A stretch of DNA of 45,495 bases. It comes from Paraburkholderia sp. Tr-20389. GTDB lineage: Bacteria; Pseudomonadota; Gammaproteobacteria; Burkholderiales; Burkholderiaceae. Made by a program: the position numbers and the translations under genes. Under the pieces are notes generated by a model that saw only the letters and a list, made by a program, of their open reading frames with translations, was not told where the DNA came from and searched no databases. The DNA lies in assembly GCF_017104565.1 (NCBI RefSeq), contig NZ_JAAGPD010000072.1:1-45495 (forward strand), read 5' to 3'. Below are positions 1 through 45,495 of this stretch, one piece after another (position 1 is the stretch's first letter; each line of letters starts with the position of its first letter).

Positions 1-27
1 GTGAGCGGCTCAAGCAACTTATCAACG

Positions 28-61
28 AAAAACGGCCCGGGCGCTCTTGCGCTCGGGCCGT
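28..61 (-). terminator. Intrinsic terminator for the leftward lipoprotein gene
   Basis: A 13-bp stem (32-44 with 49-61, one G-T pair) closes a TCTT loop. Read on the minus strand it is followed by five T residues (the A run at 28-32). It lies about 145 bp beyond the stop of the leftward gene ending at 208. Confidence 0.8.
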
Positions 62-207
62 CAAGTCCAGACCGTTTCGTTATACCGTTCGAGTCCTCAA
101 AAGAGACCTTAACTGAACGGCATTACGCCGCGGCGGGGTTTTTTATTGTCGTCGTGTGATGAAAGAGCCCTTTGTGAGGCGGTTTTTCCGTTCGACTGCG
201 GCGCGCT

Positions 208-732
208 TCAGAAGATGTTGCGCCGATCCGGATCGTGCAGCGGATCAGGCGTCTTCTGCGTCAGCCGCAGAATGCCCTGATCGTCGAAATAGAAGCTGTA
301 CATCATGTACCAGTAGTTGTCTTCCAGGTACCGATACGTCCATACCTCGCGCTTCATCAGCGGGAAATAGTTGGTTTCGACAGGGCGTCCGAAGTTGATC
401 AGCACGTCGTCGCGCGTCCACTTGCCGATTTCCGCCCGATAGAACTCGTTCGGCTGCAGAACCTGACGCACGTTCACGATCTTGCCGGACGCGTCGATGT
501 CGGCGGCCGTGGTGAATTCTCCCATCGGCTGAGTCGGCCACATCAACCGTTTGCCGCCGTTCGGCAGGTCGTAGACTTCGCGCGGCGGCCCGAGGCGGGC
601 GACGATCGTCGATTGATCCGCGCCCGCCTGATAGTTCTGCCAGGGCTGCGCGCATCCGGCGAGCACGAGGGCGCAGGCGAGAGCGGCGAGCGTGGCGCGC
701 GCCGCGCGCACGGGTGAAATGCGGATGAACAT
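208..732 (-). CDS. Small outer-membrane lipoprotein, BamE/SmpA-like fold suspected
   Basis: The 174-residue product begins with a basic and hydrophobic signal sequence that ends in the lipobox LAGC (residues 24-27), so Cys27 is the predicted lipidated residue. The mature part has two repeats of the pattern 'ARLGPPREVYDLPNGGKRLMW' and 'NFGRPVETNYFPLMKREVWTY'. This small beta-rich pattern is typical of BamE/OmlA-type lipoproteins. It is transcribed alone, away from the binding-protein gene at 915, and a terminator lies downstream. The lipoprotein call is firm. The family placement is by pattern only and no function is assigned. Confidence 0.75.
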   Translation of the reverse strand: MFIRISPVRAARATLAALACALVLAGCAQPWQNYQAGADQSTIVARLGPPREVYDLPNGGKRLMWPTQPMGEFTTAADIDASGKIVNVRQVLQPNEFYRAEIGKWTRDDVLINFGRPVETNYFPLMKREVWTYRYLEDNYWYMMYSFYFDDQGILRLTQKTPDPLHDPDRRNIF

Positions 733-914
733 GACACCTCCAATGGTGTTCGATGACGGCTTGTTATTGTCCTGATCGTCATTTTGACATGCGTCGCGTG
801 AAAAGATTGTCGGCCGGTTCGCGCGCCGGCACAGGCTTTCGCCTGCTCGACGCTTGCTAGCTGGTGCTGCGCCGGCCTATGATCCGCGCTTCGATCGACA
901 GACGGGGCGAGCGG

Positions 915-2186
915 ATGAAAGCGAAGTGGGCAAGAGTAGTGATGGCGGCGATGACGCTGGCAGCGACGGTGAGTGCGCATGCGCAAAGCACGCCGACAGG
1001 CGCGCCGATCCGTATCGCGATGATCGAAGGCATGTCCGGCCCGTTTGCGAACGCGGGCGCGGCCGTCGAGCGCAATCTGCGCTTCGGCGTCGAAACGGTC
1101 AACGCGCGCGGCGGCGTGAGGCTCGCGGACGGCGCGCATCCGCTGGAGCTTGTCGTCCTCGACAGCAAGGGCAGCGCCGAAGAAGCGCTCGTGCAGCTGC
1201 GAGCAGCCGCCGACGGGCACATCGGCTTCATCATGCAGGGCAACAGTTCGGCCGTGGCCGCGGCGCTGCTGGCCGCGATCGACAAGCAGAACACGCGCGA
1301 GCCGGACAATCGCGAGCTGTTCCTCAACTATTCCGCCGACGATCCCGCGCTGACCAACGCGAGCTGCAGCTTCTGGCATTTTCGTTTCGACGCGCACGCG
1401 GGGATGCGGATGGACGCACTCGCCGACGTGATCCAGCGCGACAAGTCGGTGAAGAAGGTCTATCTCCTGAACCAGGACTATAGCTTCGGGCATGACGTGA
1501 GCACGCTGGCGCGCGCCACGCTCGCGTCGAAGCGGCCAGATATCGGCGTGGTCGGCGACGAATTTCATCCGATCGGACGCGTGAAGGACTTCGCGCCGTA
1601 CATCGCGAAGATTCGTGCGAGCGGCGCCGATGCCGTGATTACGGGCAACTGGGGCAACGATCTGACGCTGCTGGTGAAGGCCGCGCGCGAGCAGGGCCTC
1701 GATACGAAGTTCTACACCTTCTATGGCAACAGCCTCGGCGCGCCGGCCGCGCTGGGCGATGCCGGCGTCAAACGCGTCATCGCCGTGGCCGACTGGCATC
1801 CGAACGCAGGTGGCACGGCGTCGGACGCGTGGTATGCCTCGTTCCGGCAGCGCTTTCCGGCCGCTCAGGACGACTACCCGGTTCTGCGCATGCCGCTGAT
1901 GATCGAGATGCTGGCCGCGGCGATGATCCGCGCGGGCAGCGCCCAGCCGGAGAAGGTCGCGAAGGCGCTCGAAGGGATGAAGTACGACAACGGCTTTCAT
2001 GCATCGTGGATGCGAGCCGAAGATCACCAGCTGATCCAGCCCCTTTACGTGATGGAGATGGACAAGGTGGGCACGCCAGGCGTCCATTTCGACAACGAAG
2101 GCTCCGGTTATGGCTTCCGGACCGTGCTGGCGCTGGCGTCAGAGCGTACGGTGCCGGCCACGACCTGCAGGATGAAGCGGCCCTGA
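915..2186 (+). CDS. Periplasmic branched-chain amino acid-type ABC transporter substrate-binding protein
   Basis: This is a type I periplasmic binding protein of the LivJ/LivK family (Peripla_BP_6), predicted to bind a small ligand in the periplasm. I chose the ATG at 915 because it directly precedes a clean signal peptide (MKAKWARVV start, AHA cleavage near residue 23), giving 423 residues. An upstream in-frame ATG at 864 would add 17 basic residues. Family features are the opening IRIAMIEGMSGPFA, YLLNQDYSFGHD in the second lobe and ITGNWGNDLTLLVKAA. No permease or ATPase genes lie nearby, so it is an orphan component. The ligand cannot be inferred. Confidence 0.85.
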   Translation: MKAKWARVVMAAMTLAATVSAHAQSTPTGAPIRIAMIEGMSGPFANAGAAVERNLRFGVETVNARGGVRLADGAHPLELVVLDSKGSAEEALVQLRAAADGHIGFIMQGNSSAVAAALLAAIDKQNTREPDNRELFLNYSADDPALTNASCSFWHFRFDAHAGMRMDALADVIQRDKSVKKVYLLNQDYSFGHDVSTLARATLASKRPDIGVVGDEFHPIGRVKDFAPYIAKIRASGADAVITGNWGNDLTLLVKAAREQGLDTKFYTFYGNSLGAPAALGDAGVKRVIAVADWHPNAGGTASDAWYASFRQRFPAAQDDYPVLRMPLMIEMLAAAMIRAGSAQPEKVAKALEGMKYDNGFHASWMRAEDHQLIQPLYVMEMDKVGTPGVHFDNEGSGYGFRTVLALASERTVPATTCRMKRP

Positions 2187-2241
2187 CGACGCGCACAGTA
2201 GCGGCCCAGGACGAGGGCGAAAGCGGCCCGAAACGGCGGGG

Positions 2242-2270
2242 TTCGCCGGATGACCGGGCTGTGCTACAAT
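2242..2270 (+). promoter_or_regulatory. Probable sigma70 promoter of rpsO, extended -10
   Basis: The -10 TACAAT at 2265-2270 is preceded by TGC (extended -10). A weak -35 TTCGCC lies at 2242-2247 with a 17-nt spacer. Transcription would start about 65 nt before the rpsO ATG. Confidence 0.6.
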
Positions 2271-2343
2271 ACGCGACTCGTTTTGTTGTAACCCACGGCA
2301 CGGCCCTTCTTCCGTGACCGCCAGTGATTCAAAGGAAATCAAC

Positions 2344-2613
2344 ATGTCCGTAGCTGAAATCAAGAAATCCGACGTCGTCGCGCAATTCGCACGTGGCGCA
2401 AACGACACCGGCTCCCCCGAAGTTCAGGTCGCTCTGCTGACCACGCGCATCAACGAACTGACGGTTCACTTCAAGGCCCACACGAAGGATCACCACAGCC
2501 GCCGCGGTCTGCTGCGCATGGTGAGCCGTCGTCGCAAGCTGCTCGACTACCTGAAGGGCAAGGACGCTGATCGTTACCGCGCTCTGATCGAGAAGCTGGG
2601 TCTGCGTAAGTAA
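2344..2613 (+). CDS. rpsO: 30S ribosomal protein S15
   Basis: S15 binds 16S rRNA in the platform of the small subunit. The product is 89 residues from the ATG at 2344, the standard family length, with the conserved stretches [29 protein letters not shown] and [10 protein letters not shown]. An AAGGAAAT ribosome-binding site sits 7-8 nt upstream, so the in-frame start at 2314 is rejected. The rpsO-pnp order is the widespread bacterial arrangement. An intrinsic terminator follows the gene, so read-through and RNA processing are likely to set pnp levels. Confidence 0.98.
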
Positions 2614-2642
2614 TCCGGCGCATCGGACTTTCTGTCAGCAAG

Positions 2643-2682
2643 ATGCCTGTGTCAGTTCCGCTGATACAGGCATTTTGTTTTT
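2643..2682 (+). terminator. Intrinsic terminator between rpsO and pnp
   Basis: A 13-bp stem (2643-2655 with 2661-2673, one G-T wobble) is followed by TTTTGTTTTT. It lies 30 bp after the rpsO stop. Confidence 0.85.
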
Positions 2683-2767
2683 CAACGGTGCGCTTCATGT
2701 GAAGTTTGTCGTTGAATCAATCCTTCGGCGCGCCGGTTGCGCCGCGGGTAAAACGAAATAAGCCGGG

Positions 2768-2863
2768 CTTCAGGGTAGGGCGCTGTGTCATTCCAGCGGT
2801 TCGCGTGCAAGTGAATGCATCCACGTGATTCTCTGGAATGGCATAACACTCCTCTACCCGAAG
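2768..2863 (+). promoter_or_regulatory. Long stem-loop in the pnp leader, probable RNase III site
   Basis: The intergenic RNA can fold into an extended stem. CTTC (2768-2771) and GGGTAG (2773-2778) pair with CTACCC (2854-2859) and GAAG (2860-2863), with A2772 bulged. GTGT (2785-2788) pairs with ACAC (2846-2849), and CATTCCAG (2789-2796) with CTGGAATG (2833-2840). The apical loop can form a smaller CGTG/CACG stem. In E. coli the pnp leader carries comparable stems cut by RNase III, after which PNPase represses its own message. The same role here is an inference. Confidence 0.7.
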
Positions 2864-2879
2864 GGCTCCGGTCCTGACG

Positions 2880-2905
2880 ATGCCGCGCGCGGTCAGGCGC
2901 GGCAT
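2880..2905 (+). promoter_or_regulatory. Second pnp leader hairpin, next to the ribosome-binding site
   Basis: ATGCCGCGC (2880-2888) and GCGCGGCAT (2897-2905) form a perfect 9-bp stem with an 8-nt loop. It ends about 12 nt before the pnp Shine-Dalgarno sequence, so it could affect ribosome access or be the second stem of the autoregulatory leader. Confidence 0.6.
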
Positions 2906-2927
2906 GACCAAAGATCAAGGAGGACAA

Positions 2928-5066
2928 ATGTCTCTGTTTAACAAGGTCGTCAAAGAGTTCAAGTGGGGCCAGCATACGGTTCGCATGGAAACGGGTGAAA
3001 TCGCCCGCCAGGCGAGCGGTGCTGTGCTCGTCGACGTCGAAGATACGGTCGTGCTCGCGACCGTCGTCGGTGCGAAGACGGCCAAGCCGGGCCAGGACTT
3101 CTTTCCGCTGACTGTCGACTACCTCGAAAAGACCTACTCGGCAGGCAAGATCCCCGGTGGCTTCTTCCGTCGCGAAGGCCGTCCGTCGGAAGGCGAAACG
3201 CTGATCTCGCGCCTGATCGACCGTCCGCTGCGTCCGCTCTTCCCGGAAGGCTTCTACAACGAAGTGCAGGTCGTCATCCACGTGATGTCGATCAACCCGG
3301 AAGTCCCCGCCGACATCCCCGCGCTGATCGGCGCGTCGGCGGCGCTGGCCGTGTCGGGTCTGCCGTTCAACGGCCCCGTCGGTGCTGCGCGCGTTGCCTA
3401 CATCAACAACGAGTACGTGCTGAACCCGACCCGTTCGCAAATCAAGGAATCGCGTCTGGACCTCGTCGTCGCCGGTACGGAACGCGCGGTGCTGATGGTC
3501 GAATCCGAAGCGGATCAACTGCCGGAAGACGTGATGCTGGGCGCTGTCGTGTTCGGGCACGAGCAGATGCAAACGGCCATCGACGCGATCCACGAACTGG
3601 TGCGTGAAGGCGGCAAGGCCGAGTGGGACTGGCAGGCTGCGCCGAAGAATGAAGCGCTGATCTCGCGTGTCAATGAAATTGCCCACAACGAACTGCTGTC
3701 GGCGTATCAGACGCGCGACAAGCAGGCTCGCTCGACGAAGCTGAAGGAAGTCTACGCAGCGACGCAAGCCAAGCTCGAAGAAGAAGCAGCGGCAGCAGGC
3801 ACGGTGGCGGCCGACAAGGCATCGGTGGGCAACGTACTGTTCGACATCGAAGCGAAGATTGTCCGTTCGCAGATCCTGAACGGCGAGCCGCGTATCGACG
3901 GCCGCGACACGCGCACGGTCCGCCCGATCGAAATCCGCACGGGCGTCCTGCCGCGTACGCACGGCTCGGCGCTCTTCACGCGCGGCGAAACGCAGGCGCT
4001 CGTCGTCGCGACGCTCGGCACGAAGGGCGATGAGCAGATTATCGACGCGCTCGAAGGCGAGTACCGCGACCGCTTCATGCTCCACTACAACATGCCGCCG
4101 TTCGCGACGGGCGAAACGGGCCGCGTCGGCTCGCCGAAGCGCCGCGAAGTCGGTCACGGCCGTCTGGCCAAGCGCGCGCTGATCGCGTGCCTGCCGAGCG
4201 CCGAAGAATTCGGCTACTCGATCCGCGTCGTGTCGGAAATCACGGAATCGAACGGTTCGTCGTCGATGGCGTCGGTGTGCGGCGGCTGTCTCGCGCTGAT
4301 GGACGCCGGCGTGCCGATGAAGGCGCACGTCGCGGGCATCGCGATGGGCCTGATTCTCGAAGGCAACAAGTTCGCGGTGCTGACGGACATCCTCGGCGAC
4401 GAAGATCACCTGGGCGACATGGACTTCAAGGTGGCGGGCACGGCTGACGGCGTGACGGCACTGCAGATGGACATCAAGATCCAGGGCATCACGAAGGAAA
4501 TCATGCAGGTCGCGCTGGCACAGGCGAAGGAAGGCCGCATGCACATCCTCGGCAAGATGACCTCGGCTGTGTCCGGCGTGAACACGGAAATGTCGGCGTA
4601 CGCGCCGCGCATGATCACCATCAAGATCAACCCCGAAAAGATCCGCGACGTGATCGGCAAGGGCGGTTCGGTGATCCGTGCACTGACGGAAGAAACGGGC
4701 ACGACGATCGACATCTCCGACGACGGCGTCGTCACGATCGCGAGCACGAGCTCCGAGGGCATGGCGGAAGCGAAGAAGCGCATCGAGAACATCACGGCGG
4801 AAGTCGAAGTCGGTCAGGTCTACGAAGGCACGGTGCTCAAGCTGCTGGACTTCGGCGCGATCGTCAACCTGCTGCCGGGCAAGGATGGTCTGCTGCACAT
4901 CTCCGAAATCGCCAACGAGCGCATCAAGGACATCAACGACTACCTGAAGGAAGGCCAGCAAGTGAAGGTCAAGGTCATCCAGACGGACGAAAAGGGTCGT
5001 GTGCGCCTGTCGGCGAAGGCGCTCCTGAACGAAGCAGCACAGACGGAGCCGACGCCGCAGCAGTAA
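2928..5066 (+). CDS. pnp: Polyribonucleotide nucleotidyltransferase (PNPase)
   Basis: PNPase is a trimeric, phosphate-dependent 3'-5' exoribonuclease of the RNA degradosome. The 712-residue product matches the family length. It has two RNase PH domains (about 10-230 and 310-540) separated by an alpha-helical domain, then a KH domain ([12 protein letters not shown]) and an S1 domain ([21 protein letters not shown]). The ATG at 2928 follows a strong AAGGAGG; an earlier in-frame ATG at 2880 lies inside a leader hairpin and is rejected. The leader stem-loops suggest RNase III-dependent autocontrol, and a terminator follows the gene. Confidence 0.98.
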
Positions 5067-5081
5067 CGCGGTGAAAGCGGG

Positions 5082-5116
5082 ACGGCCGGTAGCGCAAAAG
5101 CGCGCCGGCCGTTTTT
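5082..5116 (+). terminator. Intrinsic terminator of pnp
   Basis: ACGGCCGG and CCGGCCGT arms with inner AGCGC/GCGCG pairing around an AAAA loop are followed by TTTTT at 5112-5116. Confidence 0.85.
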
Positions 5117-5193
5117 CATGTAGGGTGGATTGCAGTGCGAACGGGTTTTGTCCGACCGGTTTGCAGCGCTATCCAGACCTGGGAGAGACGACG

Positions 5194-6210
5194 ATGAACG
5201 CAATCGAAATCACCGAATTCGGTGCGCCGGAAGTCTTGAAACTCGCCGAACGGCCGATGCCGGAGCCGAAAGCGGGTGAAGTGCTGATCAAGGTGGCCGC
5301 GTCGGGCGTGAATCGCCCGGACGTGTTCCAGCGCAAGGGCGGCTATGCGCCGCCGCCGGGCGCGTCGGATCTGCCGGGGCTGGAAGTGGCGGGTGAAATC
5401 GTCGGCGGAAACATCGACGAGAAGCGCAATCCGTTCGGTCTGAAGATCGGCGACCGCGTGTGTGCGCTGATGGCGGGCGGCGGCTATGCCGAATATGCCA
5501 CGGTGCCTCTGCTGCAGTGTCTGCCCGTGCCGAAGGGTTTTTCCGACATCGAAGCGGCTGCATTGCCCGAGACGTTCTTCACGGTCTGGAGCAATGTTTT
5601 TGACCGTGCGATGCTGGGCAAAGGCGAGGGCGGCGAGAACGAAACGTTCCTGGTGCAAGGCGGCTCGAGCGGTATCGGCGTGACGGCTATCCAGATTGCG
5701 CATGCGCTGGGTTTTCGCGTGTTCGCGACGGCGGGCACGGATGAGAAGTGCCGGGCGTGCGAAGCGATCGGCGCGGAGCGCGCGATCAACTACAAGACGG
5801 AAGATTTCGTCGAAGTGATCAAGTCGCTCACGAACGATCGTGGCGTCGACGTGATTCTCGACATGGTTGCGGGCAGTTACGTGCCGCGTGAACTGAAGGC
5901 GCTGGCCGACGGCGGGCGTCTTGTCGTGATCGCGTTGCTCGGTGGTGCGAAGGCGGAAGTGAACCTGAACGAGATTCTGCGTCGCCGCCTCACGGTCACG
6001 GGCTCGACGCTGCGTCCGCGACCGGTCGAGTTCAAGGCGAAGATCGCTGCACAACTGAAAGAACATGTGTGGCCGCATCTCGAAGACGGCACGATCAAGC
6101 CGATGATCTACAAGGTGTTCCCCGCGGCTGACGCTGCACAGGCGCACGAACTGATGGAAAGCAGTACGCACGTCGGCAAGATCGTGTTGAATTGGGGCGC
6201 GGGTGCTTGA
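5194..6210 (+). CDS. Zinc-independent NAD(P)H quinone oxidoreductase (PIG3/zeta-crystallin type MDR)
   Basis: This medium-chain dehydrogenase/reductase probably reduces quinones or enones with NADPH in the cytoplasm. The 338-residue protein has a GroES-like N-terminal domain with VAASGVNRPDVFQRKG and LPGLEVAGEIVG. A Rossmann domain follows, with QGGSSGIGVTAIQIA near residues 150-165. The zinc-ligand cysteines of alcohol dehydrogenases are absent. The ATG at 5194 follows GGGAGAG; upstream in-frame codons overlap the pnp terminator. It appears to be a single-gene unit. The physiological substrate is unknown. Confidence 0.85.
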   Translation: MNAIEITEFGAPEVLKLAERPMPEPKAGEVLIKVAASGVNRPDVFQRKGGYAPPPGASDLPGLEVAGEIVGGNIDEKRNPFGLKIGDRVCALMAGGGYAEYATVPLLQCLPVPKGFSDIEAAALPETFFTVWSNVFDRAMLGKGEGGENETFLVQGGSSGIGVTAIQIAHALGFRVFATAGTDEKCRACEAIGAERAINYKTEDFVEVIKSLTNDRGVDVILDMVAGSYVPRELKALADGGRLVVIALLGGAKAEVNLNEILRRRLTVTGSTLRPRPVEFKAKIAAQLKEHVWPHLEDGTIKPMIYKVFPAADAAQAHELMESSTHVGKIVLNWGAGA

Positions 6211-6230
6211 CAGCGCTCGTTTAATTGAGT

Positions 6231-6260
6231 TTGACCCGGTCTGTCAGCACACAGTAAAAT
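6231..6260 (+). promoter_or_regulatory. Sigma70 promoter of tpiA-secG
   Basis: A -35 TTGACC (6231-6236) and -10 TAAAAT (6255-6260) are separated by 18 nt. The leader to the tpiA ATG would be about 100 nt. Confidence 0.65.
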
Positions 6261-6365
6261 CGCATGTTTTGCGCGTTCTGCATGGTTTTTGCATGCGGAC
6301 CGGGTACCGAGCGCTGACGAAGCGGACGCGTTCATCACCCGCACCACGATAAATCGAGCGAGACG

Positions 6366-7145
6366 ATGGCGAAACAACGAGCAAAACTGGTAGTCGGTAA
6401 CTGGAAGATGCACGGTCGGCTTGCCGACAATCGCGTGCTGCTGCAAGCCGTATCGCGCGGCGCGGACGATCTTCCGGATGATGTGCGGGTCGGCGTGTGT
6501 GTGCCGTGCCCCTATCTGGCGCAGGCGCAAACGCTGCTCGAAAGCGGCCGCGTCGCGTGGGGCGTGCAGGATGTCTCCGCGTACGCGCAGGGCGCCTACA
6601 CCGGCGAAGTCGCGGCCGAGATGGCTGCCGAGTTCGGCTCGACATTCGCGATCGTCGGGCACTCCGAGCGGCGTGCGTATCATCGCGAAAGCGCTGAGAT
6701 CGTCGCAGTGAAGACGCAGCGCGCGCTCGCAGCAGGTTTGACGCCGATCGTCTGCGTCGGCGAAACGCTCGAAGAGCGTGAAGGCGGCAAGACGGAACAG
6801 ATCGTCGGCGAGCAGCTTGATGTCGTGCTCGCGAAGCTGTCAGTTGAAGACGCGGCTCGCATCGTCATCGCTTACGAGCCGGTGTGGGCAATCGGCACCG
6901 GCAAGAGCGCGACGGCGCAGCAGGCCCAAGACGTTCACGCGTTTCTGCGCGCGCGTCTCGTGGCGAAAGGTGGCGATGCCGCCGACGTGCCGTTGCTGTA
7001 TGGCGGCAGCGTGAAGCCGGAGAACGCGGAAGAACTGTTCGGCCAGCCGGATATCGATGGCGGTCTGATCGGCGGAGCGTCGTTGAAGGACAAGGATTTC
7101 CTGGCAATCTGCAGTGCAGCTGTCGCGGCAACGGCCGCGCGCTGA
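6366..7145 (+). CDS. tpiA: Triosephosphate isomerase
   Basis: TIM interconverts dihydroxyacetone phosphate and glyceraldehyde 3-phosphate in glycolysis and gluconeogenesis. The 259-residue TIM barrel shows all catalytic residues: Lys14 in GNWKM, His99 in IVGHSERR and Glu171 in [12 protein letters not shown]. The phosphate-binding YGGSV is at 212-216. Length and motifs are those of a normal bacterial enzyme. The ribosome-binding site is weak. A promoter lies about 100 bp upstream and secG follows within 90 bp, so the two are probably cotranscribed. Confidence 0.98.
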
Positions 7146-7232
7146 GCATTGACGCAGAGTGCCCGGGCGAGGATGACCCATTGCGTGCAGCATGTCGTGC
7201 TGCGCGGTTAAATAAAGACTCAGGTGAGTGTG

Positions 7233-7625
7233 ATGCTGTATTTGAAAACGTTGATCATCGTCGTGCAGTTGCTGTCGGCGCTGGGTGTCATCGGTCTCGT
7301 GCTTCTGCAACACGGCAAGGGCGCCGACATGGGTGCTGCTTTCGGTAGCGGTGCATCGGGCAGTCTCTTCGGCGCGACAGGTTCTGCTAATTTTCTGTCA
7401 CGTACCACTGCGATACTGGCAGCTGTGTTCTTCGTCACCACGTTGGCACTGACGTACCTCGGCGCATATCACTCGAAACCTTCGGCAGGTGTGCTTGGTA
7501 ACATGCCGGCAGCATCGGCACCTGTTGCTGCATCGGCGGCTCCTGCTGCGTCGGCATCGGCCAATGCATCGGCTGCAGTTGCTGCATCTGCAGCTTCCGC
7601 GCCAGGCCAAGACGTACCGAAATAA
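7233..7625 (+). CDS. secG: Preprotein translocase subunit SecG
   Basis: SecG is the small membrane subunit of the SecYEG channel. The 130-residue product has two membrane segments (about 2-25 and 50-75), with the conserved [16 protein letters not shown] loop between them. The C-terminal tail of about 45 residues is almost wholly Ala, Ser and Pro, a low-complexity extension beyond the usual core. The start is uncertain: a GTG at 7224 is in frame, but its AGGTGAG sequence reads better as the ribosome-binding site for the ATG at 7233. It follows tpiA and precedes tRNA-Leu, a common order in beta-proteobacteria. Confidence 0.93.
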
Positions 7626-7651
7626 ATTTTCGAGGAAAACACGTTTGTGCG

Positions 7652-7680
7652 TTGAACAAACTGTTTAACCGGGTTACAAT
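7652..7680 (+). promoter_or_regulatory. Sigma70 promoter of tRNA-Leu
   Basis: TTGAAC (7652-7657) and TACAAT (7675-7680) are separated by exactly 17 nt. The tRNA starts about 58 nt downstream of the -10, which leaves a trimmed 5' leader. Confidence 0.7.
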
Positions 7681-7738
7681 TCAAGTCTTGAAGCGATTCG
7701 CGGGTTTTACAAAAAGTTGTTCCCGGATTGCAGACAGT

Positions 7739-7823
7739 GCCGACGTGGTGAAATTGGTAGACACGCTATCTTGAGGGGGTAGTGGCGAAAGCTGTGCGAG
7801 TTCGAGTCTCGCCGTCGGCACCA
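7739..7823 (+). tRNA. tRNA-Leu (anticodon GAG)
   Basis: The 85-nt gene folds as a class II tRNA. The acceptor stem is GCCGACG/CGTCGGC (7739-7745 with 7813-7819). The anticodon stem CTATC/GGTAG encloses the loop TTGAGGG, giving anticodon GAG, which reads CTC and CTT leucine codons. A long variable arm and the T arm GCGAG-TTCGAGT-CTCGC follow. CCA is encoded at 7821-7823. Confidence 0.97.
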
Positions 7824-7833
7824 ATGTTATCTA

Positions 7834-7869
7834 ATGCCAGCCGCTTGCTTCAGCTTCGGCTGGCATTTT
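7834..7869 (+). terminator. Terminator after tRNA-Leu
   Basis: ATGCCAGCCG (7834-7843) pairs with CGGCTGGCAT (7857-7866) around a 13-nt loop and is followed by TTTT. The T run is short, so some read-through into nuo is possible. Confidence 0.65.
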
Positions 7870-7927
7870 CACTTCTGGGGTGGTGTTTGCTGTGGGCTTT
7901 CAACATCAAGCATCCCGAAGTGTTTCG

Positions 7928-7965
7928 CGTCAGGGGTTGTTCAAGGTAGTTCGCGTCTCCTGACG
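7928..7965 (+). promoter_or_regulatory. Hairpin in the nuoA leader
   Basis: CGTCAGGGG (7928-7936) pairs with CTCCTGACG (7957-7965), nine pairs with one G-T, around a 20-nt loop. It lies about 30 nt before the TTG start of nuoA. I could not find a convincing sigma70 promoter in the surrounding 125 bp. Confidence 0.45.
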
Positions 7966-7995
7966 TTACTCAGAACCAACCGATTGAGGATAGCT

Positions 7996-8355
7996 TTGAA
8001 CCTCGCAGCCTATTTCCCCGTATTGATGTTCCTCCTCGTGGGCACCGGTTTAGGCGTAGCACTGGTCAGTATCGGCAAGATCCTCGGTCCGAATCGACCG
8101 GACACCGAAAAGAACGCACCGTACGAGTGCGGCTTCGAAGCATTCGAAGATGCGCGCATGAAGTTCGATGTGCGCTACTACCTGGTCGCCATTCTCTTCA
8201 TCATCTTCGACCTTGAAGCGGCATTCCTGTTCCCGTGGGGCGTGGCTCTGCGCGATATCGGCTGGCCCGGCTTCATCTCGATGATGATTTTTCTGCTCGA
8301 ATTCCTGTTGGGCTTCGCCTATATCTGGAAGAAAGGTGGTCTCGACTGGGAATGA
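7996..8355 (+). CDS. nuoA: NADH-quinone oxidoreductase subunit A
   Basis: NuoA is a three-helix membrane subunit of complex I, next to the quinone cavity. I place the start at the TTG at 7996, which follows GAGGAT and yields a 119-residue protein opening [15 protein letters not shown], the family length. In-frame upstream ATG codons would add 54 non-homologous residues that begin inside the tRNA terminator. The conserved loop [20 protein letters not shown], with the key Cys, is present. It heads the 14-gene nuo operon. The non-ATG start may lower initiation. Confidence 0.93.
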
Positions 8356-8417
8356 CGGGTTAATCGCCGGTGTGTATGGGTGGCGATGGCTCGCCGCCCG
8401 TCTGGAGTGGAAAACAA

Positions 8418-8897
8418 ATGAGTATCGAAGGGGTCTTGAAGGAAGGGTTTGTCACCACCACGGCTGACAAACTGATCAACTGGACGCGTACCGGTTCACT
8501 GTGGCCGATGACGTTCGGTCTCGCGTGTTGCGCGGTCGAGATGATGCATGCGGGCGCCGCCCGTTATGACCTTGACCGTTTCGGCGTGGTGTTTCGTCCG
8601 AGTCCGCGTCAGTCGGACGTGATGATCGTCGCCGGCACGCTGTGCAACAAGATGGCGCCGGCGCTGCGCAAGGTCTATGACCAGATGGCCGAGCCGCGCT
8701 GGGTGATCTCGATGGGCTCGTGCGCGAACGGCGGCGGCTACTATCACTACTCATACTCGGTGGTGCGTGGCTGTGACCGGATCGTGCCCGTCGATGTGTA
8801 CGTGCCGGGCTGTCCGCCGACGGCTGAAGCGCTGGTGTACGGCGTGATCCAGCTGCAGGCGAAGATCCGCCGCACCAACACCATCGCCCGTCAATAA
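8418..8897 (+). CDS. nuoB: NADH-quinone oxidoreductase subunit B
   Basis: NuoB carries the N2 [4Fe-4S] cluster that passes electrons to ubiquinone. The 159-residue protein starts at the ATG at 8418 after GGAGTGG. The four cluster ligands are visible: Cys37 and Cys38 in [10 protein letters not shown], Cys102 in MGSCANGGG and Cys132 in [11 protein letters not shown]. An in-frame start at 8370 adds a non-conserved stretch and is rejected. It sits between nuoA and nuoC in the peripheral-arm module. Confidence 0.97.
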
Positions 8898-8917
8898 GCC
8901 CAAAGCCTCCCCACAAT

Positions 8918-9520
8918 ATGGCAAGCAAACTCGAGACCCTCAAAGCGAACCTCGAGGCGGCCTTTGGCGGCCGCCTGACGAGCATCACCGAATCGATCGG
9001 TGAGCTGACCATCGTCGTGAAGGCAGACGATTTCCTCGAAGTGGCCACGCGTCTGCGCGATGACGCGAAGCTGCGTTTCGAGCAGCTGATCGACCTCTGC
9101 GGTATCGACTATCAAACCTACGGTGAAGGCGCTTACGAAGGTCCGCGTTTTGCCGCCGTCCTGCATCTGCTGTCCATCACGAACAACTGGCGCGTGCGCG
9201 TGCGCGTGTTCGCACCCGACGACGACGTGCCGCTGATCCCCTCGGTCGTTGAGATCTGGAATTCGGCCAACTGGTACGAGCGCGAAGCATTCGACCTGTA
9301 CGGCATCGTGTTCGAAGGTCACCCCGACCTGCGCCGCATCCTGACCGATTACGGTTTCATCGGTCACCCGTTCCGCAAAGATTTCCCTGTCTCCGGCTAC
9401 GTCGAGATGCGTTACGACCCGGAAGAGAAGCGCGTCGTCTATCAGCCGGTGACGATCGAGCCTCGGGAAATCACGCCGCGCGTGATCCGCGAGGATCGCT
9501 ATGGCGGCCTGAAACACTAA
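8918..9520 (+). CDS. nuoC: NADH-quinone oxidoreductase subunit C
   Basis: NuoC is the 30-kDa-type peripheral subunit of complex I that docks NuoD and NuoB. The 200-residue product has the family signature [20 protein letters not shown] near residues 120-140, then [12 protein letters not shown]. NuoC and NuoD are separate genes here, unlike the E. coli fusion. The ATG at 8918 lacks a clear Shine-Dalgarno sequence, so translation may depend on coupling with nuoB, which ends 20 bp upstream. Confidence 0.97.
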
Positions 9521-9529
9521 GAGAACGTC

Positions 9530-10783
9530 ATGGCAGAGATCAAGAACTACACGCTCAACTTCGGTCCGCAGCACCCGGCAGCGCACGGCGTGCTGCGCCT
9601 CGTGCTCGAACTCGACGGCGAAGTGATCCAGCGCGCCGATCCGCACATCGGCCTCCTGCACCGCGCCACTGAAAAACTCGCGGAAAGCAAGACCTTCATC
9701 CAGTCGGTGCCGTACATGGACCGTCTCGACTACGTGTCGATGATGGTCAATGAGCACGGCTATGTGCTGGCGATCGAAAAGCTGCTCGGCATCGACGTTC
9801 CCATTCGCGCGAAGTACATCCGCGTGCTGTTCGACGAAGTCACGCGTGTGCTGAACCACCTGATGTGGATCGGCGCGCACGCGCTCGACGTCGGCGCGAT
9901 GGCCGTGTTCCTCTACGCGTTCCGCGAACGCGAAGACCTGATGGACGTGTATGAAGCGGTCTCCGGCGCGCGTATGCATGCTGCGTACTATCGTCCGGGC
10001 GGCGTCTATCGTGATCTGCCGGACGCGATGCCGCAGTACAAGGCATCGAAGATTCGCAATACGAAGGCACTGTCGAAGCTGAACGAGAACCGTCAGGGTT
10101 CGCTGCTCGACTTCATCGAAGATTTCTTCAACCGTTTCCCGAAGTGCGTCGACGAGTACGAAACGCTGCTCACTGACAACCGCATCTGGAAGCAGCGTCT
10201 GGTCGGCATCGGTGTCGTGAGTCCGGAACGCGCGCTGCAGATGGGCCTGACGGGTGCGATGCTGCGCGGCTCGGGCATCGCGTGGGATCTGCGCAAGAAG
10301 CAGCCGTACGAAGTGTATGACCAGATGGACTTCGACATTCCCGTCGGCGTGAATGGCGATTGCTACGACCGCTATCTGGTGCGTGTCGAAGAAATGCGTC
10401 AATCCACGCGCATCGCGAAACAGTGCATTGAATGGTTGCGTAAGAATCCCGGCCCTGTGATGACGGACAATCACAAGGTCGCGCCGCCGTCGCGCGTGGG
10501 CATGAAGTCGAACATGGAAGACCTGATTCACCACTTCAAGCTCTTCACGGAAGGCTTCCACGTGCCGGAAGGCGAAGCGTATGCCGCCGTCGAGCATCCG
10601 AAGGGCGAGTTCGGCATCTATCTCGTGTCGGACGGCGCGAACAAGCCGTACCGCCTCAAGATCCGTGCGCCGGGTTATGCGCATCTGTCCGCGCTCGACG
10701 AAATGGCGCGCGGCCACATGATCGCCGACGCCGTGACGATCATCGGCACGCAGGACATCGTGTTCGGTGAAGTGGACCGCTAG
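9530..10783 (+). CDS. nuoD: NADH-quinone oxidoreductase subunit D
   Basis: NuoD is the 49-kDa-type subunit that forms the quinone-binding pocket with NuoB. The 417-residue protein opens with [20 protein letters not shown], the conserved quinone-site loop (His15 and His19), and ends with the usual DIVFGEVDR. Length and order are normal. Only 9 bp separate it from nuoC. A 170-bp gap with two hairpins follows before nuoE, which is unusually long for this operon. Confidence 0.98.
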
Positions 10784-10815
10784 CCGGTCGACACCAAGCG
10801 GTTTTCATCAAGGCA

Positions 10816-10855
10816 CGCGCTCCCGCAGCCGATAAAGCATGAGAAGCGGAGCGCG
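10816..10855 (+). other. Hairpin in the nuoD-nuoE gap
   Basis: CGCGCTCC (10816-10823) and GGAGCGCG (10848-10855) form an 8-bp stem with a 24-nt loop. No T run follows. A role in transcript processing or stability is possible. Confidence 0.45.
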
Positions 10856-10878
10856 CGTCAAGCAAAGGAACGCCGGGT

Positions 10879-10919
10879 CTGTCGCAATATGCCGCAATAC
10901 GCAGTGAGCGACAGGTTTT
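10879..10919 (+). promoter_or_regulatory. Terminator-like stem before nuoE
   Basis: CTGTCGC (10879-10885) pairs with GCGACAG (10908-10914) and is followed at once by GTTTT. The loop contains a short direct repeat, CGCAATA. It could be an internal attenuator, but the stem is only 7 bp and the loop 22 nt. Confidence 0.35.
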
Positions 10920-10953
10920 CGTTCGGTAGGAATTGAAAGAGTCGTGTCTGAAA

Positions 10954-11439
10954 ATGATCTCAGCTGAAGGCCTGAAAGAAATCGATCGCGCGATCGCGAA
11001 GTACCCCGCCGATCAGAAACAGTCCGCCGTGATGTCGGCCCTGGCCGTCGGTCAGGAAGAGCATGGCTGGTTGTCGCCCGAACTGATGCAGTTCGTGGCG
11101 GACTATCTCGGCATGCCGGCCGTCGCCGTGCAGGAGGTTGCGACCTTCTACACGATGTACGAGACGAAACCCGTCGGCAAATACAAGATCACGCTCTGCA
11201 CGAACCTGCCGTGCCAGCTTGGTCCCGATGGCGGTTCGGACAGCGCCGCCGAATATCTGAAGCAGAAGCTCGGTATCGACTTCGGCGAAACCACGCCCGA
11301 CGGCAAGTTCACCCTCAAAGAGGGTGAGTGCATGGGCTCGTGCGGTGACGCCCCCGTGATGCTCGTGAACAACCATCGTATGTGCAGCTTCATGAGCCGC
11401 GAGAAGATCGACCAGCTCCTCGAGGAACTTTCGAAATGA
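10954..11439 (+). CDS. nuoE: NADH-quinone oxidoreductase subunit E
   Basis: NuoE is the 24-kDa-type, thioredoxin-fold subunit holding the N1a [2Fe-2S] cluster. From the ATG at 10954 it is 161 residues. The ligands are Cys82 and Cys87 (CTNLPC) and Cys126 and Cys130 (CMGSC). A TTG at 10933 is in frame but sits right against an AGGA. The ATG is preceded by AAAGAG at acceptable distance, so I prefer it. Its stop overlaps the nuoF start (ATGA), which indicates translational coupling. Confidence 0.95.
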
Positions 11440-12764
11440 CGTCTCTACACGATCGTCACATCAAACCGCTGATTCTCGCCGGCCTCAACGGCGACAACTG
11501 GCATCTTCAGGACTACGTCGAGCGTGGCGGCTACAAGCAGCTGCGCCGCATTCTCGAAGAGAAGATTCCGCCTGAGCAGGTGATCGCCGACGTGAAGGCG
11601 TCGGGTCTGCGCGGCCGGGGCGGTGCTGGCTTCCCGACCGGTCTGAAGTGGAGCTTCATGCCGCGTCAGTTCCCGGGGCAGAAGTACCTCGTCTGCAACT
11701 CGGACGAAGGCGAACCGGGCACGTTCAAGGATCGCGACATCCTGCGCTGGAATCCGCATGCGCTGATCGAAGGCATGGCCATCGGCGCTTACGCGATGGG
11801 CATCACCGTCGGTTACAACTACATTCACGGCGAAATCTTCGAAGTCTATCGACGCTTCGAGGCCGCGCTGGAAGAGGCGCGCGCAGCGGGCTTCCTCGGC
11901 GACAACATCATGGGCTCGGGTTTCTCGTTCCAGCTGCATGCGCACCACGGTTATGGCGCATACATCTGCGGCGAAGAAACCGCGTTGCTCGAATCGCTGG
12001 AAGGCAAGAAAGGCCAGCCGCGCTTCAAGCCGCCTTTCCCGGCGAGCTTCGGCGTGTACGGCAAGCCGACCACGATCAATAACACGGAAACGTTCGCAGC
12101 CGTGCCGTTCCTGTTGGCCGTCGGTCCGCAGAACTACCTCGAAATGGGTAAGCCGAACAACGGCGGCACGAAGATCTTCTCGGTGTCGGGCGACGTCGAG
12201 CGTCCGGGCAACTACGAGATTCCGCTCGGCACGCCGTTCGCGACGCTGATGGAACTCGCAGGCGGCATGCGCGGCGGCAAGAAGATCAAGGCGGTGATTC
12301 CTGGCGGTTCGTCGGCCCCGGTCATTCCGGGCGACATCATGATGCAGACCGACATGGACTACGATTCGATCGCGAAGCAGGGCTCCATGTTGGGCTCGGG
12401 CGCGGTCATCGTGATGGACGAAACGCGCTGCATGGTGCGTTCGCTGTTGCGCCTGTCGTATTTCTATTACGAAGAGTCGTGCGGTCAGTGCACGCCGTGC
12501 CGCGAAGGCACGGGCTGGCTGTATCGCGTTGTGCATCGCATCGAGCACGGTCTGGGCCGCAAGGAAGACCTGGATCTGTTGAACTCGGTCGCCGAAAACA
12601 TCATGGGCCGCACGATCTGCGCGCTCGGCGATGCGGCTGCGATGCCGGTGCGGGGCATGCTCAAGCACTACTGGGACGAATTCGAGTATCACGTCGCCAA
12701 CAAGCGTTGTCTCACGGGCGGTCATGCCGGCGCGGCGGCAGCCCCGGAAACGGTCGCTGCATAA
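11436..12764 (+). CDS. nuoF: NADH-quinone oxidoreductase subunit F
   Basis: NuoF binds NADH, FMN and the N3 [4Fe-4S] cluster and is the entry point for electrons. The 442-residue protein contains the FMN/NADH motif [13 protein letters not shown] (residues 60-72). Its cluster ligands are Cys349, Cys352 and Cys355 (SCGQCTPC) and Cys395. The ATG overlaps the nuoE stop. An Ala-rich tail ([13 protein letters not shown]) ends the protein. A 95-bp gap with a hairpin precedes nuoG. Confidence 0.98.
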
Positions 12765-12782
12765 AGCTGAAGCACACGCGGG

Positions 12783-12812
12783 CGCCGCTGCTTCGTGAAG
12801 AGCGAAGCGGCG
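12783..12812 (+). other. Hairpin in the nuoF-nuoG gap
   Basis: CGCCGC (12783-12788) and TTCG (12792-12795) pair with CGAAGCGGCG (12803-12812), leaving TGC bulged on the 5' side. No T run follows. Confidence 0.45.
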
Positions 12813-12859
12813 AGCGGGCGAACGATTGAGCGGTAACAGGTTAAGGAAGATTGACCATC

Positions 12860-15193
12860 ATGGTTGAACTTGAAATAGACGGCAAGAAAGTAGAGGTGGC
12901 CGAAGGCAGCATGATCATTCAGGCTGCGCATAAGGTCGATACCTATATCCCTCACTTCTGCTATCACAAGAAGCTGTCGATTGCGGCCAACTGCCGGATG
13001 TGTCTCGTCGATGTCGAGAAGATGCCGAAGGCCGTGCCTGCATGCGCAACGCCGGTGTCGGCGGGCATGATCGTGCGCACGCAGTCGGAAAAGGCGGTGA
13101 AGGGCCAGCAGTCGGTGATGGAATTCCTGCTGATCAATCACCCGCTCGATTGCCCGATCTGCGACCAGGGCGGCGAATGCCAGTTGCAGGATCTGGCCGT
13201 CGGTTACGGCAAGTCGTCGTCGCGTTACAGCGAAGAGAAGCGTGTGGTGTTCCACAAGAACGTGGGCCCGCTGATCTCGATGGAAGAGATGTCGCGCTGC
13301 ATTCACTGCACGCGCTGCGTGCGCTTCGGCGAAGAAATCGCCGGCGTGATGGAACTCGGCATGCTGGGTCGCGGCGAACATTCGGAAATCACGTCGTTCG
13401 TCGGCAAGACCGTGGATTCGGAACTGTCGGGCAACATGATCGATCTGTGCCCGGTCGGCGCGCTGACCAGCAAGCCGTTCCGCTACAGCGCCCGTACGTG
13501 GGAGCTGTCGCGCCGCAAGTCGGTGAGCCCGCACGATTCCGTCGGCGCAAACCTCGTGGTGCAGGTGAAGAACAACCGCGTGATGCGCGTTCTGCCGTTC
13601 GAAAACGAATCCATCAACGAATGCTGGATTTCGGACAAGGACCGCTTCTCGTACGAAGGTCTCAACAGCCCGGAACGTCTGACGCGCCCGATGCTCAAGC
13701 AGGGCGGCAAGTGGATCGAGACGGACTGGCAGACGGCGCTCGAATACGTCGTCAAGGGTCTGAAGGGCATCAAGGACGACCACGGCGCGAACGCGATCGC
13801 CGCTCTCGGCAGCGCGCACAGCACGGTCGAAGAACTGTTCCTGCTCAAGCAGATCGCTCAGGCTGTCGGCACGCCGAACGTCGATTTCCGTCTGCGTCAG
13901 TCGGACTTCGCGGCAACTGTGAACGGTACGCCGTGGCTCGGCACGTCGATCGCGAATCTGTCGATGCTCGACAGCGCGCTGGTGATCGGTTCGTCGCTGC
14001 GTCGCGACCATCCGCTGTTCGCCGCGCGTCTGCGTCAGGCAGCGAAGGGCGGCGCGAAGATCACGCTGCTGCAGGCCACGCGCGACGACGCGCTGATCCC
14101 GCAAGCCGCGCGCATCGCTGCAGCACCGTCGGCATGGCTCGACGAGCTGGCCGGCATCGCGGCTGCCGTGTCGGAAGCGAAGGGCGTTGCACTGCCTGAA
14201 GCGTTCGCCGGCGCAACGGCCTCGGATGCCGCAAAGCAGACGGCTGCCGCGCTCGGTGCAGGCGAAACGCGTGTCGTGCTGCTCGGCAACGGCGCGGTCC
14301 AGCATCCGGAGTTCACGCGCATTCACGCAGCGGCTCAGTGGATCGCACAAACCACGGGCGCGACGCTCGGCTTCCTGACGGAAGCAGCGAACACGGTGGG
14401 CGCGCATCTCGTCAACGCATTGCCGGGCGAGGGCGGTCTGAACGCTCGCGAAGTGTTCGAACAGCCGCGCAAGGGTTACGTGCTGCTGAACCTCGAACCT
14501 GAATTCGATACGGCCAACCCGGCGCAGGCGCTGGCCGCGCTGAACCAGGCGGAAATGGTCGTCGTACTGTCGCCGTTCCAGACGGGCGCCGAGTATGCCG
14601 ACGTGCTGCTGCCGATCGCGCCGTACACCGAAACGTCCGGCACGTTCGTCAACGCGGAAGGCACGGTGCAGATGTTCAACGGCGTCGTGCGTCCGCTCGG
14701 CGATACGCGTCCCGCATGGAAGGTGCTGCGCGTGCTGGGCAACCTGCTCGGCGCGTCGGGCTTCGACTTCGACACGGCGGAACAGGTGCGCATCGCGGCA
14801 CTCGGCGACGGCGACCTCACGCCGCGTCTGTCGAACAGCACGTCGGTGGCCGTTGCGCGCAGCAGCGCCGCGAAGGCCGCGCAAGGCACGTTCGAGCGCA
14901 TCGCCGATGTGCCGATCTACCACGCCGATCAGCTCGTGCGCCGCGCTGAGTCGCTGCATCTGACGGCAGCGGCGCGGGCCGCCAATTCGGTCGGTCTGCC
15001 GGCCGCATTGTTCGACCAGCTGGGTTTGAAGGAAGGCGACGCGGTGCGCGTTCGTCAGGGCGATCGCTCGGTGCAGGCTCCGGCCGTGCGTGATGCGAAT
15101 CTTGCGGAGACGGTCGTCCGCGTGTCGGCGGCTACGTCTGCCGGTGCAGCGCTGGGCAGCCTGTTCGGTGAACTGGTGGTGGAGAAGGCGTAA
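12860..15193 (+). CDS. nuoG: NADH-quinone oxidoreductase subunit G
   Basis: NuoG is the largest peripheral subunit and carries several Fe-S clusters of the electron wire. From the ATG at 12860 (AAGGAAG 10 nt upstream) it is 777 residues; a TTG at 12851 is in frame but less likely. N1b ligands are Cys34, 45, 48 and 62. N5 ligands are His94 and Cys98, 101 and 107. N4 ligands are Cys147, 150, 153 and 197. The extra CxxCxxxC motif that binds N7 in E. coli NuoG is replaced by SVSPHDSVGAN, so N7 should be absent. The stop abuts the nuoH start. Confidence 0.97.
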   Translation: MVELEIDGKKVEVAEGSMIIQAAHKVDTYIPHFCYHKKLSIAANCRMCLVDVEKMPKAVPACATPVSAGMIVRTQSEKAVKGQQSVMEFLLINHPLDCPICDQGGECQLQDLAVGYGKSSSRYSEEKRVVFHKNVGPLISMEEMSRCIHCTRCVRFGEEIAGVMELGMLGRGEHSEITSFVGKTVDSELSGNMIDLCPVGALTSKPFRYSARTWELSRRKSVSPHDSVGANLVVQVKNNRVMRVLPFENESINECWISDKDRFSYEGLNSPERLTRPMLKQGGKWIETDWQTALEYVVKGLKGIKDDHGANAIAALGSAHSTVEELFLLKQIAQAVGTPNVDFRLRQSDFAATVNGTPWLGTSIANLSMLDSALVIGSSLRRDHPLFAARLRQAAKGGAKITLLQATRDDALIPQAARIAAAPSAWLDELAGIAAAVSEAKGVALPEAFAGATASDAAKQTAAALGAGETRVVLLGNGAVQHPEFTRIHAAAQWIAQTTGATLGFLTEAANTVGAHLVNALPGEGGLNAREVFEQPRKGYVLLNLEPEFDTANPAQALAALNQAEMVVVLSPFQTGAEYADVLLPIAPYTETSGTFVNAEGTVQMFNGVVRPLGDTRPAWKVLRVLGNLLGASGFDFDTAEQVRIAALGDGDLTPRLSNSTSVAVARSSAAKAAQGTFERIADVPIYHADQLVRRAESLHLTAAARAANSVGLPAALFDQLGLKEGDAVRVRQGDRSVQAPAVRDANLAETVVRVSAATSAGAALGSLFGELVVEKA

Positions 15194-16258
15194 ATGACCT
15201 TGTTCGAATCGATCAACGCGGGCGGCGCTCAGATTCTCGGCGTGGCATGGCCCACCGTTTGGGCCCTCGTGCGCATTCTCGTGGTGGCCGTCGCGATCCT
15301 GCTGTGCGTCGCTTATCTGATCCTGTGGGAACGTAAGCTGATCGGCTGGATGCACGTTCGTCTCGGCCCGAACCGAGTCGGCCCCGCAGGTCTGCTGCAG
15401 CCGATCGCCGACGTGCTCAAGCTGCTGCTGAAAGAAGTGATTCAGCCGACCCAGGCAAGCCGCTGGGTTTATCTGGTTGCGCCAGTGATGGTGGTGGTCC
15501 CCGCTTTCGCGGTCTGGGCGGTGATTCCGTTCCAGGCGGGCGCGGTGCTCGGCGACATCAACGCGGGTCTGCTGTACGCGATCTCGATCTCGTCGGTCGG
15601 CGTGTACGGCGTGATTCTGGCGGGCTGGGCGTCGAACTCGAAATACGCGTTCCTGGGTGCGATGCGCGCGGCGGCACAGATGGTGTCGTACGAAGTGTCG
15701 ATGGGCTTCGCGCTGGTCGTCGTGATGATGACGGCGGGCACGATGAACCTGTCGGACATCGTCGGTTCGCAGATGCGCGGCATCTTCGCGAGCCATGGCG
15801 TGACGTTCCTGTCGTGGAACTGGCTGCCGTTGCTGCCGGCCTTCGTCGTCTACTTCGTGTCGGGCATCGCTGAAACGAACCGCCACCCGTTCGACGTGGT
15901 GGAAGGCGAGTCGGAAATCGTCGCGGGTCACATGATCGATTACTCGGGTATGGCGTTCGCGCTGTTCTTCCTGGCCGAGTACATCAACATGATCGTGATC
16001 TCGGCGCTGGCATCGATCCTGTTCCTGGGCGGCTGGAGCGCACCGTTCGAATTCCTGTCGTTCATCCCGGGCATTTTCTGGCTGGTCCTGAAAGTCTTCT
16101 TCCTGCTGTCGGTATTCATCTGGGTGCGTGCGACGTTCCCGCGCTACCGCTATGACCAGATCATGCGTCTGGGCTGGAAGGTGTTCCTGCCTGTCACTGT
16201 GATCTGGGTCGTGGTGGTCGGCTTCTGGATCATGTCGCCGTTGAATATCTGGAACTAA
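15194..16258 (+). CDS. nuoH: NADH-quinone oxidoreductase subunit H
   Basis: NuoH is the membrane subunit that links the quinone cavity to the proton-pumping arm. The 354-residue protein has about eight hydrophobic helices. The conserved charged loop [19 protein letters not shown] (about residues 226-244) is intact, as is the early [15 protein letters not shown] loop. The ATG directly follows the nuoG stop with no gap, so translation is probably coupled. Confidence 0.98.
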
Positions 16259-16272
16259 AGGGCGGACGAACC

Positions 16273-16761
16273 ATGACCGCAATCCAAAACTTCTTTAAAA
16301 CCTTCTTTCTGACCGAGCTGCTCAAGGGCCTCGCGCTGACGGGACGCTACACGTTCCAGCGCAAGATCACCGTGCAGTTCCCGGAAGAGAAGACGCCGAT
16401 CTCGCCGCGTTTCCGCGGCCTGCATGCACTGCGCCGCTATGAGAACGGCGAAGAGCGCTGCATCGCGTGCAAGCTGTGCGAAGCAGTGTGCCCGGCGCTC
16501 GCGATCACGATCGAATCGGAAACGCGCGCGGACAACACGCGCCGCACGACGCGCTACGACATCGACCTGACCAAGTGCATCTTCTGCGGTTTCTGCGAAG
16601 AGAGCTGCCCGGTCGACTCGATCGTCGAAACGCACATCCTCGAATATCACGGCGAAAAGCGCGGCGACCTGTACTTCACGAAGGACATGCTGCTGGCAGT
16701 CGGCGACCGTTACGAAGCGGAAATCGCTGCGAACAAGGCAGCCGACGCGCCGTATCGCTGA
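16273..16761 (+). CDS. nuoI: NADH-quinone oxidoreductase subunit I
   Basis: NuoI is the 8Fe ferredoxin-like subunit holding clusters N6a and N6b. The 162-residue protein has two CxxCxxCxxxC motifs: Cys63, 66, 69 and 73 in [12 protein letters not shown], and Cys102, 105, 108 and 112 in [12 protein letters not shown]. An amphipathic N-terminal helix would attach it to the membrane arm. It lies 14 bp after nuoH. A 158-bp gap with a strong hairpin precedes nuoJ. Confidence 0.98.
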
Positions 16762-16783
16762 TTCGGTTGATACAGCAGTTCGA

Positions 16784-16819
16784 CGCCGCGCGGTCTGACA
16801 GGCATGAGACCGCGCGGCG
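16784..16819 (+). other. Strong hairpin in the nuoI-nuoJ gap
   Basis: A perfect 13-bp stem (CGCCGCGCGGTCT at 16784-16796 with its complement at 16807-16819) closes a 10-nt loop. No T run follows, so it is not an ordinary intrinsic terminator. RNA processing or 3'-end protection of the nuoA-I segment is plausible. Confidence 0.6.
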
Positions 16820-16919
16820 CAGCCAGACCGCTCCGGCGCCGCGTCAAGCAACATCATGCAGAACGCGACGCGCGCCTGGGCACCAAGCCTGACGATGGCC
16901 TAACGATGAATCGGTAATC

Positions 16920-17588
16920 ATGGACTTCACGACCGTACTGTTCTACATCTTCGCGTTACTCCTGACGGTGTCAGGGCTGAAGGTGATCACTTCGCGCAAC
17001 CCGGTGTCGTCCGCGTTGTTCCTCGTGCTCGCGTTCTTCAACGCGGCCGCGATCTGGATGCTGCTGCAGGCGGAATTCCTCGCGATCCTGCTGGTGCTGG
17101 TGTATGTCGGCGCGGTGATGGTGCTGTTCCTGTTCGTCGTGATGATGCTGGACATCAATCTCGACGTGCTGCGACGCGACTTCAAGCGTTTCGTGCCGAT
17201 GGCGACCGTGGTGGGCGCGATCATCGTGATCGAAACCGCGCTGATCCTGTGGCACGGCTACGGCGCGACGGTTCAGCCCGTGCGCGACACGACGGCCGCC
17301 GTAGCAGGTGCAGCCGACTGGTCGAACACACGTCTGATCGGCAAGATCATCTACACCGACTACATCTTCGCGTTCGAAGTGGCCGGCCTCGTGCTGCTCG
17401 TCGCGATCATCGCAGCGATTGCGCTGACCACGCGTCACGGCAAGGACAGCAAGCGCCAGCGCGTGTCGGATCAGGTCAAGGTGCGCCGCGAAGACCGCGT
17501 GCGCATGGTCAAGATGGCTGCCGAAAAGGAACATCCGGCCGAACCTGAAGCCATTACCGGCGACGCTGGCGCCGGCAAGAACAGCTGA
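16920..17588 (+). CDS. nuoJ: NADH-quinone oxidoreductase subunit J
   Basis: NuoJ is a five-helix membrane subunit beside NuoK and NuoA. The 222-residue protein has the conserved third-helix region [18 protein letters not shown] (about residues 60-77). It ends with a charged, Lys/Arg/Glu-rich cytoplasmic tail of roughly 45 residues. The tail is longer than the minimal family core and resembles those of other beta-proteobacteria. The start at 16920 has little Shine-Dalgarno sequence. nuoK follows after 20 bp. Confidence 0.96.
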
Positions 17589-17608
17589 CGTCAGGAGGAG
17601 AGAAAAAC

Positions 17609-17914
17609 ATGTTGTCCCTTGCCCATTACCTCGTGCTCGGCGCGATCCTGTTCGCGATCAGCATCGTTGGCATTTTCCTGAACCGTCGCAACGTCATCAT
17701 CATCCTGATGGCGATCGAGCTGATGCTGCTGGCGGTCAACACGAACTTCGTCGCGTTCTCGCATTATCTCGGCGATGTGCATGGCCAGATCTTTGTCTTC
17801 TTCGTGCTGACGGTTGCAGCAGCAGAAGCGGCGATCGGTCTTGCAATTCTGGTGACCCTGTTCCGTAGCCTCGACACGATCAATGTCGAGGATCTCGATC
17901 AGCTCAAAGGTTAA
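17609..17914 (+). CDS. nuoK: NADH-quinone oxidoreductase subunit K
   Basis: NuoK is a three-helix, MrpC-like antiporter subunit of the membrane arm. The 101-residue product has the two membrane-buried glutamates of the family, in IELMLLAVN and in [13 protein letters not shown]. The ATG follows a strong AGGAGGAG. Length and order are normal. nuoL starts 18 bp after its stop. Confidence 0.98.
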
Positions 17915-17932
17915 CTTCAGGCACAGGCTGTT

Positions 17933-20002
17933 ATGTCAATGACACTCAATGAAAACCTGTTGCTGGCGGTTGCGCTTGCACCGCTGGCCGGCTCGCTGAT
18001 CGCGGGGCTGTTCGGCAATGCGATCGGGCGCGCCGGTGCGCACTCGGTCACGATCCTCGGCGTTGCGATTTCGTTCGTTCTTTCGTGCATCGTCTTCCTC
18101 GACGTGCTGAACGGCGGCAGCTTCAACGCCACCGTCTACGAATGGATGACGGTCGGCAAGGTGAAGTTCGAAGTCGGCTTCCTCGTCGACACGCTGACGG
18201 CGATGATGATGTGCGTCGTGACCTTCGTGTCGCTGATGGTGCACGTCTACACGATCGGTTACATGGCCGACGAAGAAACGGGCTACCAGCGCTTCTTCTC
18301 GTACATCTCGCTGTTCACGTTCTCGATGCTGATGCTCGTGATGAGCAACAACTTCCTGCAGCTGTTCTTCGGCTGGGAAGCGGTGGGTCTCGTGTCGTAC
18401 CTGCTGATCGGCTTCTACTTCAAGCGTGAGAGCGCGATCTACGCAAACATGAAGGCGTTCCTCGTCAACCGCGTGGGCGACTTCGGCTTCATTCTCGGCA
18501 TTGGTCTGATCCTCGCGTACGGCGGTTCGATGAACTACGGCGACGTGTTCGCGAAGAGCCACGAACTGGCATCGCTGTCGTTCCCGGGCACCGACTGGGG
18601 CCTGCTGACAGTCGCGTGTATCTGCCTGTTCATCGGCGCGATGGGTAAGTCGGCGCAGTTCCCGCTGCACGTGTGGCTGCCCGACTCGATGGAAGGCCCG
18701 ACGCCGATCTCCGCACTGATTCACGCGGCAACGATGGTGACGGCAGGTATCTTCATGGTGACGCGCATGTCGCCGCTGTTCGAACTGTCGGACGCGGCGC
18801 TGTCGTTCATCACGGTGATCGGCGCAATCACCGCGCTGTTCATGGGCTTCCTCGGCATCGTCCAGAACGACATCAAGCGTGTCGTCGCTTACTCCACGCT
18901 GTCGCAGCTCGGCTACATGACGGTCGCGCTCGGCGTGTCGGCCTATCCGGTCGCCGTGTTCCACCTGATGACGCACGCGTTCTTCAAGGCACTGCTGTTC
19001 CTCGGTGCGGGTTCGGTGATCATCGGCATGCACCACGATCAGGACATGCGCAACATGGGCGGCCTGCGCAAGTACATGCCCATCACGTGGATCACGTCGC
19101 TGATCGGTTCGCTGGCGTTGATCGGTACACCGTTCTTCTCGGGCTTCTACTCGAAAGATTCGATCATCGACGCGGTGAAGCTGTCGCATCTGCCGGGTTC
19201 GGGCTTCGCGTACTTCGCGGTTGTCGCGAGCGTGTTCGTGACGGCGCTGTACTCGTTCCGCATGTACTTCCTCGTGTTCCACGGTGAAGAGCGCTTCCGC
19301 GGTCCGAAGCATCCCGACTCGCCGATGGGCGCGGAAGCGGCTGCACACGGTCACGGCCATGGTCACGACGATCACGGCCACGGTCATGACGATCACCACG
19401 CTCACGAGCCGCATGAAACGCCTTGGGTCGTCTGGCTGCCGCTGGTGCTGCTGGCGATTCCGTCCATCGTGATCGGCGCGATCGCGGTCGGCCCGATGCT
19501 GTACGGCGATTTCTTCCAGCACGGCGTCGCGTTCGAGAAGGTGATCTTCATCGGCGAAAACCATCCGGCACTGCACGAGATGGCGGAAGAATTCCAGGGC
19601 TGGGCCTCGATGGGCCTGCACGCTGCGTCGGGTCTGCCCGTGTGGCTGGCGCTGGCGGGTGTGGTGGTGGCGTGGTTCCTGTACCTCAAGCGTCCGGATC
19701 TGCCCGCCGTCATCAAGCGTGGTTTCGGTCCGATCTACACGCTGCTGGATAACAAGTACTACATGGACAAGATCAACGAAGTCGTGTTCGCACGCGGCGC
19801 CGTGGCCATCGGCCGCGGCCTGTGGAAGGAAGGCGACGTCGTGGTCATCGACGGCATTGTCAACGGTAGCGCGCGCTTCATCGGCTGGTTTGCGAGCGTG
19901 ATCCGTTTCCTGCAATCGGGTTACATCTACCACTACGCATTCGCCATGATCATCGGCATGCTGGGGCTCTTGACCCTGTTTGTAACGCTCGGCGGTAAAT
20001 AA
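17933..20002 (+). CDS. nuoL: NADH-quinone oxidoreductase subunit L with a His-rich loop
   Basis: NuoL is the distal antiporter-like proton pump and carries the long lateral helix. The 689-residue protein has the conserved FFGWEAVGLVSYLLIGFY (TM5 Glu) and KSAQFPLHVWLPDSMEGPTP (TM7-8 Lys and His). Near residues 472-495, between TM helices, lies a histidine-rich segment with 11 His and several Asp in 24 residues, flanked by AEAAA and PHETPW. This loop is absent from E. coli NuoL as I recall it. The ATG at 17939 is a possible alternative start two codons in. Confidence 0.97.
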   Translation: MSMTLNENLLLAVALAPLAGSLIAGLFGNAIGRAGAHSVTILGVAISFVLSCIVFLDVLNGGSFNATVYEWMTVGKVKFEVGFLVDTLTAMMMCVVTFVSLMVHVYTIGYMADEETGYQRFFSYISLFTFSMLMLVMSNNFLQLFFGWEAVGLVSYLLIGFYFKRESAIYANMKAFLVNRVGDFGFILGIGLILAYGGSMNYGDVFAKSHELASLSFPGTDWGLLTVACICLFIGAMGKSAQFPLHVWLPDSMEGPTPISALIHAATMVTAGIFMVTRMSPLFELSDAALSFITVIGAITALFMGFLGIVQNDIKRVVAYSTLSQLGYMTVALGVSAYPVAVFHLMTHAFFKALLFLGAGSVIIGMHHDQDMRNMGGLRKYMPITWITSLIGSLALIGTPFFSGFYSKDSIIDAVKLSHLPGSGFAYFAVVASVFVTALYSFRMYFLVFHGEERFRGPKHPDSPMGAEAAAHGHGHGHDDHGHGHDDHHAHEPHETPWVVWLPLVLLAIPSIVIGAIAVGPMLYGDFFQHGVAFEKVIFIGENHPALHEMAEEFQGWASMGLHAASGLPVWLALAGVVVAWFLYLKRPDLPAVIKRGFGPIYTLLDNKYYMDKINEVVFARGAVAIGRGLWKEGDVVVIDGIVNGSARFIGWFASVIRFLQSGYIYHYAFAMIIGMLGLLTLFVTLGGK

Positions 20003-20024
20003 GAACAGGCTGGAGACATTTCTC

Positions 20025-21518
20025 ATGCACACGACGTTTCCGATTCTGAGTATCGCGATCTGGATGCCGATTATTTTCGGCCTGGTGGTTCTGGCCATCG
20101 GTTCAGATCGCAATCCCGGTCCGGCGCGATGGATTGCGCTGATCGGGTCGGTGTTGAGTTTCATCGTGACGATTCCGCTTATCACGGATTTCGACACGAG
20201 TACGGCAGCATTGCAGTTCGAAGAAAAGGCCAACTGGATCGAGCGCTTCAACATCACGTACCACCTCGGCGTCGACGGTATCGCGATGTGGTTCGTCGTG
20301 CTGACGGCGCTGATCACGGTGATCGTCGTGATCGCCGCATGGGAAGTGATCACGAAGAACGTCGCGCAGTACCTGGCGGCGTTCCTCATCCTGTCGGGCA
20401 TCATGGTCGGCGTGTTCAGCGCAGCCGACGGCATGCTGTTCTACGTGTTCTTCGAAGCGACGCTGATCCCGATGTACATCATCATCGGCGTGTGGGGCGG
20501 GGCGAACCGCGTGTACGCGGCATTCAAGTTCTTCCTGTACACGCTGATGGGCTCGCTGCTGATGCTGGTCGGGCTGCTGTATCTGTACACGCAGACGGGC
20601 ACGTTCGATCTGGCCGCGTGGCATGCCGCGAAGCTGTCGATGACGCCGCAGGTGCTGCTCTTCATCGCGTTCTTCCTCGCGTTCGCCGTCAAAGTGCCGA
20701 TGTGGCCCGTCCACACGTGGCTGCCGGACGCGCACGTGGAAGCGCCGACGGGCGGCTCGGTCGTGCTGGCGGCCATCATGCTGAAGCTCGGCGCGTACGG
20801 TTTCCTGCGTTTCTCGCTGCCTATCGCGCCGGACGCAAGTCACTTCCTCGCGCCCGTCGTGATTACGCTGTCGCTGATCGCCGTTGTCTACATCGGCCTC
20901 GTCGCGATGGTGCAGGCGGACATGAAGAAGCTGGTCGCGTATTCGTCAATCGCGCACATGGGCTTTGTCACGCTCGGCTTCTTCATCTTCAACCAGCTGG
21001 GCACGGAAGGCGCGATCGTGCAGATGATCTCGCACGGCTTCGTGTCGGGCGCGATGTTCCTTTGCATCGGCGTGCTGTATGACCGTATGCACTCGCGTCA
21101 GATCGCCGACTACGGCGGCGTCGTCAACACGATGCCGAAGTTCGCGGCGCTCGTGATGCTGTTCTCGATGGCGAACTGCGGCCTGCCGGGCACGTCGGGT
21201 TTCGTCGGCGAGTTCATGGTGATTCTGGCCGCTGTCCAGTACAACTTCTGGATCGCGTTCGGCGCGGCCGTGACGCTGATTCTCGGCGCGGCCTATACGT
21301 TGTGGATGTACAAGCGCGTGTACTTCGGCGCGGTTGTGAACGATCACGTGAAAAGCCTCGTCGACATCAATCGCCGCGAGTTCTTCATGCTTGCGGTGCT
21401 TGCGTTGTTGACGCTGTATATGGGCATCTATCCGAAGCCCTTTACCGAAGTAATGCACGTGTCGGTGGAAAATCTCCTGTCCCACGTTGCGCAGTCGAAG
21501 CTGCCGCTACCGCAGTAA
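20025..21518 (+). CDS. nuoM: NADH-quinone oxidoreductase subunit M
   Basis: NuoM is the middle antiporter-like proton-pumping subunit. The 497-residue, 14-helix protein shows YVFFEATLIPMYIIIGVWGG, with the TM5 glutamate, and KVPMWPVHTWLPDAHVEAPT, with the TM7 lysine. Length is standard. It lies 22 bp after nuoL, with GGAGAC ahead of the ATG. Confidence 0.98.
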   Translation: MHTTFPILSIAIWMPIIFGLVVLAIGSDRNPGPARWIALIGSVLSFIVTIPLITDFDTSTAALQFEEKANWIERFNITYHLGVDGIAMWFVVLTALITVIVVIAAWEVITKNVAQYLAAFLILSGIMVGVFSAADGMLFYVFFEATLIPMYIIIGVWGGANRVYAAFKFFLYTLMGSLLMLVGLLYLYTQTGTFDLAAWHAAKLSMTPQVLLFIAFFLAFAVKVPMWPVHTWLPDAHVEAPTGGSVVLAAIMLKLGAYGFLRFSLPIAPDASHFLAPVVITLSLIAVVYIGLVAMVQADMKKLVAYSSIAHMGFVTLGFFIFNQLGTEGAIVQMISHGFVSGAMFLCIGVLYDRMHSRQIADYGGVVNTMPKFAALVMLFSMANCGLPGTSGFVGEFMVILAAVQYNFWIAFGAAVTLILGAAYTLWMYKRVYFGAVVNDHVKSLVDINRREFFMLAVLALLTLYMGIYPKPFTEVMHVSVENLLSHVAQSKLPLPQ

Positions 21519-21543
21519 TGCGAAGCGGAGGAATTTAAAGATC

Positions 21544-23022
21544 ATGCAAAACGCACCTATGACCGCCTTGTTACCCGACGCGCTGGTGATGGCCGCTATC
21601 GTCGTCGCGTGGCTCATCGACACGTTCGTTGGCCCGAACAGCCGCCGCACGACGTATTTCATCGCGCTGCTTTCCACGGTCGTGGCCGGCATCTGGTTCG
21701 CCATCGATGCCTTCACGCCGGGCGCCGGGCCGCAGTACTTCTTCTCGCGCATGTACGTGGTGGATCCGTTCGCCAACGTGATGAAGGCGGTCGTATCGCT
21801 GGGCTACGCAGTGACGATCGTGTACTCGCGCAAGTATCTGGAAGACCGCGGCCTCTACGAAGGCAACTTCTTCCTGCTCGGCATGTTCTCGCTGCTGGGC
21901 CAGCTGGTGATGATCTCGGGCAACAACTTCCTGACGCTGTATCTCGGTCTGGAACTGATGTCGCTGTCGCTGTACGCCGCGATCGCGCTGCGCCGCGAAA
22001 ACGCGCCGTCGAACGAAGCCGCGATGAAGTACTACGTACTGGGCGCGCTGGCTTCGGGCTTCCTGCTGTACGGCATCTCGATGCTTTACGGCGCGACGGG
22101 CTCGCTCGAACTGAACGAAGTGCTGAAGGCCGTCGCGTCGGGCCACATCAACGACGTCGTGCTGCTGTTCGGCGTGATCTTCATCGTCGCGGGTATCGCG
22201 TTCAAGATGGGCGCGGTGCCGTTCCATATGTGGGTGCCCGACGTGTATCAAGGCGCACCGACTGCCATGACGTTGATCGTCGGCGGCGGTCCGAAGGTCG
22301 CTGCGTTTGCATGGGGGCTGCGCTTCCTGGTGATGGGCCTGCTGCCGCTCGCCGTCGACTGGCAGGAAATGCTGGTTATTCTGGCCGCGCTGTCGCTGAT
22401 CGTCGGCAACATCACGGGTATCGTTCAGCGCAACGTCAAGCGCATGCTGGCTTACTCGGCCATCTCGAACATGGGCTTCGTGCTGCTCGGCCTGCTCGCC
22501 GGCGTGGTGGACGGTAAGACGGGCGCGGCTGCGAGCGCGTACGGTTCGGCGATGTTCTACAGCATCGTCTATCTGATCACCACGCTCGGCTCGTTCGGCG
22601 TCGTGATGCTGCTCGCGCGCCGCGAGTTCGAAGCCGAAACGCTCGACGACTTCAAGGGTCTCAACCAGCGCAGCCCGGTGTTCGCGTTCGTGATGATGGT
22701 GATGATGTTCTCGCTCGCGGGCATCCCGCCGGCAGTCGGCTTCTACGCGAAGCTGGCCGTTCTCGAAGCGACGATGAACGCCGGTCTCACGTGGCTGGCC
22801 GTGCTGGCCGTGATCACGTCGCTGTTCGGCGCGTTCTACTACCTGCGTATCGTCAAGCTGATGTACTTCGACGATCCCGTCGACACGACGCCGATCGTCG
22901 GCGATGCCTGCAAGCGCACGCTGCTCGCGCTCAACGGCGTGGCCGTGCTGGTGCTCGGTATCGTTCCGGGCCCGCTGATGTCGATCTGCCTGAACGCTAT
23001 TTCGCATACTCTGCCGCTGTAA
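21544..23022 (+). CDS. nuoN: NADH-quinone oxidoreductase subunit N
   Basis: NuoN is the third antiporter-like subunit, next to NuoK. From the ATG at 21544 it is 492 residues. Family motifs are YLGLELMSLSLYAAIA (TM5 Glu) and FKMGAVPFHMWVPDVYQGAPT (TM7 Lys). A GGAGGAAT lies upstream at slightly long spacing. The in-frame ATG at 21487 overlaps nuoM and is rejected. Its TAA overlaps the ATG of the DUF2818 gene (TAATG), so the operon continues past nuoN. Confidence 0.97.
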   Translation: MQNAPMTALLPDALVMAAIVVAWLIDTFVGPNSRRTTYFIALLSTVVAGIWFAIDAFTPGAGPQYFFSRMYVVDPFANVMKAVVSLGYAVTIVYSRKYLEDRGLYEGNFFLLGMFSLLGQLVMISGNNFLTLYLGLELMSLSLYAAIALRRENAPSNEAAMKYYVLGALASGFLLYGISMLYGATGSLELNEVLKAVASGHINDVVLLFGVIFIVAGIAFKMGAVPFHMWVPDVYQGAPTAMTLIVGGGPKVAAFAWGLRFLVMGLLPLAVDWQEMLVILAALSLIVGNITGIVQRNVKRMLAYSAISNMGFVLLGLLAGVVDGKTGAAASAYGSAMFYSIVYLITTLGSFGVVMLLARREFEAETLDDFKGLNQRSPVFAFVMMVMMFSLAGIPPAVGFYAKLAVLEATMNAGLTWLAVLAVITSLFGAFYYLRIVKLMYFDDPVDTTPIVGDACKRTLLALNGVAVLVLGIVPGPLMSICLNAISHTLPL

Positions 23023-23318
23023 TGTCGGCAGCGGGGTGGTTCATCGTGCTGTTGGCGCTCGTCGGCGCCAACCTGCCGTTCCTGAACCAGCGCGTGTTCG
23101 GTGTCGTGCCTTTGCGGGCCGTCAGGAAAAGCGCGTGGATCAGGATCGGCGAACTGATCGTGCTGTATTTCATCGTCGGCGCGCTCGGCTTCATGCTCGA
23201 AGCGCGCGCCGGCAACCGCTTCGAGCAGGGCTGGCAGTTCTACGCGATCACGTTCAGCCTGTTCATCGTTTTCGCCTTCCCGGGCTTCACGTTTCAATAT
23301 CTCGTCAAACGGCGCTGA
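23022..23318 (+). CDS. DUF2818 small membrane protein, coupled to nuoN
   Basis: The 98-residue product has three predicted membrane helices (about 3-22, 40-58 and 70-92). The conserved stretch GANLPFLNQRVFG lies between the first two. I recognise it as the DUF2818 family, which I recall lying after nuoN in Burkholderiales. Its start overlaps the nuoN stop by one base, a strong sign of coupling. A role as an accessory or assembly protein of complex I is inference from position only. Confidence 0.85.
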   Translation: MSAAGWFIVLLALVGANLPFLNQRVFGVVPLRAVRKSAWIRIGELIVLYFIVGALGFMLEARAGNRFEQGWQFYAITFSLFIVFAFPGFTFQYLVKRR

Positions 23319-23359
23319 TGGTTTCGGCCGTCGCGCCCTTTGCTGCAAAGGGGTCGCAC

Positions 23360-23950
23360 ATGGCAGAACTTCCCGATCACGACGCTGCACTCAAAGAGAC
23401 CTGCATCACAAGCGAAGTCGCTTACCAGGGGCCGTTCATGACGGTCAAATACGACACGGTGCGCTTGCCCGACGGCAAGCAGGCGACGCGCGAGTACGTG
23501 AAGCATCCCGGCGCCGTGATGGTGATTCCGCTCTTCGACGACGGCCGCGTGCTGATGGAAAGCCAGTATCGCTACGCGATGGGCAAGGTGATGTACGAGT
23601 ACCCGGCGGGCAAGCTCGATCCGAACGAAGATTCGCTGACGTGCGCGAAGCGCGAGCTGCTCGAAGAAACGGGCTACACGGCGCGCGAATACATCTACCT
23701 GACGCGCGTTCATCCCATCATTTCCTACTCGACCGAGTTCATCGATATTTACGTCGCGCGTGGCCTGACGGCGGGCGAGCGCAAACTCGACGACGGCGAA
23801 TTTCTTGAGACGTTCATCGCGAAGCTGTCGGATGTTTCCGAATGGGTGCGCACGGGCCAACTGAGCGACGTGAAGACGATCATCGGTACGTTCTGGCTCG
23901 AAAAGCTGCTGTCGGGTGCATGGCCGGAGAATGCGCCGGAAGCAGGCTGA
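23360..23950 (+). CDS. NUDIX hydrolase, ADP-ribose pyrophosphatase type
   Basis: The 196-residue protein probably hydrolyses ADP-ribose or related nucleoside diphosphate sugars in the cytoplasm. It has a perfect Nudix box, Gx5Ex7REUxEExGU, at residues 84-106 (G84, E90, R98, E99, E102, E103, G105). The upstream part PGAVMVIPLFDDGRVLMESQYR is typical of the NudF/ADPRase branch. The ATG at 23360 follows AAAGGGG. An alternative ATG at 23318 overlaps the DUF2818 stop and would add 14 residues. It is the last gene of the nuo transcription unit. Confidence 0.9.
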   Translation: MAELPDHDAALKETCITSEVAYQGPFMTVKYDTVRLPDGKQATREYVKHPGAVMVIPLFDDGRVLMESQYRYAMGKVMYEYPAGKLDPNEDSLTCAKRELLEETGYTAREYIYLTRVHPIISYSTEFIDIYVARGLTAGERKLDDGEFLETFIAKLSDVSEWVRTGQLSDVKTIIGTFWLEKLLSGAWPENAPEAG

Positions 23951-24134
23951 CAAGCACTGACGCGGCGTTCGGCGGCGAACTGAAAACGGCGGCCTCGCGC
24001 TGCCGTTTCTCTTTGCGGGGTTCGCTGGGGCGCAGTCATTCGAGCGTCGGCGCGTCTTGCGCCAAAGCGCTAGAATGACTGGCTGCCGTTCGCCGGCGTG
24101 CTGTTCGCTTCGCCAAAAAGCACAGACATTTAGC

Positions 24135-24149
24135 GAACGACCGTTCACA
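24135..24149 (+). promoter_or_regulatory. Candidate TetR-type operator overlapping a -35 element
   Basis: GAACG-AC-CGTTC (24135-24146) is a perfect 5-bp inverted repeat with a 2-nt centre. The ACG-NN-CGT core is used by TetR-family acyl-CoA regulators such as Thermus PaaR, as I recall. It overlaps the candidate -35 TTCACA at 24144-24149. No regulator gene lies nearby. Confidence 0.45.
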
Positions 24150-24171
24150 AATTTCGTTTTTGCGATAAACT
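24144..24171 (+). promoter_or_regulatory. Candidate promoter of the DUF1178-acyl-CoA dehydrogenase operon
   Basis: TTCACA (24144-24149) and TAAACT (24166-24171) are 16 nt apart. The transcript would start only about 15 nt before the ATG at 24194. Match quality is moderate. Confidence 0.4.
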
Positions 24172-24193
24172 CGTACGCAAGCCCTGATTCCAC

Positions 24194-24628
24194 ATGAAGG
24201 TCCTCGATCTACAGTGTCCGCACGATCATCGGTTCGAAGGCTGGTTCGCTTCCGCCGATGACTTCGAGTCGCAGTTGTCCCGCAAACTGGTTGCATGTCC
24301 CATTTGCGGTGCAACGGAAGTGAGCCGTTTGCCGTCGGCGCCACGCCTGAATCTGTCGGGTGCCACGAGCGCGTCGAAGGAAAAGGCGGCTGCGGACGTT
24401 GGCGAACTGCAGGCGCACGTGATGCGCGCGCTGCGCGAGGTGCTGGAGAAGACGGAGAACGTGGGCGACCGCTTCGCCGAGGAAGCGCGGCGCATTCACT
24501 ACAATGAAGCGCCCGCTCGCAGCATCCGGGGTGTGACCACGCCGGAAGATGCGCGAGCCCTCGTCGAAGAAGGCATCGACGTGATGCCGCTGCCTGTGCC
24601 CGCCGCACTGAAAGAGCCGCTGCAATAA
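24194..24628 (+). CDS. DUF1178 family zinc-ribbon-like protein
   Basis: The 144-residue protein opens MKVLDLQCPHDHRFEGWFAS and has a second CPIC pair at 36-39, so Cys8, His10, His12, Cys36 and Cys39 could bind a metal. The middle is Ala/Lys-rich. The C-terminal half contains VMRALREVLEKTENVGDRF and GVTTPEDARALVEEGIDVMPLP, both typical of DUF1178. The function of the family is unknown to me. It leads an operon with two acyl-CoA dehydrogenase-like genes, the first of which starts 55 bp downstream. Confidence 0.85.
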   Translation: MKVLDLQCPHDHRFEGWFASADDFESQLSRKLVACPICGATEVSRLPSAPRLNLSGATSASKEKAAADVGELQAHVMRALREVLEKTENVGDRFAEEARRIHYNEAPARSIRGVTTPEDARALVEEGIDVMPLPVPAALKEPLQ

Positions 24629-24683
24629 GCCATCGCTTGCAGTGCTCCTGGCGGCGCAAGGCCGCGGCCAGGAGACACTGCGC

Positions 24684-25880
24684 ATGGATCTGAATTATTC
24701 CCCCTCCGACGACGCATTCCGCGCCGACATTCGCGCCTGGCTCGAAGCGAATCTTCCTGATGCGCTGCGCGACAAAGTCCTCAATCACAAACGTCTGAAT
24801 CGCGATGACTACGCGAACTGGCACGCTCTGCTCGGCAAGCGCGGCTGGTCGGCGCCTGCATGGCCAGCGGAGTACGGCGGCCCGGACTGGAACGCGACGC
24901 AGCGTCATATCTGGGACGAGGAGTGCGCCCGTCTCGGCGCGCCGGCCGTATTGCCGTTCGGCGTCTCGATGGTCGCGCCCGTGCTGATGAAATACGGCAG
25001 CGAAGCGCAGAAGCGGCACTATCTGCCGCGCATTCTCGACGGCACCGACTGGTGGTGCCAGGGCTATTCCGAGCCGGGCTCGGGTTCGGACCTCGCATCG
25101 CTGCGCACGCGTGCCGAACGTGTCGGCGACCACTATGTCGTCAACGGTCAGAAGACCTGGACGACGCTCGGCCAGCACGCCGACATGATGTTCTGTCTCG
25201 TGCGCACCGACAGCGGCGCGAAAAAGCAGGAAGGCATTTCATTCCTGCTGATCGACATGAAGACGCCCGGCATCACCGTGCGGCCCATCATCACGCTCGA
25301 CGAGGATCACGAAGTCAACGAAGTGTTCTTCGAGGACGTGAAGGTGCCGGTCGAAAACCTCGTCGGCGACGAGAATCGCGGCTGGACTTACGCGAAGTAT
25401 CTGCTGGGCCACGAACGGACGGGCATCGCGCGCGTTGGACAGTCGAAGCGCGAACTCGCGTTTCTCAAGCAACTCGCGCTGAATCAGAAGAAGAACGGCA
25501 AGCCGTTGTTGCACGATCCGCTCTTCGGCGCAAAAGTCGCGAGTCTCGAAATCGAATTGATGGCGCTCGAAGTGACGGTGCAGCGTGTCGTCGCGAACGA
25601 GGCGGGCGGACGCGGGCCGGGACCGGAGGCGTCGATGTTGAAGATCAAGGGCACGGAAGTGCAGCAAGGGTTGACCGAGCTGATGTTCGAAGCGGTCGGC
25701 CCGCTCGCGGCGCCATTCGACGCGCCGTTCCTGGAGAGCGAACGGGCGCACAGCATCACCGGCGACGACGATGCCGCGCCGCTTGCCGCGTACTACTTCA
25801 ACTACCGCAAGACGTCGATCTACGGCGGCTCGAACGAAATTCAAAAGAACATCATCGCGCAGATGATTCTCGGACTGTGA
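24684..25880 (+). CDS. Acyl-CoA dehydrogenase, candidate FAD-motif half of a heteromer
   Basis: The 398-residue protein has the acyl-CoA dehydrogenase fold and would oxidise an acyl-CoA at the alpha-beta bond. It shows SEPGSGSD (129-136), NGQKTWTT (154-161) and a C-terminal GGSNEIQ (381-387). It lacks the QxxGGxG motif that normally precedes that end. The next gene has QLHGGMG but lacks SEPxxGSD and the GGxNEIQ end. The ATG at 24684 follows AGGAGA. This complementarity resembles the alpha2-beta2 enzymes of actinobacterial sterol side-chain degradation. The substrate is unknown. Confidence 0.88.
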   Translation: MDLNYSPSDDAFRADIRAWLEANLPDALRDKVLNHKRLNRDDYANWHALLGKRGWSAPAWPAEYGGPDWNATQRHIWDEECARLGAPAVLPFGVSMVAPVLMKYGSEAQKRHYLPRILDGTDWWCQGYSEPGSGSDLASLRTRAERVGDHYVVNGQKTWTTLGQHADMMFCLVRTDSGAKKQEGISFLLIDMKTPGITVRPIITLDEDHEVNEVFFEDVKVPVENLVGDENRGWTYAKYLLGHERTGIARVGQSKRELAFLKQLALNQKKNGKPLLHDPLFGAKVASLEIELMALEVTVQRVVANEAGGRGPGPEASMLKIKGTEVQQGLTELMFEAVGPLAAPFDAPFLESERAHSITGDDDAAPLAAYYFNYRKTSIYGGSNEIQKNIIAQMILGL

Positions 25881-25890
25881 GGAGCGGCGC

Positions 25891-27018
25891 ATGAACTTCA
25901 ATTTCACCGACGAACAGCAGCAATTCGCCGACGCGCTGCGCCGCTATCTCGACAAACATTACGCGTTCGAAGCGCGCCAGGCGATCGTGCGCTCGGAAGC
26001 AGGTGTATCGAACGAACATTGGTCGGCATTCACCGAACTCGGCCTGACCGCGTTGCCCGTGCCCGAAGCGCAGGGCGGTTTCGACGGCGGCACGGTCGAC
26101 ATGCTGGTCGTGATGCAGGAGCTGGGACGCGCGCTGGTCGTCGAGCCGTACTGGTCGACGGCCGTTGGGATCGAGGCGCTGAAGCTCTCAGGCACGGGCG
26201 AGGGCGACGATGCCGCGTTGCTCGAGCGTGCGGCGCAAGGCGAGATCAGGCTGGCCGTCGCGTTTCATGAACCGGACGCGCGCTACGACCTGTTTTCCAT
26301 CGACACAACGGCGACGCGTCAGGGCGACGGCTATGCGTTGAGCGGAGCGAAATCGGTCGTGCTGCATGGCGCGCAGGCCGACTACTGGATCGTGCCCGCG
26401 CGCCTCGACGGAGAGATCGCGCTGTTCGTGGTCGCACGCGATGCGGCGAACGCGCAGATCGCGGATTACCGGACGATCGACGGCCAGCGTGCCGCGACGC
26501 TCGCATTCAACGCGACGCCGGCACGCAAGCTGAACGGCGCACATGCGGGCGCGGCAGCGCTGGAACATATCGCCGACTACGGCATCGTATTGCTGTGTTC
26601 GGAAGCGGTCGGCGCGCTCGATGCGCTGAATCATGCGACCGTCGAATACACGAAGACCCGCCAGCAATTCGGCGTGCCGATTGCGCGCTTCCAGGCGCTG
26701 CAGCATCGGATGGTCGAGATGCTGATTCATGCCGAGCAGGCGCGTTCGGCCACGTATCTCGCGGCCGTGCGCTACGCCAGCGAAGACACCGACGAGCGCC
26801 GGCGCGCGGTATCGGCTGCCAAGGTGCGCGTGGGGCAAGCCGCGCGCTTCGTCGGCCAGCAGGCAGTGCAACTGCACGGTGGCATGGGCGTGACGAACGA
26901 GGTCGCGGCCGCGCATCTGTTCAAGCGTCTCGCTATCATCGAAACCACGCTCGGCGATGTCGATCATCACCTTGCGCGCTTTGCCGCGCTGCCGGGATTC
27001 GCAACGGCCGACGCGTGA
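25891..27018 (+). CDS. Acyl-CoA dehydrogenase-like partner subunit
   Basis: The 375-residue protein starts 10 bp after the preceding dehydrogenase. Its N-terminal domain (NFTDEQQQFADALRRYLDKH) and C-terminal QLHGGMG (327-333) with TNEVAAAHLFKR are ACAD features. The flavin and substrate loop that usually reads TEPxxGSD is HEPDARYD here (126-133), and the terminal GGTxEIQ is missing. It is therefore unlikely to bind FAD fully on its own and probably completes the active site with its neighbour. The ribosome-binding site is GAGGAGCGG. Confidence 0.87.
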   Translation: MNFNFTDEQQQFADALRRYLDKHYAFEARQAIVRSEAGVSNEHWSAFTELGLTALPVPEAQGGFDGGTVDMLVVMQELGRALVVEPYWSTAVGIEALKLSGTGEGDDAALLERAAQGEIRLAVAFHEPDARYDLFSIDTTATRQGDGYALSGAKSVVLHGAQADYWIVPARLDGEIALFVVARDAANAQIADYRTIDGQRAATLAFNATPARKLNGAHAGAAALEHIADYGIVLLCSEAVGALDALNHATVEYTKTRQQFGVPIARFQALQHRMVEMLIHAEQARSATYLAAVRYASEDTDERRRAVSAAKVRVGQAARFVGQQAVQLHGGMGVTNEVAAAHLFKRLAIIETTLGDVDHHLARFAALPGFATADA

Positions 27019-27050
27019 GCGCCCGCCAACACATGCAAACGAGGTAAAAG

Positions 27051-27509
27051 ATGGATTTGGCTTACGAGGATATGGAAGTCGGCACGACACACGAGGTCGG
27101 CTCGCACACGTTCACGCGCGACGAGATCATTCGGTTCGCGGAGCAGTTCGATCCGCAGCCTTTCCACGTGAGCGATGCAGGCGCAGCCGCGTCGCCCTAC
27201 GGCACGCTGATCGCGAGCGGGTGGCATACGTGCTCGGTGATGATGGGCATGCTCGTGCGTAACGTGCTCGCGGGGTCGACGTCGATGGGGTCGCCCGGCA
27301 TCGACGATCTGCGCTGGCTGAAACCCGTACGTGTCGGCGACACGATCCGCATGACCAACAGCGTGCTCGACAGGCGCGTATCGGCGAGCAAGCCGGATCG
27401 CGGCATCGTGTCGACGGAATGGCGGGGATTCAATCAGCATGGCGAACTGGTGATCACCGTGCGATCGAAGTCGCTCTTCGGCTTGCGTCATCCGGGATCC
27501 GCTGTATGA
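27051..27509 (+). CDS. MaoC-like hot-dog hydratase (first of a pair)
   Basis: The 152-residue single hot-dog protein has the MaoC dehydratase pattern FAEQFDPQPFHVS (Asp34 and His39 as the catalytic pair) followed by SPYGTLIASGWHT. It would hydrate an enoyl-CoA. A GAGGTAAAAG site precedes the ATG. Its TGA overlaps the next MaoC gene's ATG (ATGA). Two consecutive short MaoC proteins suggest a heterodimer, since eukaryotic and sterol-pathway hydratases often join two hot-dog domains. Confidence 0.85.
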   Translation: MDLAYEDMEVGTTHEVGSHTFTRDEIIRFAEQFDPQPFHVSDAGAAASPYGTLIASGWHTCSVMMGMLVRNVLAGSTSMGSPGIDDLRWLKPVRVGDTIRMTNSVLDRRVSASKPDRGIVSTEWRGFNQHGELVITVRSKSLFGLRHPGSAV

Positions 27510-27970
27510 CGCCCGAACTGACGCTCGGTTCGGCTGACGACGTGCGTGCGCTCGTCGGCCAGTTGCCGCGCGTGAGCGATTGGGTCGAGGTCGATCAGGC
27601 GAGCGTCGATCGTTTTGCTGTGGCGACGGGCGATCATCAGTGGATCCATGTCGACCCCGAACGCGCGAAACGGGAATCGCCGTTCGGCGGACCGATCGCG
27701 CATGGTTTTCTGACGCTGTCGTTGATCCCTGCACTGCTCATCGACACATTCCGCTTCGAGCAGCGCATGGGCGTCAACTATGGGCTGAATCGTGTGCGCT
27801 TCACGGCGCCCGTGCCCGTCGGCTCGCAGTTGCGCGCGAGCTTCGCTGTCGCGGGCGTGACGGACGTCGAGGAGGGCGGCGTGCAGATCGCGTGGAATGT
27901 GACGCTCGAGCGGCAGGGCAGCGAGCGCGCAGTGTGTGTCGCGGAGTTCATTACGCGGCACTATTTCTAG
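27506..27970 (+). CDS. MaoC-like (R)-enoyl-CoA hydratase (second of a pair)
   Basis: The 154-residue protein carries the full R-hydratase motif ATGDHQWIHVDPERA (Asp43, His48) and FGGPIAHGFLTLSL. It would add water to a 2-enoyl-CoA to give the (R)-3-hydroxyacyl-CoA. The start at 27506 overlaps the stop of the first MaoC gene by four bases, so the two are translationally coupled and probably made in equal amounts. It is the last gene of the rightward operon and converges on yfcG. No T-run terminator is visible in the 38-bp gap. Confidence 0.88.
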   Translation: MTPELTLGSADDVRALVGQLPRVSDWVEVDQASVDRFAVATGDHQWIHVDPERAKRESPFGGPIAHGFLTLSLIPALLIDTFRFEQRMGVNYGLNRVRFTAPVPVGSQLRASFAVAGVTDVEEGGVQIAWNVTLERQGSERAVCVAEFITRHYF

Positions 27971-28008
27971 CCGCGTCGAAGCGTCTGCGCGCCGTGCAAT
28001 GCAGATGC

Positions 28009-28710
28009 TCAGTGCTTCGCGTACTGCGTCGCGCCGAACAACACTTCCTTCGCCTTGTCGTCCATCAGCGGCACACGCGCCGACGCCAGCACTTCGACAC
28101 CGCGTTGCACGGCGGGGCGCGCGGCGATCTCTTCGTGCCAGCGCTTCACGTTCGGAAATTCGTCGATCTGCAGGCCCTGGTTTTGCCACGAGCGGGTCCA
28201 CGGGAACGTTGCGATATCGGCGATCGTATAGTCGTTGCCTGCCAGATAGCGCGTCTTGCCGAGTTGCGTATCCATCACGCCGTAGAGGCGTTTGGCTTCG
28301 TTCGTATAGCGGTTGATCGCGTATTCGATCGGCTGCGGCGCGTAGATGCGGAAGTGGTGAGTCTGGCCGAGCATCGGACCGATGCCGCCCATCTGGAACA
28401 TCAGCCATTGCAGCGTTTCGTAACGCGCGGCGGGGTCCGTGGGCAGGAATTTGCCCGTCTTCTCCGCGAGGTAGATCAGGATCGCGCCGGATTCGAACAG
28501 CGAGAACGGCGCACCGTCTGGGCGCTTTGGGCCGTCGCTGTCGACGATGGCGGGGATTTTGTTGTTGGGGCTAATCGCCAGGAAGTCCTTGGCGAACTGG
28601 TCGCCGGCGCCGATGTTGATGGGGTGTGCTTTGTAGTCGAGGCCTGTTTCCTCGAGCATGATGTGGATTTTGTGGCCGTTCGGGGTGGCCCAGCTGTAGA
28701 CGTCGATCAT
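28009..28710 (-). CDS. yfcG: Glutathione-dependent disulfide-bond oxidoreductase, YfcG type
   Basis: The 233-residue nu-class glutathione transferase probably reduces disulfides with bound glutathione in the cytoplasm. The N-terminal thioredoxin fold has MIDVYSWATPNGHK, with the Thr-Pro-Asn active-site loop of YfcG. The stretches LAISPNNKIPAIVD, SLFESGAILIYLAEKTG and GGIGPMLGQTHHF follow the E. coli protein closely. The ATG at 28710 follows AAAGGAG on the minus strand; longer upstream reading runs into repeat DNA. It stands alone, with the inverted repeat region upstream where its promoter must lie. Confidence 0.9.
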   Translation of the reverse strand: MIDVYSWATPNGHKIHIMLEETGLDYKAHPINIGAGDQFAKDFLAISPNNKIPAIVDSDGPKRPDGAPFSLFESGAILIYLAEKTGKFLPTDPAARYETLQWLMFQMGGIGPMLGQTHHFRIYAPQPIEYAINRYTNEAKRLYGVMDTQLGKTRYLAGNDYTIADIATFPWTRSWQNQGLQIDEFPNVKRWHEEIAARPAVQRGVEVLASARVPLMDDKAKEVLFGATQYAKH

Positions 28711-28861
28711 TGGTGTGCTCCTTTGGTTTATGTCTGCGACGTAGTCGCCATTCTTGCCTTCTCGGCGCGGGCTTCGCCTTTGTTGAGTTTCCGCTCCGCG
28801 GTTTCGGTGGCCTCCGCGGTTTGCTTCTGGTTTGCTAGTGTTGCCCCTGTGCGGGGCGGCA

Positions 28862-28893
28862 CTTACTTTCTTTGCCGCCGCAAAGAAAGTAAG
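28862..28893. repeat. Small palindrome inside the left repeat arm
   Basis: CTTACTTTCTTTGC (28862-28875) and its exact complement (28880-28893) flank CGCC. It is a 14-bp perfect hairpin, AT-rich against the local GC-rich sequence. Confidence 0.9.
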
Positions 28894-29365
28894 CAAAGAA
28901 AGCGGGCTAACACCGCCAGCCCATGTTCTTGCCTGCGGGCCCCCAACGGGTCCCGCACTTCACACGGCAACACTTTGTTTTGCGCCCGTTGCCAGCGCCT
29001 TGAACAGCCGCATCACCCACTCCAATCACCCGCAGACAGCCAGCGGCAGCGACTCGCCTGCGACGCCCAGGTGGCAAACTGTGTGTAGGCCGTCGCAATC
29101 GACGTGCACCACTCCGGACTGAAAAGCGGGATCGGTGTCGTAGGAGCGCGAACGCATACGGTGCGATGGCCTACACACAGTTTGCCACCTGGGCGGCCGT
29201 GGACGTCTGGTAACGCGGGCCGTGACGCGGGAAAGTGAAATGGGTGATGCGAATCAAAGAGCGTTGGCAACGGGCGGGAAATAGCGCGATGCCGGGTGGA
29301 GTGCGGGACCGGTTGGGGGCCCGCAGGCAACAACTAGGATTGGCGGTGTGAGCCCGCTTTCTTTG

Positions 29366-29397
29366 CTTACTTTCTTTGCGGCGGCAAAGAAAGTAAG
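29366..29397. repeat. Small palindrome inside the right repeat arm
   Basis: This is the same 14-bp hairpin as in the left arm (29366-29379 with 29384-29397) around the loop GGCG. It is conserved without a mismatch although the arms have diverged elsewhere. Confidence 0.9.
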
Positions 29398-29586
29398 TGC
29401 CGCCCCGCACAGGGGCAACGCCTGAAGCACGAAGGCAAAACGCGGATGCCAGCGAAAAAAAGGCGCTCGCCAGCAAAAAAACCAGAATGGCAACTGCGTC
29501 GCAGACAACAGAAAAAAATTACACCACAGTTCACCAAACCCTGCTGACGGGCCGACGACAAACACCCCCAAACGGCAAACCAAACC

Positions 29587-30813
29587 TCAATCAGCCTGCT
29601 GGGCATACTTGCCCAGCTCAATCTTCGCGATGGCATTGCGATGAACCTCATCAGGCCCATCAGCAAACCGCAACCACCGCGCGGTGGTATACGCATAAGC
29701 GAGCGGAAAGTCCTCGCACAAACCCGCAGCGCCATGCGCCTGAATCGCCCAATCGATCACGGTGCAAGCCATATTAGGCGCCACAACCTTGATCATCGCG
29801 ATCTCACCGCGCGCGCCCTTATTGCCGACAGTGTCCATCATGTAAGCGGTCTTCAGCGTCAACAGCCGCGCCTGCTCGATCAAACAACGCGCCTCGGCAA
29901 TACGCTCCTGAGTAACGGTCTGCGCCGCGAGCGGCTTCCCGAACGCAACCCGCTGCAAAGCACGCTTCGACATCAGTTCAAGGGCGCGCTCAGCAAGCCC
30001 GATCAACCGCATGCAATGATGGATACGCCCCGGCCCCAATCGCCCCTGCGCGATTTCAAACCCGCGTCCTTCGCCCAGCAGCATGTTCGCGGCAGGCACG
30101 CGCACATCGTCGAGCGTGATCTCCATATGACCATGCGGCGCGTCGTCATAACCGAACACCGTCAGCGGACGATGCACGGTAATGCCCGTCGCGTCGGCAG
30201 GCACGAGGATCATCGATTGCTGTTGATGACGCGGCGCGTCAGGATCCGTCTTGCCCATCACGATCAGCAGCTTGCAGCGCGGATCGCCCGCGCCCGACGA
30301 CCACCACTTGTGGCCGTTGATCACATACGAATCGCCGTCGCGCACGATACTCGTCCGGATGTTGGTCGCATCGGATGAAGCGACTTCCGGCTCGGTCATC
30401 AAAAACGCCGAACGGATCTGGCCTTGCAACAGCGGCTCCAGCCATTCGCGCCTGTTCTCTTCGCTGCCATAGCGCTCGATGGTTTCCATGTTGCCGGTGT
30501 CGGGCGCGCTGCAGTTGAACACCTCGGGCGCCCAAGGCACGCGGCCCATGATTTCGCACAGCGGCGCGTATTCGAGATTCGTCAAACCCGCACCGCGCTC
30601 CGAATCGGGCAGAAACAGATTCCAGAGACCGGCCTCGCGCGCCTGCTGTTTCAGGCTTTCGATCAGCTCCGTCGGCACCCACGCATTGCCAGCCTGACGG
30701 TTGCGCGCCACTTCGGCGGAAAAGGCCTGTTCGTTCGGATAGATGTGCTCGTCGAAGAAGGCGAGCAGCTTGTCGCGCAATGCCTGAACCTTCGGGGTGT
30801 AGTCGAAATTCAT
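29587..30813 (-). CDS. ACAD10/ACAD11-like acyl-CoA dehydrogenase
   Basis: The 408-residue flavoprotein strongly resembles the dehydrogenase domain of mammalian ACAD11. Shared stretches include [33 protein letters not shown] (140-155), [30 protein letters not shown] and [10 protein letters not shown]. In mammals and in the Pseudomonas levulinate pathway (LvaC) this type acts with an APH-family kinase on 4-hydroxyacyl-CoAs. Here the kinase gene lies 66 bp upstream, supporting the same reaction. A GAGGGCAAG site precedes the ATG. It is the last gene of the five-gene leftward operon, next to the repeat. Confidence 0.92.
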
Positions 30814-30879
30814 CTTGCCCTCGTGGATGACATCGAATCTGTTCTACAACATGAATGTGTCGCAGCGTCGCCCGGTCAA

Positions 30880-31986
30880 TCAACGCACTTTCTGCGCGTA
30901 GCGCCACGCGAGTTCGGCCATCGGACGCGCCCGGCGTCCCGCGTCGAGCGCCTGCTCGCTCGCTGCCGTGCCGTCGACGACGCGTTTCATGATCCCTTGC
31001 AGAATCGCAGCAATGCGGAACATGTTGTACGCGAGGTAGAAGTTCCAGTCGCCGCGGATCGTCAGGCCGGTGCGCTCGCAGTAGCGTTGCACGTACTGTG
31101 CCTCGTCGGGAATGCCGAGCGCGCGCCAGTCGAGACCCGCAATGCCGCGAAACTGCGCGGGATCGACGTGCCATGCCATGCAGTGATACGCGAAGTCGGC
31201 GAGGGGATCGCCAAGCGTCGACAGTTCCCAGTCGAGCACGGCGAGCACGCGTGGTTCGTGCGGATGAAAGATCAGATTGTCGAGCCGGTAATCGCCATGC
31301 ACGACGGACGCACGCTCGCCCGTGTCGGCAGGCATATGCTGCGGCAGCCAGTCGATCAGTCGATGCATCGCATCGATCGGCTCCGTTTCCGAAGCCTGAC
31401 ACTGCTTGCTCCATCTGCCGATCTGTCGCGCGAAGTAGTTGCCGGGCTTGCCATAGTCCGCAAGCCCGGCCTTGTCGACATCGACGGTATGCAATGCGGC
31501 GATCACGCGGTTCATCTCGTCGTAGATCGCGGCGCGCTGTGCGGACGTCATGCCGGGCAGCGACGGGTCCCACAGCACGCGGCCCTGGACGAACGCCATC
31601 ACATAGAACGCGCGGCCGATCACGCTTTCGTCTTCGCACAGCGCGAGCATCGTCGCGACGGGCACATCGGTGTCGCGCAGCGCGTGCATCACGCGATACT
31701 CGCGTTCGATCGCGTGTGCGGACGGCAGCAGTCTCGCGGACGGACCGGGTTTCGCGCGCATCACATAGGCGCGCGTCGGCGTGACCAGCTTGAAGGTGGG
31801 ATTCGACTGGCCGCCCGCGAACTGTTCGAGCGTCAGCGGTCCAGCGTAGCCGTCGACATGTTGCGCGAGCCATGCGGACAACGCATCGATGTCGATGCGC
31901 TGCCGTTCGCTGACGGGCCGCGTGCCTTCGAAGGCGGTGTAATCGGTTTGCGTCGTCGATCCGGCTGGTGTCGCGTCGTGCGGCAT
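30880..31986 (-). CDS. APH-family kinase, ACAD10/11 N-domain type (LvaA-like)
   Basis: The 368-residue protein has an aminoglycoside-phosphotransferase kinase fold but is not an antibiotic resistance gene by context. Motifs: GGQSNPTF (58-65), KPGPSARLLPSAHAIEREYR (Lys79, Glu95), the catalytic loop HGDYRLDN (230-237, Asp232 and Asn237) and LDWELSTLGDPLADFAYH (Asp252). The LLPSAHAIEREY stretch is diagnostic of the kinase domain fused to the dehydrogenase in mammalian ACAD10/11. Predicted role: phosphorylation of the 4-hydroxyl of a 4-hydroxyacyl-CoA. GGAGGAG precedes the ATG. Confidence 0.9.
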   Translation of the reverse strand: MPHDATPAGSTTQTDYTAFEGTRPVSERQRIDIDALSAWLAQHVDGYAGPLTLEQFAGGQSNPTFKLVTPTRAYVMRAKPGPSARLLPSAHAIEREYRVMHALRDTDVPVATMLALCEDESVIGRAFYVMAFVQGRVLWDPSLPGMTSAQRAAIYDEMNRVIAALHTVDVDKAGLADYGKPGNYFARQIGRWSKQCQASETEPIDAMHRLIDWLPQHMPADTGERASVVHGDYRLDNLIFHPHEPRVLAVLDWELSTLGDPLADFAYHCMAWHVDPAQFRGIAGLDWRALGIPDEAQYVQRYCERTGLTIRGDWNFYLAYNMFRIAAILQGIMKRVVDGTAASEQALDAGRRARPMAELAWRYAQKVR

Positions 31987-32019
31987 GTCTCCTCCGTTGG
32001 ATGATCGAATGATCGACTG

Positions 32020-32742
32020 CTAGCTGCCTCTGCTTTGAATGAATTGCGCGTAAAGCATTTCCATCGACGTATTGCGGACGTCGCGATGCAGCGGCGACAG
32101 CGCGGCGTGATTGATGAGCCGCACGACCCAGTCGCGCGGCGCGGCGCCTACGTCGAGCGCATTGATACAGCCGGTCGCCTGCGCGAGATGGCCGAAGAAC
32201 GTGCGGCCGCCCGCGGTGATCGCGTGCGAGAGAAGCGCGCGATTGACGCCGCCATGCAGCACGAGCAGCACGACGTCCCATGTTCGATCTTCACGCAATG
32301 CAGCGAGCGCAGGCAGCACGCGATCGAACAGTTCGCCGATTGTCTCGCCGCCGAGAAACCGCACGTCCTCCGAGACGATGCCGTCGAACGCGCTGAGAAA
32401 AGCCGCTTCAAGATCGGCGAGCGGAAGCGAACCCGGCTTGCCGCTGCGGATTTCTTCCCACGCGGGTTCGATCTCGACAGCGACATCGGCGCCCATTTGC
32501 GCGAGCACGCGTTCTGCCGTTTCGACCGTGCGCGGCAGGCCGCTCGCAACCACGCGATCGAAGCGCACGTCTTGTTCCGCGAACGCGCGACCGGCGGCGT
32601 CCGCCTGCGCGCGGCCTTTCTCGTTGAGGGGCACGCGCTCCGGGTCGATCGCGCTGCCCGACGCATCGAAGTACGTGACGTCGCCGTGCCGCATCAGATA
32701 GATGCGGCGGCGCTTCGGCAACTGATAAGCCGGCGTGCTCAT
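32020..32742 (-). CDS. Histidine phosphatase superfamily protein
   Basis: The 240-residue protein has the phosphoglycerate mutase-like motif LMRHGDVT (His19 and neighbours), ASGLPRTVETAERV and the second catalytic histidine in VLHGGVNRALLSHA. It probably removes a phosphate from a small substrate through a phosphohistidine. Its ATG overlaps the stop of the crotonase gene by four bases, and the kinase gene follows 33 bp downstream, so it belongs to the acyl-CoA operon. A phosphatase beside a hydroxyacyl-CoA kinase suggests it acts on the phosphorylated intermediate or an off-pathway product. That is inference. Confidence 0.87.
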   Translation of the reverse strand: MSTPAYQLPKRRRIYLMRHGDVTYFDASGSAIDPERVPLNEKGRAQADAAGRAFAEQDVRFDRVVASGLPRTVETAERVLAQMGADVAVEIEPAWEEIRSGKPGSLPLADLEAAFLSAFDGIVSEDVRFLGGETIGELFDRVLPALAALREDRTWDVVLLVLHGGVNRALLSHAITAGGRTFFGHLAQATGCINALDVGAAPRDWVVRLINHAALSPLHRDVRNTSMEMLYAQFIQSRGS

Positions 32743-33527
32743 CGGTAGTTCGGTGCGCGCTTTTCGAGGAACGCCGTGATGCCTTCGAGCCCGTCGCGAT
32801 GATGCAGCGACGCGACGAAGCTGTCGCGCTCCGCGACGAGATGCTCAGGCAGCGACTGTTCGCCCGCGGCGGCGATCAGGCCTTTGATGCGTGCCTTCGC
32901 ATTGGGCGATACCTTGCCGAGATCGTCGGCCCAGGCGATGGCCGCATCGCGCGCGGCGCCCGGTTTCGCGAGCCGGTTCACGACGCCGAGTTCATGCAGG
33001 CGAGGCGCACCGATCGGCTTGCCTTCGATCAGCACTTCCGTCGCGATCTGACGCGGCAGCGCGCGCGCGAGGAACCACGAGCCGCCGCCATCGGGCGTGA
33101 GGCCGACGCGTGCGTACGACATCACGAACTTGGCGTCGTCGGCGGCGACGATCAGGTCGCACGCGAGCGCAAGCGAAAACCCCGCGCCCGCCGCCGCGCC
33201 TTCGACGGCGGCGATCACCGGCTTCGACGACGCCTGCAGCGCGGCAATCCATTCGCCGAGCAGATCGATGCTCTGTGCCTGCACGGACGGATCTTTCGCG
33301 CGGTTCTCGAGCAGCCGGTTCAGATTGCCGCCCGCGCAGAAAAAGTTGTCGGCGCCCGTGATCACGATTGCGCCGATCGACGCATCGCGCTCGGCCGTGT
33401 TCATCGCTTCGATGCCGGCCGCGTACATGTCCGGGTGCATCGCGTTGCGCGCGCCCGGGTTCGAGAGCGTCAGCACGAGCGTCGATTCGCTTTCGGTGGG
33501 GCGTGAGGCGAGCAGTTCTGCGGCCAT
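32739..33527 (-). CDS. Enoyl-CoA hydratase/isomerase family protein, PaaG-like
   Basis: The 262-residue crotonase-fold protein keeps the oxyanion-hole segments FFCAGGNLNRLL and AVEGAAAGAGFSLALACD. Neither catalytic glutamate of true enoyl-CoA hydratases is present. The first position reads GAGFSLA instead of GGxCELA, and the second lies in SYARVGLTPDGGGSW. The PDGGG aspartate is the pattern of PaaG-type isomerases, so isomerisation rather than hydration is more likely. The ATG at 33527 shares one base with the upstream gene's stop (TAATG), and its own stop overlaps the phosphatase start. Confidence 0.88.
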   Translation of the reverse strand: MAAELLASRPTESESTLVLTLSNPGARNAMHPDMYAAGIEAMNTAERDASIGAIVITGADNFFCAGGNLNRLLENRAKDPSVQAQSIDLLGEWIAALQASSKPVIAAVEGAAAGAGFSLALACDLIVAADDAKFVMSYARVGLTPDGGGSWFLARALPRQIATEVLIEGKPIGAPRLHELGVVNRLAKPGAARDAAIAWADDLGKVSPNAKARIKGLIAAAGEQSLPEHLVAERDSFVASLHHRDGLEGITAFLEKRAPNYR

Positions 33528-35107
33528 TATGCGTGCTCCTGAGTGTCGTGGTTGTTGTCGTTGTTGTCGGCGGCATCGCGTTGTGTGAGCGGCATGCCGA
33601 GTTGCGCGCGACGCGCGAGCCACGGTGAAGGACGATAGCGCGGGTCGCCGAGCACGCTGAACATGTTGCGCAGAATCCTCAGGATGGTTTGCGCGCCGAG
33701 CGCATCGCCGAGTGCCAGCGGTCCGCGCGGATAGCCGAGGCCGAGCGTCACCGCGAGATCGATGTCTTCTGGCGACGCGATCTGGCGCTGCGCAATATCG
33801 CAACCGATGTTGACGATCGTCGCCACCACGCGTTGCGCCACGAAGCCCGTCGAATCGCGGATCACGGTGACGGGCGCACCGTCGTGCGAGAAGAGGGCGT
33901 GGGCGGTATCGCGTGCGGCGCGCGTCGTCGCGGGCGTCGTCATCAGCGTGCGGCGCTGTGCGTCGACGAGCGGGAAGAGCGTATCGATGGCGACGACGCG
34001 GCCTGCGTCCAGGCCTTCATCGACCGCGGCCGTCGTTGCATCGAAACCGAGCGGCGTCACGACGATCAGTGAATCGGCGGCGGGCGTCGCGCCGTCGTCG
34101 ACGGCGACGCCGGCCTTCGCGATCAATGCGAGCACGGCGTCGCGTGCAGCGGGCACGCGTGCGCTGACCCACACGCGCTTCGGCAGTTCAGTCGGCGCGG
34201 GCAGTTCGGCGGGCGCCTGCTGTTTGCCGTCGACATACACGTAGAAGCCTTCGCCTGCCTTGCGTCCGATCAGGCCGCCCGCGAGGCGCGTGCCCGTGAT
34301 CGGCGACGGCGTGAAGCGCGGCTCTTCGTAGAACTGGTGATAGATCGATTCCATCACGGGATGCGACACGTCGAGCGCGGTCAAATCCAGCAACTCGAAC
34401 GGCCCAAGACGGAAGCCCGCTTGCTCGCGCATGATGCGGTCGATGTCGACGAAGCTCGCGACGCCTTCATCGGCTACGCGCAGGCCTTCCGTGTTCATAC
34501 CTCGGCCCGCGTGATTCACGATGAAGCCGGGCATGTCCTTCGCGCGTACGGGCGTGTGGCCCATGCGGCGCGCGAGATCCATCAGCGCGTTGCCGGCGGC
34601 GGGATCGCTGCGCAAGCCGTCGATCACTTCGACGACCTTCATCAGCGGCACCGGATTGAAGAAGTGGTAGCCGAGCACGCGCGACGGATCCGTGCACGCG
34701 GCCGCAATCGCGGTGATCGACAGTGACGATGTGTTCGACGCGAGGATGCAGCGCTCGCTGACGATGCCTTCCAGTTCCTTGAAGAGCGCGCGCTTCACGT
34801 CGAGCTTTTCGACGATCGCTTCGACGACCAGGTCGCAGTCCTTGAGTTCTTCGATCGCGTTGGCGCCCGTCACGCAGGCGAGCGCCGCGAGCGAACGCGA
34901 GCTGTCGAGCTTGCCTTTGGCGACGAGCTTCGAGAACGTGTCGGACAGATAGTCGCGCGCCGCACCGATCGCTGCGGCGTTTGTGTCGTAGAGCTTGACC
35001 TGGAGGCCCGCGAGCGCGGCAATCTGTGCGATACCGCGTCCCATCGCACCCGTGCCGACGATGCCGACAGTCTCGATGCTGTACTGGCGAGAGGTGTTCG
35101 ATGACAT
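33527..35107 (-). CDS. 3-hydroxyacyl-CoA dehydrogenase, PaaH-like, two C-terminal domains
   Basis: The 526-residue protein would oxidise an (S)-3-hydroxyacyl-CoA with NAD. It has an N-terminal Rossmann motif, GIVGTGAMGRG (15-25), the catalytic SNTSS (124-128) and His148 in GYHFFNP. Two 3HCDH C-terminal domains follow, one with AGGLIGRKAGEGFYVY and one with GLGYPRGPLALGDALG. This matches the long PaaH type rather than the roughly 290-residue form. The tail is rich in Asn, Asp and His. A GTG at 35119 is in frame, but GGAGTGAG fits the ATG at 35107. It is the first gene of the leftward operon. Confidence 0.92.
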   Translation of the reverse strand: MSSNTSRQYSIETVGIVGTGAMGRGIAQIAALAGLQVKLYDTNAAAIGAARDYLSDTFSKLVAKGKLDSSRSLAALACVTGANAIEELKDCDLVVEAIVEKLDVKRALFKELEGIVSERCILASNTSSLSITAIAAACTDPSRVLGYHFFNPVPLMKVVEVIDGLRSDPAAGNALMDLARRMGHTPVRAKDMPGFIVNHAGRGMNTEGLRVADEGVASFVDIDRIMREQAGFRLGPFELLDLTALDVSHPVMESIYHQFYEEPRFTPSPITGTRLAGGLIGRKAGEGFYVYVDGKQQAPAELPAPTELPKRVWVSARVPAARDAVLALIAKAGVAVDDGATPAADSLIVVTPLGFDATTAAVDEGLDAGRVVAIDTLFPLVDAQRRTLMTTPATTRAARDTAHALFSHDGAPVTVIRDSTGFVAQRVVATIVNIGCDIAQRQIASPEDIDLAVTLGLGYPRGPLALGDALGAQTILRILRNMFSVLGDPRYRPSPWLARRAQLGMPLTQRDAADNNDNNHDTQEHA

Positions 35108-35128
35108 GATGTGACTCACTCCATGATT

Positions 35129-35154
35129 ATTCTAAAATAGTACGTCCGTTTCTG
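35129..35154 (-). promoter_or_regulatory. Leader of the leftward operon with a possible TetR-type site
   Basis: ACG-TC-CGT (35142-35149) repeats the ACG-NN-CGT core seen at 24138, and a -10-like TAGAAT lies at 35134-35129 on the minus strand. The flanks are not symmetric and the -35 is poor, so this is a weak candidate. Confidence 0.3.
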
Positions 35155-35225
35155 ATTCGCCCCGCTGACGACGCGTACGGCGAACGGCAAGCGACTTCCG
35201 ACAACCATCCGCAGGGAGACACCGG

Positions 35226-35873
35226 ATGATCCAGTTGCATGGTTTTGCGCTGTCCAACTATTACAACAAAGTCAAGTTTGCGCTGCTCGAATTCGGCATT
35301 CCGTTCGAGGAAGTGGTCGTGCAGCCGAGTCAGGATGAGGCGTTTCTCGCGCACTCGCCGCTCGGCAAGGTGCCGTACATCGTGACGGAGCACGGCAGTC
35401 TGTGCGAGTCGCAGGCGATCATCGAATATCTGGCGGCCGTCTATCCCGACAAGGCGATTTTCTCGCCCGATCCGTGGGAAGCCGCGAAGGAGCGCGAACT
35501 GATTACGTTCGTCGACGTGCATCTCGAACTGACGGCGCGCAATCTGTACAAGCAGGCGTTCTTCGGCGGCACGATCACCGACGCCACCAAAGGGCGCATC
35601 GAGAAACTGCTGATCCACCACATTCACGGCTTCAGGCGGCTGGCGGCGTTCACGCCGTATCTGCGCGGCGAGCGCTTCAGCATCGCGGACGTCGCGGGCT
35701 TCGTGAGCCTGCCGCTCGTCGGCATGGCGACGCAAGCCATTTACGGACGCGATTTTCTGCTCGACGTCGGGATCGACTGGAAGCCTTACGTGAAGACGCT
35801 CAATGCGCGGCCTGCCGCGCAGCGCGTGACGGAAGACCGCAAGGCGTATATGGAAGCGCAAAAGAAGAAGTGA
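35226..35873 (+). CDS. Glutathione S-transferase family protein
   Basis: The 215-residue soluble protein has an N-terminal thioredoxin-like domain with MIQLHGFALSNYYNKVKFAL, LGKVPYIV (the cis-proline) and ESQAIIEYLA (glutathione gamma-Glu contact). An all-helical C-terminal domain contains ERFSIADVAGFV, the usual GST N-capping box. The active-site Ser/Tyr/Asn cannot be assigned surely by eye; Ser10-Asn11 is the likely site. AGGGAGAC precedes the ATG. It is divergent from the PaaH-like gene across 118 bp, so shared regulation is possible. Substrate unknown. Confidence 0.87.
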   Translation: MIQLHGFALSNYYNKVKFALLEFGIPFEEVVVQPSQDEAFLAHSPLGKVPYIVTEHGSLCESQAIIEYLAAVYPDKAIFSPDPWEAAKERELITFVDVHLELTARNLYKQAFFGGTITDATKGRIEKLLIHHIHGFRRLAAFTPYLRGERFSIADVAGFVSLPLVGMATQAIYGRDFLLDVGIDWKPYVKTLNARPAAQRVTEDRKAYMEAQKKK

Positions 35874-35884
35874 GCGTGCGGTCC

Positions 35885-35915
35885 GCTTGCGTGCCCGACA
35901 TGCCGGCACGCAAGC
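35885..35915. terminator. Hairpin between convergent GST and aminotransferase genes
   Basis: GCTTGCGTGCC (35885-35895) and GGCACGCAAGC (35905-35915) form a perfect 11-bp stem with a 9-nt loop. It lies 12 bp after the GST stop. There is no T run on either strand, so it may be a processing or Rho-assisted end. Confidence 0.5.
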
Positions 35916-35979
35916 GCTGCAACGCTTCGCACGCGATGGCGAAGAACCTGGGTTCGTTCGCAACATCGCGCGTGCCATC

Positions 35980-37167
35980 TCAGAGACGCGCCAGCCGTTC
36001 GAGCGCGGTGGCGAGCGTGTCTTCTTGTTTTGCGAAGCAGAAACGCACGACGCCGGATTCATGCGACTCGTGATAGAACGCCGACACAGGAATGGCAGCC
36101 ACGCCGATCTCGCTCGTCAGCCATTGCGCGAATTCGGCTTCGGGCATGTCGCTGATGGCCGAATAGTCGACGCACTGGAAGTACGTGCCCGTGCACGGCA
36201 ACAGCTTGAAGCGTGATTGCGCAAGACCCGCACGGAAGAAGTCGCGCTTCTTCTGATAGAACGCGGGCAGATTCAGATACGGCGCGGGATCCTGCATGTA
36301 GTGCGCGAGCCCGAGTTGCATCGGCGTGTTGACCGTGAACACGTTGAACTGATGAACCTTGCGGAATTCCGCCATCAGCGCAGCGGGCGCGGCAACATAG
36401 CCGACCTTCCAGCCCGTCACGTGATACGTCTTGCCGAAGCTCGACACCACGAAGCTGCGCTGCGCGAGTTCCGGATAGCGCGCGACGCTTTCGTGCGGCG
36501 CGCCGTCGTAGACCATGTGCTCATACACTTCGTCGGAGAGGATCAGCACATTCGTGCCGCGCACGATGTCCTCGAGCTTCTTCATGTCGTCGGCACGCCA
36601 GACGGTGCCCGTCGGGTTGTGCGGCGTGTTGATCAGGATCATGCGCGTCTTCGGCGTGATCGCTGCGGCGAGCTTGTCGAACGGGATCGCGTAGTCGGGC
36701 GCGTCGAGCGTGACGAACACGGGCTTGCCGCCCGCCAGTTCGATCGACGGCAGATAGCTGTCGTAGGTCGGTTCGACGACGATCACTTCATCGCCCGGAT
36801 GGACGGCACACAGGATGGCCGTCAGCAGCGCCTGCGTCGCGCCCGCCGTCACGGTGATTTCCGTCGTGGCATCGTAGCGGCGGCCATACAGGCTCGAGAT
36901 CTTCTCGGAGATCGCCTGACGCAGCGGCGCGACGCCCGCCATCGGCGGGTACTGGTTGTGGCCTTCGCGCATGGCGTTGGACACGGCATCGACGATGCGC
37001 GGATCGCAATCGAAATCCGGAAAGCCCTGACCCAGATTGACCGCGTTCTTTTCGACGGCGAGCGCGCTCATCACGGTGAAGATCGTCGTGCCGACGCTCG
37101 GCAGACGGGACGGGAACGAAGGAGTGGTGGTCATAGGCGTGGTCGTCGGATCGTGCGGTGCGTTCAT
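35980..37167 (-). CDS. PLP-dependent methionine/kynurenine-type aminotransferase
   Basis: The 395-residue fold-type I class I/II aminotransferase has the PLP lysine at Lys246 in SSFGKTYHVTGWKVGY. NTPHNPTG (180-187) and LSDEVYEHMVYDG place it near E. coli YbdL and kynurenine aminotransferases. The N-terminal LGQGFPDFDCDP fits the same group. The substrate is probably methionine or an aromatic amino acid, by family only. The ATG at 37167 has no Shine-Dalgarno sequence but a TACAAT lies four bases upstream, so the message may be leaderless. An internal ATG at residue 12 is an alternative start. Confidence 0.9.
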   Translation of the reverse strand: MNAPHDPTTTPMTTTPSFPSRLPSVGTTIFTVMSALAVEKNAVNLGQGFPDFDCDPRIVDAVSNAMREGHNQYPPMAGVAPLRQAISEKISSLYGRRYDATTEITVTAGATQALLTAILCAVHPGDEVIVVEPTYDSYLPSIELAGGKPVFVTLDAPDYAIPFDKLAAAITPKTRMILINTPHNPTGTVWRADDMKKLEDIVRGTNVLILSDEVYEHMVYDGAPHESVARYPELAQRSFVVSSFGKTYHVTGWKVGYVAAPAALMAEFRKVHQFNVFTVNTPMQLGLAHYMQDPAPYLNLPAFYQKKRDFFRAGLAQSRFKLLPCTGTYFQCVDYSAISDMPEAEFAQWLTSEIGVAAIPVSAFYHESHESGVVRFCFAKQEDTLATALERLARL

Positions 37168-37251
37168 GTCGATTGTAGGGAAAAACGGCGCGGCGGTTGT
37201 GCGTGCCGGGTCGGACCGGGCGTACGGATGGCGGAGCGCGCCCCGCGTGCG

Positions 37252-37767
37252 TCAGGCTTGCGCGGCTTCTTCGGCCGTCAACGCGCATTCGACGACGAAC
37301 GGTGCGGGCTGCGCTATCCGGAAGCCGAAGTCACGCGCGATCCGCCTGGCCATCTTCAGCACCGCGCGATCCTTCGAGACCAGCCAGTCCGCCTGCATCG
37401 CGTACGCGAGTTCGAGAAACTTCTGATCGTCGCGGTCTTTGCATTTGGGAAGCGGGCGCGCGTCGTCAGCGGGCGCGGGCTGAACCAGGGTGGACAGGCG
37501 CGCGACCGTCGCCAGCGCGGCGGCCTTGTCGACCGCGCGCTTCTCGAACTGCGGATAGTCGAGCACATGCGTCAACTCGGCAAGACACCGCGCGTCGATC
37601 AGCGCGCGCAGCGCGCCGCTTTCGAGCGCGGCGAGAATGGGGCGCGTGTGCGGATCGTCGAATACGAGAATGTCGATCCATACATTCGAATCGAGCACGA
37701 CGGCAGGCGCAACGGCAAGGGCTGCTGCAGGCGCGTTCTGTTCAGGCAAGGCAGGGGTTTCGGGCAT
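37252..37767 (-). CDS. PIN-domain protein (COG1569-like putative nuclease)
   Basis: The 171-residue protein has an Ala/Pro-rich N-terminus followed by a PIN domain, a Mg-dependent RNase fold often used by toxins. Acidic residues for metal binding are visible: Asp26 in VLDSNVW, Glu64 in CLAELTHV, Asp111/113/114 in KDRDDQKFLELA and Asp133 in SKDRAVL. No small antitoxin gene adjoins it: the neighbours are an aminotransferase and yaaA. It may therefore be a stand-alone nuclease or a domesticated toxin. The start overlaps the promoter region of yaaA on the other strand. Confidence 0.82.
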   Translation of the reverse strand: MPETPALPEQNAPAAALAVAPAVVLDSNVWIDILVFDDPHTRPILAALESGALRALIDARCLAELTHVLDYPQFEKRAVDKAAALATVARLSTLVQPAPADDARPLPKCKDRDDQKFLELAYAMQADWLVSKDRAVLKMARRIARDFGFRIAQPAPFVVECALTAEEAAQA

Positions 37768-37824
37768 TCGTTACAATCTGGCTTTCGTCTTTGACCGCCA
37801 GGCACGGTGTGCCTGAAAGCCTCT

Positions 37825-38607
37825 ATGATAATCGTTCTGTCGCCGGCCAAATCGCTCGACTACGAGACCCCGCCGCACGTCAAGAAGCATACGATCCCCG
37901 ATTTCGTCGATGACGCCGCCGAACTGATCGGCGATCTGCGCCGTTTGTCGCCGCAAGACATCGCATCGCTGATGGACATTTCCGATCAGCTCGCGCATCT
38001 GAACTTCCAGCGTTACGCCGACTGGTCGCCGACCTTCGACACGTCCAACTCGAAGCAGGCCGTGCTCGCGTTCAACGGCGACGTGTACGAAGGCTTCGAC
38101 GCGAAATCGCTGTCCGCTACCGATCTCGACTACGCGCAACAGCATGTGCGTGTGCTGTCGGGGCTCTACGGGCTGTTGCGTCCGCTCGATCTGCTGCAGC
38201 CGTACCGGCTCGAAATGGGCACGCGCTTCGAGAACAGTCGCGGCAAGGATCTGTACGCGTTCTGGGGCGCGCGCATCACCCAGGCGCTCAACCAGCAACT
38301 GGACAAGAAGAAGGGCGGTTCGCGCGTGCTGATCAATTGCGCTTCGACGGAATACTTCAAGTCGGTCAAGCCGAAGCAGCTCTCGGCGCCCGTGATCACG
38401 CCCGTGTTCGAAGACTGGAAGGGCGGTCGCTACAAGATCATCAGCTTTCACGCGAAACGCGCGCGCGGTTTGATGGCGCGCTACGCGGTGGAAAACCGCT
38501 TCGACACGCCCGAGCAGTTGAAGGCCTTCGATTCTGAAGGCTATGCATTCGACGCTCAGGCCTCGAACGATTCCACCTATGTCTTTCGTCGGCGCATCGC
38601 GGACTGA
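37825..38607 (+). CDS. yaaA: Peroxide stress protein YaaA
   Basis: YaaA (DUF328/UPF0246) lowers intracellular free iron during H2O2 stress in E. coli and binds DNA in structural studies. The 260-residue protein opens [16 protein letters not shown]. It has the conserved [38 protein letters not shown] (read in parts) and [15 protein letters not shown] blocks. Length is standard. A TACAAT at 37772-37777 is a likely -10, giving a leader of about 40 nt. The gene lies 30 bp before the M14 peptidase gene and may be cotranscribed with it. Confidence 0.93.
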
Positions 38608-38637
38608 CGCCGCGCCGAACCAGCAGGAACACCCAAC

Positions 38638-39804
38638 ATGACGCTATCCATTACGAGCAATTTCGACGCCGGCGCGATCGAAGTCCTGTCCTGCGCGCAG
38701 CCCGACAACATCCGTTTGCGCGTGCGTCCGGACAGCCACGCTGACTTCGCGCAGTGGTTCTATTTCCGGTTGTCGGGCGCGCGCGGCGAGCGCTGCGTGA
38801 TGACCTTCGAGAACGCCGCCGACTGCGCGTTCGCCGAGGGCTGGCGCGACTATCACGCATGCGCGAGCTATGACCGGGTGAACTGGTTCCGCGTGCCGAC
38901 CTCGTACGACGGCCGCGTGCTGACCATCGATCACACGCCCGATTTCGATCGCGTCTACTACGCGTACTTCGAACCGTATAGCGAAGAACGCCACTCGGAA
39001 TTTCTCGGCGCAGTCCAACAGATGCCGCATGCCGCACTGACGGAACTGGGCAAGACAGTCGAAGGCCGGCCGATGTCGGTGTTGACGCTCGGCACGCCGA
39101 CGCTGCTCGACGACGGCACGCTGAAGCCGAAGAAGAAAATCTGGATCATCGCGCGCCAGCATCCGGGCGAGACGATGGCCGAGTGGTTCGTCGAAGGGCT
39201 GGTGAAGCGGCTCGTGGGCTGGGGCGATTCGTCGGGCGATCCCGTCGCGCGCAAGCTCTACGATTACGCGGACTTCTACATCGTGCCGAACATGAACCCG
39301 GACGGCAGCGTGCACGGCAATCTGCGCACGAATGCAGCGGGCGCGAATCTGAATCGTGAGTGGATGGAGCCGGATGCCGCGCGCAGTCCTGAAGTGCTGC
39401 TCGTGCGCGACGCGATTCATGCGACAGGCTGCGATCTGTTCTTCGACATTCACGGCGACGAAGCGCTGCCGTATGTGTTCGTCGCGGGCTCGGAGATGCT
39501 GCCGAGTTTCACCGAGCGGCAACGCGAGGAACAGACGGCGTTCATCGAGGGCTTCAAGCGTGCGAGTCCCGATTTCCAGGACAAGTACGGCTATGAGTCG
39601 AGCAAGTATCGGCAGGATGCGCTCAAACTCGCGTCGAAGTACATCGGCAATGAGTTCGGGTGCCTGTCGCTGACGCTGGAGATGCCGTTCAAGGACAACG
39701 CGAATCTGCCCGACGAACGCATCGGCTGGAATGGCGAGCGTAGCGCGGCGCTCGGTGCAGCGATGCTGCAGGCTATCCTCTGGCATATGGAGGCTTTTGC
39801 CTGA
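38638..39804 (+). CDS. M14 carboxypeptidase of the cytosolic (CCP-like) type
   Basis: The 388-residue protein is a zinc carboxypeptidase of the branch that includes eukaryotic CCP/Nna1 deglutamylases. A beta-sandwich N-domain (about 1-120, with WFYFRLSGARGERC) precedes the catalytic domain. Zinc ligands are His175 and Glu178 (QHPGETMAEW) and His272 (FDIHGDE). NLNREW (237-242) supplies the substrate Arg, and Glu348 in LTLEMPF is the catalytic acid. There is no signal peptide, so it acts in the cytoplasm. The substrate is unknown; ribosomal or elongation-factor tails are possibilities. A strong terminator follows. Confidence 0.9.
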   Translation: MTLSITSNFDAGAIEVLSCAQPDNIRLRVRPDSHADFAQWFYFRLSGARGERCVMTFENAADCAFAEGWRDYHACASYDRVNWFRVPTSYDGRVLTIDHTPDFDRVYYAYFEPYSEERHSEFLGAVQQMPHAALTELGKTVEGRPMSVLTLGTPTLLDDGTLKPKKKIWIIARQHPGETMAEWFVEGLVKRLVGWGDSSGDPVARKLYDYADFYIVPNMNPDGSVHGNLRTNAAGANLNREWMEPDAARSPEVLLVRDAIHATGCDLFFDIHGDEALPYVFVAGSEMLPSFTERQREEQTAFIEGFKRASPDFQDKYGYESSKYRQDALKLASKYIGNEFGCLSLTLEMPFKDNANLPDERIGWNGERSAALGAAMLQAILWHMEAFA

Positions 39805-39847
39805 GGCGCGCATTGTGTCGACGCGTTGATCGGCCGTAAAGGTATGT

Positions 39848-39888
39848 AAAAAAGCGAGGCCACGTGGAATGCGTGGCCTCGCTTTTTT
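39848..39888. terminator. Bidirectional intrinsic terminator
   Basis: A perfect 17-bp inverted repeat (39848-39864 with 39872-39888) has GCGAGGCCACG at its core, A6 on the left and T6 on the right, around a 7-nt loop. It can end the M14 gene rightward and the convergent secreted-protein gene leftward. Confidence 0.95.
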
Positions 39889-39938
39889 GTTGGTGCGCGA
39901 TGTGCCCGGTCCGTGGTTCGAACCAGGCGCAAGCGGCA

Positions 39939-40598
39939 TCAATGCGTCTTCTTCGTGGTCGACTTTTTCGTGCTGCTGCTCTTGGTCGTCACGGCCTTGC
40001 CCGACGATTTGCTCGACTTCTTGTTGCCCGACTTGTTCGGCGAGCCTTTGGTTGATTTGCCGGAACTCTTCTTCGAACCCTTGCCGCTGACGGCATGTTT
40101 GCCCTTCGCGCTGTGCGAGCCCGACGACGCGGCACTGTGCGCGCGCAGTGGCGGCACGGGATCGTTCCAGCTGAATGCGAGCATCTGCGCGCCGACGTAG
40201 CCGCAGCGGAACTTGAGCTGCGACGGATCACCGCCCGCTTGGGGGACGCCGAGGCCTTCGACGGTCACGATGCTGTCGACCTTGACCTTCTGCTTGCCTT
40301 CGTCGAACGAATCGTTCCACGGTGTGACGGCGGCATGCGCGCTGTCGAACGAACTGGGTGGGAACTCGACGTGATCGAAAGCCGTCGATGTGCTCGCGAC
40401 AAAGTTGCCATGCGCTGCGCAATCCGCGACGAGCGGATCCGCGTGCATATCGTTGATGAATTTGTTGACGAGGTCGTTGTGCTGCCCGAGTTGATCGGCG
40501 AAAGCGGGCAGCGTGCAGGCGAGCGATGCGCTCGCCAACCACACCGCTAACCGGCCGACCAACCGCGGCAATCGGCGCGGTGCGTTGGTGCGATCCAT
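39939..40598 (-). CDS. Secreted protein with histone H1-like Lys/Ser tail
   Basis: The 219-residue product has a signal peptide (hydrophobic 15-32, cleavage likely after PAFA at 34). A globular part of about 115 residues follows, with two cysteines (Cys60 and Cys132) that could form a disulfide. It ends in a low-complexity tail from about 155 made almost only of Lys, Ser, Gly and Thr (for example SGKGSKKSSGKSTKG). The globular part resembles what I recall annotated as a BspC-domain family in Burkholderiales, unverified. The tail could bind DNA, LPS or polysaccharide outside the cytoplasm. Function unknown. Confidence 0.75.
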   Translation of the reverse strand: MDRTNAPRRLPRLVGRLAVWLASASLACTLPAFADQLGQHNDLVNKFINDMHADPLVADCAAHGNFVASTSTAFDHVEFPPSSFDSAHAAVTPWNDSFDEGKQKVKVDSIVTVEGLGVPQAGGDPSQLKFRCGYVGAQMLAFSWNDPVPPLRAHSAASSGSHSAKGKHAVSGKGSKKSSGKSTKGSPNKSGNKKSSKSSGKAVTTKSSSTKKSTTKKTH

Positions 40599-40809
40599 CT
40601 ATGTTTGGTCAATGCTGTGAAGACTTCAGGCACATAAGATGCCCGTCGGCAGGAAGGAGTTCAATCCTGGCATAAATAATTTGTCGTGTCGTGGTGTGCG
40701 GGCTCGATGAGCGATAGATCGGCGGATGATGCATGGATGCGCGAACGCACGAAGAGACCACGAAGCCGGCCGAGCCAGATCGATGCGGTGCTGCGTGCGT
40801 AAGAGGCGT

Positions 40810-41484
40810 TCAGGTACGCGGGCCGCCGAGACGGTAGCGGCGCACATCGTAAGTGGTGACCCACGCGGGACGATAGACGGCGATCAACGCAGTCGACATA
40901 CCCGTGAACCACGATTCTCCCGACGCAAGCAGGAACACGCTAAAGGCATACCCGGCCGGGATCACGGACATCGATCCGTCGGCGAGCGCGATATGTGTTG
41001 CCAACGCAACCGCCGAAGCAACGGAGACCGCGATGGCCGGCGACACGAAGCCCTGGCCGAAGATGAACATGAAGAGATTGCGCGGCAGCCACGCGATGCT
41101 CGCGCGTTGCAGCAGCGTGGAGACACCGACGGGTACGGCGCCGAATACGAGGAAGGTGAGTGCGATGCCTTGCCACGGCGCGTCGAAGACGACAGCGGCG
41201 AGCCCCGTGACGATGGCCATCGCAATCAGCGCGAGGCCCCAGTCGAAGAGTGTGACGACGAGCGTCGCACCGAGCAGATGAATGACCGTGCCGTCTTCGA
41301 GCCATGCGTTGGTTGCCCACAGCACCGAGACGGCGACGATGATGGCGAGCCACACATGTTGAAGCACGGGTTCCTGCAATCGCCTGAACGGGTTCTTCCA
41401 AAGCGCGAGCGCGAGCACAGCCACAGCGGCGATCCAGCCACCGACAGCGACCCACAACGGAAGCGGTGTATAGAGGAAACCCAT
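40810..41484 (-). CDS. Energy-coupling-factor/CbiM-like membrane permease
   Basis: The 224-residue protein has six or seven predicted membrane helices and ends with a basic tail, RRYRLGGPRT. Stretches such as NAWLEDGTVIHLLGATLVVT, NLFMFIFGQGFVSPAI and IPAGYAFSVFLLASGE recall the CbiM/NikM substrate-capture family. The N-terminal His-rich metal-binding start of true CbiM is not obvious. No EcfT- or ATPase-like genes lie nearby, so the partners or the substrate (Co, Ni or a vitamin) cannot be named. The call is from overall pattern and moderately sure. Confidence 0.6.
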   Translation of the reverse strand: MGFLYTPLPLWVAVGGWIAAVAVLALALWKNPFRRLQEPVLQHVWLAIIVAVSVLWATNAWLEDGTVIHLLGATLVVTLFDWGLALIAMAIVTGLAAVVFDAPWQGIALTFLVFGAVPVGVSTLLQRASIAWLPRNLFMFIFGQGFVSPAIAVSVASAVALATHIALADGSMSVIPAGYAFSVFLLASGESWFTGMSTALIAVYRPAWVTTYDVRRYRLGGPRT

Positions 41485-41576
41485 GTCTTCATATTACTCG
41501 TTGAACGGCGAAACGTGTGAGCGGATTCCATGCCAGCGATGATTTATGTCGATTGACAGCAGATTCCTTTCGTCCT

Positions 41577-42458
41577 TTACATCGCGCCGTCGTCGCGCTC
41601 CGGGCTCGGGCGCCGCGCACCATAGGGCGCGGTTGCTTCGGCAGCCATCGGCAGTGCGGCGGAAGTGTCGCTGCCGGGCAACGGATAGCGAAAAGTCCGC
41701 TGCTTGCGCTGACGCAGCGGTACGACGTTGGGCGCAACGCGCGCGGGACGTGGGATGCGATTCTGTCCATTGCGCAGCACTTCGAGTTGCGCGGTGAGCC
41801 AGCCGTTGTAGATCGCGACAGCGGCGGCGCGGTTCGGTGCGCCGAGTTGCTGGAAGATCGTGGCCAGATGGATTTTCACGGTGCCCTCGCTGATGCCTAG
41901 CGCGCGAGCAATCATCTTATTCGTGCTGCCCATATGTACGCAGCGCATGATCTGTTCTTGCCGCGGCGAGAGGCCGCCCGTCAGGCTCGGCCGTTTCGGC
42001 GGCGCAAGCAGTTCGAGCGAGCGTGGGTCATCGAGCTGGCGCACGCGTCTGCCTGGCGATGCGCGTCCGTCGAGCGACAGCGCGCCGGCTGGGATGTAAT
42101 GGACGCCGAGCAGAACCATTTCCAGTGCGCGTACGATCACGCGCGGGTCGGTCGAGCGCGGGATCACGCCGAGCACGCCTTTCTCCACGAACGCGCGCAC
42201 ATGAGCAGGCGAGATATCGTCGACCAGCACGGCGACGCGCAGTCCCGGATGATTGGCGAGCAACGCGCGGGCGTCGGCGGGCGACATCCAGTCTTCCCAG
42301 TCGATCAGCAACAGATCGGGCTGCAGGCGGCGCAACGTACGCTCGGCCTGCGGCCAGTCCTGTGCTTCGCCGAAACGTGCCTGCCGGTCGACTTGCCGTA
42401 AGAGCGCCTTGAGTCCTTCCCTGCGTTCGGCGTCTGAGTTGAGAACTGAAAATCGCAT
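41577..42458 (-). CDS. LuxR/NarL-type regulator with a degenerate receiver domain
   Basis: The 293-residue protein has an N-terminal receiver-like domain (1-120), a LuxR HTH (about 161-221: LSPRQEQIMRCVHMGSTNKM and ISEGTVKIHLATIFQQLGA) and a long basic, Pro-rich tail. Asp53 (LLIDWED) could be the phosphoacceptor. The acidic pair is replaced by Asn7-Ser8, the switch Ser/Thr by Val79-Asp80 and the conserved Lys by Arg101. Phosphorylation control is therefore doubtful. No sensor kinase gene adjoins it. The HTH is intact, so it is likely a DNA-binding regulator of unknown targets. Confidence 0.85.
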   Translation of the reverse strand: MRFSVLNSDAERREGLKALLRQVDRQARFGEAQDWPQAERTLRRLQPDLLLIDWEDWMSPADARALLANHPGLRVAVLVDDISPAHVRAFVEKGVLGVIPRSTDPRVIVRALEMVLLGVHYIPAGALSLDGRASPGRRVRQLDDPRSLELLAPPKRPSLTGGLSPRQEQIMRCVHMGSTNKMIARALGISEGTVKIHLATIFQQLGAPNRAAAVAIYNGWLTAQLEVLRNGQNRIPRPARVAPNVVPLRQRKQRTFRYPLPGSDTSAALPMAAEATAPYGARRPSPERDDGAM

Positions 42459-42599
42459 GCATTGGCTCCTGATCGATCGGTCATGGCGGCGCGATGCCCG
42501 CTACGTTCTCGTCGTTGCGCAGCGATGCACCATCGTGTCGATCATGACAAATTCCCTGTCGGCCGGCGGCCTGTCCGAGTGGCATAGGACGAGTGCCAT

Positions 42600-42626
42600 A
42601 AAAAAGCCCCGCACGCGGCGGGGCTT
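42600..42626 (-). terminator. Intrinsic terminator of the DUF2863 gene
   Basis: On the minus strand AAGCCCCGC/GCGGGGCTT (42618-42626 with 42604-42612) closes a 5-nt loop and runs into T6 (A run at 42600-42605). Confidence 0.85.
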
Positions 42627-42655
42627 GATTTGATACGGAGAAAGTTCTGAAGTGA

Positions 42656-43870
42656 TCAGTGGAAATGCGGTTGAGCAGGCTCGGCATCTTCCGGCATTTC
42701 GGCGTGAACGATCTCGCCGAGGGGATCCGCATACAGCGGGACGCCGCAGTCGTCGCAGTATTCCGGCTCGAAGCGGCCGGCATGGCGGCGGATATCGGTG
42801 ATGCCTGTTTCCTTCAGCAGCGCAACGATGTCTTCGAGCGGACCTTCGGGGGACATCGCTTCCTGCGGTTCCTCGTCGATGCCCGGGTCGCCGTTCTCGC
42901 GGCCGTACAGCGGCCATACGACGCCATAGATCACGTCGTTGCTGCCGCGACGTGTGAAGCCGATGCGATATTCGTCGATGCGCCGCTCGCCGAAGCCCGC
43001 GACGACGGCGCGCAGTTCGTCGGGCGTTGCGCCGATCGTGTCGAACAGATAGCGCACTGCCGTGCGGACGGTGTGCGGGCGCACGCGCTCGTCCGCGTCG
43101 CGGCAGGCCGAATAGTAGGCGTCCGGCAGCAGGCATTCGAACTCGCAGCCAGGCAGCACGACGGCCAGATTGGCGCCGCCTTGCGTCGCCCATTGTTCGA
43201 GGCACTGGCTGCGTTCGATGCGCGAGCCGTGCTCTTCTTCCTGCCAGCGGAACACGGGCGCGCCGACAGGCGCCGCGACGACGGCCAGCAGGAAACGCGG
43301 GTCGGCCAGGATGGGCGAGGTTTCCGGCAGCTCGCCGAAGTTGATCTTCGCGGTGGCGCCGGCGACGGCCGCTTGCGCCAGTTGCTGCGCGAGTCGCCAC
43401 GTTTCGACGTGGTGACGCGGCAACTGGTCGATGCTATACATAAAGGGCGCCATCGCGACGCGGGTGTCGGCGGCCAGCACGTGTGCCTGCATATGCGCGC
43501 GCAATGCGTCGGCCGCGTCGCCTTTCAGCGCGCCCGACGGAATGACGTAGCGCGTCCAGGCCAGCACGGGCGCGGCGATCAGCAGCGCTTCATACTGGAC
43601 GCCGTCGTGCTCGACAATCAGCGACTCGCTATGCGTTTCGGCCATGTCGGCAAGGGCGCCGTAGGCGTCCGGGTGATTTTGCTGCAGATGGTCGAGCGCG
43701 GCGTCGAGCGTCGTCTGGTTGCCGTTGCGGACTATTTTTGCGAGCAACCCGTCGAGCTTCGCTTCCCAGAAGCGGTCCTCGGTGCGGCTGCCCGACGCGA
43801 AGAGCGCGAGCGACAGACCGACCAGCTTGTCGGCATCGGGTGGTAGACGTTTGGCGATTCGCGAGCGCAT
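42656..43870 (-). CDS. DUF2863 family protein with a CxxC tail
   Basis: The 404-residue soluble protein matches what I know as DUF2863, a family largely confined to Burkholderiales. It has no signal peptide or membrane helix. Visible blocks are ALFASGSRTEDRFWEAKLD near the start, the central GATAKINFGELPETSP, and VVLPGCEFECLLPDAYYSACR. The end holds a short zinc-ribbon-like piece, YCDDCGVPLYADPLGE, followed by an acidic, His-ending tail. One CxxC pair alone would need other ligands. Function unknown. A good terminator follows, and the gene is divergent from the exporter gene. Confidence 0.82.
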   Translation of the reverse strand: MRSRIAKRLPPDADKLVGLSLALFASGSRTEDRFWEAKLDGLLAKIVRNGNQTTLDAALDHLQQNHPDAYGALADMAETHSESLIVEHDGVQYEALLIAAPVLAWTRYVIPSGALKGDAADALRAHMQAHVLAADTRVAMAPFMYSIDQLPRHHVETWRLAQQLAQAAVAGATAKINFGELPETSPILADPRFLLAVVAAPVGAPVFRWQEEEHGSRIERSQCLEQWATQGGANLAVVLPGCEFECLLPDAYYSACRDADERVRPHTVRTAVRYLFDTIGATPDELRAVVAGFGERRIDEYRIGFTRRGSNDVIYGVVWPLYGRENGDPGIDEEPQEAMSPEGPLEDIVALLKETGITDIRRHAGRFEPEYCDDCGVPLYADPLGEIVHAEMPEDAEPAQPHFH

Positions 43871-44032
43871 AAATCCGGAGGTTGTGTGCAGAGAACCATA
43901 TATTCTAGTCGTTTCTTCGTCGACATATTAACGACACGCGCTGGTGGCAGTGAATCGCCTTTAATACGGGCTTGCCGTCCGTTGAAGGGCTCGCTCGGGG
44001 CCGGGCCTTCGTGGCTTTCGCCAGAGCTTTTC

Positions 44033-44038
44033 TATACT
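44033..44038 (+). promoter_or_regulatory. Candidate -10 box of the AI-2E family gene
   Basis: TATACT at 44033-44038 is a near-consensus -10 about 39 nt before the ATG. No good -35 is present at 16-18 nt. Confidence 0.35.
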
Positions 44039-44076
44039 CGTTCTGCGGGGCGTTGGCAGGGTGTCGGGAGTGGTGC

Positions 44077-45201
44077 ATGGTGAAATCGGACCAACTGATC
44101 GAACGGCTGGCTGCCGTGTTCGCGTTGCTGTTGCTGGTCGGCGGCTCGCTGCTGGTGCTGGCGCCGTTCACGACCGCGCTGCTGTGGGGCGCGATCCTCA
44201 GCTATAGCTCGTGGGGCTTGTACTGCAAGCTGGCGACGAGCCTGGGCGGACGGCGCAGATGGGCCGCGACGCTGATCGTGCTCATCATTCTGATCGTGGT
44301 GCTGGGGCCGTTCGTGTACGCGGGCTTCGCGCTCGGAGCGCATACCAAGGACATCACCGCGCTGGTTCAGCATCTGATGGACGCGGGCTTGCCGGATCTG
44401 CCCGATTGGGTCGCACGGGTTCCACTCGTCGGTTCGAGCATCGAGTCGTTCTGGGAGCGCGTGACCAGCAGCAACTCCGAGATGGTCGCTCAGCTCCGCG
44501 GGTTGGCCGCACCGGCCGGCAAATGGATTCTCGCGGCAGCGCTCGCCGTCACGCACGGTCTGGGCTTGCTCGCGCTGAGCATCATTCTGACGTTCTTCTT
44601 TTATACGGGCGGCGAGGGCGCGGCCGCATGGCTCAACGCGGGCATGCGACGGATTGCCGGGGAACGCGCGGATTATCTGCTGGCTTTGGCGGGCAGCACG
44701 GTGAAGGGGGTGGTGTACGGCATTCTCGGGACGGCGCTGGTGCAGGGCGTACTGGCCGGCTTCGGCTGCTGGATCGCGGGTGTGCCGGCGCCGGCGTTGC
44801 TCGGGCTCGCGACGTTCTTCCTGTCGGTGATTCCGGGCGGTCCCGTCGTGGTGTGGCTGCCTGCTGCGATCTGGTTGTATCACGGCGGCGAGACGGGGTG
44901 GGCGATTTTCCTCGTGGTGTGGGGCGTGGTCGTCGTGGGTATGTCCGATAACGTCGTTAAGCCGATCCTGATCGGCAAGAGCAGTGACATGCCGCTGATC
45001 CTCGTGATGCTTGGCATCCTCGGCGGTGCGTTCGCGTTTGGGTTCCTCGGCGTGTTCATCGGGCCGACGTTGCTTGCTGTGGCGTATACGGTGCTGCACG
45101 ACTGGACGATCGGGTCGCCCGAGGCTCGCGAACTGAGTGCGAAGGCGGGTGGAAAGCCGGCGGACGCGGTTGCGCAGGTCGAGAAGGCACCGGGGAAATG
45201 A
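44077..45201 (+). CDS. AI-2E family transporter (PerM/YdiK type)
   Basis: The 374-residue inner-membrane protein has about eight helices arranged as in the family: two close pairs at the N-terminus, a soluble stretch (about 95-150, GAHTKDITALVQHLMDAG), then five or six helices. Family pieces are FLSVIPGGPVVVWLPAAIWL and DNVVKPILIGKSSDMPLIL. Members export AI-2 or other small solutes, or act as Na+/H+ antiporters; the substrate here is unknown. GGGAG precedes the ATG at 44077. An in-frame start at 43972 adds a segment without homology-like features and is rejected. Confidence 0.88.
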   Translation: MVKSDQLIERLAAVFALLLLVGGSLLVLAPFTTALLWGAILSYSSWGLYCKLATSLGGRRRWAATLIVLIILIVVLGPFVYAGFALGAHTKDITALVQHLMDAGLPDLPDWVARVPLVGSSIESFWERVTSSNSEMVAQLRGLAAPAGKWILAAALAVTHGLGLLALSIILTFFFYTGGEGAAAWLNAGMRRIAGERADYLLALAGSTVKGVVYGILGTALVQGVLAGFGCWIAGVPAPALLGLATFFLSVIPGGPVVVWLPAAIWLYHGGETGWAIFLVVWGVVVVGMSDNVVKPILIGKSSDMPLILVMLGILGGAFAFGFLGVFIGPTLLAVAYTVLHDWTIGSPEARELSAKAGGKPADAVAQVEKAPGK

Positions 45202-45241
45202 CTCTGGAAAGTGACCCCGATAAAAAACCTGCGTCATACCC

Positions 45242-45270
45242 TTGTCATGAGGCCTGGGATGGCCTAAGAT
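45242..45270 (+). promoter_or_regulatory. rRNA operon promoter P1
   Basis: TTGTCA (45242-45247) and TAAGAT (45265-45270) are 17 nt apart, with a GC-rich discriminator (TCGCGTCC) after the -10, typical of growth-rate-controlled promoters. Confidence 0.6.
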
Positions 45271-45380
45271 TCGCGTCCTCGTTCAAGAGCGCGGTGTTCT
45301 ACGCGACGGAGCGGGGCCGCGACAGAAACGGCGCGGTGGTCGAGTCAGCAAGGTTTTTCAGGCGATGCTAAAAAAACCGG

Positions 45381-45409
45381 TTGACGAAACGAAAAAGGTT
45401 CTTCATAAT
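45381..45409 (+). promoter_or_regulatory. rRNA operon promoter P2
   Basis: TTGACG (45381-45386) and CATAAT (45404-45409) are 17 nt apart. An A7 tract just upstream of the -35 (CTAAAAAAACC) could serve as an UP element. This is the best-matching promoter in the window. Confidence 0.75.
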
Positions 45410-45419
45410 CTCGTTTCTC

Positions 45420-45495
45420 TGCTGCTGACGCAGCAACGCGGTGAAAGCAAGGTGCTTCCTGCGAATGTTCTTTAAAAACTAACAGCCGATAAGTG
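45420..45495 (+). other. rRNA leader with boxA-like antitermination element
   Basis: A small GCTGC-TGAC-GCAGC hairpin is followed at 45466-45478 by TGTTCTTTAAAAA, close to the boxA consensus TGCTCTTTAACA, and by CTAACAGCCGATAAGTG up to the window edge. I recognise this stretch as the leader that precedes 16S rRNA in Burkholderia. The rRNA gene itself is outside the window. Confidence 0.75.

Follow-up and report, generated by a model that had tools for sequence, protein, structure and literature searches.

ACAD10 and ACAD11 are mammalian enzymes of fat breakdown that remove a hydroxyl group after phosphorylating it, and this chemistry was assigned in mammals only recently. According to the available part of Paquay et al. 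2024 (PMC11342911), the kinase and elimination steps were shown in vitro both for the mammalian enzymes and for a pair of Burkholderia proteins; the B. pseudomallei proteins Q63VL0 and Q63VL1 were active in vitro on 4-hydroxyhexanoyl-CoA, replacing the halves of ACAD10. The same part of that paper considered the HAD domain of ACAD10 as a phosphatase, and its activity was negligible. In addition, active-site work has been carried out on mouse ACAD11 (Rashan 2025, PMC12440821). In Pseudomonas citronellolis, a histidine phosphatase adjoins an LvaA homologue in the place of LvaB, and it may dephosphorylate 4-phosphovaleryl-CoA (PMC6692424, presumably Habe et al. 2019).

The window analysed here is the whole stretch of 45,495 nucleotides from Paraburkholderia sp. 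Tr-20389. The host is a soil bacterium. Its minus strand holds five closely spaced open frames between 35107 and 29587 in the window, two of the junctions being overlaps. The features are as follows, in the direction of transcription.

33527..35107, minus strand: 3-hydroxyacyl-CoA dehydrogenase (HADH), two-domain long form (NCBIfam PRK08268, 745 bits, cut-off 508)
32739..33527, minus strand: crotonase-fold enzyme, 'oxepin-CoA hydrolase, alternative type' NF046063 (386.5 bits, cut-off 300)
32020..32742, minus strand: histidine phosphatase (branch 1), candidate phospho-acyl-CoA phosphatase (PF00300, E 1.1e-32; motifs)
31987..32019, minus strand: gap upstream of the kinase, 33 nt, containing GGAGG (read directly)
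30880..31986, minus strand: predicted 4-hydroxyacyl-CoA kinase, ACAD10/11 kinase domain, LvaA-type, APH-type (PF01636, 3dxp, mouse ACAD11)
29587..30813, minus strand: predicted 4-phosphoacyl-CoA eliminating acyl-CoA dehydrogenase, ACAD10/11 dehydrogenase domain, LvaC-type (2wbi, residues)

The HADH and crotonase genes share 1 nt (TAATG), the crotonase and phosphatase genes share 4 nt (ATGA), and spacers of 33 nt and then 66 nt follow the phosphatase and kinase genes. The GGAGG ahead of the kinase start is a putative ribosome-binding site. Each of the five genes was placed in its own Pfam family, far above the cut-off. Furthermore, the five-gene order was kept in 72 of the 80 named Paraburkholderia/Caballeronia/Burkholderia loci, which represent a single group of related genera, and dN/dS was under about 0.31 for all five genes in the pairs compared. 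Thus, the operon is not a product of chance. A promoter and terminator scan gave counts near those of shuffled controls (2 vs 1.0 and 4 vs 5.6). An earlier note on this DNA had described a five-gene operon with overlaps and proposed a check of whether the genes stay together in relatives; the open frames, the Pfam placements, the conserved order and the dN/dS values all agree with that description. The note counted five genes correctly, but it described only four of them and left the histidine phosphatase unnamed.

Meanwhile, the same note had taken the kinase and the dehydrogenase for the two halves of ACAD10/11, encoded separately, and had suggested a search of both proteins against that family. 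In this search, the kinase matched the kinase domain of mouse ACAD11 at E 1e-77 and the dehydrogenase matched human ACAD11 (2wbi) at E 9e-145. The kinase also matched 3dxp at E 1e-182, whereas the top named APH model reached E 2.3e-8 (33.9 bits, cut-off 205). When the kinase was aligned to mouse ACAD11, we found the catalytic Asp/Asn in VHGDYRLDN, the Arg beside the alphaC Glu in ERE (position 84 by our count, named R86 in the paper) and the equivalent of the CoA-pocket Arg176 in the motif ARQ. For the dehydrogenase, the strongest match without the ACAD10/11 group motif had an E value of about 7e-37, and equivalents of R626, R631, H634, R637 and D753 of mouse ACAD11 were all found. The phosphate site (R626/H634/R637) and the catalytic Asp753 were kept in both the window copy and the C7 copy. 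The His/Arg pair was found in none of 11 control acyl-CoA dehydrogenases of the same genome, taken from its 21 other dehydrogenase matches. Both proteins group with ACAD10/11 and carry the diagnostic residues, and the kinase does not group with choline or aminoglycoside kinases, the result that would have refuted the note; the reading of the pair as separate halves of ACAD10/11 holds. The two proteins are probably orthologues of Q63VL0/Q63VL1, judging from the neighbouring accessions and the same family.

Based on sequence, residues and synteny, we propose, with a probability of roughly 0.6, that the operon would be an acyl-CoA salvage unit with a split ACAD10/11 system at its core. The kinase would add a phosphate to the 4-hydroxyl of a putative 4-hydroxyacyl-CoA substrate, which may derive from lipids, as the earlier note suggested. 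The atypical acyl-CoA dehydrogenase would then eliminate the phosphate to give a 2-enoyl-CoA, with FAD as a transient hydride carrier. A separate hydratase would hydrate this product, and the HADH would work later in the same turn of beta-oxidation. For the crotonase, a double-bond shift or an oxepin-type ring opening appears likelier than hydration. The histidine phosphatase would most likely hydrolyse the phospho-acyl-CoA left by the dehydrogenase, which would spare the CoA pool.

The crotonase was the sole NF046063 member above the cut-off among 31 matches in the genome. Its Ser118, Met136 and Tyr138 stand at E144, Q162 and E164 (rat numbering). E164 is a further catalytic residue of enoyl-CoA hydratase in this numbering. 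The catalytic role of E144 and Q162 is given in the available part of PMC9007349. An identity as a canonical enoyl-CoA hydratase was rejected on these three replacements; S118 and Y138 replace both hydratase glutamates, and the active site is isomerase-like. In addition, the Asp in the E. coli PaaG motif IPDCGGTW is the counterpart of D146 in the alignment, and none of the 10 aligned linked crotonases has Glu at 118 or 138. An identity as PaaG was also rejected (153.9 bits on TIGR02280, cut-off 345.15); a PaaG above the cut-off sits on contig C12. No protein of the genome scored higher as PaaH than the HADH, yet it reached only 426.6 bits on TIGR02279 (cut-off 669.4), and an identity as PaaH was rejected.

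In the available part of Price et al. 2022 (PMC9007349), H281DRAFT_04594 of P. bryophila was important on phenylacetate and lacked the same catalytic residues, and its role as an oxepin-CoA hydrolase was predicted from mutant fitness. We found one NF046063 member above the cut-off among 25 matches in P. bryophila (genome G388), and it lies inside the operon. We infer that this operon crotonase is H281DRAFT_04594; S118 agrees, and the Met stands at 136 here and at 135 in the available text of PMC9007349. The crotonase is therefore probably not the hydratase that moves the product onward, because the glutamates are missing and P. bryophila depends on the apparent counterpart to use phenylacetate. 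Thus, the earlier description of a PaaG-like crotonase stands for the active-site pattern but not for the hydratase glutamates, and it is doubtful that the enzyme passes the product onward through hydration.

The histidine phosphatase carries the RHG and HGG motifs, which were found in all 80 relatives; the Arg pattern was found in 79 of them, with SGMPR in the remaining one. R18, H19, G20, R71, E97 and H163 were unchanged across 33 aligned phosphatases, presumably in the roles of RHG, second His, catalytic Arg and acid. Its dN/dS was 0.15-0.31. Similarity to solved structures was weak (best E 3.5e-6), and a fold prediction from the single sequence had a mean pLDDT of 39.7 and was set aside. 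An identity as alpha-ribazole phosphatase (CobC) was rejected (72.8 bits, cut-off 162.9). The enzyme may clear phospho-acyl-CoA unprocessed by the dehydrogenase.

Of the 8 matches to PF00300 across the 9 Mb of the genome, one stands beside each ACAD10/11-type pair; the phosphatase of the second pair belongs to a different subgroup. Across 90 surveyed kinase loci, a phosphatase was found within 5 kb in 26 (within 1.7 kb in 22), and 64 had none inside 5 kb. The proportion was 5 of 25 for the kinases nearest to the window kinase and 10 of 14 for the distant LvaA-like kinases (L096 included). In L085 and L087, a regulator occupies the phosphatase slot (Crp-type by Pfam in L085). From the unlinked loci and these replacements, it follows that the chemistry does not require the phosphatase. 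The window-type phosphatase was also found without a kinase, adjoining a CoA-transferase III-like gene. A second, divergent phosphatase type is linked to the same kinase family across several families of the phylum. This type occupied 49 places in 299 genomes, with 25 within 4 kb of an ACAD10/11-type kinase and 24 away from it, and the kinase was present in 45 of its 47 host genomes. The two subgroups were apart in the phosphatase tree (56 rows; L290 left out), and the kinase tree required at least 10 changes of the linked state (25 of 90 loci scored linked, with a zero-gap locus scored unlinked). Nevertheless, an AU test on 38 of the 56 rows (L112, L146, L097, L287 and 14 others dropped) did not reject one clade of kinase-linked phosphatases against three own paralogues (p 0.447). 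Thus, we do not claim that the phosphatases were independently recruited.

The operon could instead serve mainly phenylacetate catabolism, with oxepin-CoA opened by the crotonase and hydroxylated acyl-CoA side products of the pathway handled by the other four enzymes. The solitary NF046063 member here and in P. bryophila G388, the phenylacetate phenotype of H281DRAFT_04594 with the same catalytic residues missing, the rank of the HADH as the top PaaH match, though under the cut-off, and the absence of a fused PaaZ above the cut-off in the genome are all consistent with this. However, H281DRAFT_04594 is named in the available part of PMC9007349, the kinase, the dehydrogenase and the phosphatase are not, and the PaaH candidate there is another protein, H281DRAFT_00361. 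Furthermore, PaaG above the cut-off and paa-like neighbours (judged by eye) are on another contig, and H281DRAFT_04594 is tied to the operon by the residue comparison, in which S118 is the same and the Met differs by one position. We consider this explanation rather unlikely. A narrower version would make the operon a phenylacetate side-product module, in which the oxepin ring, or the ring once opened, is the target of the crotonase, the split pair phosphorylates and dehydroxylates 4-hydroxyacyl-CoA by-products of this ring chemistry and the phosphatase clears phospho-acyl-CoA that cannot be eliminated; we give it only a small chance. If it is true, ACAD10/11 chemistry would have a third enzyme, a dedicated histidine phosphatase that has come into use repeatedly.

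It is quite improbable that the operon merely places separate acyl-CoA pathways on one promoter, with a housekeeping phosphatase for sugar or nucleotide phosphates. Kinase loci without the phosphatase and phosphatase relatives without the kinase both exist, and the weak structural matches of the phosphatase fit this view, but the order is kept in most loci, the genes overlap, and the second phosphatase type is tied to the same kinase family. A levulinate (lva) pathway, with the phosphatase standing in for LvaB as suggested for P. citronellolis, is highly improbable. That precedent and the frequent phosphatases beside LvaA-like kinases speak for it; however, a profile built from the C7 gene found no LvaD-type short-chain dehydrogenase up to 6 kb away from the window kinase, which weakens it. 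Pfam placed no LvaE-type synthetase, LvaB or LvaR among the five operon genes, and the earlier note was right that no levulinate-type synthetase is present among them. The window kinase is also apart from the LvaA-like group in the kinase tree, and the second locus of the genome (L077), with a kinase, a short-chain dehydrogenase and a phosphatase, fits a levulinate pathway better.

The salvage unit proposed here can be compared with the described systems. The Pseudomonas lva operon has the LvaA/LvaC kinase and dehydrogenase chemistry in common with the window; however, it has an LvaD-type reductase, none was found near the window kinase, and this kinase belongs to a subgroup other than the sampled LvaA-like loci. 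The P. citronellolis cluster (PMC6692424) has a histidine phosphatase beside the kinase, as in the window, and the two phosphatases are likened by position only. For Q63VL0/Q63VL1, the surrounding operon, phosphatase and crotonase go unmentioned in the available part of PMC11342911. Similarly, H281DRAFT_04594 shares with the window crotonase an NF046063 score above the cut-off and the replaced hydratase residues, and its operon goes undiscussed in the available part of PMC9007349. Mammalian ACAD10/ACAD11 have the same kinase and dehydrogenase families and the same tested diagnostic residues. However, the halves are two separate proteins in the window, no HAD domain was found in either, and the operon adds a histidine phosphatase, a crotonase and an HADH. 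The split ACAD10/11 core is already known, and the gene combination is new. The operon links ACAD10/11 chemistry to a crotonase with a proposed oxepin-CoA hydrolase role in Paraburkholderia, and a phosphatase repeatedly encoded beside the kinase is a direct candidate for avoiding CoA trapped as phospho-acyl-CoA. The phosphatase and the atypical crotonase suggest extra steps, and they matter more than the known kinase and dehydrogenase core.

The operon lies in a 9.0-Mb genome and consists of five genes:

35107-33527, minus strand, 3-hydroxyacyl-CoA dehydrogenase (HADH)
33527-32739, minus strand, crotonase
32742-32020, minus strand, histidine phosphatase
31986-30880, minus strand, APH-type kinase
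30813-29587, minus strand, acyl-CoA dehydrogenase

The HADH and crotonase genes overlap by 1 nt and the crotonase and phosphatase genes by 4 nt, and the other two gaps are 33 nt (with GGAGG ahead of the kinase) and 66 nt. In a scan of genome contigs, the full five-gene order was found in 72 of the best 80 of 183 loci encoding a relative of the phosphatase. Four of the incomplete loci (L212, L226, L242, and L268) are on truncated stretches, and the other four (L267, L270, L276, and L283) have no HADH within the 6-kb flank. All 80 loci come from Paraburkholderia, Caballeronia, or "Burkholderia sp." records and thus represent one lineage, within which the five genes do stay together, a point that the earlier note had left to a survey. 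Furthermore, all five genes are under purifying selection (dN/dS 0.04-0.31, window against seven loci, or six for HADH), and the values for the phosphatase were 0.15-0.31 (seven loci). Glutathione S-transferase-like genes stand on both sides of the operon (28009-28896, minus strand; 35226-35873, plus strand). In addition, a row of genes at 24642-27970 (plus strand) encodes two acyl-CoA dehydrogenases along with two MaoC-like hydratases, after the apparent end (by eye) of a nuo (complex I) operon; this is a separate, adjoining acyl-CoA pathway.

The kinase and the dehydrogenase had been proposed to be the separately encoded halves of ACAD10/11, and this is borne out by structure matches and diagnostic residues. 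The top solved structures for the kinase were 3dxp (E = 1e-182) and the mouse ACAD11 kinase domain (1e-77), followed by 9o56 (1e-50) and two matches at 1e-10 to 1e-9. For the dehydrogenase they were human ACAD11 (9e-145) and 4hr3 (5e-144), which shares the motif GRVHHAMR with it, and the next match besides mouse ACAD11 reached only 7e-37. In mouse ACAD11, the 4-phosphate is held by R626, H634, and R637, and D753 is the catalytic base (Rashan et al. 2025, PMC12440821). In our alignment, the window dehydrogenase has equivalents of all four residues, as does a paralogue on contig C7 of the same genome that is 59% identical to it. In both copies these residues lie inside a 14-residue stretch, or a near copy of it, and ADGPDEVH. 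As controls, 11 of the 21 other acyl-CoA dehydrogenase matches (9 elsewhere in the genome and 2 in the window) were compared; none has the His/Arg pair, and 2 of the 11 end too short for the D753 position. In the kinase alignment, both catalytic residues (Asp and Asn), the Arg preceding the Glu of alphaC, and the counterpart of Arg176 are retained. By every sequence test of ACAD10/11 membership made here, both proteins belong to this family. Moreover, Paquay et al. (2024, PMC11342911) expressed Q63VL0 and Q63VL1 of B. pseudomallei, which we infer to be orthologues of the pair, and report that with 4-hydroxyhexanoyl-CoA as the substrate each can stand in for its corresponding part of ACAD10.

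The genome has eight PF00300 matches, two of which, on contig C20, look like pieces of a single gene. With a threshold of E ≤ 1e-30, only two kinases of the genome match that of the window, and each is directly beside a phosphatase, namely the window gene (nearest named relatives: Burkholderia sp. Ac-20365 and Paraburkholderia species, 82-85%) and a divergent one on C7. By our own arithmetic, random placement would give this arrangement with an estimated few chances in a million. The C7 locus (L077, 8262-12087) includes a histidine phosphatase, a kinase (50% identical), a short-chain dehydrogenase, the paralogous dehydrogenase, and then a LysR regulator; it is a stronger candidate than the window operon for a pathway of the levulinate type.

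Kinase matches were found in 87 of 299 Pseudomonadota genomes (E ≤ 1e-35); among 100 genomes of the same order, 26 had one (E ≤ 1e-30). Taking every kinase place in one genome per genus with a match gave 90 loci, including the window. By raw counts over related genomes, a same-strand histidine phosphatase was within 5 kb in 26 and within 1.7 kb in 22 of them, the linked loci being spread over several branches of the kinase tree, and an ACAD10/11-type dehydrogenase was within 5 kb in 52. The C7-type phosphatase occupied 49 places in 47 of the 299 genomes, 25 within 4 kb of an ACAD10/11-type kinase and 24 not (again raw counts over related genomes), and 45 of the 47 hosts have the kinase somewhere. 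Phosphatases of the window type are less common, being found in 7 of 299 genomes (E ≤ 1e-12), in 2 of which they stand beside the kinase. In three of the five kinase-unlinked genomes (two genera, another class), it adjoins a CoA-transferase III-like gene, assigned by Pfam in L168 and a look-alike in the other two; the remaining two are weak matches. This neighbour again points to acyl-CoA metabolism. In L168 (365-2214), from another class of the phylum, the phosphatase and the CoA-transferase III family (racemase-like) gene occur without a kinase. Meanwhile, L198 (5644-8844), L092, and L094, from Pseudomonas-looking genomes, carry a phosphatase, a protein of 103-104 residues, a kinase, and a short-chain dehydrogenase. 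The small protein has an SCP2 sterol-carrier domain by Pfam (L198) and may be an acyl-CoA carrier for ACAD10/11-type chemistry.

The catalytic motifs RHG and HGG are intact in all 80 of the best 80 phosphatase relatives. No phosphatase was found within 5 kb in 64 of the 90 kinase loci, and one was near in only 5 of the 25 loci whose kinases are most like that of the window. In L085 (6254-6973) and L087 (6227-6946), a regulator gene, with cNMP-binding and Crp-type HTH domains by Pfam in L085, takes the position that the phosphatase has in Paraburkholderia, with the crotonase on one side and the kinase on the other. The unlinked loci and this regulator count against an essential role. A protective or regulatory phosphatase fits better than a pathway step, because the dehydrogenase itself frees the phosphate. 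The idea of a phospho-acyl-CoA phosphatase is not wholly new: in P. citronellolis a histidine phosphatase adjoins the LvaA homologue and was suggested to act on 4-phosphovaleryl-CoA (Habe et al. 2019, PMC6692424), and the HAD domain of ACAD10 was weighed as a phosphatase, with negligible activity (Paquay et al. 2024). Among the open-licence papers listed for this chemistry, none described an assayed phospho-acyl-CoA phosphatase in its title or the opening of its abstract.

The crotonase falls in the NCBIfam family "oxepin-CoA hydrolase, alternative type" (NF046063; 386.5 bits, cut-off 300), and alone among the genome's 31 matches it exceeds the cut-off. Likewise, 1 of 25 matches in the genome of P. 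bryophila (that of locus L263) and 1 of 56 in P. xenovorans LB400 exceed it, both with coordinates inside the operon. Ser118 is found in 78 of the 80 loci, with other letters in 2. All 10 linked crotonases compared have Ser118 and an Asp that lines up with the catalytic Asp in the IPDCGGTW stretch of E. coli PaaG (4fzw chain C). Thus, the enzyme is more like an isomerase or a ring-opening crotonase than like a hydratase. Price et al. (2022, PMC9007349) report that H281DRAFT_04594 of P. bryophila is important for phenylacetate use, that its hydratase residues are replaced (S118 and M135), and that it is a candidate for the missing oxepin-CoA hydrolase. In both the window crotonase and its counterpart from P. 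bryophila, the residues are Ser118, Met136, and Tyr138, the Met being offset by one residue from the published M135. With the hydratase residues so replaced, it is doubtful that the crotonase carries the product onward by hydration. In the same genome, a PaaG over the cut-off lies on contig C12 among neighbours that are paa-like by eye, and a profile search found no fused PaaZ over the cut-off.

The most likely scheme is as follows. The kinase would turn a 4-hydroxyacyl-CoA, which may be lipid-derived or of other origin, into 4-phosphoacyl-CoA, and the dehydrogenase would turn this into 2-enoyl-CoA, which would be hydrated by an enzyme other than the crotonase and then pass to HADH. The phosphatase would strip phosphate from phospho-acyl-CoA left uneliminated, and the crotonase would work on a separate substrate, perhaps aromatic-derived. 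For the proposed kinase and dehydrogenase steps, support comes from assays published for relatives and from the residues tested here; the roles of hydration, HADH, phosphatase, and crotonase are those we infer. The core chemistry of the kinase and dehydrogenase is already known from Paquay et al. (2024), and here this known pair stands in an operon with two partners, the phosphatase and the crotonase, whose roles can be tested.
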